From NCBI GenBank assembly GCA_021783235.1, contig JAJXUD010000038.1, positions 1-41,627 on the forward strand: DNA of 41,627 nt. The letters are read 5' to 3'. The notes beneath the pieces were generated by a model that saw only the letters and a program-made list of their open reading frames with translations, made no database searches and was not told the origin of the DNA. A program made the translations under genes and the position numbers. Positions 1-41,627 of this stretch are shown here, one piece after another (the stretch's first letter is position 1; each line of letters opens with the position of its first letter). The stretch is from Myxococcales bacterium (GTDB lineage: Bacteria > Myxococcota > Myxococcia > Myxococcales > JAKAPL01).

Positions 1-2
1 TT

Positions 3-119
3 CCGCAGATCGTCGCAGCCCTCGATGCCTGCGACTCCCATCTCGAGCAGCGTCAACTCACGCTCTTCCGCGAGCACTTCCCCGCGGATCGCAACCCTGA
101 ACCCCGCTGCAAATGCTAA
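3..119 (+). CDS. C-terminal end of an unrecognised protein (5'-truncated by window edge)
   Basis: An open frame enters from the left edge and ends at TAA 117-119, giving about 38 residues that finish ...EPRCKC. The piece is hydrophilic and looks like an ordinary protein tail (AALDACDSHLEQRQ...FREHFPADRNPEP). No family can be recognised from so little. Its codons (gat, cat, cgt, caa, aaa) are less GC-biased than those of the genes to the right, so it may belong to an accessory gene. It could also be a chance open frame. Confidence 0.4.
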   Translation, partial: PQIVAALDACDSHLEQRQLTLFREHFPADRNPEPRCKC

Positions 120-181
120 CGCCTATGCCCGGTCCCCCTCCGTCTTAACACCGCGACCGGCGCGATGCAGCCGAGACGCGC

Positions 182-1255
182 TCAGCCCGCCGCCCGCAAC
201 GGCGGCGCGCCGACGAAGTCGCGCCGGTAGATCCGGACCACCGCGGTGAGGAGCGAGACCACGAGCGGCCCGACGAGGAAACCCGCGAGGCCGAACGCCG
301 TGACGCCGCCCAGGACCGAGAGGAGGAGCAGGAACGGATGGAGCGACAGCCGCCCCCGCATGAGCTGCGGCCGCACCCCCTGCTCGAGGGCCAGCGAGAC
401 GACGCCCATGTAGACGAGGAGGAAGATGCCGCCGGCGAGGTGGCCCATGACGAGCAAGAGCAGGCCGGTGGGGATCCAGAGCGCGGCGGTGCCGACGACG
501 GGGACGAAGGCGAAGCCGACCTGGAGCGCCGCGAGGACGAGCGGGTGCGGGGCGCCCGCGATGGAGTAGCCGATGCCGCCGGCGATGCCGTGGAGCAGCG
601 CGAGCGAGGTCATGCCGAAGAGCACCGCCCCGGCGACGTCGCGGAAGGCGGCGCAGAACTCGCGGGCGTGCCGCTCCTCGAGCGGAACGAGGTGGATCAG
701 CTCCTCGAGCCCGCGCCGGCCGTCGGCGAAGGTGTAGTACATCGCGAGGCAGAAGAGCACGGCGTCGAGGAGCGTCCGCGAGGTGAACGCGAAGGCGCCC
801 GAGGCGGCGGTGACCAGCCGATCGCGCAAGGCCGCGATGGCCGAGGCGACCTGGGTCTCGGAGAGCCCCGTCCAGCCGACGACGTCCTGGAGGGCCCGCG
901 CGAGCGGCTCGGGCACCCTGCCGCTCCAGAGCTCCGAGAGGCCGTGGACGCCGAGGTGGCCGCGCGCGTACGAGAGGATGCCGATGGCCTCCTCGGTGAC
1001 GAGGCCCGCGAGGAAGGCGAGCGGCAGGAGGATCGCGAGGAGCACGGCGAGGGTCGCGAGGACCGCCGCGAGCCGGCGCCGGCCGCCGAGGCGGCGCTCG
1101 ACCCGCCCCTCGAGCCCGAGGAAGACCGTCGCCGTGAAGCCGCCGGTGACGACCGGGAGCAGCCAGCGGGCGACGATGTCGTAGAAGAGCCACGCGCCGC
1201 CGAGGAAGAGCGCGAAGAGCAGCCAGTTCGACCAGCGCGCCTGCATCGGGGCCAT
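182..1255 (-). CDS. AI-2E family transporter (PerM/YdiK-like membrane protein)
   Basis: About 357 residues, the usual length for the AI-2E transporter (former UPF0118/DUF20) family of polytopic inner-membrane proteins. The N-terminus has a hydrophobic hairpin (NWLLFALFLGGAWLFYDIVA), then TM segments near VLATLAVLLAILLPLAFLAG. A long soluble loop precedes the conserved C-terminal membrane half, which includes GYSIAGAPHPLVLAALQ, FVPVVGTAALWIP and the terminal FGLAGFLVGPLVVSLLTAV. This pattern is typical of the family. The substrate cannot be told from sequence; members range from autoinducer-2 exporters to Na+/H+ antiporters. The start is the first of two close Met codons (MAPMQARW) and neither has a clear ribosome site. 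It lies 104 bp after a lipoprotein gene on the same strand. Confidence 0.85.
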   Translation of the reverse strand: MAPMQARWSNWLLFALFLGGAWLFYDIVARWLLPVVTGGFTATVFLGLEGRVERRLGGRRRLAAVLATLAVLLAILLPLAFLAGLVTEEAIGILSYARGHLGVHGLSELWSGRVPEPLARALQDVVGWTGLSETQVASAIAALRDRLVTAASGAFAFTSRTLLDAVLFCLAMYYTFADGRRGLEELIHLVPLEERHAREFCAAFRDVAGAVLFGMTSLALLHGIAGGIGYSIAGAPHPLVLAALQVGFAFVPVVGTAALWIPTGLLLLVMGHLAGGIFLLVYMGVVSLALEQGVRPQLMRGRLSLHPFLLLLSVLGGVTAFGLAGFLVGPLVVSLLTAVVRIYRRDFVGAPPLRAAG

Positions 1256-1359
1256 GGCGTCGACTAAGGTGGGGACGAGGGGCTCGGACGGACAGCGGCG
1301 CCGCGAGCCCGGCCGCTCGCTCCCCCGCCCGCCTGACGGCCGTCCATCGCCGGTCCGCC

Positions 1360-2406
1360 CTACGGCGTCAGATCCACCGACCGGCTGGTCCAGGCGGTGC
1401 CGCCGCGGCCGTCGCGCACGACCTCGTAGACGGTGGCGAGGCCGCCGTCCGCGGGGCTCGTCCAGTGGATGGCGTAGCTGATGGCGCCGCCCGAGATGTT
1501 GCCGAAGCCGCCCGCGCCCACCTGCTCGTTGTCGAAGGTCCCGATCGTCGTCATGGCCGAGATGAGCCAGGTCTCGTGCAGCCGCGTCCAGCCGCCCTGG
1601 AAGTTCGGCAGGCAGTAGTCCTGCTCGGCCCCCGAGGGGATCTCGGGCGTGAGCGTGTGGGGGACGCCCGCCTGCGCGGCCACCGTCGAGGCGACGGGCA
1701 GCGTGTTGCCGTCGAGGAGGAGCGGCACGGGCGGCGGGTTTCCGTGCGGCGGCATGCCGCCGTCGGGCCCCTGCGGGCAGACGCCCGCGTCGGTCGGGTA
1801 GTCGTCGGGCACGGGCGTGAAGACGAGCAGCTTCGAGCCGTAGATGTCCTCGCCGGCGTCGGCGGCCCCGGCACCCGCGACCACGCCCGCGACCCTCACC
1901 TCGAGGCCGATCTGGAGCCAGAGGCCGAAGCGGCAGAGGCCGATCGGGTTCTGCTCGAAGGCGTCGAAGAGCGGCGTCGGCGGGCAGCTCTGCCCCGCGC
2001 CGCAGCTCTGCTGGATCTGCAGCTCGTTCAGCCCCTCGGCCACGATGTCCCAGCTCGCCGCGATGGACGAGGGGGGCCCGCTCCCGCTCGCGATGACGTA
2101 GGCGCTGCCGGTGGGGCAGCGCTCGCTGCCCGTCTGCGGGCAGAACGTCCAGCTCCAGTCGAGCGAGCGGCCGTTCCCCTGCGGGTCCGCCACGAGCGCG
2201 CTGAGCTCGACGGGGCCGGCCGTGAAGATCGCGGAGAGGTCGGGGTTGCACTGCTCTTGCGCGTAGTTGCCGTGGACCGGGTAGCGCAGCTCCGGCGGCG
2301 TCGCCGCGATGGCGAGGATGCGCAGGTCGTGGACGCTCGACGGGTTGTCCGACGGGAGCGCGCAGGCCGCCGCGAAGAGCGGCGCGAGGAGGACGAGGCG
2401 GCGCAT
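1360..2406 (-). CDS. Lipoprotein encoded directly after a TonB-dependent receptor
   Basis: 348 residues. The N-terminus MRRLVLLAPLFAAAC is a signal peptide ending in a lipobox with Cys15, so the product should be lipid-anchored and probably faces the outer membrane. The body is acidic, Pro/Gly-rich and has paired cysteines (CNPD, CPQTGSERC, QQSCGAGQSC, GLCRFG, GVCPQG, QDYC), suggesting a disulfide-stabilised extracytoplasmic fold. No known domain was recognised. The start codon follows the stop codon of the upstream receptor gene with no gap, so the two are almost certainly translated from one mRNA. The inferred role is a surface partner of that receptor, for example in ligand capture; this is not shown by sequence. 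Confidence 0.8.
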   Translation of the reverse strand: MRRLVLLAPLFAAACALPSDNPSSVHDLRILAIAATPPELRYPVHGNYAQEQCNPDLSAIFTAGPVELSALVADPQGNGRSLDWSWTFCPQTGSERCPTGSAYVIASGSGPPSSIAASWDIVAEGLNELQIQQSCGAGQSCPPTPLFDAFEQNPIGLCRFGLWLQIGLEVRVAGVVAGAGAADAGEDIYGSKLLVFTPVPDDYPTDAGVCPQGPDGGMPPHGNPPPVPLLLDGNTLPVASTVAAQAGVPHTLTPEIPSGAEQDYCLPNFQGGWTRLHETWLISAMTTIGTFDNEQVGAGGFGNISGGAISYAIHWTSPADGGLATVYEVVRDGRGGTAWTSRSVDLTP

Positions 2407-4953
2407 CTAGTACTCACCCCGGACGCCGAGCATGGGGAGGATCGGGTAGCTCGGGATGACGGTGAAGGTCCGGTAGCGGTAGTCGTAGATCGTCCCCTCC
2501 TCGTTCTGCGCGTCGGTCGCGTTCCAGCAGTCGAGGTAGACGTCGAGCTTCCAGGTCTCGAAGGCGAACTCCTTGTCGATCCGGACGTCGAGCTGCCGGA
2601 AGAGCGGCAGCCGCTGGCCGTCGACCGGGCCGTAGATCGGGATGTAGCTGTCCTGGTCCGAATCGAACGTCGCGTCGTCGACGGGGGTGAACGGCAGCCC
2701 CGAGACGAGCCTGAAGCGCGCGCCGAAGGTCCAGCCGGCGCCCGCGTTGTAGCTCGCCACCGCCGCGAGGATGTGCGTCTCGTCGTAGGCCGACAGCCCC
2801 CAGGCCTGGTTCGTCCCGGCATCGAACTCCGAGCGCGAGAGCGTGTACGACAGCCAGCCGAAGAAGCGGCTCGAGAAGTCGTGGTGGAGGTAGACCTCGA
2901 GGCCGTAGGCCCGGCCCATCCCGCCGTTGTCGAAGTTCGAGCCGCCTGGGCCCGCCGAGGCGAAGAAGCCGTTCACGAGGTTGAAGCGGTCGCTGTAGAA
3001 GCCGACGAGGCTCAGCGAGAGGGGCGGCAGGATCTGGACCTCGAAGCCGCCCGAGTACTGCAGCGCCGACTCGAGCGCGAGGTCCGGGCTGCCGAACTGC
3101 GCGTCGAAGTACTGCGCGAGCGGCGGCTCGTCGTAGAGGCCCACCGATCCCTTGATCGCGAACTTCGGGCTGAGCTGCCAGCGCAGCACGAGGCGCGGCT
3201 CGACGTCGGACCGCTGGCCGCCCGGCACGTGGTACTCGTCGAAGCGGAGCCCCGGCACGATGCGAATGCCCCGCGGCAGCTCCCAGACGGCCTGCGCCCA
3301 CGGCGCGAGGTCGAGCTGGTGAAAGGCGCGCGTGAAGCTCTGGCTCCCCTGCTCCACCGACGACCCCGGGAAGGGCATGTAGTTGGGGATCGTCGGGACG
3401 GTGACCTGGTAGTAGGCGACCTGGTAGCTCACGTCCTCGCCGAAGTCGAAGTGGAGCCGCTTCGAGATCTCGTAGGACATGTCGTGGCGGAGGGCCAGGG
3501 TGTCGACGGTGTCGGAGAGCCCGGCGACGAAGCCGAGGTCGTCGATCTCGGTGCCGATCATCGGCGCGACCGTCGATTTGAAGGGGCCGTTCTGGTAGAT
3601 CCAGCGCGCCACCGCCCGGTGGAACTGAGACATGTAGTTCAGGCTGAAGCCCGGGACGCCGCCGCCGCCGCCCGTCACCACCTGAAGGTTGTCGTTCGAG
3701 CCGTAGAGCATGATGTCGAAGCGGTTCCGGTCGGTCGGCTTCCCGTGGTCGAGCTTCACCTGGTAGTCCCAGAAGTAGGGGACGATGACCGTCCCCGCGC
3801 CGAGGAACGGCTTCAGAAAGAAATCGAAGTAGGAGCGGCGCCCGGCGACGGCGAGGCTCGTGTCGTCGCCGAGCGGCACCTCGACGAAGGCCGAGGCGAA
3901 CTCGGTGTTGATGTCGCCGACCGCGTGCACCCGGTCGGAGTCGGGCTTGCGGCTCTTCGCGTCGACGACGCCGCCGATGCCGTGGCCGTACATCGCCCCC
4001 TGCCCGCCCGGGTAGAAGTCGATCGTGTCGACGAACTCGGGGTTGATGACCGCCGGGCCGCCGCCGAAGTGGTAGATGAGCGGCACCTGCAGCCCGTCGA
4101 TGTAGAAGTCGGTGTCCTGGGGATCGGCGCCGCGCACGATGAGGAAGCCGAGGTCGAACGGGCTGCGCGCCACGCCGGGCAGATCGGTGATGACGTGGAG
4201 CGGATCGCCGAGCGTGCCGGGGGCGAGCCGGATCTCCTCGCGCGCGAGCGTGTAGCGCTCGACGACGTCCGAGGGGGCGGTGGTCTTCACCACCGTGTGG
4301 AAGCCCTCGAGCTTCGGGCGCAGGTAGAAGGTGAGATCGAGCGACTTGCCGTGCACGTCGACCGCCTTCACGAGCGGCTCGAAGCCCGCCGCGAAGATCT
4401 CGAAGCCGTGCATCCCGAGCGGCACCCGCGCCTCGAAGCGCCCGCCCTCGCCGGCGGAGAGCTCCGCGAGGCCCGAGATCCGGACGGTCGCGCCGACCAC
4501 GGGCTTCTTCGTGGCGCGGGTCAGGACGCGGCCCGTGACCGGGATCAGCGCGCCCGGGGGCGGCGCCTTCGGCTTCACGATCTGCGGCTTGCCGAGGACG
4601 AAGTGGTAGACGTAGCCGATGGTGACCGGCGCCGGGACATGGTCGATCTCGGCGGGGGAGAAGACGAACTGCTTCACGGCCGCGACCGCGGCCTCGTCGA
4701 AGCCGTGGCCCGCGGGCTTCACCACCCGCGCGTCAGTCACCTTGCCGTCGGCGCCGATGTCGATCTCGAGCCCCACGTCGCCCGTGATCCCCTTCTCCTC
4801 GGCCTCCTTCGGGTAGGCGGCGCCGACGAACTTCACGAGCGCGGGCGCGCGGGTGAGGACCGGCGCGTGCGTGGGCTGCGCCGGCGGCAGCTCCTCCTGG
4901 CCGAGCGCGCTCGACGCGAGCGCGAGGAGCGCGAGGAGGGCGAGGCGCTTCAC
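2407..4953 (-). CDS. TonB-dependent receptor with an N-terminal TonB-like domain
   Basis: 848 residues from a GTG start whose GTGA overlaps the upstream HAD gene's stop. A signal peptide (MKRLALLALLALASSALG) leads to a TonB C-terminal-like domain at about residues 35-115 (YPKEAEEKGITGDVGLEIDI, GFDEAAVAAVKQFVFSPA). A carboxypeptidase-regulatory-like beta sandwich follows at about 135-215 (VTGRVLTRATKKPVVGATVR), then a plug with LGDPLHVITDLPGVAR and FLIVRGADPQDTDFYIDG. The rest is a beta-barrel. The predicted location is the outer membrane, for energised uptake of a large ligand. The fused TonB-like domain is unusual next to enteric receptors but known among myxobacterial ones. The substrate is unknown; the neighbours are a phosphatase and a lipoprotein. 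Confidence 0.9.
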   Translation of the reverse strand: MKRLALLALLALASSALGQEELPPAQPTHAPVLTRAPALVKFVGAAYPKEAEEKGITGDVGLEIDIGADGKVTDARVVKPAGHGFDEAAVAAVKQFVFSPAEIDHVPAPVTIGYVYHFVLGKPQIVKPKAPPPGALIPVTGRVLTRATKKPVVGATVRISGLAELSAGEGGRFEARVPLGMHGFEIFAAGFEPLVKAVDVHGKSLDLTFYLRPKLEGFHTVVKTTAPSDVVERYTLAREEIRLAPGTLGDPLHVITDLPGVARSPFDLGFLIVRGADPQDTDFYIDGLQVPLIYHFGGGPAVINPEFVDTIDFYPGGQGAMYGHGIGGVVDAKSRKPDSDRVHAVGDINTEFASAFVEVPLGDDTSLAVAGRRSYFDFFLKPFLGAGTVIVPYFWDYQVKLDHGKPTDRNRFDIMLYGSNDNLQVVTGGGGGVPGFSLNYMSQFHRAVARWIYQNGPFKSTVAPMIGTEIDDLGFVAGLSDTVDTLALRHDMSYEISKRLHFDFGEDVSYQVAYYQVTVPTIPNYMPFPGSSVEQGSQSFTRAFHQLDLAPWAQAVWELPRGIRIVPGLRFDEYHVPGGQRSDVEPRLVLRWQLSPKFAIKGSVGLYDEPPLAQYFDAQFGSPDLALESALQYSGGFEVQILPPLSLSLVGFYSDRFNLVNGFFASAGPGGSNFDNGGMGRAYGLEVYLHHDFSSRFFGWLSYTLSRSEFDAGTNQAWGLSAYDETHILAAVASYNAGAGWTFGARFRLVSGLPFTPVDDATFDSDQDSYIPIYGPVDGQRLPLFRQLDVRIDKEFAFETWKLDVYLDCWNATDAQNEEGTIYDYRYRTFTVIPSYPILPMLGVRGEY

Positions 4954-5684
4954 GGCCGCCCGCCGACCGGCCGCTCGACGAAGAGCCGCAGCCAGCCGCG
5001 CCGGGCCGCCTCGCGGCCGAGCATCGTCTCGCCGCCGACTGGCAGCACCGCCACGGAGAGCTTCGCGCGGGAGAGGAGCGGCGCGTCGAGCATGGAGTTG
5101 CCGAAGGCGAGGTCGGGGTCGCGGCCCGCGCGGGCGCGCAAGAGATCGGGCTTCCCCTCGAGCGTCGGGACCTGCAGCGGCTTCGAGCCGAGGAGGCCGT
5201 CCTCGACGTCGAGCTCGACGCCGACGATCCGCTCGAGCGGCAGCCCGAGCCGGCGAGCGCCCGGCTCGACCGACCAGCGGTTGCTCGCGCTGACGACGAA
5301 GACCTCCCAGCCGCGCGCGAGGAGGCGGCGGAGGATCCGCTCGACCTTCGGGAAGAGGGCCCGATCGAACTCCTCCTCGAAGACCCGCTCCGAGAGCGCC
5401 CGGACGAGCGAGAGCGGCAGCCCCGCCATGAGCCGGGCGGCGAAGGCGAAGCCGTCGCGCGGGTCGATCTCGACTCGGCGGGCGTACTCGGCGAAGACGT
5501 CGCCCGCGGGCGGCGAGAGGAGCCGCTTCTCCCGGATGAGCCGCAGCAGGAGCGCCTCGCCGACGTCGCCGTGCCAGAGGGTGCCGTCGGCGTCGAAGGC
5601 CGCGAGGCCTGGCGGCCCCTCGATCCGCGCCTCGAGCGGCGCGAGCTCGCCATCCAAAGCCACGGAATTCGGGCCAGTGCTCAC
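4950..5684 (-). CDS. HAD-superfamily (subfamily IB) phosphatase, phosphoserine-phosphatase-like
   Basis: 244 residues with all HAD motifs. Motif I is AAFDADGTLWHGD (nucleophile Asp and acid Asp), motif II is the Ser of FVVSASNRWSVEP, the motif III basic residue lies in the GSKPLQVPTLEGKPDLL stretch, and motif IV is LAFGNSMLDAPLL. The layout matches HAD-IB enzymes such as SerB and related hydrolases, but the substrate is not evident and no ACT domain is present. The start is GTG at 5684; an in-frame GTG seven codons later is an alternative. Its stop overlaps the start of the TonB receptor (GTGA), so it is the first gene of that leftward operon. It diverges from the nitrilase gene across 76 bp that must hold both promoters. 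Confidence 0.85.
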   Translation of the reverse strand: MSTGPNSVALDGELAPLEARIEGPPGLAAFDADGTLWHGDVGEALLLRLIREKRLLSPPAGDVFAEYARRVEIDPRDGFAFAARLMAGLPLSLVRALSERVFEEEFDRALFPKVERILRRLLARGWEVFVVSASNRWSVEPGARRLGLPLERIVGVELDVEDGLLGSKPLQVPTLEGKPDLLRARAGRDPDLAFGNSMLDAPLLSRAKLSVAVLPVGGETMLGREAARRGWLRLFVERPVGGRP

Positions 5685-5760
5685 GGCGGCGCGGACCCTA
5701 TGGGGAGCCGTGCCCCCGAGTCAATTTGGAAAGCTGCTTCGCGGTGCTAGCTTCGCGCGC

Positions 5761-6735
5761 ATGCTCGCCGCCGTCTGCCAGATGACCTCGGGGCCCGATC
5801 GGGCGAAGAACCTCGCGCAGGCCCAGGAGCTGCTCGCGCGGGCCGCGGCGCGCGGCGCCCGCTTCGCGGCGCTCCCCGAGAACTTCGAGCTGATGGCCTC
5901 CGCCGAGGAGAAGCGGGCGCAGGCCGAGCCGCTCGACGGGCCGACGCTCGGCGCGCTCTGCGAGACGGCCCGCGCGCTCGGGATCTGGCTGCTCGCGGGC
6001 TCGTTCGCCGAGCGCACGGAGGCGGGGCTCCTCGTGCGAAACACGAGCGCGCTCGTCGACGACCGGGGCGAGATCCGGGCGGTCTACCGGAAGATCCACC
6101 TCTTCGACGTCGACGTCGGCGACGGCGTGAGCTACCGCGAGAGCGACCTCGTCGAGCCCGGGAGCGAGACCGTCGTCGCGCCGACCCCGCTCGGCGAGCT
6201 CGGCCTCTCGATCTGCTACGACCTGCGCTTCCCCGAGCTCTACCGGCGGCTCTCGCGCGCGGGCGCGAAGCTGCTCGCGGTGCCGTCGGCCTTCACGCTG
6301 ATGACCGGCAAGGACCACTGGGAGCTGCTCCTGCGGGCCCGGGCGGTGGAGAACCAGTGCTACGTCGTCGCCCCCGCCCAGTTCGGGGAGCAGCCGGGCA
6401 ACCGGCGGACCTGGGGCCGCTCGATGATCGTCGACCCCTGGGGCACCGTCCTCGCCTGCTGCCCGGACGGTATCGGCGTCGCGCTCGCGGAGATCGACCT
6501 CGCGGCGCTGGAGCGCATCCGCCGCTCGCTGCCCGCGCTCGAGCAGCGCAAGCTCGACCTGTCGTCGGCCTCCGCCGCCCGTCAGCGCCACTCGGAGACG
6601 GCCGGGAACAGGAGCACGTCCTCGATCTTCTCGGCGCCGACGAGCAGCATGAGCAGCCGGTCGAGCCCCACCGCGACGCCGCCCGAGGGCGGCATCCGCC
6701 CCACCGCCTCGAGGAACCGCTCGTCGAGCGGGTAG
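5761..6735 (+). CDS. Carbon-nitrogen hydrolase (Nit1 / deaminated glutathione amidase type)
   Basis: 324 residues. The nitrilase-superfamily triad is visible: Glu40 (LPENFE), Lys111 (YRKIHLFDVDV) and Cys152 (ICYDLRFPELYR). The KIHLFDVDV..G..Y.ES string is characteristic of the Nit1 branch, which hydrolyses the amide of deaminated glutathione as metabolite repair in the cytosol; assignment at that level is probable, not certain. The catalytic domain ends near residue 268 (LPALEQRKLDL). The remaining 56 residues are Ser/Arg/Pro-rich and lie antisense to the 3' end of the convergent epmA-like gene, 154 bp of shared DNA. This tail is probably a read-on caused by loss of the ancestral stop. Confidence 0.88.
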   Translation: MLAAVCQMTSGPDRAKNLAQAQELLARAAARGARFAALPENFELMASAEEKRAQAEPLDGPTLGALCETARALGIWLLAGSFAERTEAGLLVRNTSALVDDRGEIRAVYRKIHLFDVDVGDGVSYRESDLVEPGSETVVAPTPLGELGLSICYDLRFPELYRRLSRAGAKLLAVPSAFTLMTGKDHWELLLRARAVENQCYVVAPAQFGEQPGNRRTWGRSMIVDPWGTVLACCPDGIGVALAEIDLAALERIRRSLPALEQRKLDLSSASAARQRHSETAGNRSTSSIFSAPTSSMSSRSSPTATPPEGGIRPTASRNRSSSG

Positions 6736-7490
6736 ACCGGCCTTCCCGCCGCGCGCCGCTGCGCCTGCTCGTGGACGAGGCGGCGCCGCTGCTCGACCGC
6801 GTCGTTCAGCTCGCCGAAGCCGTTCGCGAGCTCGAGGCCGCCCGCGTAGAGCTCGAAGCGGTCGGCGGTGCCGTCGGGCTTCAGCCGGGCGAGCGCCGCC
6901 ATCGAGCCCGGCCAGTCGACGAGGAACGTCGGCGCCCGCCGGCCCAGCGCGGGCTCGATCCGATCGAGGAAGAGGCGGAAGAAGGCGTCCTCGTCCTCCG
7001 GCACGACGAGCCCCTCCCGGGCGAACGCCTCGCGGACGGTCAGCCGCTCGAATGGCGCGGCGAGCGGCGCCCCCGAGGTCGCCCAGCGCTCCTCGGCCGC
7101 CGCGTGGACGATCGCCTCGAGGTCCGCCATCACCTCGAACGAACTCCCCGGCGAACGGTAGTGCTCGAGCATCGTGAACTCGGGGTTGTGCGCCGCCGCC
7201 GCCTCGCCGTTGCGGAACGCCTTGCAGATGGTGAAGACGTGCCCCATCCCCTCGGCGAGCAGCCGCTTCATCGCGTACTCGGGCGAGCTGTGCAGGTAGA
7301 GCCGCCGCGCCGGCACGTCGCCGAGCTCCGGGGCGAACTCGCTCTCGAACGCCGTGATGTGAGGCTCCATGCCGGGCGCCGGCACGAGGCAGGGGGTCTC
7401 GACCTCGAGGTAGCCGCGCGCGCCGAGCGTCTCGCGGATCACGGCGTTCAGCCGAGCCCGCGCCCGGGCGATCTCCTTGCGATCTCTCAT
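6582..7490 (-). CDS. epmA: EF-P--(R)-beta-lysine ligase-like protein (EpmA/GenX/PoxA)
   Basis: 302 residues from ATG 7490, with an AGGA-like ribosome site about 10 bp upstream; an earlier in-frame Met at 7547 would add only low-complexity Ala/Arg sequence. It is a stand-alone class II lysyl-tRNA-synthetase catalytic core without the anticodon-binding domain, the hallmark of EpmA, which attaches (R)-beta-lysine to elongation factor P. Motif 1 lies around YLEVETPCLVP. Motif 2 is FTICKAFRNGE with HNPEFTMLEHYR, and motif 3 is GVAVGLDRLLMLLVG. Neither efp nor epmB is in the window. Its 3' 154 bp overlap the convergent amidase gene. Confidence 0.88.
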   Translation of the reverse strand: MRDRKEIARARARLNAVIRETLGARGYLEVETPCLVPAPGMEPHITAFESEFAPELGDVPARRLYLHSSPEYAMKRLLAEGMGHVFTICKAFRNGEAAAAHNPEFTMLEHYRSPGSSFEVMADLEAIVHAAAEERWATSGAPLAAPFERLTVREAFAREGLVVPEDEDAFFRLFLDRIEPALGRRAPTFLVDWPGSMAALARLKPDGTADRFELYAGGLELANGFGELNDAVEQRRRLVHEQAQRRAAGRPVYPLDERFLEAVGRMPPSGGVAVGLDRLLMLLVGAEKIEDVLLFPAVSEWR

Positions 7491-7625
7491 GGTCCGCGTC
7501 CTGCTAGCAGCCCTTCCGGCTCGGGTCCAGGCCTCGCGGGCGGGCATCGCAGACCGTGCATGTATGGGGCCGCGTGTGGATCGGCGGCGAGACGGTGGGC
7601 GTCCCCGGCAGATCCAGCCAGATCA

Positions 7626-7766
7626 TCATGGCCCTATCGTGCTTCCACCTCCGCTCGTGCCGCCGCTCCCGCTCGTTCCGGTTCCGCCCGTGGTGCTGCT
7701 GCTGGCGGGGGTCGAGCAGCCGAGACCCGCGAGCAGCGCGAGCGACGCGATCACCGAACGGCGCAT
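7626..7766 (-). CDS. Small lipoprotein, 46 residues
   Basis: A short open frame MRRSVIASLALLAGLGC with a classical lipobox (LAGLGC), followed by a Ser/Thr/Gly linker ending SGGGSTIGP. A strong ribosome site (GAGGAGG on the minus strand, about 7 bp before ATG) supports real translation. The mature peptide is only about 29 residues of linker, which is odd: such linkers usually lead into a Cys-rich or globular domain. After the stop codon a different frame (7625-7504) continues with a CTVCDARPRG..PSRKGC-like tail, so the gene may be frameshifted. Function unknown. Confidence 0.6.
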   Translation of the reverse strand: MRRSVIASLALLAGLGCSTPASSSTTGGTGTSGSGGTSGGGSTIGP

Positions 7767-7901
7767 GGGTGTGCTCCTCCTCGACGGGCCGCTTGGGACG
7801 GCGCCGCCCCCCCCCCGGCCATTCATCTCCGTCCGCCGGGAGCTGACCTCCCGCTCGGGCAAGCAGTCTTGCCACTCTGGACTTGCATGTGATCTGCGGG
7901 C

Positions 7902-7931
7902 TTGACCTCCGCCGAGAAGCGCTGATACGAG
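7902..7931 (+). promoter_or_regulatory. Possible sigma70-type promoter for the protease cassette
   Basis: TTGACC at 7902-7907 resembles a -35 box (5 of 6). An 18-bp spacer leads to TACGAG at 7926-7931, a poor -10 box. It lies about 20 bp before the ATG of the SDH-family protease, leaving a short leader (GAAAGGGCTGGGATCGC) with a weak purine-rich ribosome site. Only the -35 half is convincing. Confidence 0.35.
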
Positions 7932-7952
7932 CCGTGAAAGGGCTGGGATCGC

Positions 7953-9008
7953 ATGGCACGACCGACGAGAAAGACTCTCATCGAAGCACTGGAGCAGCGC
8001 CGCGGCTCCAGGGTGATCTGCTACCTGACGTCTGACCGTCCGGGAGCCGACGCCCAGATTCAGAAGGATGTCCTTCCGCTCCTCTTCGAGATCCTGAGCC
8101 GTGCCGGCGAGACGCGTCAGATCGATCTTTTCCTCTATACGCAGGGTGGCGACACACTCGCGGCGTTCGGCCTCGCTCGACAGCTTCACGAGTTCTGCAA
8201 GACGCTTGGGGTTCTCACACCGCTGCGATGCCACAGCGCTGGAACGCTGATTGCGCTCGGGGCGAACGACATCGTGATGACGAAGGGCGCGACGCTCAGC
8301 CCGATTGACCCGAGCGTCGTCGGACCGTTGAACCCAGTGATCGAGGTTGGACCAGGGCAGAGGCAGCTCATTCCCCTCAGCGTGGAGACGGTCGCGGGCT
8401 TCAAGGATCTGGTCTCGAGTGACTGGGACATCAAGGGTGAGGAGGCATTGAGCGCCGCCTTCCGCGTTCTGGCAGAGCGAGTGCACCCACTTGCCCTTGG
8501 TGGGGTTTACCGCGCGCGGTCGCAGATCGAGCGCCTCGCCAAGACGCTGCTCCTCCGGCACCGCACGGATGACGACGAGAGGCTGCAAGGCATCGTCCGC
8601 GAACTGACGCGGAACTTCGGTTCACACGACTACCCGATTTCACGCACTGAAGCACGGAAGCTGCTCGGGGCCCAGATTCATGCCGATGACCCCGAGACCG
8701 AAAAGTTGATGTGGGAGCTCTTCAAGGACTTCTTCGACGAGATGGAGCTCGGGCAGGCGTTCGATCCAACCGTTGCGCTGCATGCTGCGCGGGCAGGAGG
8801 CATGCAGGGGCCGCTGAAGGTGGCACACGCGCTGGCCTTCCTCGAGTCGAGAGACGAGGGCGTCCGCGCGGAGAGAGAGTTGGAGCTGACCGAGGTGATG
8901 CAGCAGCCCGTCATGCTTGGACTGCCGGGGTTGCCAACTCCGCCGGCGGCTCAGCCTACGGGCGTGCGAGCCTCGGTGGTAGGCGCGGGGTGGAAGCGCT
9001 ATACTTAG
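7953..9008 (+). CDS. ClpP-fold serine protease, serine dehydrogenase proteinase (SDH) family
   Basis: 351 residues. The ClpP/crotonase-like core shows FLYTQGGDTLAAFGLARQL (oxyanion and dyad region), LRCHSAGTLIALGANDIVM with the predicted nucleophile Ser95, then GATLSPIDPSVVGPLNP. This matches the family Pfam calls SDH_protease, soluble relatives of SppA without a membrane anchor. No TM segment or signal peptide is seen, so it is probably cytosolic. The C-terminal half is helical and carries DPETEKLMWELFKDFFDEM. The target is unknown. Codons such as gca, cga, aga, act and gaa are frequent, unlike in the flanking genes, which suggests transfer. Two small genes follow at short spacing: a 112-residue protein after 11 bp, then a RelE-like protein. 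Confidence 0.85.
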   Translation: MARPTRKTLIEALEQRRGSRVICYLTSDRPGADAQIQKDVLPLLFEILSRAGETRQIDLFLYTQGGDTLAAFGLARQLHEFCKTLGVLTPLRCHSAGTLIALGANDIVMTKGATLSPIDPSVVGPLNPVIEVGPGQRQLIPLSVETVAGFKDLVSSDWDIKGEEALSAAFRVLAERVHPLALGGVYRARSQIERLAKTLLLRHRTDDDERLQGIVRELTRNFGSHDYPISRTEARKLLGAQIHADDPETEKLMWELFKDFFDEMELGQAFDPTVALHAARAGGMQGPLKVAHALAFLESRDEGVRAERELELTEVMQQPVMLGLPGLPTPPAAQPTGVRASVVGAGWKRYT

Positions 9009-9019
9009 GAGCCAACGCG

Positions 9020-9358
9020 ATGGAATCTCTTGGATACTGCCTTCCCGCCACCTTCTCCCGTGACACGGTGACCGGGGTTTCTGCCTTTGCGTCGACGGGC
9101 TCGACACTGTTTGGGTCGCCCCGGGACATTCTCGGCCTCCTGAGCCTGCTCTCGGACCTCGAGGTCCCCCAAGGGATGGGTTGGGCCCCGGTCGTGCTAG
9201 CTCCCCTGGCCCTTCCGCTGGCTGGCCGGATCGACTTGCCGGCGCATGAGCGAGCCATCTCAGCCGAGGCGCTTGCGATGCTGGATGCCGGCAAGCTGGA
9301 CGCGCTTGCCGGCCGGATCGCAGCGCTGAACCTAGAAGAAATCGAGGACGACGAGTAG
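9020..9358 (+). CDS. Unknown 112-residue protein between the protease and the RelE-like gene
   Basis: ATG 9020 has an AGGAG ribosome site 8 bp upstream and lies 11 bp after the protease stop. The N-terminal half is neutral and Gly/Ser/Leu-rich (GVSAFASTGSTLFGSPRDIL, LLSLLSDLEV), with a hydrophobic stretch GWAPVVLAPLALPLAG. The C-terminal half is helical (AISAEALAMLDAGKLDALAG) and ends in an acidic tail, LNLEEIEDDE. No family was recognised. Position directly upstream of a RelE/ParE-like gene and an acidic C-terminus would suit an antitoxin, but no DNA-binding motif is visible, so this is inference only. Codon use is shared with the protease gene. Confidence 0.75.
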   Translation: MESLGYCLPATFSRDTVTGVSAFASTGSTLFGSPRDILGLLSLLSDLEVPQGMGWAPVVLAPLALPLAGRIDLPAHERAISAEALAMLDAGKLDALAGRIAALNLEEIEDDE

Positions 9359-9383
9359 TCGGCAACTCGACCAGCGCGCGCAC

Positions 9384-9743
9384 GTGTTCGTCCTCGACCG
9401 CACAGAGCAAGCGGCCGATCAGCTGGAGCACTTGCGAGCGACCCCGGCTCTCCAGAAGCGCTACAAGGCTGTCTCGAAGGCTCTCCGACTTCTGGCGGAG
9501 AACCCCAGACACCCCGGCCTCCAAACGCACCAATGGAAGGGTGACATCTGTCCTCACGGCGACAAGCTTTGGGAGGCGTACGCGGAGAATCAGACGCCTG
9601 GGGCATATCGAATCTTCTTCTGTTACCCTCCCGAGCCATCTACCGGCGCGAGCAAGCCCGCCATGACTGCCCCAGGTGATCGATCCGAGGATCCGCCGCG
9701 ACCCAAGCGCATCCTGATCCTCGCCATCGCGCCCCACCCGTAG
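9384..9743 (+). CDS. RelE/ParE-superfamily toxin-like protein
   Basis: 119 residues from GTG 9384, 25 bp after the 112-residue gene; the start is uncertain because the frame is open a little upstream. The pattern resembles the RelE/ParE fold: an N-terminal strand (VFVLDRTEQAADQL), two helices (LQKRYKAVSKALRLLAENP), then strands LQTHQWKGD, LWEAYAENQTPGAYRIFFCY and the final RILILAIAPHP. The GAYRIFFCY strand with the preceding Arg/Lys-rich helix is where RelE/ParE family members place functional residues. A Pro/Ser/Arg-rich insert of about 22 residues separates the last two strands. Whether it is an mRNA interferase, a gyrase poison or inactive cannot be told. Confidence 0.6.
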   Translation: MFVLDRTEQAADQLEHLRATPALQKRYKAVSKALRLLAENPRHPGLQTHQWKGDICPHGDKLWEAYAENQTPGAYRIFFCYPPEPSTGASKPAMTAPGDRSEDPPRPKRILILAIAPHP

Positions 9744-9762
9744 AGGGAAGAGAGACGAACGC

Positions 9763-11118
9763 TCATCCTTCGGCGGTACGGCGCTGCAGCGCGATCGCGT
9801 CGAGGCGCCAGGTGCCGGTGGGGCGATCTTCGGGCACCGGGAGCTCGGGCGGTTCGCGGGGGAGCCAGACGTCGAAGCAGGTCCCCCGCCCCGGCGCGCT
9901 CTCGACCTCGATGCGGCCTCCGTGGTCGGCGACCACGCCGTGCACGACGGCGAGGCCGAGGCCCGTCCCCTCGCCCACGGGCTTGGTCGTGAAGAACGGC
10001 TCGAAGAGTCGGGCGCGGGTGGCGGCGTCCATGCCGATCCCGTTGTCGCGGACCGACACCCGGACCCCATCCACCTCGGCCCGGGTGGAAACCGTCACGG
10101 TCCCGGACGGATTGCCGCGGATCGCCTGCGCGGCGTTGACGAGCAGGTTCAGGAAGAGCTGGGAGATTTGGCGGGGGCGCCCCAGGATCCGGGGGAGATT
10201 ACCTAGATCGCGCACCAGGGTGCAGTTGGCGCACTTCATCTGGGACTGGGCGATGCGGATCGCCGCCTCGAGCTCCTCGTTCAGATCGAACGGCTCCGGC
10301 TCCGCGCGGTCGTTGCGCGCGAAACGGCGCAGATCCGCGACGATGGCATTGACCCGCCGGATACCGTCGAGCGTCTCCGGCAGAATCTCGTCGGCCCACT
10401 CCCGCAGCGAAGCCGACAGGTCGGGCATCGCCTTCAGGTCGCGCTGCAGGGCCGACACGTTGCTGCCGACGAAGCTCATCGGGTTGTTGATCTCGTGCGC
10501 GACGCCCGCGGCCAGCATCCCGAGTGCGGCGAGCTTCTCCTGACGCATGGCCGTCGCGTGGACGCTCTTCAGCTCGTGGTGGGCCCGCTCGAGCTCGGCG
10601 CGGCCGGACATCGCCTCGTCGAGCATCCGAAGGATGATCCGCGACTGGCGGTGAACGACGAAGAAGGCGGAGGCGGTTCCGGCGCCCATCAGGAGCAGCC
10701 CGAGCGGTGAGCCTCCGTCCAGCAGGGCGACGAGGCCCGCGCCACCCCAGAGGACGACCCCGCGCCAAGACGCGCTGGGGGTCGGCAGCATCCCCACCAC
10801 GACGAGCTCCAGGAGCAGGTACGCCTCCGATGCCACGCCCCAGCCGGTGAGATGACCGACGACTAGGATCGAACAGAGGTACCAGGCGACTCGGGCGGCC
10901 TCGCCCACCTCGACGCCGAGCCTGGAAGACAGCCGGTCGAGGCCGGGTCCGTTCACCCACGCGGTCAGGGCGAAGTTCAGCGCCAGGAGCGCCGCCGTGC
11001 CCGGCCGCTGCCAGAGGCCCCACACTTCGACGAGGATCAGGAGGTCGATCACGCCGAACGCGGCATGGATGATCGCTCGGCTTCCCCTCTCGCCCGCGGC
11101 TGGTCGACCCTGCGTCAT
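9763..11118 (-). CDS. Membrane-bound sensor histidine kinase
   Basis: 451 residues; ATG overlaps the receiver gene's stop in TGATG, so the pair is translationally coupled. About five to six N-terminal TM segments (AIIHAAFGVIDLLILVEVW, ARVAWYLCSILVVGHLTG, LLLELVVVGMLP, VVLWGGAGLVALL, LGLLLMGAGTASAFFVV) form the sensor, with no periplasmic domain. A coiled coil follows (LERAHHELKSVHATAM...). The H-box is AAGVAHEINNPMS (phosphoacceptor His208). The N-box is LFLNLLVNAAQAI, G1 is VRDNGIGMD, the F-box region is LFEPFFTTK and G2 is GEGTGLGLAVVHG. All catalytic boxes are intact. The signal sensed is unknown. Confidence 0.92.
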   Translation of the reverse strand: MTQGRPAAGERGSRAIIHAAFGVIDLLILVEVWGLWQRPGTAALLALNFALTAWVNGPGLDRLSSRLGVEVGEAARVAWYLCSILVVGHLTGWGVASEAYLLLELVVVGMLPTPSASWRGVVLWGGAGLVALLDGGSPLGLLLMGAGTASAFFVVHRQSRIILRMLDEAMSGRAELERAHHELKSVHATAMRQEKLAALGMLAAGVAHEINNPMSFVGSNVSALQRDLKAMPDLSASLREWADEILPETLDGIRRVNAIVADLRRFARNDRAEPEPFDLNEELEAAIRIAQSQMKCANCTLVRDLGNLPRILGRPRQISQLFLNLLVNAAQAIRGNPSGTVTVSTRAEVDGVRVSVRDNGIGMDAATRARLFEPFFTTKPVGEGTGLGLAVVHGVVADHGGRIEVESAPGRGTCFDVWLPREPPELPVPEDRPTGTWRLDAIALQRRTAEG

Positions 11119-11498
11119 CACGACACGTCCCCCTCGCGCCGCTCCAGCGCCGCGAGCGCGCCGCGCAAGATCGCGAGCAGCGGCCCGTCCTCCCACGGCT
11201 TCGTGACGAGCGGAACCCCGCCGCCGTACTCAGCCACGGCCCCGGGGACCGCGTCGCCGGAGAGCAGCACGCGCCGCGCCCGAGGCAACCGCCGCCCGAC
11301 CTGCGCGAGCAACTCCGCGCCCGTCATCCCGGGCATTCGCTGATCCGAGAGGACGAGATCGGGGGCGAAGTCGTCGAGGAGGGCAAGGGCCGTGGCGCCA
11401 TCGGGGGCAACCCGGACATCGAAACCCTCGCGCCGCAGGAGTCGGAACAGCGCTTTACCGACCAGCGGATCGTCATCCACCACCAGGATCCTCGACAC
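11118..11498 (-). CDS. Single-domain response regulator (receiver only)
   Basis: 126 residues from GTG 11498, chosen because GGAG sits 7 bp upstream and the receiver begins at once (MSRILVVDDDP); an in-frame ATG at 11570 would add 24 unrelated residues. The acidic pocket is Asp8-Asp10, the phosphoacceptor Asp52 (LVLSDQRMPG), the conserved Ser80 (VLLSGDA) and Lys100 (VTKPW). There is no output domain, so it probably acts by protein contact or as a phosphate relay for the kinase encoded next to it (TGATG overlap). The DQRMPG motif is common in receivers partnered with hybrid or NtrB-like kinases. Confidence 0.9.
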   Translation of the reverse strand: MSRILVVDDDPLVGKALFRLLRREGFDVRVAPDGATALALLDDFAPDLVLSDQRMPGMTGAELLAQVGRRLPRARRVLLSGDAVPGAVAEYGGGVPLVTKPWEDGPLLAILRGALAALERREGDVS

Positions 11499-11718
11499 CG
11501 TCGGTCTCCATTCTCCAGTCTCCCACCCGATCTGCCCCGTCGAATCGACTCCATGCAACCACGAGGCCATCCTGTGGCAGCTACGATCTCAGCCACTTGG
11601 CGAGCCGTTGGGAGGGTCCGGCGCGACCCGGTGGGCCGTTGGCGCACGGGCGAGCCCAAACGGGGCTCGCTTCTCTTTTCGATCCGGGGACCCTAAAGAT
11701 TCGGCGGAGGGGAACGCC

Positions 11719-12258
11719 ACGTCGACCTCGCGAACGCTGATCTTGCTCGGCTGCCTCGCGCTCGGCGCGCCGGCCGCGGCCGCGCCCCCCGAGGCCCCGG
11801 AGACTCCGTCCAACGCCGCGGAGGAGACCGGGATCCTGGCCCGGCTGCGGACGCTGAACGGCGCGGAGACCGAGGCGGCGCGGCTCGCCCAAGGAAGCGC
11901 GCTCTCACCCCGGGTCCGCGACTATGCGATCCAGCTCCTCCGCGACCAGCGGCTCGCGGAGCAGGCCGTCGAGGGCTTCGCCCAGTCGCACGGGCTCGAG
12001 CTCCCCGAGCCCGAGCCGACCGCCGAAGAGGCGGGCGAGCTCGAGCGGCTCCGCGGGAGCCGGGGGCCCGCCTTCGACCATGCCTTCCTCGCGGCGATGA
12101 TCGCGGACCACGAGCGGGCGATCGCCGAGCTGGGCGCGGCCGAGGCGCGCGCGCCCGACCTCGCGCTCCGCCGGCTGCTTCGAAGGCTGATCCCGATCCT
12201 CCGGCAGCAGCTCGAGCTCGGCCAGCACCTCGAGGCCGAGATCGGCGAGAGCGGCTGA
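11719..12258 (+). CDS. Exported DUF4142 protein with an apparent ACG start
   Basis: About 179 residues. After a signal peptide (TSTSRTLILLGCLALGAPAAAA) comes a helical-bundle domain of the DUF4142 (ferritin-like, predicted periplasmic) type: RLAQGSALSPRVRDYAIQLL, then FDHAFLAAMIADHERAIAEL and LIPILRQQLELGQHLEAE. No ATG or GTG lies in frame at the expected start. An ideal ribosome site GGAGGGG (11706-11712) stands 6 bp before ACG 11719, exactly where the signal peptide begins. In-frame TTG 11743 would remove the basic N-region, and TTG 11608 would add about 37 odd residues. So either a rare ACG start is used or an ATG was lost. Function unknown. Confidence 0.75.
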   Translation, partial: TSTSRTLILLGCLALGAPAAAAPPEAPETPSNAAEETGILARLRTLNGAETEAARLAQGSALSPRVRDYAIQLLRDQRLAEQAVEGFAQSHGLELPEPEPTAEEAGELERLRGSRGPAFDHAFLAAMIADHERAIAELGAAEARAPDLALRRLLRRLIPILRQQLELGQHLEAEIGESG

Positions 12259-12276
12259 GGGGGGAGGGGAGCGCCG

Positions 12277-12801
12277 ATGGCCACCGGCAGCGCCGTACGA
12301 CGGAGATCGGGCCTCGAGGGCGCCGGGGCGCTGGCGTTCGAGCTGGGGCTCTCGGGCGCCCTCGCGGGGACGGCCGGCGGGATCCTCCTCATGCTCTGGG
12401 AGCTCGTCCGCTCGGCCATCGTCGGCGAGGGCTTCTTTCTCCCGCTCCGGCTCGTCGCGGGCGTCTTCTTTGGCGTCGACGTCCTCATCGCCGGGCCGTG
12501 GAGCGAGCTCGTCGGCGCGCTCGTCCACCTCGCCGTCTCGATCTTCTTCGGGATCGTCTTCGCGCTGCTCGTGCGGCGCGACCTGCCCTACGGCAAGGCC
12601 TTCGTCTCGGCCCTGCTCTACGGCGTGGCCGTCTGGCTCGTCATGACCTACGCGGTCCTCTTCGCGGACCCGGTGATGCGCGAGCGGCTGCTCGTCTCCC
12701 CGGCCGACTGGTTCTGGGTCCACCTGCTCTACGGCCTGGGTCTCTCGACCGCCCCCGCGCTGCGGCGCGCGCTCTTCCCGGCGCGGGGCGCCCCGAGGTA
12801 G
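12277..12801 (+). CDS. Uncharacterised four-TM membrane protein
   Basis: 174 residues, 18 bp after the DUF4142 gene with GGGGAGGGGAG as ribosome site. Predicted TM segments are near GLSGALAGTAGGILLMLWELV, LVAGVFFGVDVLIAG, LVHLAVSIFFGIVFALLV and SALLYGVAVWLVMTYAVLFA, with WFWVHLLYGLGLSTA near the C-terminus. No family was recognised. The long hydrophobic segments and short loops suggest an integral inner-membrane protein, perhaps cotranscribed with its upstream neighbour. Confidence 0.8.
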   Translation: MATGSAVRRRSGLEGAGALAFELGLSGALAGTAGGILLMLWELVRSAIVGEGFFLPLRLVAGVFFGVDVLIAGPWSELVGALVHLAVSIFFGIVFALLVRRDLPYGKAFVSALLYGVAVWLVMTYAVLFADPVMRERLLVSPADWFWVHLLYGLGLSTAPALRRALFPARGAPR

Positions 12802-12856
12802 CCGCCGAATCGCGAGGCTGGGCTCCGACCCAGGGTTCGGCCTACAATGCCGCGCG

Positions 12857-14155
12857 ATGCCCCCCCCCCGCCCCCTCCGCTCGCGGCTCGCGCTCGCGAC
12901 GGCCTTCGCCCTGGGCGCCGGGGCGCTGCTGTCGCTGCCGGCGCTCGCGGGCTCGCTCTACCGGGAGCTCGACGTCTTCAGCCGCGTCCTCGCCGACATC
13001 GAGAACGAGTACGTCGAGCCGGTCGACGAGAAGCGGCTCGTCTACGGCGCCATCCGGGGGATGCTCGCGACGCTCGACCCGCACAGCCTCTTCATGGACC
13101 CGCAGCAGTACCAGCAGATGAAGGCCGACACGACGGGCGAGTTCGGCGGGCTCGGCCTCGAGGTCACCCTGCGCGGCGGCACGCTCGTCGTGGTCTCGCC
13201 CATCGACGACACGCCCGCGGCGCGCGCCGGCATCGAGCCGGGAGACCAGATCCTCCAGATCGACCGGCTCTCGACCCGCGACCTCTCGCTCGCCCAGGCG
13301 ATCGAGCGGATGCAGGGGCCGCCCGGGACGAAGGTCGACCTCCTCGTGATGCGCCACGGCTTCTCGCAGCCGCGGCTCCTCTCGATCGTGCGCGAGCACA
13401 TCCGCATCAACCCGGTCGAGGCGCGGCTCGTCGAGGGCAACCTCGGCTACGTGCGGGTGCGCAGCTTCCAGGACCGGACCGACGGCTACCTCGCGACCGC
13501 GCTCGAGAAGCTCCACGCGGCGGCGGGCGGGCCGCTCGCGGGGCTCGTGCTCGACCTGCGCAACAACCCCGGCGGGCTGCTCGACGAGGCGGTGCGGGTC
13601 GCCGACCGCTTCCTCGAGAGCGGCGTCATCGTGACGACCGAGGGGCGCAACCACGAGCACGTCGAGAAGGAGCTCGCCCACCCGCGCGGGACCGAGCCGA
13701 ACTACCCGATGATCGTCCTCGTCAACGGCGGCTCCGCCTCGGCCTCGGAGATCGTGGCCGGGGCGCTGCAGGACCACGGCCGCGCCGTCATCATGGGGAC
13801 GCAGACCTTCGGCAAGGGCTCCGTGCAGACCGTCATCGAGCTGCCCGACGGCAGCGGGCTCAAGCTGACCGTCGCGAAGTACTACACGCCGAAGCACCGC
13901 TCCATCCAGGAGGAGGGCATCACGCCGGACGTGCTGGTGCGGCAGGTGCAGGACTCGGGGAGCGACGAGCCCGTGGGGCCGCGCGAGCGCGATCTGCCGA
14001 ACCACCTGCGCCACGAGGGACCGGAGCCGGCAGGTGCGGCGGCGCCGCTGACGCCGCCCTCGGGCGAGAAGGGCGACTTCCAGCTCCGCACCGCCATCGA
14101 CTACCTGAAGACCTGGAAGATCTTCCGGTCCGAGCTGTCGCGGAAGGGGAGCTGA
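12857..14155 (+). CDS. S41 family C-terminal processing peptidase (CtpA/Prc type)
   Basis: 432 residues, the usual size for CtpA. A signal peptide or anchor (LALATAFALGAGALLSLPALA) is followed by the N-terminal helical region (VFSRVLADIENEYVEPVDEK, MLATLDPHSLFMDP). A PDZ domain follows (about residues 85-165; FGGLGLEVTLRGG, AGIEPGDQILQID), then the S41 core (VRVRSFQDRTDGY, LVLDLRNNPGGLLDEAV). The catalytic Ser-Lys dyad lies in GGSASASEIVAGAL (Ser295 by alignment to Prc) and TFGKGSVQ (Lys320). It cleaves protein C-termini in the periplasm. A run of ten C residues just after the ATG could cause sequencing or slippage error. The PEGA gene starts 4 bp downstream, so the two are probably cotranscribed. 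Confidence 0.93.
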   Translation: MPPPRPLRSRLALATAFALGAGALLSLPALAGSLYRELDVFSRVLADIENEYVEPVDEKRLVYGAIRGMLATLDPHSLFMDPQQYQQMKADTTGEFGGLGLEVTLRGGTLVVVSPIDDTPAARAGIEPGDQILQIDRLSTRDLSLAQAIERMQGPPGTKVDLLVMRHGFSQPRLLSIVREHIRINPVEARLVEGNLGYVRVRSFQDRTDGYLATALEKLHAAAGGPLAGLVLDLRNNPGGLLDEAVRVADRFLESGVIVTTEGRNHEHVEKELAHPRGTEPNYPMIVLVNGGSASASEIVAGALQDHGRAVIMGTQTFGKGSVQTVIELPDGSGLKLTVAKYYTPKHRSIQEEGITPDVLVRQVQDSGSDEPVGPRERDLPNHLRHEGPEPAGAAAPLTPPSGEKGDFQLRTAIDYLKTWKIFRSELSRKGS

Positions 14156-14159
14156 GCCG

Positions 14160-15596
14160 ATGATCGAGAGGGGAAGCGTGGCCGTCGCCGGGGCGCTCGC
14201 CCTGCTGCTCTCGCCGCTGCCCGCCCGCGCGGGCAAGCCCAGCGCCGCGGCGATCGCCCTCGCGACGCCTGGCGCGCCGACGGGCGAGGTCGCCCGGCTT
14301 CAGGCGCTTGCCACCGCGGCGCTCTTCCGCTCGCCGCGGCTCGCCGGCGTCGGCGCCGCGGGGCGGGCCGACGCGGCGGGCGAGGCGGCGCGCGAGGCCG
14401 CGCGGCGGCAGGGGGCCGAGAAGCAGAAGGAGGCGCGGGCCGCCTTCGACAGCCTGGATCTCGCGGCCGCGAGCCGGCTCTTCGGGGAGGCGGCCGAGGC
14501 CTACCGCAAGGGCGACCTGCGCCGCGAGCTCTTGGCTTACGCCGACGCGCTGATCTGGCAGGCCGGCTCGGCCTGGGTGAACGGCGACAAGGACGGCGCC
14601 TCCGCGGAGCTGCAGGAGATCTACGCCTACGCCCCCGGGGCGCAGATCGACAAGAGCGCCTTCCCGCCGGACCTCGTCGCGGCCGCCTCGCAGATCCGCG
14701 CCGACACGGCGGAGAGCAGCGAGAGGCTCAGCGTCGAGACCACGCCCGTCGCGCTCGTCTGGGTCGACGGCCGGCTCGTCGGCCCCTCGCCCGTGACCGC
14801 AACGGTCCCGAGCGGCCACCACTTCGTCGTCGCCTCGGCGCCCGGCTACGGTCTCGCCACGCTCCGCACCGAGGGCTCGCACGCGGCGCTGGCGCTCGCG
14901 CCGGCGCCCGACGCCGCCTGGCTCGCCGGGGAAGAGGGGCGCCTCGCCGGGCTCCTCGAGACGCCCGAGCGGACCGCGGTCGTGCGCGCGCTGGCCGACC
15001 GGCTGGGAGTGGACGAGCTCTTCGTCGTGGCGCGCGAGCCCGCGGCGTTCGTCGCGATCCGCTTCGCGCAGGACGGCCACGTCCTCGCCTACGAGCGGGA
15101 ACCGATCGCCGCGGGGCGGCCGGCCGAGGCGAACGCCCCGGCGCCACCCGCTCTCCCCGCTCTCATCGACCGGGCGCTCGAGCATGATCTGCCGCGCGGC
15201 TCGAACGGCGCCCCCGTCGCGGACACCGGCCTTCCGAAGGCGGGCCTCTCGCTCGGCCGGCCGGAGCTCGCCGTCGGGCTCGGCGGGCTCGGGGTCGTCC
15301 TGCTCGGCGTCGGCACCGTGTTCGGCGCGCTCGCCGCGGGCGACCACGGCGCGCTCGCGGGGACGCCGCAGACCAACGTGGCCGGCTCGCAGGCGCTCGC
15401 GGCGAGCGGCTCGGCCCGGGCGCTGCTCTCCGACGTCTTCGACCTCGTGGGCGTCGCCGCGCTCGGCGGGGCGGCGGTCGTCTGGTACTGGCCCGAGATC
15501 AGCGGGCCGAAGAAGAGCGTCGAGCTGACGGGCGTCAGCGTCGTCCCCGTCCTCGGGCCCGGCGGCGCCGGTTTCGCGCTCTCCGGCGGCTTCTGA
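14160..15596 (+). CDS. PEGA-domain exported protein with C-terminal membrane segments
   Basis: 478 residues. A signal peptide (VAVAGALALLLSPLPARAG) leads to a helical region (EAAREAARRQGAEKQKEARA, LFGEAAEAYRKGDLRRELL) that resembles TPR-like repeats. A PEGA domain follows at about residues 190-235 (LSVETTPVALVWVDGRLVG, VPSGHHFVVASAPGY). Two C-terminal hydrophobic stretches are LAVGLGGLGVVLLGVGTVFG and VFDLVGVAALGGAAVVWYW. This TPR/PEGA/double-TM layout is common in Myxococcota envelope proteins. It follows the protease gene by 4 bp. Its specific role is unknown. Confidence 0.85.
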   Translation: MIERGSVAVAGALALLLSPLPARAGKPSAAAIALATPGAPTGEVARLQALATAALFRSPRLAGVGAAGRADAAGEAAREAARRQGAEKQKEARAAFDSLDLAAASRLFGEAAEAYRKGDLRRELLAYADALIWQAGSAWVNGDKDGASAELQEIYAYAPGAQIDKSAFPPDLVAAASQIRADTAESSERLSVETTPVALVWVDGRLVGPSPVTATVPSGHHFVVASAPGYGLATLRTEGSHAALALAPAPDAAWLAGEEGRLAGLLETPERTAVVRALADRLGVDELFVVAREPAAFVAIRFAQDGHVLAYEREPIAAGRPAEANAPAPPALPALIDRALEHDLPRGSNGAPVADTGLPKAGLSLGRPELAVGLGGLGVVLLGVGTVFGALAAGDHGALAGTPQTNVAGSQALAASGSARALLSDVFDLVGVAALGGAAVVWYWPEISGPKKSVELTGVSVVPVLGPGGAGFALSGGF

Positions 15597-15902
15597 GGGC
15601 CGCGGCCTTCGGAACTTGACCGAAATCAGGACAGCTGACACCTCTGCGTCACAGAACTGATCGATCCGTTCAAGCCTTCGTTCAGATTGAGCTATCTTGG
15701 CGAGGCCGCGCAGACGATCAGGCTCTGGTCGATTCGATGTAGGTAATGAGGGGCCGTTCCCCCTTCACCGGCGCCAAGACCCAACCCATTGAAACGACTT
15801 AAATAGACCAGCGGCGGCCGGCCGGCGGCTCGCCTGGATCGCCTCTTGCACAACGGCGGGCGGCCCTTGCGGCCTCGGGTTGGGGAAGAAAGAGGAGTCG
15901 CC
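15597..15902. other. 306-bp intergenic region without a gene
   Basis: This stretch is visibly A+T-richer than its flanks and no coding frame with a ribosome site was found. It contains GGAACTTG at 15611-15618, a short hairpin GGGG-CCGTT-CCCC near 15750 and an A+T-rich run (ACGACTTAAATAGACC) near 15793. A weak promoter pair TTCAAG...TATCTT (spacer 18, about 15668-15697) could serve the lipoprotein phosphoesterase downstream. The ribosome site of that gene (GAAAGAGGAG) is at the right end. Confidence 0.4.
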
Positions 15903-17522
15903 ATGAAGACCGTGCTGCTCTCGCTGTCGATCGCCGCCGCCACCTTCGCGCTGACCGGCTGCCCCACTGGCACCCCGCTCCAGAGCTGCCAGACGGCCCT
16001 CGACTGCCCCGCGGGGGATGGCTGCAACAACGGCGTCTGCGAACCGCTCGCCCCGGTGGCCGGGAGCAGCTCGGGCTCGACGACCGGGCAGACCACCGGC
16101 AGCTCGTCCGGCGGCCAGAACACGACCGGCAGCTCCAGCAGCGGCGGCAGCAGCAGCGGATCCTATGGCTCGAGCAGCTCCTCCAGCTCCGGCGGCTCCT
16201 CGAGCTCGAGCAGCTCGTCGGGCGGCTCTTCGACGAACTCCTCCGGCAGCTCGTCCGGCGGTTGGAGCGGTGGCGGCTCGGGTAGCTCCAGCTCGTCCTC
16301 GTCCTCCTCGAGCTCCTCCGGCGGAACGTGCGCCTGCCAATCGCAGCAATCGACCGCGAGCTCGACCAAGTCGAGCGGCGCCCTCTCCTGCGGCAGCACG
16401 GTCTGCTGGGGCGGCTGGTGGTGCGACGAGTCGACCGGCAAGTGCAGCTCGAGCAATCCTTGCGCCAGCAGCTGCTCGGGTAGCTCCAGCTCGTCCAGCT
16501 CCTCGGGCGGCTCGTCCAGCAGCTCGTCGGGCGGGACGACCTCGGGCGGCTCGTCGAGCAGCTCGGGCGGCAGCAGCGGCGGCCCGACCCCGACCGGCAC
16601 CGTGGGGCCGCAGGGCGGCACGCTCTCGAACCTCGTTTTCGCGGTGGTCGGCGACACCCGGCCGCAGAACGTGGACGACAACGCGGGCTACCCCACCCAG
16701 CAGATCACGCAGATCTTCCAGGACATCCAGAACTCGAACCCGCGCCCCGCGTTCGTGGTCGCCTCCGGCGACTACATGTTCGCCACCTCCTCGCAGGCGA
16801 CCTCGCCCGGCGGCAACGCCCTCATCCAGATCCAGAACTACATCCAGGCGATGAAGGGCTTCTCGGGCCAGGTCTTCCCGACCATGGGGAACCACGAGTG
16901 CACGGGCTACACCGCCTCGAACTGCGGCACGAGCGGATCGGACGGCATCACCGACAACTACCTCACCTTCATCCAGACGCTGCTCGGCGCCTGCGGGATC
17001 AACAGCACGAACCAGCCGACGCTCGCGAACCAGGAGGCCTACTACTCCTTCAAGGTGAGCTCGTCCGCCGGGGTGTCGCCCGCCTGGACCGCGAAGTTCG
17101 TGATGGTGGCGGCGAACGCCTGGGATTCGAACCAGGCGAGCTGGCTCTCGCAGGTGATGGCGGAGACCACCACCTACACCTTCGTCGTTCGCCACGAGTC
17201 CTACCAGGACGACGGCGGCGCCTCGAGCAACCTGCCGGGCGATCAGGGCGCCTCCGACGCGACCATCGCGAACTTCCCCTACACGGCGCTCCTCGTCGGC
17301 CACACCCACGAGTACAAGCAGTCCGTCTCGGGCACGAACCAGATCGAGATGATCGTCGGCAACGGCGGCGCGCAGACGGCCACGAGCGGCAGCCAGGGGC
17401 CGGGCTACGCCATCGTCACGCAGCTCTCGAACGGCAACGTCACGATCTCGCAGTACGAGGCGGGATCGCCGAACGCCGCGGTGGCGACCGCCACCGTCAA
17501 CGCGACCGGCGCGGTGCAGTAG
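15903..17522 (+). CDS. Secreted calcineurin-like metallophosphoesterase lipoprotein with Ser/Gly linkers
   Basis: 539 residues from ATG 15903 (AGAGGAG ribosome site). The signal peptide ends in a lipobox (FALTGC, Cys20), followed by a small Cys-rich module (CQTALDCPAGDGCNNGVC). Long Ser/Gly/Thr linkers span about residues 50-140 and 195-230, enclosing a second Cys-rich module (CACQSQ, CGSTVCWGGWWC, NPCASSC). The C-terminal domain (about 240-539) is a metallophosphoesterase with FAVVGDTR, VVASGDYMF, PTMGNHECTG, FVVRHESY and LVGHTHEYK, i.e. the five metal/phosphate motifs. It probably acts on the cell surface as a phosphatase or nucleotidase; the substrate is unknown. The linkers are built from agc/tcg/tcc/ggc codons and may vary in length between strains. 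Confidence 0.9.
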   Translation: MKTVLLSLSIAAATFALTGCPTGTPLQSCQTALDCPAGDGCNNGVCEPLAPVAGSSSGSTTGQTTGSSSGGQNTTGSSSSGGSSSGSYGSSSSSSSGGSSSSSSSSGGSSTNSSGSSSGGWSGGGSGSSSSSSSSSSSSGGTCACQSQQSTASSTKSSGALSCGSTVCWGGWWCDESTGKCSSSNPCASSCSGSSSSSSSSGGSSSSSSGGTTSGGSSSSSGGSSGGPTPTGTVGPQGGTLSNLVFAVVGDTRPQNVDDNAGYPTQQITQIFQDIQNSNPRPAFVVASGDYMFATSSQATSPGGNALIQIQNYIQAMKGFSGQVFPTMGNHECTGYTASNCGTSGSDGITDNYLTFIQTLLGACGINSTNQPTLANQEAYYSFKVSSSAGVSPAWTAKFVMVAANAWDSNQASWLSQVMAETTTYTFVVRHESYQDDGGASSNLPGDQGASDATIANFPYTALLVGHTHEYKQSVSGTNQIEMIVGNGGAQTATSGSQGPGYAIVTQLSNGNVTISQYEAGSPNAAVATATVNATGAVQ

Positions 17523-17540
17523 CCGCGCCGACCGCGCTCC

Positions 17541-17575
17541 GCCCCCGGGGAGGCAGCTCTCGCTCCCTCGGGGGC
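17541..17575 (+). terminator. Hairpin terminator after the phosphoesterase gene
   Basis: GCCCCCGGGGAG pairs with CTCCCTCGGGGGC across a 10-base loop, with one bulged base. It begins 18 bp after the stop codon. There is no T-tract, which is common in such GC-rich genomes, so termination may need Rho or the hairpin may only stabilise the 3' end. Confidence 0.55.
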
Positions 17576-17616
17576 CTCCTCGCGCGACGCCCAGCGCGAG
17601 GAGGCGGCCGTCTGCT

Positions 17617-17645
17617 TTGACAGCCGAGGGGCCCCTCGCTACTCT
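17617..17645 (+). promoter_or_regulatory. Promoter with a perfect palindrome in its spacer, upstream of acyl-CoA dehydrogenase
   Basis: A perfect -35 box TTGACA (17617-17622) is separated by exactly 17 bp from TACTCT (17640-17645), a weak -10 box. The spacer holds the perfect 14-bp palindrome CGAGGGGCCCCTCG (17625-17638), well placed to be an operator covered by RNA polymerase. The dehydrogenase ATG is 24 bp after the -10 box, preceded by GAGGGGAG as ribosome site. The regulator is unknown. Confidence 0.55.
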
Positions 17646-17669
17646 TCACGGCCCGCGAGGGGAGCCGCC

Positions 17670-18854
17670 ATGGAGAACGCCTTCCTCACCCCGGATCACC
17701 TGAGGCTCGCCGCCGAGGCCTGGTCCTTCGCCCGCGACAGCGTCGCGCCGATGGCCGCCGAGGAGGACGAAGAGGCCGAGGTCGACGATCTGGCCCGCAG
17801 GTTCGTCTCCCGGCTGGCCGACGCGGGGCTCCTGCGCCGCTGCGTCCCCGCCGCCTGGGGTGGCGCCTCGGAGCTCGTCGACGTCCGGACGCTCTGCCTC
17901 GTCCGCGAGGCGCTCGCGTACGCCTCCGGCCTCTGCGACGCGATGTTCGCGATGCAGGGGCTCGGCGCGGGGCCGATCAGCTTCTTCGGCGACGCCGCGC
18001 AGCGCCAGGCGTGGCTCCCAAAGGTGGCCACCGGCAAGGCGATCGCCGCCTTCGCGCTCACCGAGCCTGGGGCGGGCTCCGACCCCAGCGCCATCCAGAC
18101 GGAGGCGCGCCGCGAGAACGGCGGCTACACCATCAACGGCGTCAAGCGCTTCATCTCGAACGCGGGCCTCGCCGACTTCTACGTCATCTTCGCGAAGAGC
18201 TCCGAGGTCGAGGGCAAGGCGCGCCTGTCGGCCTTCATCGTGCCCGCCGACAACCCCGGGATCCGGCTGCGGGAGCGGCTCGAGCTCGTCGCCCCCCACC
18301 CCATCGGCGAGATCGGCCTCGAGGGCTGCCGCGTCCCCGCCTCCGCCCTGATCGGCGCCGAGGGGCAAGGGATGCGCATCGCGCTCTCGACCCTCGACGC
18401 CTTCAGGCCCACCGTGGGCGCGGCCGCGCTGGGGCTCGCGCGCCGGGCGCTCGACGAGACGCTCGACCGGGTCGCCACGCGCCGCCAGTTCGGCGGACCG
18501 CTCTCGAACCAGGAGGGGGTCCAGTTCATGCTCGCCGACATGGCGACCGAGCTCGACGCCGCGCGGCTGCTCGTCTACCGGGCGGCCTGGCGGCGCGACG
18601 GCGGCCAGGCGCGCACGACCCTCGAGTCGGCGATGGCGAAGCTCTACGCCACCGAGGCGGCGCAGCGGATCGTCGACCGCGCCGTCCAGCTCCACGGCGG
18701 CGACGGCGTCGTGCGCGGCTTCGAGGTCGAGCGGCTCTACCGCGAGGTGCGGGCGCTGCGCATCTACGAGGGGGCGAGCGAGATCCAGAAGGTCGTGATC
18801 GCCCGCGAGCTCTTGCAGGGCCACCACCAGCAGCCCGCCCGCCCCAGGGAATAG
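17670..18854 (+). CDS. Acyl-CoA dehydrogenase
   Basis: 394 residues, typical length. The three-domain ACAD fold is evident: an N-terminal helical domain, a middle beta domain with the FAD/substrate signature [20 protein letters not shown] and [18 protein letters not shown], and a C-terminal helical domain with [20 protein letters not shown] and [20 protein letters not shown]. The predicted catalytic Glu lies in [10 protein letters not shown]. It oxidises an acyl-CoA to the enoyl-CoA, passing electrons to an electron-transfer flavoprotein; chain length cannot be judged. It appears to be a single-gene unit behind its own promoter with a palindromic element. The convergent AgmX-type gene ends 20 bp beyond it. 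Confidence 0.93.
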
Positions 18855-18873
18855 CGCTCGGCCGCGGCCGAGC

Positions 18874-19452
18874 TCACTCTTTCGCGAGGGCGCCGATGGC
18901 CGAGCGGCCCGGCTCCTCGGGCTCGAGCAGGAACGGCACCTCCACGTCGAGCCCCGCGGCGCCGGCCGGCAGCCGCACCGCCGAGAGCGCGCGGGTGAAG
19001 CAGTCCGTCAACGACGGCGCGCCCTCGACGTCCCGCTCGATCGCGACCGCCTCGACGCGGCCGCCCCGCGCGACCCGCAGCCGGAAGACCGGCGCGCCGC
19101 GCAGCTCGGGATCGAGCCGCAGCGCCGTGTCGTAGCAGCGATGGACGACTGGACCGATCGCGCGGATGGCGGCCCGGACCGAGAGCGCGCCGAGCGCCTC
19201 GTCGGGAAGCGCGGGCGCCGGCAGCGGCGCGCGGCGGACGCGCCGCCAGCGGCGCCGCTGGAGGCTGCCCGAGATCTCGCCGATCGAGATGCGCGGGCGC
19301 GGCGCGGGCGGCGGCTCCTCGATCGAGAGGCCCTCGGAGGGCCAGAGGGGCGGCGGGACGCTCTCCGGGGGATCGATCCTCCAGGCGGGGACGGTCTGGG
19401 TGGCGAAGGCGAAGAGCGCGAGTCCGGGGAGCGCGGCGAGGCGGGCGATCAT
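18874..19452 (-). CDS. Exported protein with AgmX/PglI-type (TonB-like) C-terminal domain
   Basis: 192 residues. It has a signal sequence or anchor (MIARLAALPGLALFAFATQ), a Pro/Arg-rich middle, and a C-terminal domain of about 100 residues. That domain has the pattern seen at the end of myxobacterial gliding and envelope proteins such as AgmX/PglI: IRAIGPVVHRCYDTALRLDP, FRLRVARGGRVEAVAIERD, LTDCFTRALSAVRLPAG, EVPFLL. Two conserved Cys (CYDTAL, TDCFTRAL) probably pair. The likely location is the periplasm. A role in gliding is not implied, since the domain occurs in many contexts. Confidence 0.75.
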   Translation of the reverse strand: MIARLAALPGLALFAFATQTVPAWRIDPPESVPPPLWPSEGLSIEEPPPAPRPRISIGEISGSLQRRRWRRVRRAPLPAPALPDEALGALSVRAAIRAIGPVVHRCYDTALRLDPELRGAPVFRLRVARGGRVEAVAIERDVEGAPSLTDCFTRALSAVRLPAGAAGLDVEVPFLLEPEEPGRSAIGALAKE

Positions 19453-19533
19453 GCACTCGCTTCAGAGCAAGGCCCGTGCCCTCGCAACCCACGGGAACCG
19501 CTCGGGGCAGGGCAGGCGATCGCCGACCCGGCT

Positions 19534-19553
19534 GGGTGGGGCGCGACCCACCC
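19534..19553 (-). terminator. Hairpin downstream of the 142-residue lipoprotein gene
   Basis: GGGTGGG and CCCACCC form a 7-bp perfect stem around GCGCGA, 14 bp after the lipoprotein stop on the minus strand. No T-tract follows. It may also mark the start of the 5' region of the AgmX-type gene. Confidence 0.4.
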
Positions 19554-19567
19554 GGGCGCCCCGGCGG

Positions 19568-19996
19568 CTACAGCTCGATCTGAGCCGCCTCTTGGGCCTG
19601 ATCGAGGAAGAGCTTCGCCTGCTCGAGCTCGGCCTCGGCCTTCTCGGCGTCCTTGCCGCCGAGGTTCTGCTCGAGCGAGCTGACGACCTTCGCCGCCTTA
19701 CCCTCCCACTCGGCCTCCATCGGCTCGCCGCCCGTCGAGGCCGACCGCCGCGCCAGATCGACGAGCCGGTGCACCGCGACGAGGTCCGCCTGGGGCGAGC
19801 CGCCGTGGTGCCAGGCGTCCTCGGCCCGCGTCAGCGCCGAGGAGGCGTTCGAGAGGAACTGGAGCCGATCGACCCGCTCGACCACGCCCTGGGGCGTCGG
19901 GTGGGCGGTGGGGACGTCGCCCGCCTCGGCCTTGCTGCAGCCGGCGGCGACGGGGAGGGAGATCGAGGCAAGGAGGGCGAGCACGAGCTTGCGCAT
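19568..19996 (-). CDS. Small helical lipoprotein
   Basis: 142 residues; MRKLVLALLASISLPVAAGC is a lipoprotein signal with Cys20. The mature part is almost entirely helical and charged (VVERVDRLQFLSNASSALTR, SSLEQNLGGKDAEKAEAELE, KLFLDQAQEAAQIEL), probably a coiled-coil or helical-hairpin protein at the envelope. No family was recognised. It starts 71 bp after the DsrE-like gene on the same strand. A weak promoter (TTTACT, 16-bp spacer, TAGAGT) lies in that gap, so it could be independent. Confidence 0.75.
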   Translation of the reverse strand: MRKLVLALLASISLPVAAGCSKAEAGDVPTAHPTPQGVVERVDRLQFLSNASSALTRAEDAWHHGGSPQADLVAVHRLVDLARRSASTGGEPMEAEWEGKAAKVVSSLEQNLGGKDAEKAEAELEQAKLFLDQAQEAAQIEL

Positions 19997-20067
19997 GGTC
20001 AATCCGTTCGAACGCTGTCCAGGCGATACTCTAGCCGAGTCTCCGCCGCAGTAAAGCGGCTCGCGTT

Positions 20068-20481
20068 TTAGAGATAGAAGCGGTCGGCGACGCCCTCGGT
20101 CCGCGCCAGGATGCCGGCCCAGCCGAGGATCGAGTCGACCTGCGATTCGATCTGCCCCGGGCGCAGGCCGAGGAGTTCGAGCGAGGCGCTGCAGGCGAAG
20201 AGCCGACAGAGCCCCGTCTCGCGGGCCGCCGCGAACAGCGCCGCCGCGCTGGGGAAGCCGCGCTGCTCGAAGCGATGCCCGAGCTCGTCGGCCGGCCCAG
20301 GGCCGAGCGTCCCAGAGAAGTCGGGCCGCTCGAGCGCCCCGGCCGCGAGCCGCTCGAGCGCCCACCAGAAGAAGTAGACCTCCACCGGGCGGCCCGAGGC
20401 GGCGGCGGCCGCGGCGATGGCGGCGCCCTGGTGGAGCCGGTCGTACTGCCCGCTGTGCAGGAAGACGGCGACGGGAGCCAT
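20068..20481 (-). CDS. DsrE/DsrF-like family protein
   Basis: 137 residues from ATG 20481. The Rossmann-like DsrE fold is indicated by VAVFLHSGQYDRLHQGAAI, GRPVEVYFFWWALERLA, GLCRLFACSASLELLGL and the final VADRFYL. It is closest in pattern to the DrsE_2 (peroxiredoxin-family, sulfur-relay-like) branch. Cys residues in GLCRLFACSAS sit where sulfur-carrying DsrE proteins often have the active cysteine. The partner is unknown, as no other sulfur-relay gene is adjacent. The upstream 70 bp holds a decayed copy of part of the large Cys-rich protein gene. Confidence 0.75.
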   Translation of the reverse strand: MAPVAVFLHSGQYDRLHQGAAIAAAAAASGRPVEVYFFWWALERLAAGALERPDFSGTLGPGPADELGHRFEQRGFPSAAALFAAARETGLCRLFACSASLELLGLRPGQIESQVDSILGWAGILARTEGVADRFYL

Positions 20482-20551
20482 CGACGCCGTTCTAGCACCC
20501 GTCTTGACGAGATGCCCATCCAATCAGCCGGGCGGCGCGGGGACGGGCTCT

Positions 20552-20628
20552 CCGCGCCGACCACCTCGAGCCTCGGGCCCGGATCGCAGAGGTCCGATGC
20601 GGGGCGGCCGTGAGATCCCTTTCGACGC
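20552..20628 (-). pseudogene. 77-bp decayed copy of part of the Cys-rich PKD/HYR protein gene
   Basis: Aligned by eye, 20552-20628 matches 21952-22026. The first 45 columns differ at 7 positions and the last 19 at 4, with a 2-base indel between. The intact copy encodes VGRDFTAAVTDLCDPGPKLE; the remnant encodes VERDLTAA and then, in another frame, DLCDPGPRLEVVGAE. The block begins 2 bp after the Kelch gene's stop codon. It has no start or ribosome site and is most likely a leftover of a duplication or recombination. Confidence 0.7.
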
Positions 20629-20630
20629 TT

Positions 20631-21689
20631 TCACTCGGGAGGTGGGACCGGCCCCGACGGCGTCCACGAGTTGCTGAACGGAGTGTAGGCGTTGACGATG
20701 AGGACCGGCACCGAGTTGAACTGCGTGGCCGAGGTGGCCAGCATGCTCCCACCGAAGGCGTAGATCCGCCCGTCCGCGCCTGCGGCCACCGCGAGGTTGA
20801 AGCGATCGGTCGGCAAGGGAGCGACGAACGACCAGCGATTCGCGTGGACGTCGTAGGCTTCGACGCTCTTCGAGAGCTGATCGTTACATGTTTCCGGATC
20901 GAGAAAGCCGCCATCAGAAGCATATCCCGCGTTCGCATTACAGAGCTCTGCAAGACCGCCCACGGCATAGATTCGTCCGTCTGAGCCCATGGCCGCACCG
21001 AGCCCTGCTCGGGGCTGATTGAGCGAGCTTTCACTCGACCAGGCATTCACCTTTGGATCGTAAGCGATGACCATGCCTCCGGCCGGCCCGCCGAGAGATC
21101 CCATGCCGCTCCCTATCGAATAAATTCGCCCATCGGATCCCACTGAAGACGCCATGCCGTAGTTCGGGGCTGGCATCGAAGCCACCACCGACCAGCTATC
21201 GCTCGTCACGTCATAGGATGCCGCGAGGGCGGAGGCCGTTTCGTCACACGTTCCCCCATCCACCCCGGTGCAGCCCCCGAACGCGTACAGGCGCCCATTG
21301 GCGGAGGCCGCCCCCAGTGCAGTCGCCGGAATCGGGAACGGCGCAACCGCGCTCCAAGACCTGCTCGTCACGTCGTAGCGCTCGGTCCCGCTCGCGCCCC
21401 CGCCGACGAGGTAGATGCGCCCGTCCGGCCCGCTGGCCATCGCGGAGCCGCCTGCCGGGGGGGCAGGCTCCTGCCGCCACGAGTCGGACGAGGGGTCGTA
21501 GGAGGCCATCGCGAGGGCGCCCTTGGTGTTGGAACCGATGACGTAGATCCTCGCGTCAGGGCCGAGCGCCGCAGCCCCCGCGGTCACCAGCTGGGGCGCC
21601 GGGAGCGACGAGAGCGGATGGCTGCACCCGGCCGTTGCCAGCAGAGCGGCTAGCGCGCCCCCGATGACGATCAGCCCGGTGGGACGCAC
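20631..21689 (-). CDS. Kelch-repeat lipoprotein
   Basis: 352 residues. The signal peptide ends in a lipobox (LLATAGC, Cys22). Six to seven Kelch motifs of about 45-50 residues follow, each with a DGRIY(L/A/S)(V/F/I)GG-type strand and a YD...W turn: GPDGRIYLVGG, ANGRLYAFGG, GSDGRIYSIGS, GSDGRIYAVGG, GADGRIYAFGG. They should close into a beta-propeller for protein or glycan binding on the cell surface. Paired Cys (GGCTGVDGGTCDE; ELCNAN..ETCND) sit in loops. The ATG overlaps the end of the upstream large gene by 19 bp, so it is third in the leftward operon. Base composition is lower in G+C than the surroundings. Confidence 0.88.
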   Translation of the reverse strand: MRPTGLIVIGGALAALLATAGCSHPLSSLPAPQLVTAGAAALGPDARIYVIGSNTKGALAMASYDPSSDSWRQEPAPPAGGSAMASGPDGRIYLVGGGASGTERYDVTSRSWSAVAPFPIPATALGAASANGRLYAFGGCTGVDGGTCDETASALAASYDVTSDSWSVVASMPAPNYGMASSVGSDGRIYSIGSGMGSLGGPAGGMVIAYDPKVNAWSSESSLNQPRAGLGAAMGSDGRIYAVGGLAELCNANAGYASDGGFLDPETCNDQLSKSVEAYDVHANRWSFVAPLPTDRFNLAVAAGADGRIYAFGGSMLATSATQFNSVPVLIVNAYTPFSNSWTPSGPVPPPE

Positions 21690-24469
21690 AGCGGGTCTCC
21701 GTCCGGCACGTACTCGATGCTCTGGTCGTTGGGGCAGGCATGACCGGATTGATCATGAGGTACCGCGACCTCCACCTGGATGGGGGCCGAACGGTTCCCA
21801 GAGGCATCCACGCCCGCGAGGCCCACGCTGTAGGTCCGATCGGCTCGGTCGGCGCCGTCTCGCTCGGCCCTCAGACAAACGTGGTCCGGGAAGACGACGA
21901 CGTCCACCGGAGAGTTGCCCGATCCCCCGCCGGTGGCCGGCTGGCTGCTTGCCGCGCCGATCACCTCGAGCTTGGGACCTGGGTCGCAGAGATCCGTTAC
22001 GGCGGCAGTGAAATCTCTTCCAACGCGCAGGACCGCAAACTCGTGATTGGGAGGCCATAGGCACGAGGGGCCGGAGTACACGAAGCCCGAAACGGTGGGC
22101 GGGATGGTGTCGCGGACCGTGATCCGCACGCCCATTGAATTGGCGGCGAGGTCATGGTCGTAGACGTCGAGCAGGTAGGCGTGGGGGCCCATCGAGGCCT
22201 GAGCCGTCGCGGTCGGCTGGTTCGAGACACCGGAGAGCCCCCCGTCCAACTCCTCGAACCACTGGTAATGGATCACGCCGTCGCCAGGGTCGGGGTCACT
22301 CGATGCCCTACCATCCAGGGGCACGGAGGAGAAATCGTGGGAGTTGCACTCTGCGAAGTGATCCGGGCCCGGATTGGCAATGGGTGGGTGGTTCGCGATG
22401 GCTCCCACCAGCTGGAGATTCACCTGGTTCCCGTCGGCGTCCACGCCCCGCTCGTCGTACGTGAACGCGTTTCTCGAGAGGTCGAAGACGACGGTGGCCG
22501 CGGCGGAGTTCTCGACCTGCGTCCCCCCGGGAACCCCGTTGACGAAGGCCCGGGTCCCGAGCCGGAAGGCGGACGCGGGCTCGGAGGGATCCACGAGGAA
22601 CGTCGTCCCCGAGACCAGCGCGGCCGCGAAGCGGTTTTCGATGAACGTCGAGAGGTAGCTCACGTCGAGCGGCGGAATCGGCGGCACCGAGACCGTGAAG
22701 CTGTCGGCGGCGAGGCTGAAGTCGGCGATCTGAAGGCGGCCGCTCGGGTCGAGGTTCAGCCAGAAGGAGCCGCTGACGTGGGGCGTGGCCAACGGAATGA
22801 ACGTTCCCCCGTCGTTCGCGCCGACCGTGGCCACCGAGCTGTCGTGATCGAGATCCACTCGGAAGTCCCCGGCCTTGGCGACCCGGGAGTTGGGCGGCTG
22901 TGGCTGGGCCACGTCGCAGCCGGCACGCGCGATCAACGCGGCGCGGCTCTGATCGGGATCCGCTGCCAGGCAGCCGCCGATGAGGCTGTCAGGCGAGCTT
23001 CCTGACATGAGCCCACCGCCGCCACAGACCGAGGCGCAGGCCGCGGCGACGTCCTCCGGCTGGTCGGGGTTGTAGCGGCCCGGCGCGCAGCCTTGGACGA
23101 GCGCGGGAATGGTCGCTCCCGTCACCGACGGGTCCTGGCAATCGCAGTTGCAGAGCCAGAGGTCGTCGGGGTCGTTCCAGGTCGCCATGATGTCCCCGGC
23201 GTAGGCCAGGGAGGTACCCAGGCCGCCTCCTTCGGGTAGCGGGTTGCAGCGATCCATCGTCGCGACGCTGATCCCCTTGCTTGCGCAGTCAGAAGCCGAG
23301 TAGCAAGGGCACTCGGTCGGGCCACCTGTCTCGCCGCAGAAGCTTTCGGAAACCGAAGCCGCAGGGCCGTGGGTCAACGAAATCTTGCAGGTCGAGCCGA
23401 TCTGATCGGCGACTGGAGCGAGCAGCTTGACATCCGTCCGGTCGTAGCAACCCTGCGTGAGGTCGAGAATCGGCGGAAGCCCCGCGCCTCCATCGAACCG
23501 GGGGACCGCCTCCGAGCAGTCGAGGAACCGCTCCTGGTTCTCCTGATCGTGGGGGATGGCCGCGGGAGGAATTGGCACGGTCAACGAGAGCTGGTCCTGT
23601 TGGGCCGTTCCCGAGGCGAAGAAGCCGCTCGTCAGGAGGTGGAACCGGAAGCCGGGCATGGACGGGTCGTCCCTCAGCGTGGCCATGATCCTCGCCTCGT
23701 GGATCTCGGTGTGGTCGTGATCGTCCACGATCCAGTCGCCGACGACGGAGACCCGCTCCCCGAGCCTTGGCCGAAACTCTGGCCAGGAGAAAGTCGCGCC
23801 AGTGGCGGGGTCGGACGCCGAGAACGGGCCCCCGAACCATCGGCACCACTGGAACTCGACGTGCTCCGCATCCAACGCCGGGGTAAAGGCGTTGTCTGTC
23901 CAGACGGTGCCGACCGGTACGCCGCGCAGTTCGAGGGGGAACACCGGGTCGTTGCCATTGTGAACGCCTTCTCCCAGGTATGGGCAGACGTCGAGGCTGT
24001 CGTCGCCGTCTGGGGAACCGCTCCCGACCCCGTCCGGGGGGTCCCCAGGTCCCGCGCTTCTGAGAAACCCGTTCAGATAGCCAAGCTCAAAGCAATCTTG
24101 CGGGTCGACGAAGAAGAAGCTGCAATTGGTTCCGTCGGCTGGCGAGGGATCGGGGCAACGCTCGGTCTTGCAGCCGCTGACCAACTGGAGCCCGTCCGCC
24201 AGCACACGGAGCTGCGAATCGACGTCTACGACATTGGGGGCGTCGATGGGAGCGGTCGGATCGCCGCATGCGCAGATCGGTCTTGATTGGGTAGGGGTCG
24301 GGGGAGTGATGCTCGACCAAGCGAAAGCAGGGAGGGCCATACCGCCGTTCGCCATCGAGTTTCCGACCGGAGCGCATTGGTTGTTAAGACCGTCCGGGGC
24401 CAGCGTCTGGCAACACGCCAAAGGTTCGCAGGAAGGCGCAAACGCCATCCTGGGTGGTGTTTGTCGCAT
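21671..24469 (-). CDS. Large Cys-rich extracellular protein with PKD/HYR-like C-terminal domains (main body)
   Basis: 932 codons are open from ATG 24469, but the true gene very probably starts at 24542 with a lipoprotein signal in another frame. The N-terminal two thirds are Cys-rich (CEPLACCQ, CACGDP, CKTERCPDP, CPCYSASDC, CNCDCQDP, CASVCGGG), suggesting a disulfide-rich surface fold with no recognised family. A PKD-like domain follows (PPIANPGPDHFAECN, PLDGRASSDPDPGD, YLLDVYDHD). The last domain is HYR-like with WPPNHEFAVLRVG, FTAAVTDLCDPGP and AGVDASGNRSAP...VAVPHDQ. The role is probably adhesion or surface binding. It is cotranscribed with the FGE-fold lipoprotein upstream and the Kelch lipoprotein downstream. 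Part of its C-terminus is duplicated at 20552-20628. Confidence 0.8.
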   Translation of the reverse strand: MRQTPPRMAFAPSCEPLACCQTLAPDGLNNQCAPVGNSMANGGMALPAFAWSSITPPTPTQSRPICACGDPTAPIDAPNVVDVDSQLRVLADGLQLVSGCKTERCPDPSPADGTNCSFFFVDPQDCFELGYLNGFLRSAGPGDPPDGVGSGSPDGDDSLDVCPYLGEGVHNGNDPVFPLELRGVPVGTVWTDNAFTPALDAEHVEFQWCRWFGGPFSASDPATGATFSWPEFRPRLGERVSVVGDWIVDDHDHTEIHEARIMATLRDDPSMPGFRFHLLTSGFFASGTAQQDQLSLTVPIPPAAIPHDQENQERFLDCSEAVPRFDGGAGLPPILDLTQGCYDRTDVKLLAPVADQIGSTCKISLTHGPAASVSESFCGETGGPTECPCYSASDCASKGISVATMDRCNPLPEGGGLGTSLAYAGDIMATWNDPDDLWLCNCDCQDPSVTGATIPALVQGCAPGRYNPDQPEDVAAACASVCGGGGLMSGSSPDSLIGGCLAADPDQSRAALIARAGCDVAQPQPPNSRVAKAGDFRVDLDHDSSVATVGANDGGTFIPLATPHVSGSFWLNLDPSGRLQIADFSLAADSFTVSVPPIPPLDVSYLSTFIENRFAAALVSGTTFLVDPSEPASAFRLGTRAFVNGVPGGTQVENSAAATVVFDLSRNAFTYDERGVDADGNQVNLQLVGAIANHPPIANPGPDHFAECNSHDFSSVPLDGRASSDPDPGDGVIHYQWFEELDGGLSGVSNQPTATAQASMGPHAYLLDVYDHDLAANSMGVRITVRDTIPPTVSGFVYSGPSCLWPPNHEFAVLRVGRDFTAAVTDLCDPGPKLEVIGAASSQPATGGGSGNSPVDVVVFPDHVCLRAERDGADRADRTYSVGLAGVDASGNRSAPIQVEVAVPHDQSGHACPNDQSIEYVPDGDPLCVPPG

Positions 24470-24542
24470 TCTCTGGGGGAGGCGAGCCGCAGGCTGTTAG
24501 CCAGGCGAGGAGGAAGGGCAAGGTGCGGGAAGTAGGCTTCAT
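24384..24542 (-). CDS. Frameshifted N-terminus (lipoprotein signal) of the large Cys-rich protein
   Basis: ATG 24542 overlaps the stop of the FGE-fold gene as TGATG, the usual mark of translational coupling. It encodes a good lipoprotein signal, MKPTSRTLPFLLAWLTAC (Cys18), then GSPPPENATNTTQ, and stops at 24384. The 932-codon frame picks up in the same place. Removing one C from the five-C run (five G, 24475-24479 on the plus strand) joins the two frames as ...ACGSPPQRMRQTPP. The split is therefore a one-base insertion, real or from sequencing, and not two genes. Confidence 0.65.
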   Translation of the reverse strand: MKPTSRTLPFLLAWLTACGSPPPENATNTTQDGVCAFLRTFGVLPDAGPGRS

Positions 24543-25564
24543 CAGCGGCCCCCCGTTGGAGGGGCGAGCGCAGTCCAGTTCGAGCCACCGAAGACCCAAC
24601 CATTAGGCGGCGCGCTGCCAGGCGGGCGGTCGTCGCGCGCGCATCGGATCCCGGCGCCGGAATTCGGGTCACGCTCTTCGCGGAACCAGCCGGGCGTGCC
24701 GAGCGTGGCGAGATTCCAGCCGTCGCCACCGGCGTGGTTCCACAGGTCGCCGCGAACCACCTTGCCGCCCGTCGCGTTGTTCCAGTTGGCGCCGCCGTAC
24801 TCGCTCAACTCCTGGACGAAGACGGGGTGGGCGGGGCCCGTTGGGTTCCGGGGCTCCACGGCGCCGTGTCCGTAGCCTGGGGAGTACCAGTCGGACACCC
24901 ACTCGTCGACGCTCGCGAAGAGATCGTGAACACCCTCTGGGGTGACGTCCCGGACGTTCGTGCCCACGGGAGGCGGGCTCATGCTCGGATCGAGCGACGT
25001 GGAACCATAGAAGGTCCTCGACCGAATGAGGCTCTCGGGCGGCGGGTCGTTGCCCCAGGGATAGGTCGTCCCCTGGGGGCCGCGGGCCGCCCGCTCCCAC
25101 TCCGCCTCGGTGGGCAGCCTCTTCCCCGACCAGGCGCAGAACTCGACCGCCTCGTCGAACGTCGCTCCCCAGACCGGGAGATGAGCGGCAGCGGGGTCGG
25201 ATAGCGCGTGCTCGGTGGACCAGAAGCGGCGCAGCCCGCGATCGGAGCACAGGCCCGCCTGGAGGCACTGCGAGTAGCGCCCCCAGGTGGCCTCGTAGGC
25301 GTCGATGTAGAAGGCGCTCAACCGCACCCGCCTGCCAGGCGCCCAGTCGTTGCGCGGCATCGCGGTGAAGTGGGCCCCCGGGTGAGCCGCTGGCTTGGGT
25401 AGCTTGGGGGCGCCCATCGAGAACTCGCCTGGCGCGATGCAGACCTCGGCGGCGTCGCTCGATCCCTGGGGAGGCGTTAGGCAGGCACCGGATCGCGCCC
25501 GTCCACAGGCGGTGGAACTCAGCAAGGCGAAAAGAACGCCCAGACCCACTCGCCAGCTCGCCAT
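24542..25564 (-). CDS. FGE-sulfatase (SUMF1)-fold lipoprotein
   Basis: 340 residues; signal peptide with lipobox (LLSSTAC, Cys20) and GGGAGG ribosome site 6 bp before ATG. The body is the formylglycine-generating-enzyme-like domain: VCIAPGEFSMGAP, VRLSAFYIDAYEATWGRYSQ, PVWGATFDEAVEFCAWSGKR, LPTEAEWERAARGPQG, YPWGNDPP, VDEWVSDWY, KVVRGDLWN, GAGIRCARD. The catalytic Cys pair of true FGE is not seen, so this is probably one of the many non-FGE members used for binding or structure at the surface. It is first in a leftward operon, TGATG-coupled to the large Cys-rich gene. Confidence 0.88.
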   Translation of the reverse strand: MASWRVGLGVLFALLSSTACGRARSGACLTPPQGSSDAAEVCIAPGEFSMGAPKLPKPAAHPGAHFTAMPRNDWAPGRRVRLSAFYIDAYEATWGRYSQCLQAGLCSDRGLRRFWSTEHALSDPAAAHLPVWGATFDEAVEFCAWSGKRLPTEAEWERAARGPQGTTYPWGNDPPPESLIRSRTFYGSTSLDPSMSPPPVGTNVRDVTPEGVHDLFASVDEWVSDWYSPGYGHGAVEPRNPTGPAHPVFVQELSEYGGANWNNATGGKVVRGDLWNHAGGDGWNLATLGTPGWFREERDPNSGAGIRCARDDRPPGSAPPNGWVFGGSNWTALAPPTGGR

Positions 25565-25590
25565 GCTCGCCTCCCCGAGAGCCGCAGAAT

Positions 25591-25619
25591 AGCCTAGCAG
25601 GCCTCCGCTTGCTTGTCAC
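25591..25619 (-). promoter_or_regulatory. Possible promoter of the three-lipoprotein operon
   Basis: On the minus strand GTGACA (25619-25614; 5 of 6 to TTGACA) is followed after exactly 17 bp by TAGGCT (25596-25591; 3 of 6). The predicted start point is about 20 bp before the ribosome site and ATG of the FGE-fold gene. The -10 box is weak. Confidence 0.35.
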
Positions 25620-25799
25620 TTCACAGCTTCGCAGCTTCCGGGGCCTCAGACAAAGTCACGTCATCTCATCGTGGTCGCGCCCCGCAACTCCGAGACCAGC
25701 GGGGGAGAGCGAGGTTGATCCGCCCCAGTGGGCGCAACGGTGCCGTTCGACGAGCGGCTCCCCGTTTGGCCCCCGAGGGAGGGGAGTATACTCGAAGGG

Positions 25800-27302
25800 G
25801 TGACCGTCAAGCCGGCGAACCCGGAAGGGCTCCCAGAGGAGCTCGGGCCCTACCGGCGGCTGCGCAAGCTCGCCGTCGGCGGCATGGGGGAGATCTACCT
25901 CGCCGAGGCGCGGGGGGCGGGCGCCTTCCGCAAGCGGCTGGTCATCAAGGCGGTCCGGCCCGATCGGGCGGACGAGCAGGAGGTCGTCCAGGCGTTCCTC
26001 GACGAGGCCCGCGTCTGGGCGCTCCTCACCCACCCGAACATCGTCCCGCTCTTCGACTGCGCGCAGATCGAGGGGCGGCTCTGCCTCGTGATGGAGTACG
26101 TCGAGGGGGCCGACCTGCGCGAGCTCATCCAGCGGGGGAGGGATCTCCACCGCGCCATCCCGGGCCCGATCGCGGTCCACCTCGTCGCCCAGGTCGCGGC
26201 CGGGCTCCACGCCGCCCACGAGGCCGTCGGACTCGACGGCGAGCCGCTCGGCATCGTCCACCGCGACGTCTCCCCCCACAACGTGCTGGTCGATCGGCTC
26301 GGGAACGCGCGCCTCTGCGACTTCGGCATCGCCCGCAGCGCCCTGCGGCTCACCCGGACGCGCACCGGCAAGTTCAAGGGGAAGTTCGCCTACGTCTCGC
26401 CCGAGGTGATCCGCGGCGAGGCGGTCGACCGGCGGGCGGACGTCTTCGGCCTCGGGATCCTGCTCTACGAGCTCTTGACCCTGCGGCGGCCCTTCCAGGC
26501 CGACGCGCCGGTGGCGCTGCTGCACACGATCCTCGACAGCGAGCCCACGCCCATCCGCGAGCTGCGGCGCGACGCCTCCCTGCGGCTCGCCCTCGCCATC
26601 GAGCGGGCGCTCGCGAAGGATCCGGCCGGCCGCTTCCCCACCGCCGAGTCGATGCGCCAGGCGCTCCTCGAGACCCCGGAGGGGCAGTCCTTCGTCGGGA
26701 CCCCCCGGCTCACCGACTGGTTCGACGGCCTGACCGGCGCGAGCGGCGACTGGAACGTCACCCAGCCGCGCATGCTCGACCTCGCGGCGCGGTCGGCGGC
26801 GCGCGCCCTCGAGGGCGAGGAGGAGGAGGGGACGTCCGAGGCGAGCGCGCCCTCGTCCTCGGGCCCCTGGGGCGACGGCTTCGACGAGCCGACCGAGCCC
26901 GCGCGGATCTTCCCGCCGCCCGCCGCGGCGGCGCGTCCGGCGATCGCGGCGCCTCCCCCTCCCCCGCCGCTGCCCCCGCCGCCGATCCAGGAGTTCGGGA
27001 CCGAGCCGATCCCGGCCCGACGCATCGCCGAGTCGCTCGATCAGCGCGGGCCTGGGGCCGGCCGCGCGAGGCTCGAGGCGTCGGCTCCCGAGCCGTCCTT
27101 CACGGAGCCGACGACGCTGAGGCCCCTCGAGCCGCCGGTCCCTCCACCGATCGCGCCGGCCACCGCCGCGCCCGGGCGCCTCCGGCCGGAGCGGCTCTCC
27201 CTGGCGCGGCTGCTGCCGACGGCGCGGGAGTACGCCCCCTGGATCGCGGGCGGCGTCCTCGCCGGCTCGACGCTGACCTGGCTGCTCTGGAAGATCCTCT
27301 AG
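25800..27302 (+). CDS. Membrane-anchored Ser/Thr protein kinase
   Basis: 500 residues from GTG 25800, preferred over GTG 25728 because the intervening codons include AGT and ATA, very rare here. The kinase domain (about residues 16-280) has AVGGMGEIYLAEA (Gly loop), LVIKAVRP (Lys), FLDEARVWALLTHPNIVPLF, IVHRDVSPHNVLVD (catalytic loop), CDFGIAR and YVSPEVIRGEAVDRRADVF. All catalytic residues are present. A Glu/Pro-rich linker (EGEEEEGTSE; PPPPPPLPPPP) leads to a single C-terminal TM segment (WIAGGVLAGSTLTWLLW), so the kinase domain faces the cytosol. There is no external sensor domain. The kinase is convergent with the DsbD-like gene, 23 bp apart. Confidence 0.92.
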   Translation: MTVKPANPEGLPEELGPYRRLRKLAVGGMGEIYLAEARGAGAFRKRLVIKAVRPDRADEQEVVQAFLDEARVWALLTHPNIVPLFDCAQIEGRLCLVMEYVEGADLRELIQRGRDLHRAIPGPIAVHLVAQVAAGLHAAHEAVGLDGEPLGIVHRDVSPHNVLVDRLGNARLCDFGIARSALRLTRTRTGKFKGKFAYVSPEVIRGEAVDRRADVFGLGILLYELLTLRRPFQADAPVALLHTILDSEPTPIRELRRDASLRLALAIERALAKDPAGRFPTAESMRQALLETPEGQSFVGTPRLTDWFDGLTGASGDWNVTQPRMLDLAARSAARALEGEEEEGTSEASAPSSSGPWGDGFDEPTEPARIFPPPAAAARPAIAAPPPPPPLPPPPIQEFGTEPIPARRIAESLDQRGPGAGRARLEASAPEPSFTEPTTLRPLEPPVPPPIAPATAAPGRLRPERLSLARLLPTAREYAPWIAGGVLAGSTLTWLLWKIL

Positions 27303-27325
27303 CCGGGCCGCGCCCCTCGCCGGCG

Positions 27326-28699
27326 CTACTTCACCTTCGCGAAGTCGGCGACGAGCTCCCGCGGCGAGGCGTAGCCGACGATGCGGGGCGCCTTCATCAG
27401 CTCGCCGTGGCTGTCGACGAAGACCACGGTCGGTAGCCCCTCCACGCCGTACTTGTCGTAGAGGGCGTCGAGCGCGTCGCTCGCCCGGGTGCCGTCGACC
27501 TTGATCGGCACGAAGCGCTTCGCCGCCTCTCGGACGAGCGGGTCCGGGTAGGTCCGCGCGTCCAGCTCCTTGCAGGCGCCGCACCAGTCCGCGTAGAAGT
27601 CGATGAAGGCGGGCTTGCCCTCCGCCTTCGCGAGCGCGAGGCCGCGCGCGACGTCCCGCACCCAGGGGAGCGGCTCCCCGGGCCGACACTCGCCACGGGC
27701 CGCCGCGTCGGGGGGGCACTGCGCGAGGGCCGTCGAGGCGCTGCCGAAGCGGACCGCGATGCCGAGGACGACGAGCGCCACGCCGAGCCCCTTGAAGAGC
27801 CGCTCCCTCGCTCCGCCGTGGAAGCTGCGGTGGATCGCCCCCAGGAGGAGCCCGAGCCCCACCGCGACGGCGCCGCCGATGGCGACGCGATCCTGCGGCA
27901 GGAGGTCCTTCAGGTGCAGCGCCGGGAAGGCGTCGCGCAGGTAGCCGGCGGCGAGCGCGAGCAGCGCGATGCCGAAGAGGCTCTTGACGCCGTCCATCCA
28001 GGGGCCGCTGCGGCCGAGCGAGAAGCTGAAGACGCCGATGGCGAAGAACGGCACGCCGATTCCGAGCGCGTACAGGAAGAGGAGCAGGTTCCCGACGGCC
28101 ACCGACTGGTGCTGGCCGACGTAGACCAGGATGCCCGCGAGCACGGGGCCGGTGCAGGGGGCGGCGACGAGCCCCGCGACGAGCCCCATCGCGAACGATC
28201 CGCCGAGGCCGGCGCCGCCGACGCCGCTGAGCCGCTGCGCGAGCCCCGAGGGGAGCCGCAGCTCGAAGGCACCGAACATCGAGGCCGCCATGACGGTGAA
28301 GAAGAGCGCGAGGCCGACGACCACCCAGGGCAGCGAGAGCCACCTGCCGAAGGCGGCGCCCGTCAGCGCGGCGAAGGTCCCGAGCGCGCAGAAGAGGGCG
28401 GCGATGCCGAGGACGTAGCTCCCGGTGAGCAGCGCGGAGCGGGCCCGGGTCGGCCGCATCGCCCCCTGCCCACCGAAGATCGCGACCGTGATGGGGATGA
28501 GCGGGTAGACGCAGGGCGTCAACGCGGTCAGCAGCCCCCCGAGGAAGACGATGCCGGCGGCGCTCCAGAGGTTGCCGGCCGCGAGCGAGCCCGAGGCGTC
28601 GAGCGAGGCCTGGGGGGCGCCGCCGAGCAGCCGAGGGGCCGCGAAGACGGCGATTCCTCCCAGGATGGACAGCGCGAGCAACCAGCCGAGCTTCTTCAT
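27326..28699 (-). CDS. DsbD-like thiol:disulfide interchange protein (lacking the N-terminal DsbD-alpha domain)
   Basis: 457 residues from ATG 28699 (GAGG ribosome site); an upstream in-frame Met adds nine residues. The CcdA/DsbD transmembrane core of about eight TM segments contains the two membrane cysteines in ALTPCVYPLIPI and VAAPCTGPVLAGILVYVG. A thioredoxin-like C-terminal domain follows with FIDFYADWCGACKELDA (CxxC), a KVDGT strand and GLPTVVFVD. E. coli DsbD also has an N-terminal periplasmic alpha domain, which is absent here; only a signal anchor and a 20-residue linker precede the core. It should carry reducing power from cytosolic thioredoxin to the periplasm, where an unidentified partner would take the role of the alpha domain. 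Confidence 0.9.
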   Translation of the reverse strand: MKKLGWLLALSILGGIAVFAAPRLLGGAPQASLDASGSLAAGNLWSAAGIVFLGGLLTALTPCVYPLIPITVAIFGGQGAMRPTRARSALLTGSYVLGIAALFCALGTFAALTGAAFGRWLSLPWVVVGLALFFTVMAASMFGAFELRLPSGLAQRLSGVGGAGLGGSFAMGLVAGLVAAPCTGPVLAGILVYVGQHQSVAVGNLLLFLYALGIGVPFFAIGVFSFSLGRSGPWMDGVKSLFGIALLALAAGYLRDAFPALHLKDLLPQDRVAIGGAVAVGLGLLLGAIHRSFHGGARERLFKGLGVALVVLGIAVRFGSASTALAQCPPDAAARGECRPGEPLPWVRDVARGLALAKAEGKPAFIDFYADWCGACKELDARTYPDPLVREAAKRFVPIKVDGTRASDALDALYDKYGVEGLPTVVFVDSHGELMKAPRIVGYASPRELVADFAKVK

Positions 28700-28839
28700 T
28701 CGATCCTCGATGGCTTCGACCCCCATTCCTTCTGAGAGCCGCGCTCCACCGCTTTGGGTCCAATGAAACCGCAGGAGCGTTACGCTGCCATATAGTCGCG
28801 CGGGGGTCGCGAGCGCAACGGCGCGCCTCCCTCGCCGGC

Positions 28840-28868
28840 TTGACTCGGAAAGGCGGCCTCCCTATAAA
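28840..28868 (+). promoter_or_regulatory. Sigma70-type promoter of the isc operon
   Basis: TTGACT (28840-28845; 5 of 6) and TATAAA (28863-28868; 5 of 6) are separated by exactly 17 bp, the best-matched promoter layout seen ahead of a housekeeping operon here. The start point is expected near 28875, about 60 bp before iscS. No iscR gene is adjacent, and no IscR-like site was confidently identified. Confidence 0.7.
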
Positions 28869-28934
28869 TCGACGTGGCCGCTCCACATTGAACTGGGGCG
28901 CGCCGGCCGACGCGAACGAATGAGGTTCGAGCGC

Positions 28935-30152
28935 ATGGTGAAGCTCCCGATCTACCTGGACTACCACGCCACCACGCCGCTGGACCCGCGGGTCCTCGAA
29001 GCGATGCTCCCGTATTTCAAGGAAGATTTCGGCAACGCCTCGAGCCGCAGCCACGTCTTCGGCTGGAGGGCCGAGGAGGCGGTCGAGCGGGCGCGCGAGC
29101 AGATCGGCGCCCTGATCGGGGCCTCGGGCAAGGAGATCATCTTCACCTCGGGCGCCACCGAGAGCGACAACCTCGCGATCAAGGGGGCCGCCGAGTTCTA
29201 CCGCGAGAAGGGCAACCAGCTCGTCACGGTCAAGACCGAGCACAAGGCGGTCCTCGACAGCATGAAGCGGCTCGAGCGGCAGGGCTTCGAGGTCACCTAC
29301 CTGCCCGTCCAGAAGGACGGCCGGATCGACCTGGACGATCTGCGGCGGGCCCTGACCCCGAAGACGATCCTCGTCTCCGTGATGTTCGCGAACAACGAGA
29401 TCGGGACCGTCCAGCCGGTGGAGGAGATCGGCAAGATCTGCCGCGAGCAGGGCGTGCTCTTCCACTGCGACGCCGTCCAGGGCATCGGCAAGATCCCGTT
29501 CGACGTGGAGAAGGTCCAGGCGGACCTCGTCTCGCTGACGGCCCACAAGCTCTGCGGCCCGAAGGGCATCGGCGCCCTCTACGTGCGCCGCAAGCCGCGC
29601 GTCCGGCTGACGGGGCAGATCGACGGCGGCGGCCACGAGAAGGGGATGCGCTCGGGCACGCTGAACGTCCCCGGGATCGTCGGCTTCGGCAAGGCCTGCG
29701 AGATCGCGCGCGCCGAGATGGCGGAGGAGAGCCTGCGCGTCGGCAAGCTGCGCGAGCGGCTGCGCCAGAAGATCTGTTCGCGGCTCGACCTCGTCGAGAC
29801 GAACGGCTCGCCCGAGCAGCGGCTGCCCGGCAACCTGAACCTGAGCTTCGCCTACGTCGAGGGCGAGGCGCTGATGATGGCCATCAAGGACGTCGCGGTC
29901 TCGTCCGGCAGCGCCTGCACCTCGGCGAGCCTCGAGCCGTCGTACGTGCTGCGCGCCTGCGGCGTCGACGAAGAGCTCGCCCACTCCTCCATCCGCTTCG
30001 GCCTCGGCCGCTACACGACCGAGGAGGAGGTGGACTACGTGGCGAACCTGGTCGTGGAGAAGGTGCAGAAGCTGCGCGAGATGTCACCCCTGTACGAGAT
30101 GGCGAAGGACGGCGTCGATCTGAAGAGCATCCAGTGGGCGCAGGCCCACTGA
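28935..30152 (+). CDS. iscS: Cysteine desulfurase IscS
   Basis: 405 residues from ATG 28935 ([18 protein letters not shown]), chosen because E. coli IscS begins at the same point; ATG 28920 would add five residues. It is a PLP enzyme releasing sulfur from cysteine as an enzyme-bound persulfide for Fe-S clusters. PLP-binding Lys205 lies in [12 protein letters not shown] and the cofactor region in [15 protein letters not shown]. The active Cys328 lies in [19 protein letters not shown], the same residue number as in E. coli. The C-terminus ([20 protein letters not shown]) matches the IscU-binding tail. First gene of the isc operon; iscU begins 14 bp after its stop. Confidence 0.97.
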
Positions 30153-30166
30153 GCGGGAGACCAGCC

Positions 30167-30565
30167 ATGGCATACAGCGAGAAGGTCCTGGAGCACTACG
30201 AGAACCCCCGCAACGTCGGGACGCTCGACAAGAGCGATCCGGCGGTGGGCACGGGGCTCGTGGGCGCGCCCGCCTGCGGCGACGTGATGCGGCTGCAGAT
30301 CAAGATCACGGACGACGGCCGGATCGCGGACGCGAAGTTCAAGACCTTCGGCTGCGGCTCGGCCATCGCCTCGAGCTCGCTCGTCACCGAGTGGGTCAAG
30401 GGCAAGACGATCGACGAGGCGATGAAGATCAAGAACAGCGACGTCGCCCGCGAGCTCGCCCTGCCGCCCGTGAAGATCCACTGCTCGGTCCTCGCCGAGG
30501 ACGCCATCAAGGCCGCCATCGCCGACTACCGCAAGAAGCGCGGCCTGCCCGCGGAAGGCGCCTGA
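30167..30565 (+). CDS. iscU: Fe-S cluster scaffold protein IscU
   Basis: 132 residues from ATG 30167 (GGGAG ribosome site). The three scaffold cysteines are at Cys37 (GAPACGDVM, with Asp39), Cys63 (FKTFGCGSAIASSS) and Cys106 (KIHCSVLAED), with the same numbering as E. coli IscU. The LPPVK motif recognised by HscA is intact at 99-103. It receives sulfur from IscS and iron to build the 2Fe-2S cluster, then hands it over with HscA/HscB. Confidence 0.97.
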   Translation: MAYSEKVLEHYENPRNVGTLDKSDPAVGTGLVGAPACGDVMRLQIKITDDGRIADAKFKTFGCGSAIASSSLVTEWVKGKTIDEAMKIKNSDVARELALPPVKIHCSVLAEDAIKAAIADYRKKRGLPAEGA

Positions 30566-30578
30566 AGAGAGGCCCGCC

Positions 30579-30911
30579 GTGATCTTCTCGCTCAGCGACA
30601 AGGCGGCCTCGAAGATCGTCGAGCTCTCGCGGGCGCGCCCCGAGACGACCGAGAAGACCGGGCTGCGCGTCGGCATCCGGGGCGGCGGCTGCTCGGGGCT
30701 CGCCTACGTCTTCGAGTTCTGCGACGAGCCGCGCGAGACGGACAAGACCTTCGAGCTGCAGGGCGCCCGGGTCTACATCGACCCGAAGAGCCTCGTCTTC
30801 TTGCAGGGGACCCGCCTCGACTACGTCGAGACCCTGATGGCCCGCGGCTTCAAGCTCGAGAATCCGCAGGTGAAGCAGAGCTGCGGCTGTGGTACCAGCT
30901 TCACCGTCTGA
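30579..30911 (+). CDS. iscA: A-type Fe-S carrier IscA
   Basis: 110 residues from GTG 30579 (GAGAGG ribosome site 7 bp upstream). The HesB/IscA fold has Cys38 in GIRGGGCSGLAYVF and the C-terminal pair Cys102/Cys104 in KQSCGCGTSFTV. It accepts or delivers iron or Fe-S clusters to target apoproteins. It sits between iscU and hscB with short gaps of 13 and 7 bp, the standard isc order. Confidence 0.95.
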   Translation: MIFSLSDKAASKIVELSRARPETTEKTGLRVGIRGGGCSGLAYVFEFCDEPRETDKTFELQGARVYIDPKSLVFLQGTRLDYVETLMARGFKLENPQVKQSCGCGTSFTV

Positions 30912-30918
30912 CCCGCCG

Positions 30919-31551
30919 ATGACCTGCTGGAAGTGCCAACAGCCCGTCGAGGGCTCGCTCCGTTGCGCGTGCGGCGCGCTGCAGCCCGTGCCGCCGGGGG
31001 CGAACCCCTTTGCGCTCCTCGGCTTCGCGCCGCGCTTCACCCTCCCCGCCCCGGAGCTCGAGCGGCGCTTCCGCGAGCTCTCCTTTCAGGTCCACCCCGA
31101 CCGGTTCGCCCTGGCCGATCCGCGCGAGCGGCGCATCGCGCTCGAGCGCTCGACCGCCCTCAACGACGCCCAGCGGACGCTCCGCGATCCGGTGCGCCGC
31201 GCCGAGGCGCTGCTCGCGCTCCGCCGAGGCGCGGAGCCCGACGGGCCAGGCGGCCCGCCCGACGCCCGGACCGAGAGGCTGCCCATCGAGTTCCTCGAGG
31301 AGGTGCTCTCCCTGCGCGAGGAGCTCGCCGAGGGGCAGCGCGCGGGCGACCGGGCCGCGGTGGATCGGCTCGTCGCGCGCGTGCGCGCCCAGCGGGAGTC
31401 GGCGCTGCGCGACCTCGCCCGCCTGCTCGACTCCGAGACGCCGCCGCCCTCCGACCTCGACCGGGCGCGGGAGGCGATCGCGCAGCTCCGCTACTGCGAC
31501 CGCTTCGTCGAGGAGGCGCTGCGGGCCGAGGGGGCGGAGGTCCGCCCGTGA
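30919..31551 (+). CDS. hscB: Co-chaperone HscB with N-terminal four-cysteine knuckle
   Basis: 210 residues. The J-domain (about residues 30-95) includes [14 protein letters not shown] (HPD motif) and [17 protein letters not shown], followed by the HscB C-terminal helical domain ([19 protein letters not shown]). It stimulates HscA ATPase and brings IscU to it. An extra N-terminus, MTCWKCQQP...[11 protein letters not shown], puts Cys3, Cys6, Cys16 and Cys18 in a likely zinc or redox knuckle. Human mitochondrial HSCB has a similar module, while E. coli HscB lacks it. Its stop overlaps the hscA start (GTGA). Confidence 0.93.
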
Positions 31552-33413
31552 CGTCGCTCGCCTCGGGCCTCTTGCAGATCGCCGATCCGAAGGCCGGCAA
31601 GGGTCGCCCCGTCGGCATCGACCTCGGCACCACGAACTCGCTCGTCGCGGCGGTGATCGACGGGCGGCCGCGCTGCCTTCCGGCCGACGAGGGCGGCTCG
31701 CCGCTCCTCCCCTCCGTCGTCCAGTACCGCGAGGAGGCGATCCGGGTCGGCCGCCGCGCCCGCGAGAGCGCCGCCGAGCGGCCCCACGACACCCTCGCGT
31801 CGGTCAAGCGCTTCATGGGCAAGAGCGCCGACGACGCCGAGACGAAGCGGCTGTCCACCTACCGCTGGGCGGCGGGCGACGGCCGCGTGGTCCGCTTCCT
31901 CGCCGGCGGCCGGGCGGTCACGCCGGTCGAGGTGTCGGCCGAGATCCTGCGGGCGCTCAAGCGCGCCGCCGAGGGAGCGCTCTCCCAGCGCGTCGAGAAG
32001 GCCGTCGTCACCGTCCCGGCCTACTTCGACGACGCCCAGCGGCAGGCGACGAAGGACGCGGGCCGGCTCGCCGGGCTCGAGGTGCTGCGGCTCTTGAACG
32101 AGCCCACCGCCGCCGCGCTCGCCTACGGCCTCGACAAGGGCTCCCAGGGGACCTTCGCGGTCTACGACCTGGGCGGCGGGACCTTCGACGTCTCGATCCT
32201 CGCGCTCGAGGGCGGCCTCTTCCAGGTGCGCGCCACCGGCGGCGACTCGGCGCTCGGGGGCGACGACTTCGACCGGGCCATCGCGCTGGCCTTCCTGCGC
32301 GAGCTCGGCGCCCCCGACCCCGCGCCCCCCGCGCTCGTGCACGCGAGCCTCGTGGAGGCCCGCCGCGCCAAGGAGGCGCTGACGGAGGCGGCCGAGGTCG
32401 AGGTGCGGATCGGCGGCTTCGCGAAGAGGCTCGGGCGGGCCGAGCTCGACCGGATCATCGGGCCCATCGTGGAGCGGACGGGCGTCCCCTGCCGCCGCGC
32501 GCTCGCCGACGCCGGCCTCGACGCCTCGTCGCTCGACGGCGTCATCCTGGTCGGCGGCTCGACGCGGGTCCCCGCGGTCCGCCGCTACGTGCGCGAGCTC
32601 TTCGGCCGGGAGCCGCTCGGCGACATCGACCCCGACCAGGTGGTCGCCCTCGGCGCCGCGGTGCAGGCCGATCTCCTCGCCGGCGCGGGGCCGCGCGACG
32701 ACGTGCTGTTGCTCGACGTCCTGCCGCTCTCGCTCGGGCTCGAGACCATGGGCGGCGTGGTCGAGAAGATCATCCCGCGCAACAGCACCATCCCCACCTC
32801 GGCGACGCAGCTCTTCACCACCTTCGCCGACGGCCAGACCGGCATGGACGTCCACGTCGTCCAGGGCGAGCGCGAGCTCGTCTCCGACTGCCGCTCGCTC
32901 GCAAAGTTCCGCCTCTCCGGGATCCCGCCGCTCCCGGCGGGGCTCGCGCGCGTCGCCGTCGCGTTCCAGGTCGACGCCGACGGGCTGCTCGAGGTCACCG
33001 CGCGCGAGCAGTCGACCGGGATCGAGCAGTCCGTCGCCGTGAAGCCGTCCCACGGCCTCTCGGACGAGGAGGTCGAGCGGATGCTGCTCGATTCGCTCGA
33101 CCACGCCGACGAGGACGTCCGCCGCCGGCTGCTCGCCGAGGCCAAGGTGGAGGCCGAGCGGGTCGCGTTCGCGGCCCGCGGGGCGCTCCGCGACGACGCC
33201 GATCTGCTGGAGCCGAGCGAGCGCGGGCGGATCGAGGGGGCGCTCGAGGCGCTCGCCGTCGCGCTGCGGGGCGACGACGAGGGGCCGCTCCAGCTCGCCG
33301 TCGCCGCCCTCGACGCCTCGACGCAGGGGCTCGCGCAGCGCCGGATGGACCGCGCCATCCAGCGGGCCCTCGCGGGCCACCGCGTCGAGGAGTTCGAGGG
33401 CGGGAAGGCGTAG
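31548..33413 (+). CDS. hscA: Specialised Hsp70 chaperone HscA
   Basis: 621 residues from GTG 31548, overlapping hscB by 4 bp. The Hsp70 ATPase domain has [66 protein letters not shown] and [14 protein letters not shown]. The substrate-binding domain has [20 protein letters not shown] and [19 protein letters not shown]. The length and the N-terminal extension before the ATPase ([13 protein letters not shown]) match HscA rather than DnaK. It binds the LPPVK motif of IscU to release the nascent cluster, and that motif is intact in the IscU encoded here. Confidence 0.96.
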
Positions 33414-33416
33414 CCG

Positions 33417-33779
33417 ATGCCGAAGCTGACCTTCCTGCCGGACGGGGTCACGATCGAGGCGGCGCCGGGGACGAGCATCCTCGACGCCGGCCAGCGCGCG
33501 GGCGTCAAGATCGGCAGCGCCTGCGGCGGCGTCTGCGCCTGCTCCACCTGCCACGTCTGGGTGAAGCAGGGCCTCGCGAGCCTCTCCGAGCAGGAGGATC
33601 GCGAGCTCGACATCCTCGACAAGGCCTTCGAGGTGAAGCCGACGAGCCGCCTCTCGTGCCAGGCCGAGGTCGGCGCCGAGGATCTCGTCGTCGAGATCAC
33701 CCCGGAGAGCCGGCAGACCTACTTCGACGAGCACCCCGCCGAACGACGCGCCCTCGCGGCGGCCGAAGGAGAGCCATGA
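33417..33779 (+). CDS. fdx: Isc-type 2Fe-2S ferredoxin
   Basis: 120 residues. Cluster ligands are Cys36, Cys42 and Cys45 (SACGGVCACSTCHVWV) and Cys81 (RLSCQAEV), with the adrenodoxin-like spacing C-x5-C-x2-C. An additional Cys40 corresponds to the extra cysteine near the cluster of E. coli Fdx. It supplies electrons for cluster assembly on IscU. It starts 3 bp after hscA and overlaps iscX by ATGA. Confidence 0.95.
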   Translation: MPKLTFLPDGVTIEAAPGTSILDAGQRAGVKIGSACGGVCACSTCHVWVKQGLASLSEQEDRELDILDKAFEVKPTSRLSCQAEVGAEDLVVEITPESRQTYFDEHPAERRALAAAEGEP

Positions 33780-33973
33780 AGTGGACCGACGTGGGGGAGA
33801 TCGCCATCGCGCTCGCCGAGCGCCACCCGGGCGTCGATCCGCTCTCGGTCCGCTTCACCGAGCTGCACGGCTGGGTCCGCGCGCTCCCCGGCTTCGACGA
33901 CGCCCCCGAGCGCTCGAACGAGAAGATCCTCGAGGCCATCCAGATGAGCTGGCTCGACGAGGTCGAGGACTAG
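33776..33973 (+). CDS. iscX: IscX (YfhJ), small acidic Isc partner
   Basis: 65 residues, ATGA overlap with fdx. MKWTDVGEIAIALAERHPGV, DPLSVRFTELHGWVRALPGF and the acidic end ILEAIQMSWLDEVED match IscX, which binds IscS and iron and tunes the rate of cluster assembly. It is the last gene of the operon, just as in enteric bacteria. Confidence 0.95.
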   Translation: MKWTDVGEIAIALAERHPGVDPLSVRFTELHGWVRALPGFDDAPERSNEKILEAIQMSWLDEVED

Positions 33974-33994
33974 CGCCACTGCGACGGAAGATCG

Positions 33995-34023
33995 TTGACC
34001 GGGCGCCCCTTCGATCCTATGAG
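33995..34023 (+). promoter_or_regulatory. Promoter of tRNA-Leu(CAG)
   Basis: TTGACC (33995-34000) and TATGAG (34018-34023) are spaced by exactly 17 bp and end 16 bp before the first base of the tRNA, leaving a short leader. It lies in the 65-bp gap after iscX, so the tRNA need not depend on the isc promoter. Confidence 0.6.
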
Positions 34024-34038
34024 TGTGCGCCCGTCACT

Positions 34039-34122
34039 GCCGAAGTGGTGGAATTGGTAGACACGCTAGATTCAGGGTCTAGTCCGCGCAAGCGGGTGGA
34101 GGTTCGAGTCCTCTCTTCGGCA
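34039..34122 (+). tRNA. tRNA-Leu (anticodon CAG)
   Basis: 84 bases. The acceptor stem GCCGAAG pairs with CTTCGGC (34115-34121), with discriminator A34122. The anticodon arm CTAGA-TTCAGGG-TCTAG places CAG at 34073-34075. A long class II variable arm (CCGC-GCAA-GCGG) and a T arm GGAGG-TTCGAGT-CCTCT complete the cloverleaf. The 3' CCA is not encoded (CCC follows). It decodes CUG, the preferred leucine codon in this DNA. Confidence 0.96.
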
Positions 34123-34313
34123 CCCTCGATCGCCCGGCCGTGCCCAACGCCCTGAGGGGCGGCGCGCCGGGAAGGTCGACCGCTTCGAGCCCCGCGCGCC
34201 CACGGCAACCTGCGGCTGCACGGCGGCGGCATCGTCCCTATCTCACTCTTGGTGTGTTGCTGAAAATCGGACTGCGCGTTCGGGCATTCGGCTCGACGCG
34301 CGAAGGAGGATTT

Positions 34314-34853
34314 ATGGTCGAGACATTCGCGCGCCCCAGCCACCATGTCAGCTGGAGCGCGATCTTCTGCGGGGTGGTGGTCGCGATGGCGATCGAGGGG
34401 ATCCTCGATTTCGCCGGGAACGCGATCGCCCTGCCGCTCGTCAGCCCGCTGAACATCGGGGCTTTCCGAACGCTGGACACCGGCGCGGTCCTCTGGACGC
34501 TCGGGGTCCCGCTCGGCAGCCTCTTCATCGGCGGCCTCATCGCGGGGCTGCTCTCGGCGCACGGGAACAACCTCTACGGCTTCTTGACCGGGCTCGTCGT
34601 CTGGGCGGTCGCCGGGTTGCTCGAGGTGGGGCTCGCGGCGCTCATCTCCATGGGCTCGGGGGTCACGGCGGCGGTGCGCCCGATGGCCGGGACGCTCGTC
34701 GGCGCGGCGCCGTACTCGGCGGCGTTCTGGCTCGTCTTCTTCTCGGCGTGCCTCTCGCTGCTCGGGGCCGTCGCGGGCGGCATCATCGCGGTGCGGCCGA
34801 CGTTGCGCGAGCCGTTCTACCGGGAGGAGCGCCGGCCGGTCACGCAGCAGTAG
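34314..34853 (+). CDS. Small multi-TM membrane protein
   Basis: 179 residues from ATG 34314 with AGGAGG 4 bp upstream. Four TM segments are near SWSAIFCGVVVAMAIEGILD, SLFIGGLIAGLLSAHG, LTGLVVWAVAGLLEVGLAAL and SAAFWLVFFSACLSLLGAVAG. The opening HHVSWSAIFCGVVVA and the GGLIAGLLS...G...GLVVWAV pattern resemble a widespread uncharacterised bacterial membrane family. The function is unknown. It ends 26 bp before a perfect hairpin shared with a convergent gene. Confidence 0.8.
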   Translation: MVETFARPSHHVSWSAIFCGVVVAMAIEGILDFAGNAIALPLVSPLNIGAFRTLDTGAVLWTLGVPLGSLFIGGLIAGLLSAHGNNLYGFLTGLVVWAVAGLLEVGLAALISMGSGVTAAVRPMAGTLVGAAPYSAAFWLVFFSACLSLLGAVAGGIIAVRPTLREPFYREERRPVTQQ

Positions 34854-34879
34854 CGGCGACTGGCATCGGCGAATCGAAA

Positions 34880-34913
34880 GAGCCCCCCGGGGGATCCGCT
34901 CCCCGGGGGGCTC
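34880..34913. terminator. Bidirectional hairpin terminator between convergent genes
   Basis: GAGCCCCCCGGGG (34880-34892) and CCCCGGGGGGCTC (34901-34913) form a perfect 13-bp stem with an 8-base loop (GATCCGCT). It lies between the stops of the membrane protein (34853, plus) and the conserved unknown (34936, minus), so it can serve both. A short A-run precedes it on the plus strand (AAAG), giving a short T-run only for leftward transcription. Confidence 0.8.
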
Positions 34914-34935
34914 CCTCTGGACTACACCGCCCGGG

Positions 34936-35412
34936 CTACTTCCCGAGCGGCTTGCCGTCCGGACCCAGGATCAGAACCTGGGGCTGGGGCGTCGCGGTGA
35001 TCCCCAGGCGCTGCTTTCTGCCCAGGGTCCCACGGGCCTTCCGGGTCGCGAGCCGCTTCGCTTTCGCGAGCGTCACGGTCTCCGGAGACGGCGGCCGACG
35101 GGCGCCGGTCTTGTAGCCCAGCGTGGCGAGGAGAGGGTTCCCCTTGCCGAGCTGGGCCCGCAGGACGTCGCCCAGGGCGAGGTAAGTCGCCTGAGCGGCC
35201 GGAGCCTGCGTCTTCCAGGCCTGCTCCGCCTGGACGACCTCGGCGCGGGCGGTCGTGATGGCGTTCAGCGCCGCCACCACCGCCTGGAAGAACTGGACGA
35301 GCTGTTGCCCCGTCCAGGCCTTCCCCGAGAGCGTGGTCGTGGCGTTCGCCGGGAACAGCTTCCCGAGTCCCGCCGCGATCAGCTGGTACTTCTGCTCGAT
35401 CTTCGTGGTCAT
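34936..35412 (-). CDS. Conserved-looking unknown, 158 residues, basic C-terminus
   Basis: ATG 35412 is preceded by a near-perfect ribosome site AAGGAGGTG (about 9 bp), implying strong translation. The N-terminal two thirds are helical (KIEQKYQLIAAGLGKLFPAN, FFQAVVAALNAITTARAEV, YLALGDVLRAQLGKGNPLLA). A basic segment follows (AKAKRLATRKARGTLGRKQR) and then a Pro-rich end (TPQPQVLILGPDGKPLGK). The ATRKARGTLGRKQ string resembles a small uncharacterised family I recall from soil bacteria, but no name or function can be given. It has no signal peptide or TM segment. The basic tail could bind nucleic acid. Confidence 0.75.
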   Translation of the reverse strand: MTTKIEQKYQLIAAGLGKLFPANATTTLSGKAWTGQQLVQFFQAVVAALNAITTARAEVVQAEQAWKTQAPAAQATYLALGDVLRAQLGKGNPLLATLGYKTGARRPPSPETVTLAKAKRLATRKARGTLGRKQRLGITATPQPQVLILGPDGKPLGK

Positions 35413-35619
35413 GTCGTTGCACCTCCTTTCCGGGCCGGTTCGCGCCCTTCACTACAGAAGGGGGCCGCTCGAGCGAAAAGCGTGACAAGAAAGTTGAACG
35501 GGGCGCGCAAGGCCGCTCGCCTAAAGGGCCACGCTCACGAGCTAGAGGAGGGTCGCGATGGGAGCGGGGATCCGCTCGGGCGACTGCTCGCCCCTCTACG
35601 TCACGCCCACCCCTTACCC
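35413..35619. other. Intergenic region between the 158-residue gene and the toxin promoter
   Basis: No coding frame with a ribosome site was found here. The left end is the leader of the minus-strand gene with its strong ribosome site. It contains an isolated copy of the 21-bp repeat junction (35524-35540) and two poorer look-alikes at about 35455 and 35509. Confidence 0.5.
35524..35540. repeat. Isolated copy of the 21-bp repeat junction upstream of the toxin-antitoxin pair
   Basis: AAGGGCC, three bases, CTCACGA occurs here with the same spacing as at the unit 4/unit 5 junction of the tandem array 36504-36755 (AAGGGCC-GTT-CTCACGA). It lies about 80 bp before the -35 box of the toxin-antitoxin promoter. 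Fourteen of 17 bases match; flanking similarity is weak. Confidence 0.5.
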
Positions 35620-35648
35620 TTGACGTCATATGCTCTCTGTGTTATAAT
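35620..35648 (+). promoter_or_regulatory. Strong promoter of the HigBA-like pair
   Basis: TTGACG (35620-35625; 5 of 6), a 17-bp spacer and a perfect -10 box TATAAT (35643-35648). This is the strongest consensus promoter in the window. The perfect 8-bp palindrome TGACGTCA (35621-35628) overlaps the -35 box and would suit autorepression by the HTH antitoxin. The toxin ATG is 49 bp after the -10 box. Confidence 0.75.
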
Positions 35649-35697
35649 TCTTGTGCAGCGGAGAGCCGCCGGACGAGAAGAGAGGAACGGGCGAAGC

Positions 35698-36057
35698 ATG
35701 AACGAGGTCATGACCACGGATGAGTTCGAGGACTGGTTCGAGGACCTAACGAGGTCCCAGCAGCAGGCGAGCGCCAAGGCAATCGAGCGGCTTGAAGGCG
35801 AAATGCTTCGCCTCGGCTACCCGCACTCCAGCAAGCTCAATGGCGCGAAGCTCGCGATCCGCGAACTGCGGTTCAAGGACGGCGACCACCCCATTCGAAT
35901 CGCCTACGCCTTCGACCCCGCTCGGGACGCCGTGCTCCTAATCGGGGGCGACAAGAAGGGCGACGACCGCTTCTACGACTGGTTCGTGCCGAGGGCCGAT
36001 CAGATCTTCGGCGAGTACCTCGCCGAGAACTTCGGGGGAACGAAAGGCAAGAGGTAG
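35698..36057 (+). CDS. HigB/RelE-type toxin (phage Gp49-like)
   Basis: 119 residues from ATG 35698; Met5 is an alternative. It shows the fold of phage-derived Gp49-like/HigB toxins, ribosome-dependent mRNA interferases: TTDEFEDWFEDLTRSQQQAS, then GYPHSSKLNGAKLAIRELRF, HPIRIAYAFDPARDAVLLIG, GDKKGDDRFYDWFVPRADQIF. The core ELRF...IRIAYAF..R.AVLLIGGDK is typical. The toxin gene comes first and the HTH protein second, the HigBA order. The gap to the antitoxin is 87 bp, longer than usual, and holds short GTGCGATG repeats. Codon use and G+C are below those of the surroundings, suggesting transfer. Confidence 0.85.
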   Translation: MNEVMTTDEFEDWFEDLTRSQQQASAKAIERLEGEMLRLGYPHSSKLNGAKLAIRELRFKDGDHPIRIAYAFDPARDAVLLIGGDKKGDDRFYDWFVPRADQIFGEYLAENFGGTKGKR

Positions 36058-36144
36058 ACGTACGTGATGCGAGGCAGTGCGATGCGTGATGATGGCGGTG
36101 CGATGAAACGGACTAGCTGCATTTCGATTGTATTGGAGACTTAG

Positions 36145-36474
36145 ATGGCCAGGACCCACAAGTGGGAGGATCTCGCCCGCAGGACCCTTGGTGATGCAGA
36201 GTACGAGCGGATTCGAGCCGACGCTCGGGCCGAGATCGAGAAGGAGTACCGTGAGGCGATCATCAAGTCGCTTCGCGAGGCCCGCGAGATGGCGGGGAAG
36301 ACCCAGTCCGAGGTCGCGGCGCTGGTCGAGGTCAGCCAGGCTGAGCTTTCGCGGGTCGAGGCCCGCGCGGATCACAAGCTCTCGACCCTGCGGCGCTACA
36401 TTGAGGCCCTCGGTGGCGAGCTAGAGGTCATCGCCCGTTTCGGCGACAAGACCCTGCGGCTTCACGGCGTCTAG
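36145..36474 (+). CDS. XRE-family HTH antitoxin (HigA-like)
   Basis: 109 residues; GGAG 7 bp before ATG. An N-terminal charged helix (DARAEIEKEYREAIIKSLRE) precedes a helix-turn-helix: AREMAGKTQSEVAALVEVSQ, AELSRVEARADHKLSTLRRY, IEALGGELEVIARFGDK. This is the usual antitoxin of Gp49-like toxins, binding the toxin and repressing the operon. The candidate operators are the TGACGTCA palindrome at the promoter and the palindromic repeat units on both sides of the cassette. The 21-bp tandem array begins 30 bp after its stop. Confidence 0.88.
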   Translation: MARTHKWEDLARRTLGDAEYERIRADARAEIEKEYREAIIKSLREAREMAGKTQSEVAALVEVSQAELSRVEARADHKLSTLRRYIEALGGELEVIARFGDKTLRLHGV

Positions 36475-36503
36475 TGGGCGTCATGCAGATGAGTGGGCCC
36501 GCC

Positions 36504-36755
36504 CTCACGATGAGGACGCCATCGCTCACGATGAGAGCGCGGCCTCTCATCGTGAGAGTGGCCTCTCTCACGATGAGAAGGGCCGTTCTCACGATGAGAG
36601 CGGCCTCGCTCACGACGAGAAGGGCCGCTCTCACGGTGAGAGCCGCCTCGCTCACGACGAGAAGGGCCGCCCTCACGGTGAGAGTGGCCTCGCTCACGAT
36701 GAGAAGGCCCGCCCTCACGACGAGAGCGGCCTCGCTCACGATGAGGGGCCGCCGT
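36504..36755. repeat. Tandem array of twelve 21-bp units
   Basis: Twelve units start every 21 bp exactly from 36504 to 36735 with no indel. Two types alternate in units 4-11: ctcacgatgagagcggcctc-like and ctcacgacgagaagggccgc-like, giving a 42-bp higher period. Each unit opens with CTCAcgaTGAG or a variant, a small inverted repeat; in units 7 and 9 it is CTCACgGTGAG. Unit 3 carries the core inverted (CTCATCGTGAG). The 21-bp pitch is two helical turns, so the cores lie on one DNA face. It is also seven codons, so several frames stay open on both strands. There are no unique spacers, so it is not CRISPR. Confidence 0.9.
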
Positions 36756-36772
36756 GGAGCCGCCTCGGCGGG

Positions 36773-37726
36773 TCAGCTCTGGAGTTCGCGCGCGATGTCC
36801 CGGGCCAGCTCGCGCGCCCGCTGGACGTCGCCCGGGGGCAGGCTGATGGCGCCGACGACCGCGTGCCCGCCGCCCCCGTAGCGCTCGCAGATCTTCGACA
36901 GATCGTGAGTCCGCTCGCCCGGACGCCAGGGGTTCGAGCCGACCGAGATCTTGGCGCGGCTCTTCGAGCTGGTCACGCCGATGGCGTAGCGGGCCTCGGG
37001 GTGCAGGTAGTAGGCGATGAACTTGTTGAAGTTCTCGACCCCTTCGGCGGTGAGGTCGAAGAGGACGACCTTGCCCTCGCAGGTCGCGACCCGGCGGACG
37101 AGCTCCACGTTCTGCCGGTGCGCCTCGAGCAGCTTCTCGAGGGGTCGCGCGACGTAGGGCGCGGCGACGATCTGGGCGAGCGGCAGCCGCTGCAGATCGC
37201 CGATGATCCGATGGCGCTGCGCCGCGTCCTCGGAGCCCTCGATGCCGACCATGAGCTGCAGCGCCGGCTCCTTCAGCTCCACCGCCGCCTTCGCGTCGGG
37301 AAAGAGCGCGCCGTCGATGATCTCCGCCCAGTGGACCAGCTCGGCGAGGGGGCCCGCGTCGAAGCCGAACTCGCGGACCACCGTGTCGCAGAGGAACTTC
37401 GTGCAGCTCTTCGCCTTGGGATCGAAGAACTTCCTCCCGGAGCGATCGGCCTCGAAGGCGCGCCGCTCGAGCTCGCTCGGGAAGGCGCTCTGGTGGTGGT
37501 CGAACCACCAGGTCAGCTTGGGATCGGCGCTGTAGCGGAAGTCGACGACCGCGTTCTCGTCGCCGTCGAACGAGCCGGGCGAAAAGACCGGCCCCGCCTG
37601 GTGCGCGAGCCCCTGGTAGACGATCTCGGCGTCGGCCCGGATCTTCTCCCGGTAGAAGCGCGAGAAGACCGCCGCCGACGAGAGGCCATCGAAGCATCGA
37701 TCGTGGTAGAGCACCTTGAGCCGCAT
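36773..37726 (-). CDS. DHH-family phosphoesterase
   Basis: 317 residues from ATG 37726 (GAGGGG ribosome site 5 bp upstream). DHH/DHHA1 motifs: YHDRCFDGLSSAAVFSRFY (metal-binding Asp), AVVDFRYSADPKLTWWFDHH (DHH motif) and the C-terminal DHHA1 loop ERYGGGGHAVVGAISLP. Related proteins hydrolyse short oligoribonucleotides or pAp (NrnA) or polyphosphate-like substrates. The opening HDRCFDG differs from the usual HxxxDxDxxGS, so the substrate class is open. The 3' end is 18 bp from the 21-bp repeat array. Confidence 0.82.
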   Translation of the reverse strand: MRLKVLYHDRCFDGLSSAAVFSRFYREKIRADAEIVYQGLAHQAGPVFSPGSFDGDENAVVDFRYSADPKLTWWFDHHQSAFPSELERRAFEADRSGRKFFDPKAKSCTKFLCDTVVREFGFDAGPLAELVHWAEIIDGALFPDAKAAVELKEPALQLMVGIEGSEDAAQRHRIIGDLQRLPLAQIVAAPYVARPLEKLLEAHRQNVELVRRVATCEGKVVLFDLTAEGVENFNKFIAYYLHPEARYAIGVTSSKSRAKISVGSNPWRPGERTHDLSKICERYGGGGHAVVGAISLPPGDVQRARELARDIARELQS

Positions 37727-37792
37727 TCGCACCCCTCGCCGAGAGAGAGACGCGGCATTGTGGCGGAGCCGCCGCGCGGTTACAACGGGCGA

Positions 37793-38542
37793 GTGGAGAG
37801 CCTCGCGAGCGAAGCCGCGCCGGACTGCTACGGCCACCCCGGCATCCCGTCGGTCGGCCGCTGCCGCGGCTGCGGCCGCGCCTGCTGCGACCGCTGCGCC
37901 ACGGACGGCGTGGGGGGCGCCCTCTGCCCCGCCTGCGCCTCCGATCGAATCCCCTGGGAGGATCGGGGCGGCGCGGGCCCTTGGCGCGCCTTCGCGCGGA
38001 CGGTCCAGGCGGCGCTCTTCGAGACCGAGCGCTTTTTCCGGCGGCTGCGGCGACCCGGGCCGCTCCGCCCCGCGCTCGCCTTCTCGCTCGCGGTCCACTG
38101 GCTCGGCTGGTCGACCTTCGCCCTGCTCTACGCCTTCGGGCTGCCCGGCAAGGGCGGCCCTTCCCTCTCGACGCCCGAGCGGATCCTCGGCGCGCTCGTC
38201 GTCGTGGGGCTCGGCGGCCTCCTCGGCGTCGCGGGCGACCTCCTGCTCGCCCTCTGCGTCCACGCGCTCTTGCGCTTCCTCGGCGAGACCCCGGGGGGGC
38301 TCTCCGCCACGGCGCGCGCCGTCTGCTACGGCGGCGCCCCCGGCGTGCTGAACGCCACCGTCGTGCTCCCCACCTTCCTCATCCCGCAGGCCTGGGCGGC
38401 CATCTGCACGGTGCGCGCCGTCGAGCAGGCCCAGGGCGTCTCCTGGGGCCGGGCCGCGACCGCGGTGCTCGTGCCGACGCTCGCCGCGATGCTCGTGACG
38501 TTTGCCCTCGCCAACGCGGCGATGGGACAGCTCGCGGGGTAG
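37793..38542 (+). CDS. Zinc-binding N-terminus plus Yip1-like membrane domain
   Basis: 249 residues from GTG 37793; an in-frame GTG at 37760 would add 11 residues and cannot be excluded. The N-terminus CYGHPGIPSVGRCRGCGRAC, CDRCATDG, LCPACASD looks like a B-box-like zinc module (CxxH...CxxC...CxxC). Then come about five TM segments of a Yip1-type domain: LAFSLAVHWLGWSTFALLYA, ILGALVVVGLGGLLGVAGDL, LNATVVLPTFLIPQAW and VLVPTLAAMLVTFALANAAM. This combination is common in Myxococcota, with unknown function. It converges on trmB, 17 bp apart. Confidence 0.8.
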   Translation: MESLASEAAPDCYGHPGIPSVGRCRGCGRACCDRCATDGVGGALCPACASDRIPWEDRGGAGPWRAFARTVQAALFETERFFRRLRRPGPLRPALAFSLAVHWLGWSTFALLYAFGLPGKGGPSLSTPERILGALVVVGLGGLLGVAGDLLLALCVHALLRFLGETPGGLSATARAVCYGGAPGVLNATVVLPTFLIPQAWAAICTVRAVEQAQGVSWGRAATAVLVPTLAAMLVTFALANAAMGQLAG

Positions 38543-38559
38543 CGCCCCGGGGCCGCGGC

Positions 38560-39162
38560 CTACCTCCGCAGCCGCAGCCGGAAGACCGGGTCGCCGCTCG
38601 CGAGGTAGCGCTTCTCGCGCGTGCTCGGGATCTCGTCCGCTGGCCGCGCGGAGAAGCGGCCGGCGCCGGCCTCGTTCGAGAAGCCGGCCCGCTCGAGCAC
38701 CTCCAGCATGTCGACCGCCCGCTCGAGCACGTCCGTCCGCACGTCGAGCAGCCCGCCGGGCCGCAGCCACGAGCGCCAGAGCGCCGCGGTGGCGTCGTCG
38801 ACGATCCGCCGCTTCTGGTGGCGCCGCTTCCACCAAGGGTCCGGGAAGTGGAGGTGGATCGCGGCGAGCGATTCGGGGCCGAGGAGCCGCGGCAGCTCCA
38901 CGCGGGCGTCGGCGCCGAGGACGACGAGGTTCTTCAGGCCGGCCGCGGCGGCCCGTGCCCGAGTCCAGTCGGCGAACTTCTTGCGCCACTCGACGGCCAC
39001 GAGGTCGCAGTCGGGCCGCGCCGCCGCGAAGGCGAGGGCGAAGCCGCCGTGGCCGCTGCCGATCTCGAGGTGGAGGTCGGCCGCCCGCCCGAAGAGCTCG
39101 CGCCAGTCGATCCGGTCGGGCAGCGCCGGGCTCGGCGGAATGGGGCCTTTGGGCCTTCGCAT
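38560..39162 (-). CDS. trmB: tRNA (guanine-N7-)-methyltransferase TrmB
   Basis: 200 residues. The SAM-binding motif is LHLEIGSGHGGFALAFA, followed by AVEWRKKFADWTRARA. The family signature is IHLHFPDPWWKRRHQKRR, then WLRPGGLLDVRTDV and the C-terminal STREKRYLASGDPVFRLRL. It methylates G46 of tRNA. It starts 7 bp after the truD stop on the same strand, so it is last in the FixH-like/cytochrome/truD/trmB operon. Confidence 0.94.
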   Translation of the reverse strand: MRRPKGPIPPSPALPDRIDWRELFGRAADLHLEIGSGHGGFALAFAAARPDCDLVAVEWRKKFADWTRARAAAAGLKNLVVLGADARVELPRLLGPESLAAIHLHFPDPWWKRRHQKRRIVDDATAALWRSWLRPGGLLDVRTDVLERAVDMLEVLERAGFSNEAGAGRFSARPADEIPSTREKRYLASGDPVFRLRLRR

Positions 39163-39169
39163 CCGAGCC

Positions 39170-40252
39170 TCAGACCGCCGGCTTGACGAGCTCGCGCAAG
39201 AGCGAGGTGGCGTAGGCGCCGCGCGGCAGCGAGAAGGAGAGCCGAAGCCCCTCGGGCAGCTCCAGGACCTCGGCGTCGATCGGCCGGACGCGGATCGGCC
39301 GGCGCGCCCCTTCGGCGTCGGGGCCGAGCCGCTCGAGATCCGCGGCGGAAAGTCCGGCGGCCTCGAGCACCCGGGCCTCGAGCCCGAGCGCCTCGCCGGC
39401 CGGAGCGCGCATCCTCGGGCCGGCCATCGGCCCCGTCGGCGTCGCCTCGAAGCGGGCGACCCGGGGCGCCTCCACGGCGACGTCCTCGCAGCGAAAGAGC
39501 GGCCCCCGTCCGTCCTCGCCGAGCTGGAGGAGGTCGCCCGGGAGCGGCCGCTCGAAGGCGCCCTCCTCGATCCGGAGCGCGACGGTCCGATTGAAGAGCT
39601 CCGACTGGAGCGCCGAGAGGGCGAGCCGCCGCAGGAAGCGGTCGCGCCGCGCCCGCTCCGCTCCCGGGTGCTCCCCCCGCCCGAGCAGCGCGAGTCCCAG
39701 GCTCGCGTTGTCGCCGTAGCGGCCGAAACGCTGCGGCCCGAACCAGTTCGGCAGCCCGCGCTCCGAGAGCCGCGCGAGGATCGCGCGGGCCCGCTCGGCG
39801 TCGCTGGCGCCCCGCACGAGCAGCCGGAAACGGTTCCCGCGCAGGTGGCCCGGCCGCAGCTTGTTCTCGTGCCGCTCCGCGCGCAGCACGCGAAAGCCGT
39901 CCCCCTCGAGCGCGGCGGGCCACGGCTTTGGGGTGTGCGCCGAGAGCCACTGGCGAGTCACCCCCTGCCGGTCCTTCAGCCCCGCCCAGGAGACGGCGCG
40001 CCCCGGGAGGTCGAGCGCGCCGGCCACCGCCTGCGCCACCTCGGGGGTCGTCCGACCCCGCTTCTCGATCCAGAGGTAGAGATGCTCACCCGCGCCCGAG
40101 GGCAGGTAGGCCGGGATCTCCTCGACCTCGAAGTCGTCGGGCGAGGCCTTCGCGAGTCCCCCGACGCCGGGGAGATCCGCCGTCCAGAGCGGCAGCCGCT
40201 GCGGCGAGAGGTCGAGCCGCTCGCCCTCGGTGTCTACTTCTGATCCGCCCAA
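39170..40252 (-). CDS. truD: tRNA pseudouridine(13) synthase TruD
   Basis: 360 residues from TTG 40252 (AAGGA ribosome site 7 bp upstream; no nearer ATG or GTG gives the conserved N-terminus). The N-terminal DDFEVEEIPAYLPSG and the catalytic motif AVSWAGLKDRQGVTRQWLSA contain the active Asp. HENKLRPGHLRGNRFRLLV and GLPNWFGPQRFGRYGDN are TruD-specific. Its start overlaps the cytochrome gene by 19 bp, showing tight coupling. Modifies U13 of tRNA-Glu. Confidence 0.94.
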   Translation of the reverse strand: MGGSEVDTEGERLDLSPQRLPLWTADLPGVGGLAKASPDDFEVEEIPAYLPSGAGEHLYLWIEKRGRTTPEVAQAVAGALDLPGRAVSWAGLKDRQGVTRQWLSAHTPKPWPAALEGDGFRVLRAERHENKLRPGHLRGNRFRLLVRGASDAERARAILARLSERGLPNWFGPQRFGRYGDNASLGLALLGRGEHPGAERARRDRFLRRLALSALQSELFNRTVALRIEEGAFERPLPGDLLQLGEDGRGPLFRCEDVAVEAPRVARFEATPTGPMAGPRMRAPAGEALGLEARVLEAAGLSAADLERLGPDAEGARRPIRVRPIDAEVLELPEGLRLSFSLPRGAYATSLLRELVKPAV

Positions 40253-41019
40253 TGGCGGTCCTTCTCTTCCCGGTCGGCGCTCGCGACCCCCGCCATGGCG
40301 CGGTCGAAGGCCTGGCCGAGCGCCGCCTGGAGCTTCGGCGAGATCCGCTTTCCCTTCGGCTTCGGCAGCGGCCCGCTCCCCTTGTGGCCGAGGCCGACGA
40401 AGGGCAGGTAGTCGTGGTCGACCGCGGGCTTCTGCAGCCCCGCGCTGCTCGCGACCCGCGCGATCGAGCCGTCCCTGTGGAGCGCGAGGCCGTAGGTGGC
40501 GCTGCCGTGGCCGTCGCCGCGCGGCAGCTCGAAGAAGACGAGGTAGCCGACCTTGTCCTTGGGCGAGAGCTTGTCGAGGCTGACCGAATCCTGCGCCACC
40601 CGCTCCGGCCCGCGCCCGCCCTCCGCGTGGCCGTAGACCGTCACGACCGGCAGCTTCCCGTAGCGCTTCGCGGTGAAGAAGGCGGCGTCGGGGAAGAAGT
40701 CGGCGACGCGCGGCTCACCCTGCCGCAGGAAGGCCACCACGTCCCAGAGGTCGAGCTCCGGGAAGCGCGGGTAGGCGGGCATCTGGCTGCCCTGCCCCTT
40801 CGAGATGGCCGAGAAGAGCTCCGCGTCCGAGCGCATCGCGAGGAAGGCGGGATCCCGCAGCGAGGCCGTCGCCGAGCCGCCGCGCGCGTCGGCGCCGTGG
40901 CAGCTCGCGCAGTGGGCCGAGAAGAGCCTCTGGCCGTGGCCGACCTCGCCGAGCAGCGGCTGCGGCTCGGCGAGCGCGAGGGACGAGGCGAGCAGCGGGA
41001 GGAGCAAGGCGATCTTCAT
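40234..41019 (-). CDS. Monoheme c-type cytochrome with unknown C-terminal domain
   Basis: 261 residues from ATG 41019 (GGAGAG ribosome site). A signal peptide (MKIALLLPLLASSLALA) precedes a cytochrome c domain with HGQRLFSAHCASCHGADARG (CxxCH) and a distal Met in GQGSQMPAYPRFPELDLWDV. The C-terminal 150 residues (VADFFPDAAFFTAKRYGKLP onward) match no family I recognise and resemble a periplasmic beta-rich domain. It should carry electrons in the periplasm. It is coupled by ATGA to the FixH-like gene upstream, which suggests a shared respiratory or redox role. Confidence 0.85.
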   Translation of the reverse strand: MKIALLLPLLASSLALAEPQPLLGEVGHGQRLFSAHCASCHGADARGGSATASLRDPAFLAMRSDAELFSAISKGQGSQMPAYPRFPELDLWDVVAFLRQGEPRVADFFPDAAFFTAKRYGKLPVVTVYGHAEGGRGPERVAQDSVSLDKLSPKDKVGYLVFFELPRGDGHGSATYGLALHRDGSIARVASSAGLQKPAVDHDYLPFVGLGHKGSGPLPKPKGKRISPKLQAALGQAFDRAMAGVASADREEKDRHWADQK

Positions 41020-41627
41020 GGCAGCTCTCCGTCTTCCGAGGAGCCCCCGGGCGGCGCCGCGGTGGCGAAGCGATCGGGGCCCGGCGGGCTCCATTCGCGC
41101 AGCTCGGCGTCCTTGCCCGACGCCGCGCCGACGGGGATGGCGAAGTCGACGTCGAGGCCGCGCCGGCCGTCGAGCCGGGAGAACTCGACGTGGCGCTCGC
41201 CCTTGGCCGGCGCGATGAAGTGGAAGCCGTACGCGCCGGCGTCGCCGGAGATCGGGTGCGCGAGGAAGCGGCCGACCCCCTCGACGTGGGCGACGATGGT
41301 CTCGCCGGTGACCGGCTTGCGATCGCCGATCTCGGGATCGGGCGGGTCCAGGATCTCGGTCGCGTCGAGGACGACCTCCACGAGCTGGCCCGGCTTCGGC
41401 TGCGCCGGCCGGACGTGGAGCGCGAAGGCGTCGCTCTCGTATTTCTTGCGGTAGATCGCCTCGCAGCCCTCGCGGCAGTCGAGCGAGCCCGACGGCTTCG
41501 CGGGGGCGTCGTCGGGGCCGAGGTCGTCCTTGAACTTCGGCGGCGGGCCGGCGGGCTTCGGCGCGACGGCCGCGGCGCCGGGCGGCCCCGGCGGCGGCGA
41601 GGGGCGCTTCTTCGCGCCGGGGGTCGG
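41016..41627 (-). CDS. FixH/YtkA-like exported protein (5' end outside window)
   Basis: 204 codons are visible, open to the right edge, ending in ATGA overlap with the cytochrome gene. A Pro-rich linker (KKRPSPPPGPPGAAAVAPKP) leads to a Cys pair (DCREGCEAIYRKKYES) and then a beta-sandwich: FALHVRPAQPKPGQLVEVVL, VTGETIVAHVEGVGRFLAHP, GAYGFHFIAPAKGERHVEFS, LDVDFAIPVG. The last block fits FixH/YtkA-like domains, some of which bind copper or act in cytochrome oxidase assembly. The signal or anchor lies beyond the window. Assignment is moderate. Confidence 0.65.
   Translation of the reverse strand, partial: PTPGAKKRPSPPPGPPGAAAVAPKPAGPPPKFKDDLGPDDAPAKPSGSLDCREGCEAIYRKKYESDAFALHVRPAQPKPGQLVEVVLDATEILDPPDPEIGDRKPVTGETIVAHVEGVGRFLAHPISGDAGAYGFHFIAPAKGERHVEFSRLDGRRGLDVDFAIPVGAASGKDAELREWSPPGPDRFATAAPPGGSSEDGELP

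What the first reader, a model, noticed from the sequence alone, without database searches (positions are those of the whole stretch)
7953..9743. Three-gene accessory cassette: ClpP-fold protease, acidic unknown, RelE-like protein
Seen: an SDH-family serine protease with intact CHSAGT motif, a 112-residue protein ending LNLEEIEDDE with its own AGGAG site 11 bp on, and a RelE/ParE-like protein 25 bp further. All three share codon use unlike the flanking genes. Known: type II antitoxins usually precede RelE toxins and are degraded by cellular proteases such as Lon or Clp. Inference: the middle protein may be an antitoxin and the dedicated protease its releaser, giving a self-contained stress or phage-response system.
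Basis: partly seen in the sequence, partly recalled or inferred. Interest (0 to 1): 0.65.

Follow-up and report, generated by a model that had tools for sequence, protein, structure and literature searches.

The report
Toxin–antitoxin pair with dedicated protease
A small mobile cassette pairs a RelE-like toxin and its antitoxin with a ClpP-type protease gene, and the same kind of protease gene starts similar three-gene cassettes carrying quite different toxins in other bacteria, which suggests a protease-controlled poison switch that has not, as far as I could find, been described.

Summary
In detail: three co-directional genes (SDH/ClpP-fold protease, 112-aa protein, RelE-like protein) with foreign codon use (GC3 0.73-0.77; flanks 0.84-0.96).

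The RelE-like protein has the RelE/YoeB fold (Z 12.1). About 30 relatives without the protease are preceded by a partner with a varying N-terminus and a constant C-terminal tail. The 112-aa protein carries that tail (HHalign P 2.4e-6; best of 300 shuffles 0.007), so it is most likely the antitoxin.

Beyond the finding: related SDH genes start other three-gene cassettes whose third gene is PIN/VapC (3), PemK/MazF (1) or Fic/Doc (1), scattered over the protease tree, some near restriction-modification genes. Ser95, Asp119 and His225 are invariant in 49 proteases.

Best reading: a type II toxin-antitoxin pair under a dedicated ClpP-fold protease that probably frees the toxin by cutting the antitoxin. 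Cleavage, trigger and toxicity are untested; many SDH genes have a small partner but no recognised toxin, so rivals remain. Nearest precedent: MaOC1, a caspase homologue that cuts a neighbouring antitoxin.

The parts
7953..9008 (+). SDH-family ClpP-fold serine protease gene (P0001, 351 aa)
   Evidence: PF01972 65.3 bits, cut-off 31.3; phrog_11747 E 7e-41; AF2 pLDDT 90.4; ClpP, SppA and 1510-N as fold matches
8235..8237 (+). Ser95 codon (CHSAGT), putative nucleophile
   Evidence: Ser in 49 of 49 aligned SDH proteins
8307..8309 (+). Asp119 codon, candidate catalytic residue
   Evidence: 49 of 49
8625..8627 (+). His225 codon, candidate catalytic residue
   Evidence: 49 of 49
9007..9011 (+). AGGAG Shine-Dalgarno of the middle gene, overlapping the protease stop codon
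   Evidence: sequence
9020..9358 (+). 112-aa middle protein (P0002), predicted antitoxin; N-terminal ~69 residues of unknown fold
   Evidence: position upstream of the toxin; homologue in the same place in L036; coding-type substitutions
9227..9355 (+). antitoxin-type C-terminal tail (residues 70-112)
   Evidence: HHalign Prob 88.9, P 2.4e-6 against 27 partner tails; best of 300 shuffles P 0.0068; ten decoys P >= 0.15
9384..9743 (+). RelE/YoeB-fold toxin gene (P0003, 119 aa, GTG start)
   Evidence: AF2 pLDDT 80.5; VIA Z 12.1 to RelK 3oei; Foldseek 6n90 E 7e-4
9630..9707 (+). low-complexity insertion in the toxin (about residues 83-108), absent from most relatives
   Evidence: alignment A3; pLDDT under 50 in 86-93 and 99-102

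Best explanation
The cassette is a horizontally acquired three-gene operon: a type II toxin-antitoxin pair (P0002 antitoxin, P0003 RelE/YoeB-fold toxin, probably a ribosome-dependent mRNA endonuclease) preceded by a ClpP-fold SDH serine protease that belongs to the same functional unit. Shown here: the folds, the invariant Ser/Asp/His of the protease, the antitoxin-type tail, inheritance as a unit, and repeated linkage of SDH genes to unrelated toxins. Inferred: P0002 holds P0003 through its tail, and its unusual N-terminal half replaces the N-terminal domain seen in relatives and is what the protease recognises. On a cue (phage infection or another stress) the protease, which has no linked ATPase, cuts the loosely folded antitoxin, and the freed toxin stops translation. 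The protease would be a portable release device that has been combined with RelE, PIN/VapC, PemK/MazF and Fic/Doc toxins.
For: Cassette conserved in another family. Toxin fold. Antitoxin tail. Third-gene toxins in other SDH cassettes above Pfam cut-offs: PIN in L074, L110, L111; PemK in L108; Fic in L115. Scattered over the SDH tree, hence at least five associations. Unit inheritance of other cassettes: PIN pair 57/35/54% and 103-aa pair 62/39/60% identity for protease/middle/third. Near or next to restriction-modification genes in four SDH loci, and next to a SocA-Panacea gene in a fifth. Expected PIN neighbours at that position about 0.10 in 35 loci, seen 3. Precedent: orthocaspase MaOC1, whose gene is followed by a TA pair, cuts the antitoxin and frees a RelE/ParE-like toxin (PMC7935541).
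Against: No experiment. Most SDH loci have only a small partner ORF and no recognised toxin, including a prophage cargo in 47 of 5426 E. coli genomes (130), so the protease-small protein pair can exist without a toxin. Middle proteins of different cassettes share no common domain (117, 119), so no shared protease-recognition element was found. Only 2 of about 35 P0003-type toxins have the protease. Three of the toxin cassettes (L108, L111, L115) are single examples. Classical ClpP needs an unfoldase and none is linked here.
Confidence: 0.5

Rival explanations
1. The SDH protease with its small downstream protein is a self-standing two-gene unit in which the protease is the effector and the small protein its inhibitor or regulator; toxins were added later as a second, separate weapon.
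For: Many SDH genes have a small ORF with a good Shine-Dalgarno right after them and no toxin; small partners of one clade look related by eye (L042, L044, L055, L071, L072, L105); prophage cargo in E. coli (17, 130).
Against: In the window the middle protein carries the toxin's own antitoxin tail, which ties it to the toxin rather than to the protease alone; toxins recur more often than chance neighbours would.
Confidence: 0.2
2. Adaptor model, a self-contained SocAB-like system: the middle protein binds the toxin by its tail and the protease by its N-terminal half and so has the toxin destroyed; blocking the protease or the operon releases the toxin.
For: Two-part build of P0002; SocA delivers SocB to ClpXP (PMC8165232); a SocA-Panacea gene lies upstream of one SDH gene.
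Against: No AAA+ unfoldase gene in the window cassette, and RelE, PIN and MazF folds are compact; the middle protein has no Panacea match.
Confidence: 0.15
3. An ordinary RelE-type TA pair that sits beside an unrelated mobile SDH gene by chance.
For: Most relatives of the toxin lack the protease.
Against: Same three genes with similar divergence in a second family; five separate SDH-toxin associations; tight gene spacing in all of them.
Confidence: 0.1
4. The protease matures the antitoxin or toxin by a limited cut, with no stress-release role.
For: SppA-like and 1510-N-like enzymes make limited cuts (general knowledge; fold matches).
Against: No conserved cleavage-like site seen; the middle proteins diverge strongly.
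Confidence: 0.05

Closest known systems
MaOC1 orthocaspase with its neighbouring RelE/ParE-type TA pair, Microcystis aeruginosa (PMC7935541)
   Same: Protease gene followed by a type II TA pair with a RelE/ParE-like toxin; protease shown to cut the antitoxin and free the toxin
   Different: Cysteine protease of the caspase fold rather than a ClpP-fold serine protease; one reported locus; no set of different toxins
RelBE / YefM-YoeB type II TA systems
   Same: Toxin fold, gene order antitoxin-toxin, acidic antitoxin end
   Different: Toxin has no Pfam match; antitoxin N-terminus has no recognised DNA-binding domain; protease gene in the operon
SDH family Clp-fold serine proteinase (NF047768 / PF01972)
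   Same: ClpP/SppA-type fold, invariant Ser, Asp and His, PF01972 above cut-off
   Different: 76 bits against the NF047768 cut-off of 250; C-terminal beta domain (residues 288-350); toxin-linked
SocAB (type VI) and TAC/CmdTAC systems
   Same: Toxin whose release depends on ClpP-type proteolysis of it or of its antitoxin (PMC8165232, PMC11618068)
   Different: SocAB and CmdTAC use the cell's own ClpP; CmdTAC's third gene is a chaperone; here the third gene is itself a ClpP-fold protease

Membership tests
Type II toxin-antitoxin system | Two small adjacent co-directional genes, antitoxin first | tested here: met
   9020-9358 then 9384-9743, gap 25 bp
Type II toxin-antitoxin system | Known toxin fold in the second gene | tested here: met
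   RelE/YoeB fold, Z 12.1
Type II toxin-antitoxin system | Antitoxin with the toxin-binding tail of the cognate family | tested here: met
   HHalign P 2.4e-6 against 27 tails; binding itself not tested
Type II toxin-antitoxin system | DNA-binding domain in the antitoxin | tested here: inconclusive
   No Pfam match to P0002 up to E 10; some antitoxins lack one
Type II toxin-antitoxin system | Toxicity and neutralisation | not testable with these tools
   needs expression
RelE/ParE superfamily | beta-alpha-alpha-beta4 fold | tested here: met
RelE/ParE superfamily | YoeB-like conserved Glu/Arg/His set (recalled from the literature) | tested here: inconclusive
   Arg76 and His118 invariant and Glu64 at least 90% in 19 sequences; spatial match to YoeB not computed
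SDH Clp-fold proteinase | PF01972 above gathering score | tested here: met
   65.3 against 31.3 bits
SDH Clp-fold proteinase | NCBIfam NF047768 equivalog cut-off | tested here: not met
   76.2 against 250 bits; a relative, not a member of that equivalog
MaOC1-type protease-TA locus | Protease gene directly followed by a RelE/ParE-type TA pair | tested here: met
MaOC1-type protease-TA locus | Caspase-homologue cysteine protease | tested here: not met
   ClpP fold, Ser95
MaOC1-type protease-TA locus | Protease cuts the antitoxin | not testable with these tools
   needs a biochemical assay
SocAB / Panacea | Panacea domain in the antitoxin | tested here: not met
   no PF13274 match in P0002
Known anti-phage systems (PADLOC-DB 2.0.0) | Any protein matching a model | tested here: not met
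   no match for the three proteins up to E 1

The most novel reading that the evidence does not exclude
SDH ClpP-fold proteases are the conserved core of a widespread, so far undescribed class of protease-gated TA or defence cassettes: one protease type with a fast-evolving small middle protein that adapts it to whichever toxin (RelE, PIN/VapC, MazF, Doc and some unknown third proteins) occupies the third position.
Probability: 0.45. Interest if true: 0.85.

Novelty: new variant of a known kind. Interest (0 to 1): 0.68.

Why it matters
How type II toxins are set free is an open question: the review read here reports that stress-induced antitoxin degradation in E. coli did not detectably activate toxins (PMC8165232). 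A TA operon that carries its own ClpP-fold protease would make trigger and release testable in one small plasmid. If SDH genes form a common control unit for many toxin types, a whole group of genes now called 'SDH family Clp fold serine proteinase', including a prophage cargo in E. coli, gains a testable role.

Tried and rejected
Direct HMMER match of the middle protein to the partner tails: first profile (14 tails) not significant; with 27 tails P0002 ranked first among 20,002 sequences, but G044's only 35th; profile-profile comparison settled it. No match of P0002 in plasmids; P0003 in viral contigs gave nothing with a single sequence and one truncated relative with the alignment. No relative of P0001 in the phage records. 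A shared N-terminal domain between P0002 and the small partners of other SDH genes: none found (HHalign P 0.89). Cognate-tail test for the PIN cassette L111: no match. L040 and L042 third genes as relatives: not significant (56 of 1000 shuffles). Empty-site test: in relatives the EpmA-like gene lies in a different setting, so no clean insertion site was shown. Sequence search of PDB for the toxin gave only weak hits. Paper searches for a protease-toxin-antitoxin system with SDH found none; the held library lacks most subscription papers and preprints.

Full report
What is there. Three + strand genes lie between an EpmA-like gene (6582-7547, minus) and a histidine kinase/response regulator pair (9763-11570, minus): a 351-aa SDH-type protease (7953-9008), a 112-aa protein (9020-9358) and a 119-aa RelE-like protein (9384-9743). 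Gaps are 11 and 25 bp, and the AGGAG of the second gene overlaps the stop of the first. GC3 of the three is 0.77, 0.75 and 0.73; the nearest flanking genes have 0.96 and 0.84-0.87.

The protease. P0001 passes PF01972 (65.3 bits against 31.3) but falls short of the NCBIfam SDH equivalog (76 against 250). The AF2 model (pLDDT 90.4) matches ClpP, SppA and the Pyrococcus 1510-N protease (top Z 13.0 over about 164 residues, about 3 A), with a further beta domain at 288-350 that those matches barely cover. In 49 aligned SDH proteins Gly65, Gly66, Ser95, Thr98, Asp119, Arg187 and His225 never vary. Ser95, Asp119 and His225 are the likely catalytic set (inference).

The toxin. P0003 matches no Pfam family. 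Its model (pLDDT 80.5) has the beta-alpha-alpha-beta4 order of RelE, and its best matches are TA toxins: RelK Z 12.1, YoeB 11.8, Foldseek best 6n90 at E 7e-4. Relatives were found in plasmids of Streptomyces, Kitasatospora, cyanobacteria and Lactobacillus, in 7 of 195 genomes of the window's phylum, and in 17 of 297, 1 of 398 and 1 of 199 genomes of three other searches. Arg76 and His118 are invariant and Glu64 nearly so in 19 sequences, which recalls YoeB (my knowledge, not tested in space).

The middle protein. Nearly all these relatives are preceded, at -20 to +12 bp, by a partner gene. Its N-terminus varies (often AbrB/MazE-like to the eye; one with a weak RelB-like Pfam match; several long unrelated ones), but its tail is constant, roughly 'IPxxEaWLyxNpeALxsVxxGLxdAaxGkxxxLgsfaxYaDde'. 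A profile of 27 tails aligned with the profile of P0002 and its G044 homologue gives HHalign probability 88.9 and P 2.4e-6 over P0002 residues 70-111; 300 column shuffles reached at best 0.0068 and ten unrelated middle proteins at best 0.15. P0002 is thus most likely an antitoxin of this family with a new N-terminal half.

Co-occurrence. In G044 (= L036, contig JANXXR010000008.1, a Deltaproteobacteria/Myxococcota MAG of the same order but another family) the same three genes stand in the same order: protease 58%, middle 43% over 47 aligned residues, toxin 62% identity, with third-position-biased codon changes in each. A tyrosine-recombinase-like gene converges on the cassette there. The other SDH loci examined have no P0003 relative nearby.

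The wider pattern. I read what follows the SDH gene in 28 genome loci, 11 viral contigs and 22 further genome hits. In five more cassettes the gene after the small middle ORF is a toxin above its Pfam cut-off: PIN in L074 (viral contig), L110 and L111, PemK in L108, Fic/Doc in L115, with tight spacing (-25 to +60 bp). On a tree of 49 SDH proteins these and the RelE pair fall in five separate places. Two further cassette types were each found twice as units: PIN (L074, L110: 57/35/54% identity for protease/middle/third) and an unknown 103-aa protein (L038, L104: 62/39/60%). Background: 211 PIN genes in 73 Mb of 22 SDH-bearing genomes, so about 0.10 expected against 3 seen at this position in 35 loci (Poisson 1.6e-4; 0.005 if the related pair counts once). 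With an assumed 1% of genes being such toxins, five separate events have P about 3e-5; the 1% is my assumption. SDH loci also lie near or beside MvaI-type, type I, Eco57I-type and other DNA methylase genes, and one next to a SocA-Panacea gene. The SDH genes of the long-branched Chloroflexota group (L119-L125) and those near dapB in Firmicutes show no toxin.

Limits. Many SDH genes have a small partner ORF and no known toxin, among them a prophage cargo present in 47 of 5426 E. coli genomes. Middle proteins of different cassettes share no domain I could detect. So it is not settled whether the protease serves the toxin pair or the toxin was added to a protease pair.

Mechanism. Because the middle protein carries the cognate tail but not the usual N-terminal domain, and the protease has no linked unfoldase, the simplest model is that SDH cuts the loosely built antitoxin and so frees the toxin. 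A direct precedent is MaOC1, a caspase homologue whose gene is followed by a RelE/ParE-type TA pair and which cuts the antitoxin (PMC7935541). CmdTAC shows that ClpP degradation of an antitoxin can be the step that turns on anti-phage defence (PMC11618068). SocAB shows the opposite use, antitoxin as adaptor for toxin destruction (PMC8165232). I rate release at 0.5, effector-protease 0.2, adaptor 0.15, chance 0.1, maturation 0.05.

Novelty. Searches of the held library found no SDH-linked TA system, with the gap that subscription papers and preprints are mostly missing. I file it as a new variant of a known kind: type II TA with its own ClpP-fold protease.

Noticed in passing
L005, L006, L007, L010, L031-L034, L075-L079, L082-L102: An unnamed RelE-like TA family (toxin C-terminus 'ITPHP', no Pfam match) whose antitoxins swap N-terminal parts while keeping one tail.
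   Followed up: partly
L004:4989-6156, L064: SDH protease plus a 59-aa protein as prophage cargo between holin and antiterminator Q genes, in 47 of 5426 E. coli genomes.
   Followed up: partly
L128:1907-3857: A SocA-Panacea antitoxin gene and a 93-aa ORF directly upstream of an SDH gene.
   Followed up: no
L037:3292-4213: SDH gene followed by two genes weakly matching PADLOC candidate system PDC-M32 (A and B).
   Followed up: no
L043, L047, L049, L051, L053: SDH gene with a related ~57-78 aa partner ('KYYLLTGxxGY') just upstream of dapB, apparently a conserved chromosomal setting.
   Followed up: no
L046:8002-8857: SDH gene followed by a DUF5678 protein and a retropepsin-like aspartic protease, so two proteases in one cassette.
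   Followed up: no
L082:3064-4222: Large viral contig with a truncated relative of the toxin preceded by an ORF ending in the antitoxin tail; reading frame looks broken or chimeric.
   Followed up: no
window 12857-14155: A gene that reads like a CtpA-type (S41) protease lies 3 kb from the cassette; no link to it seen.
   Followed up: no
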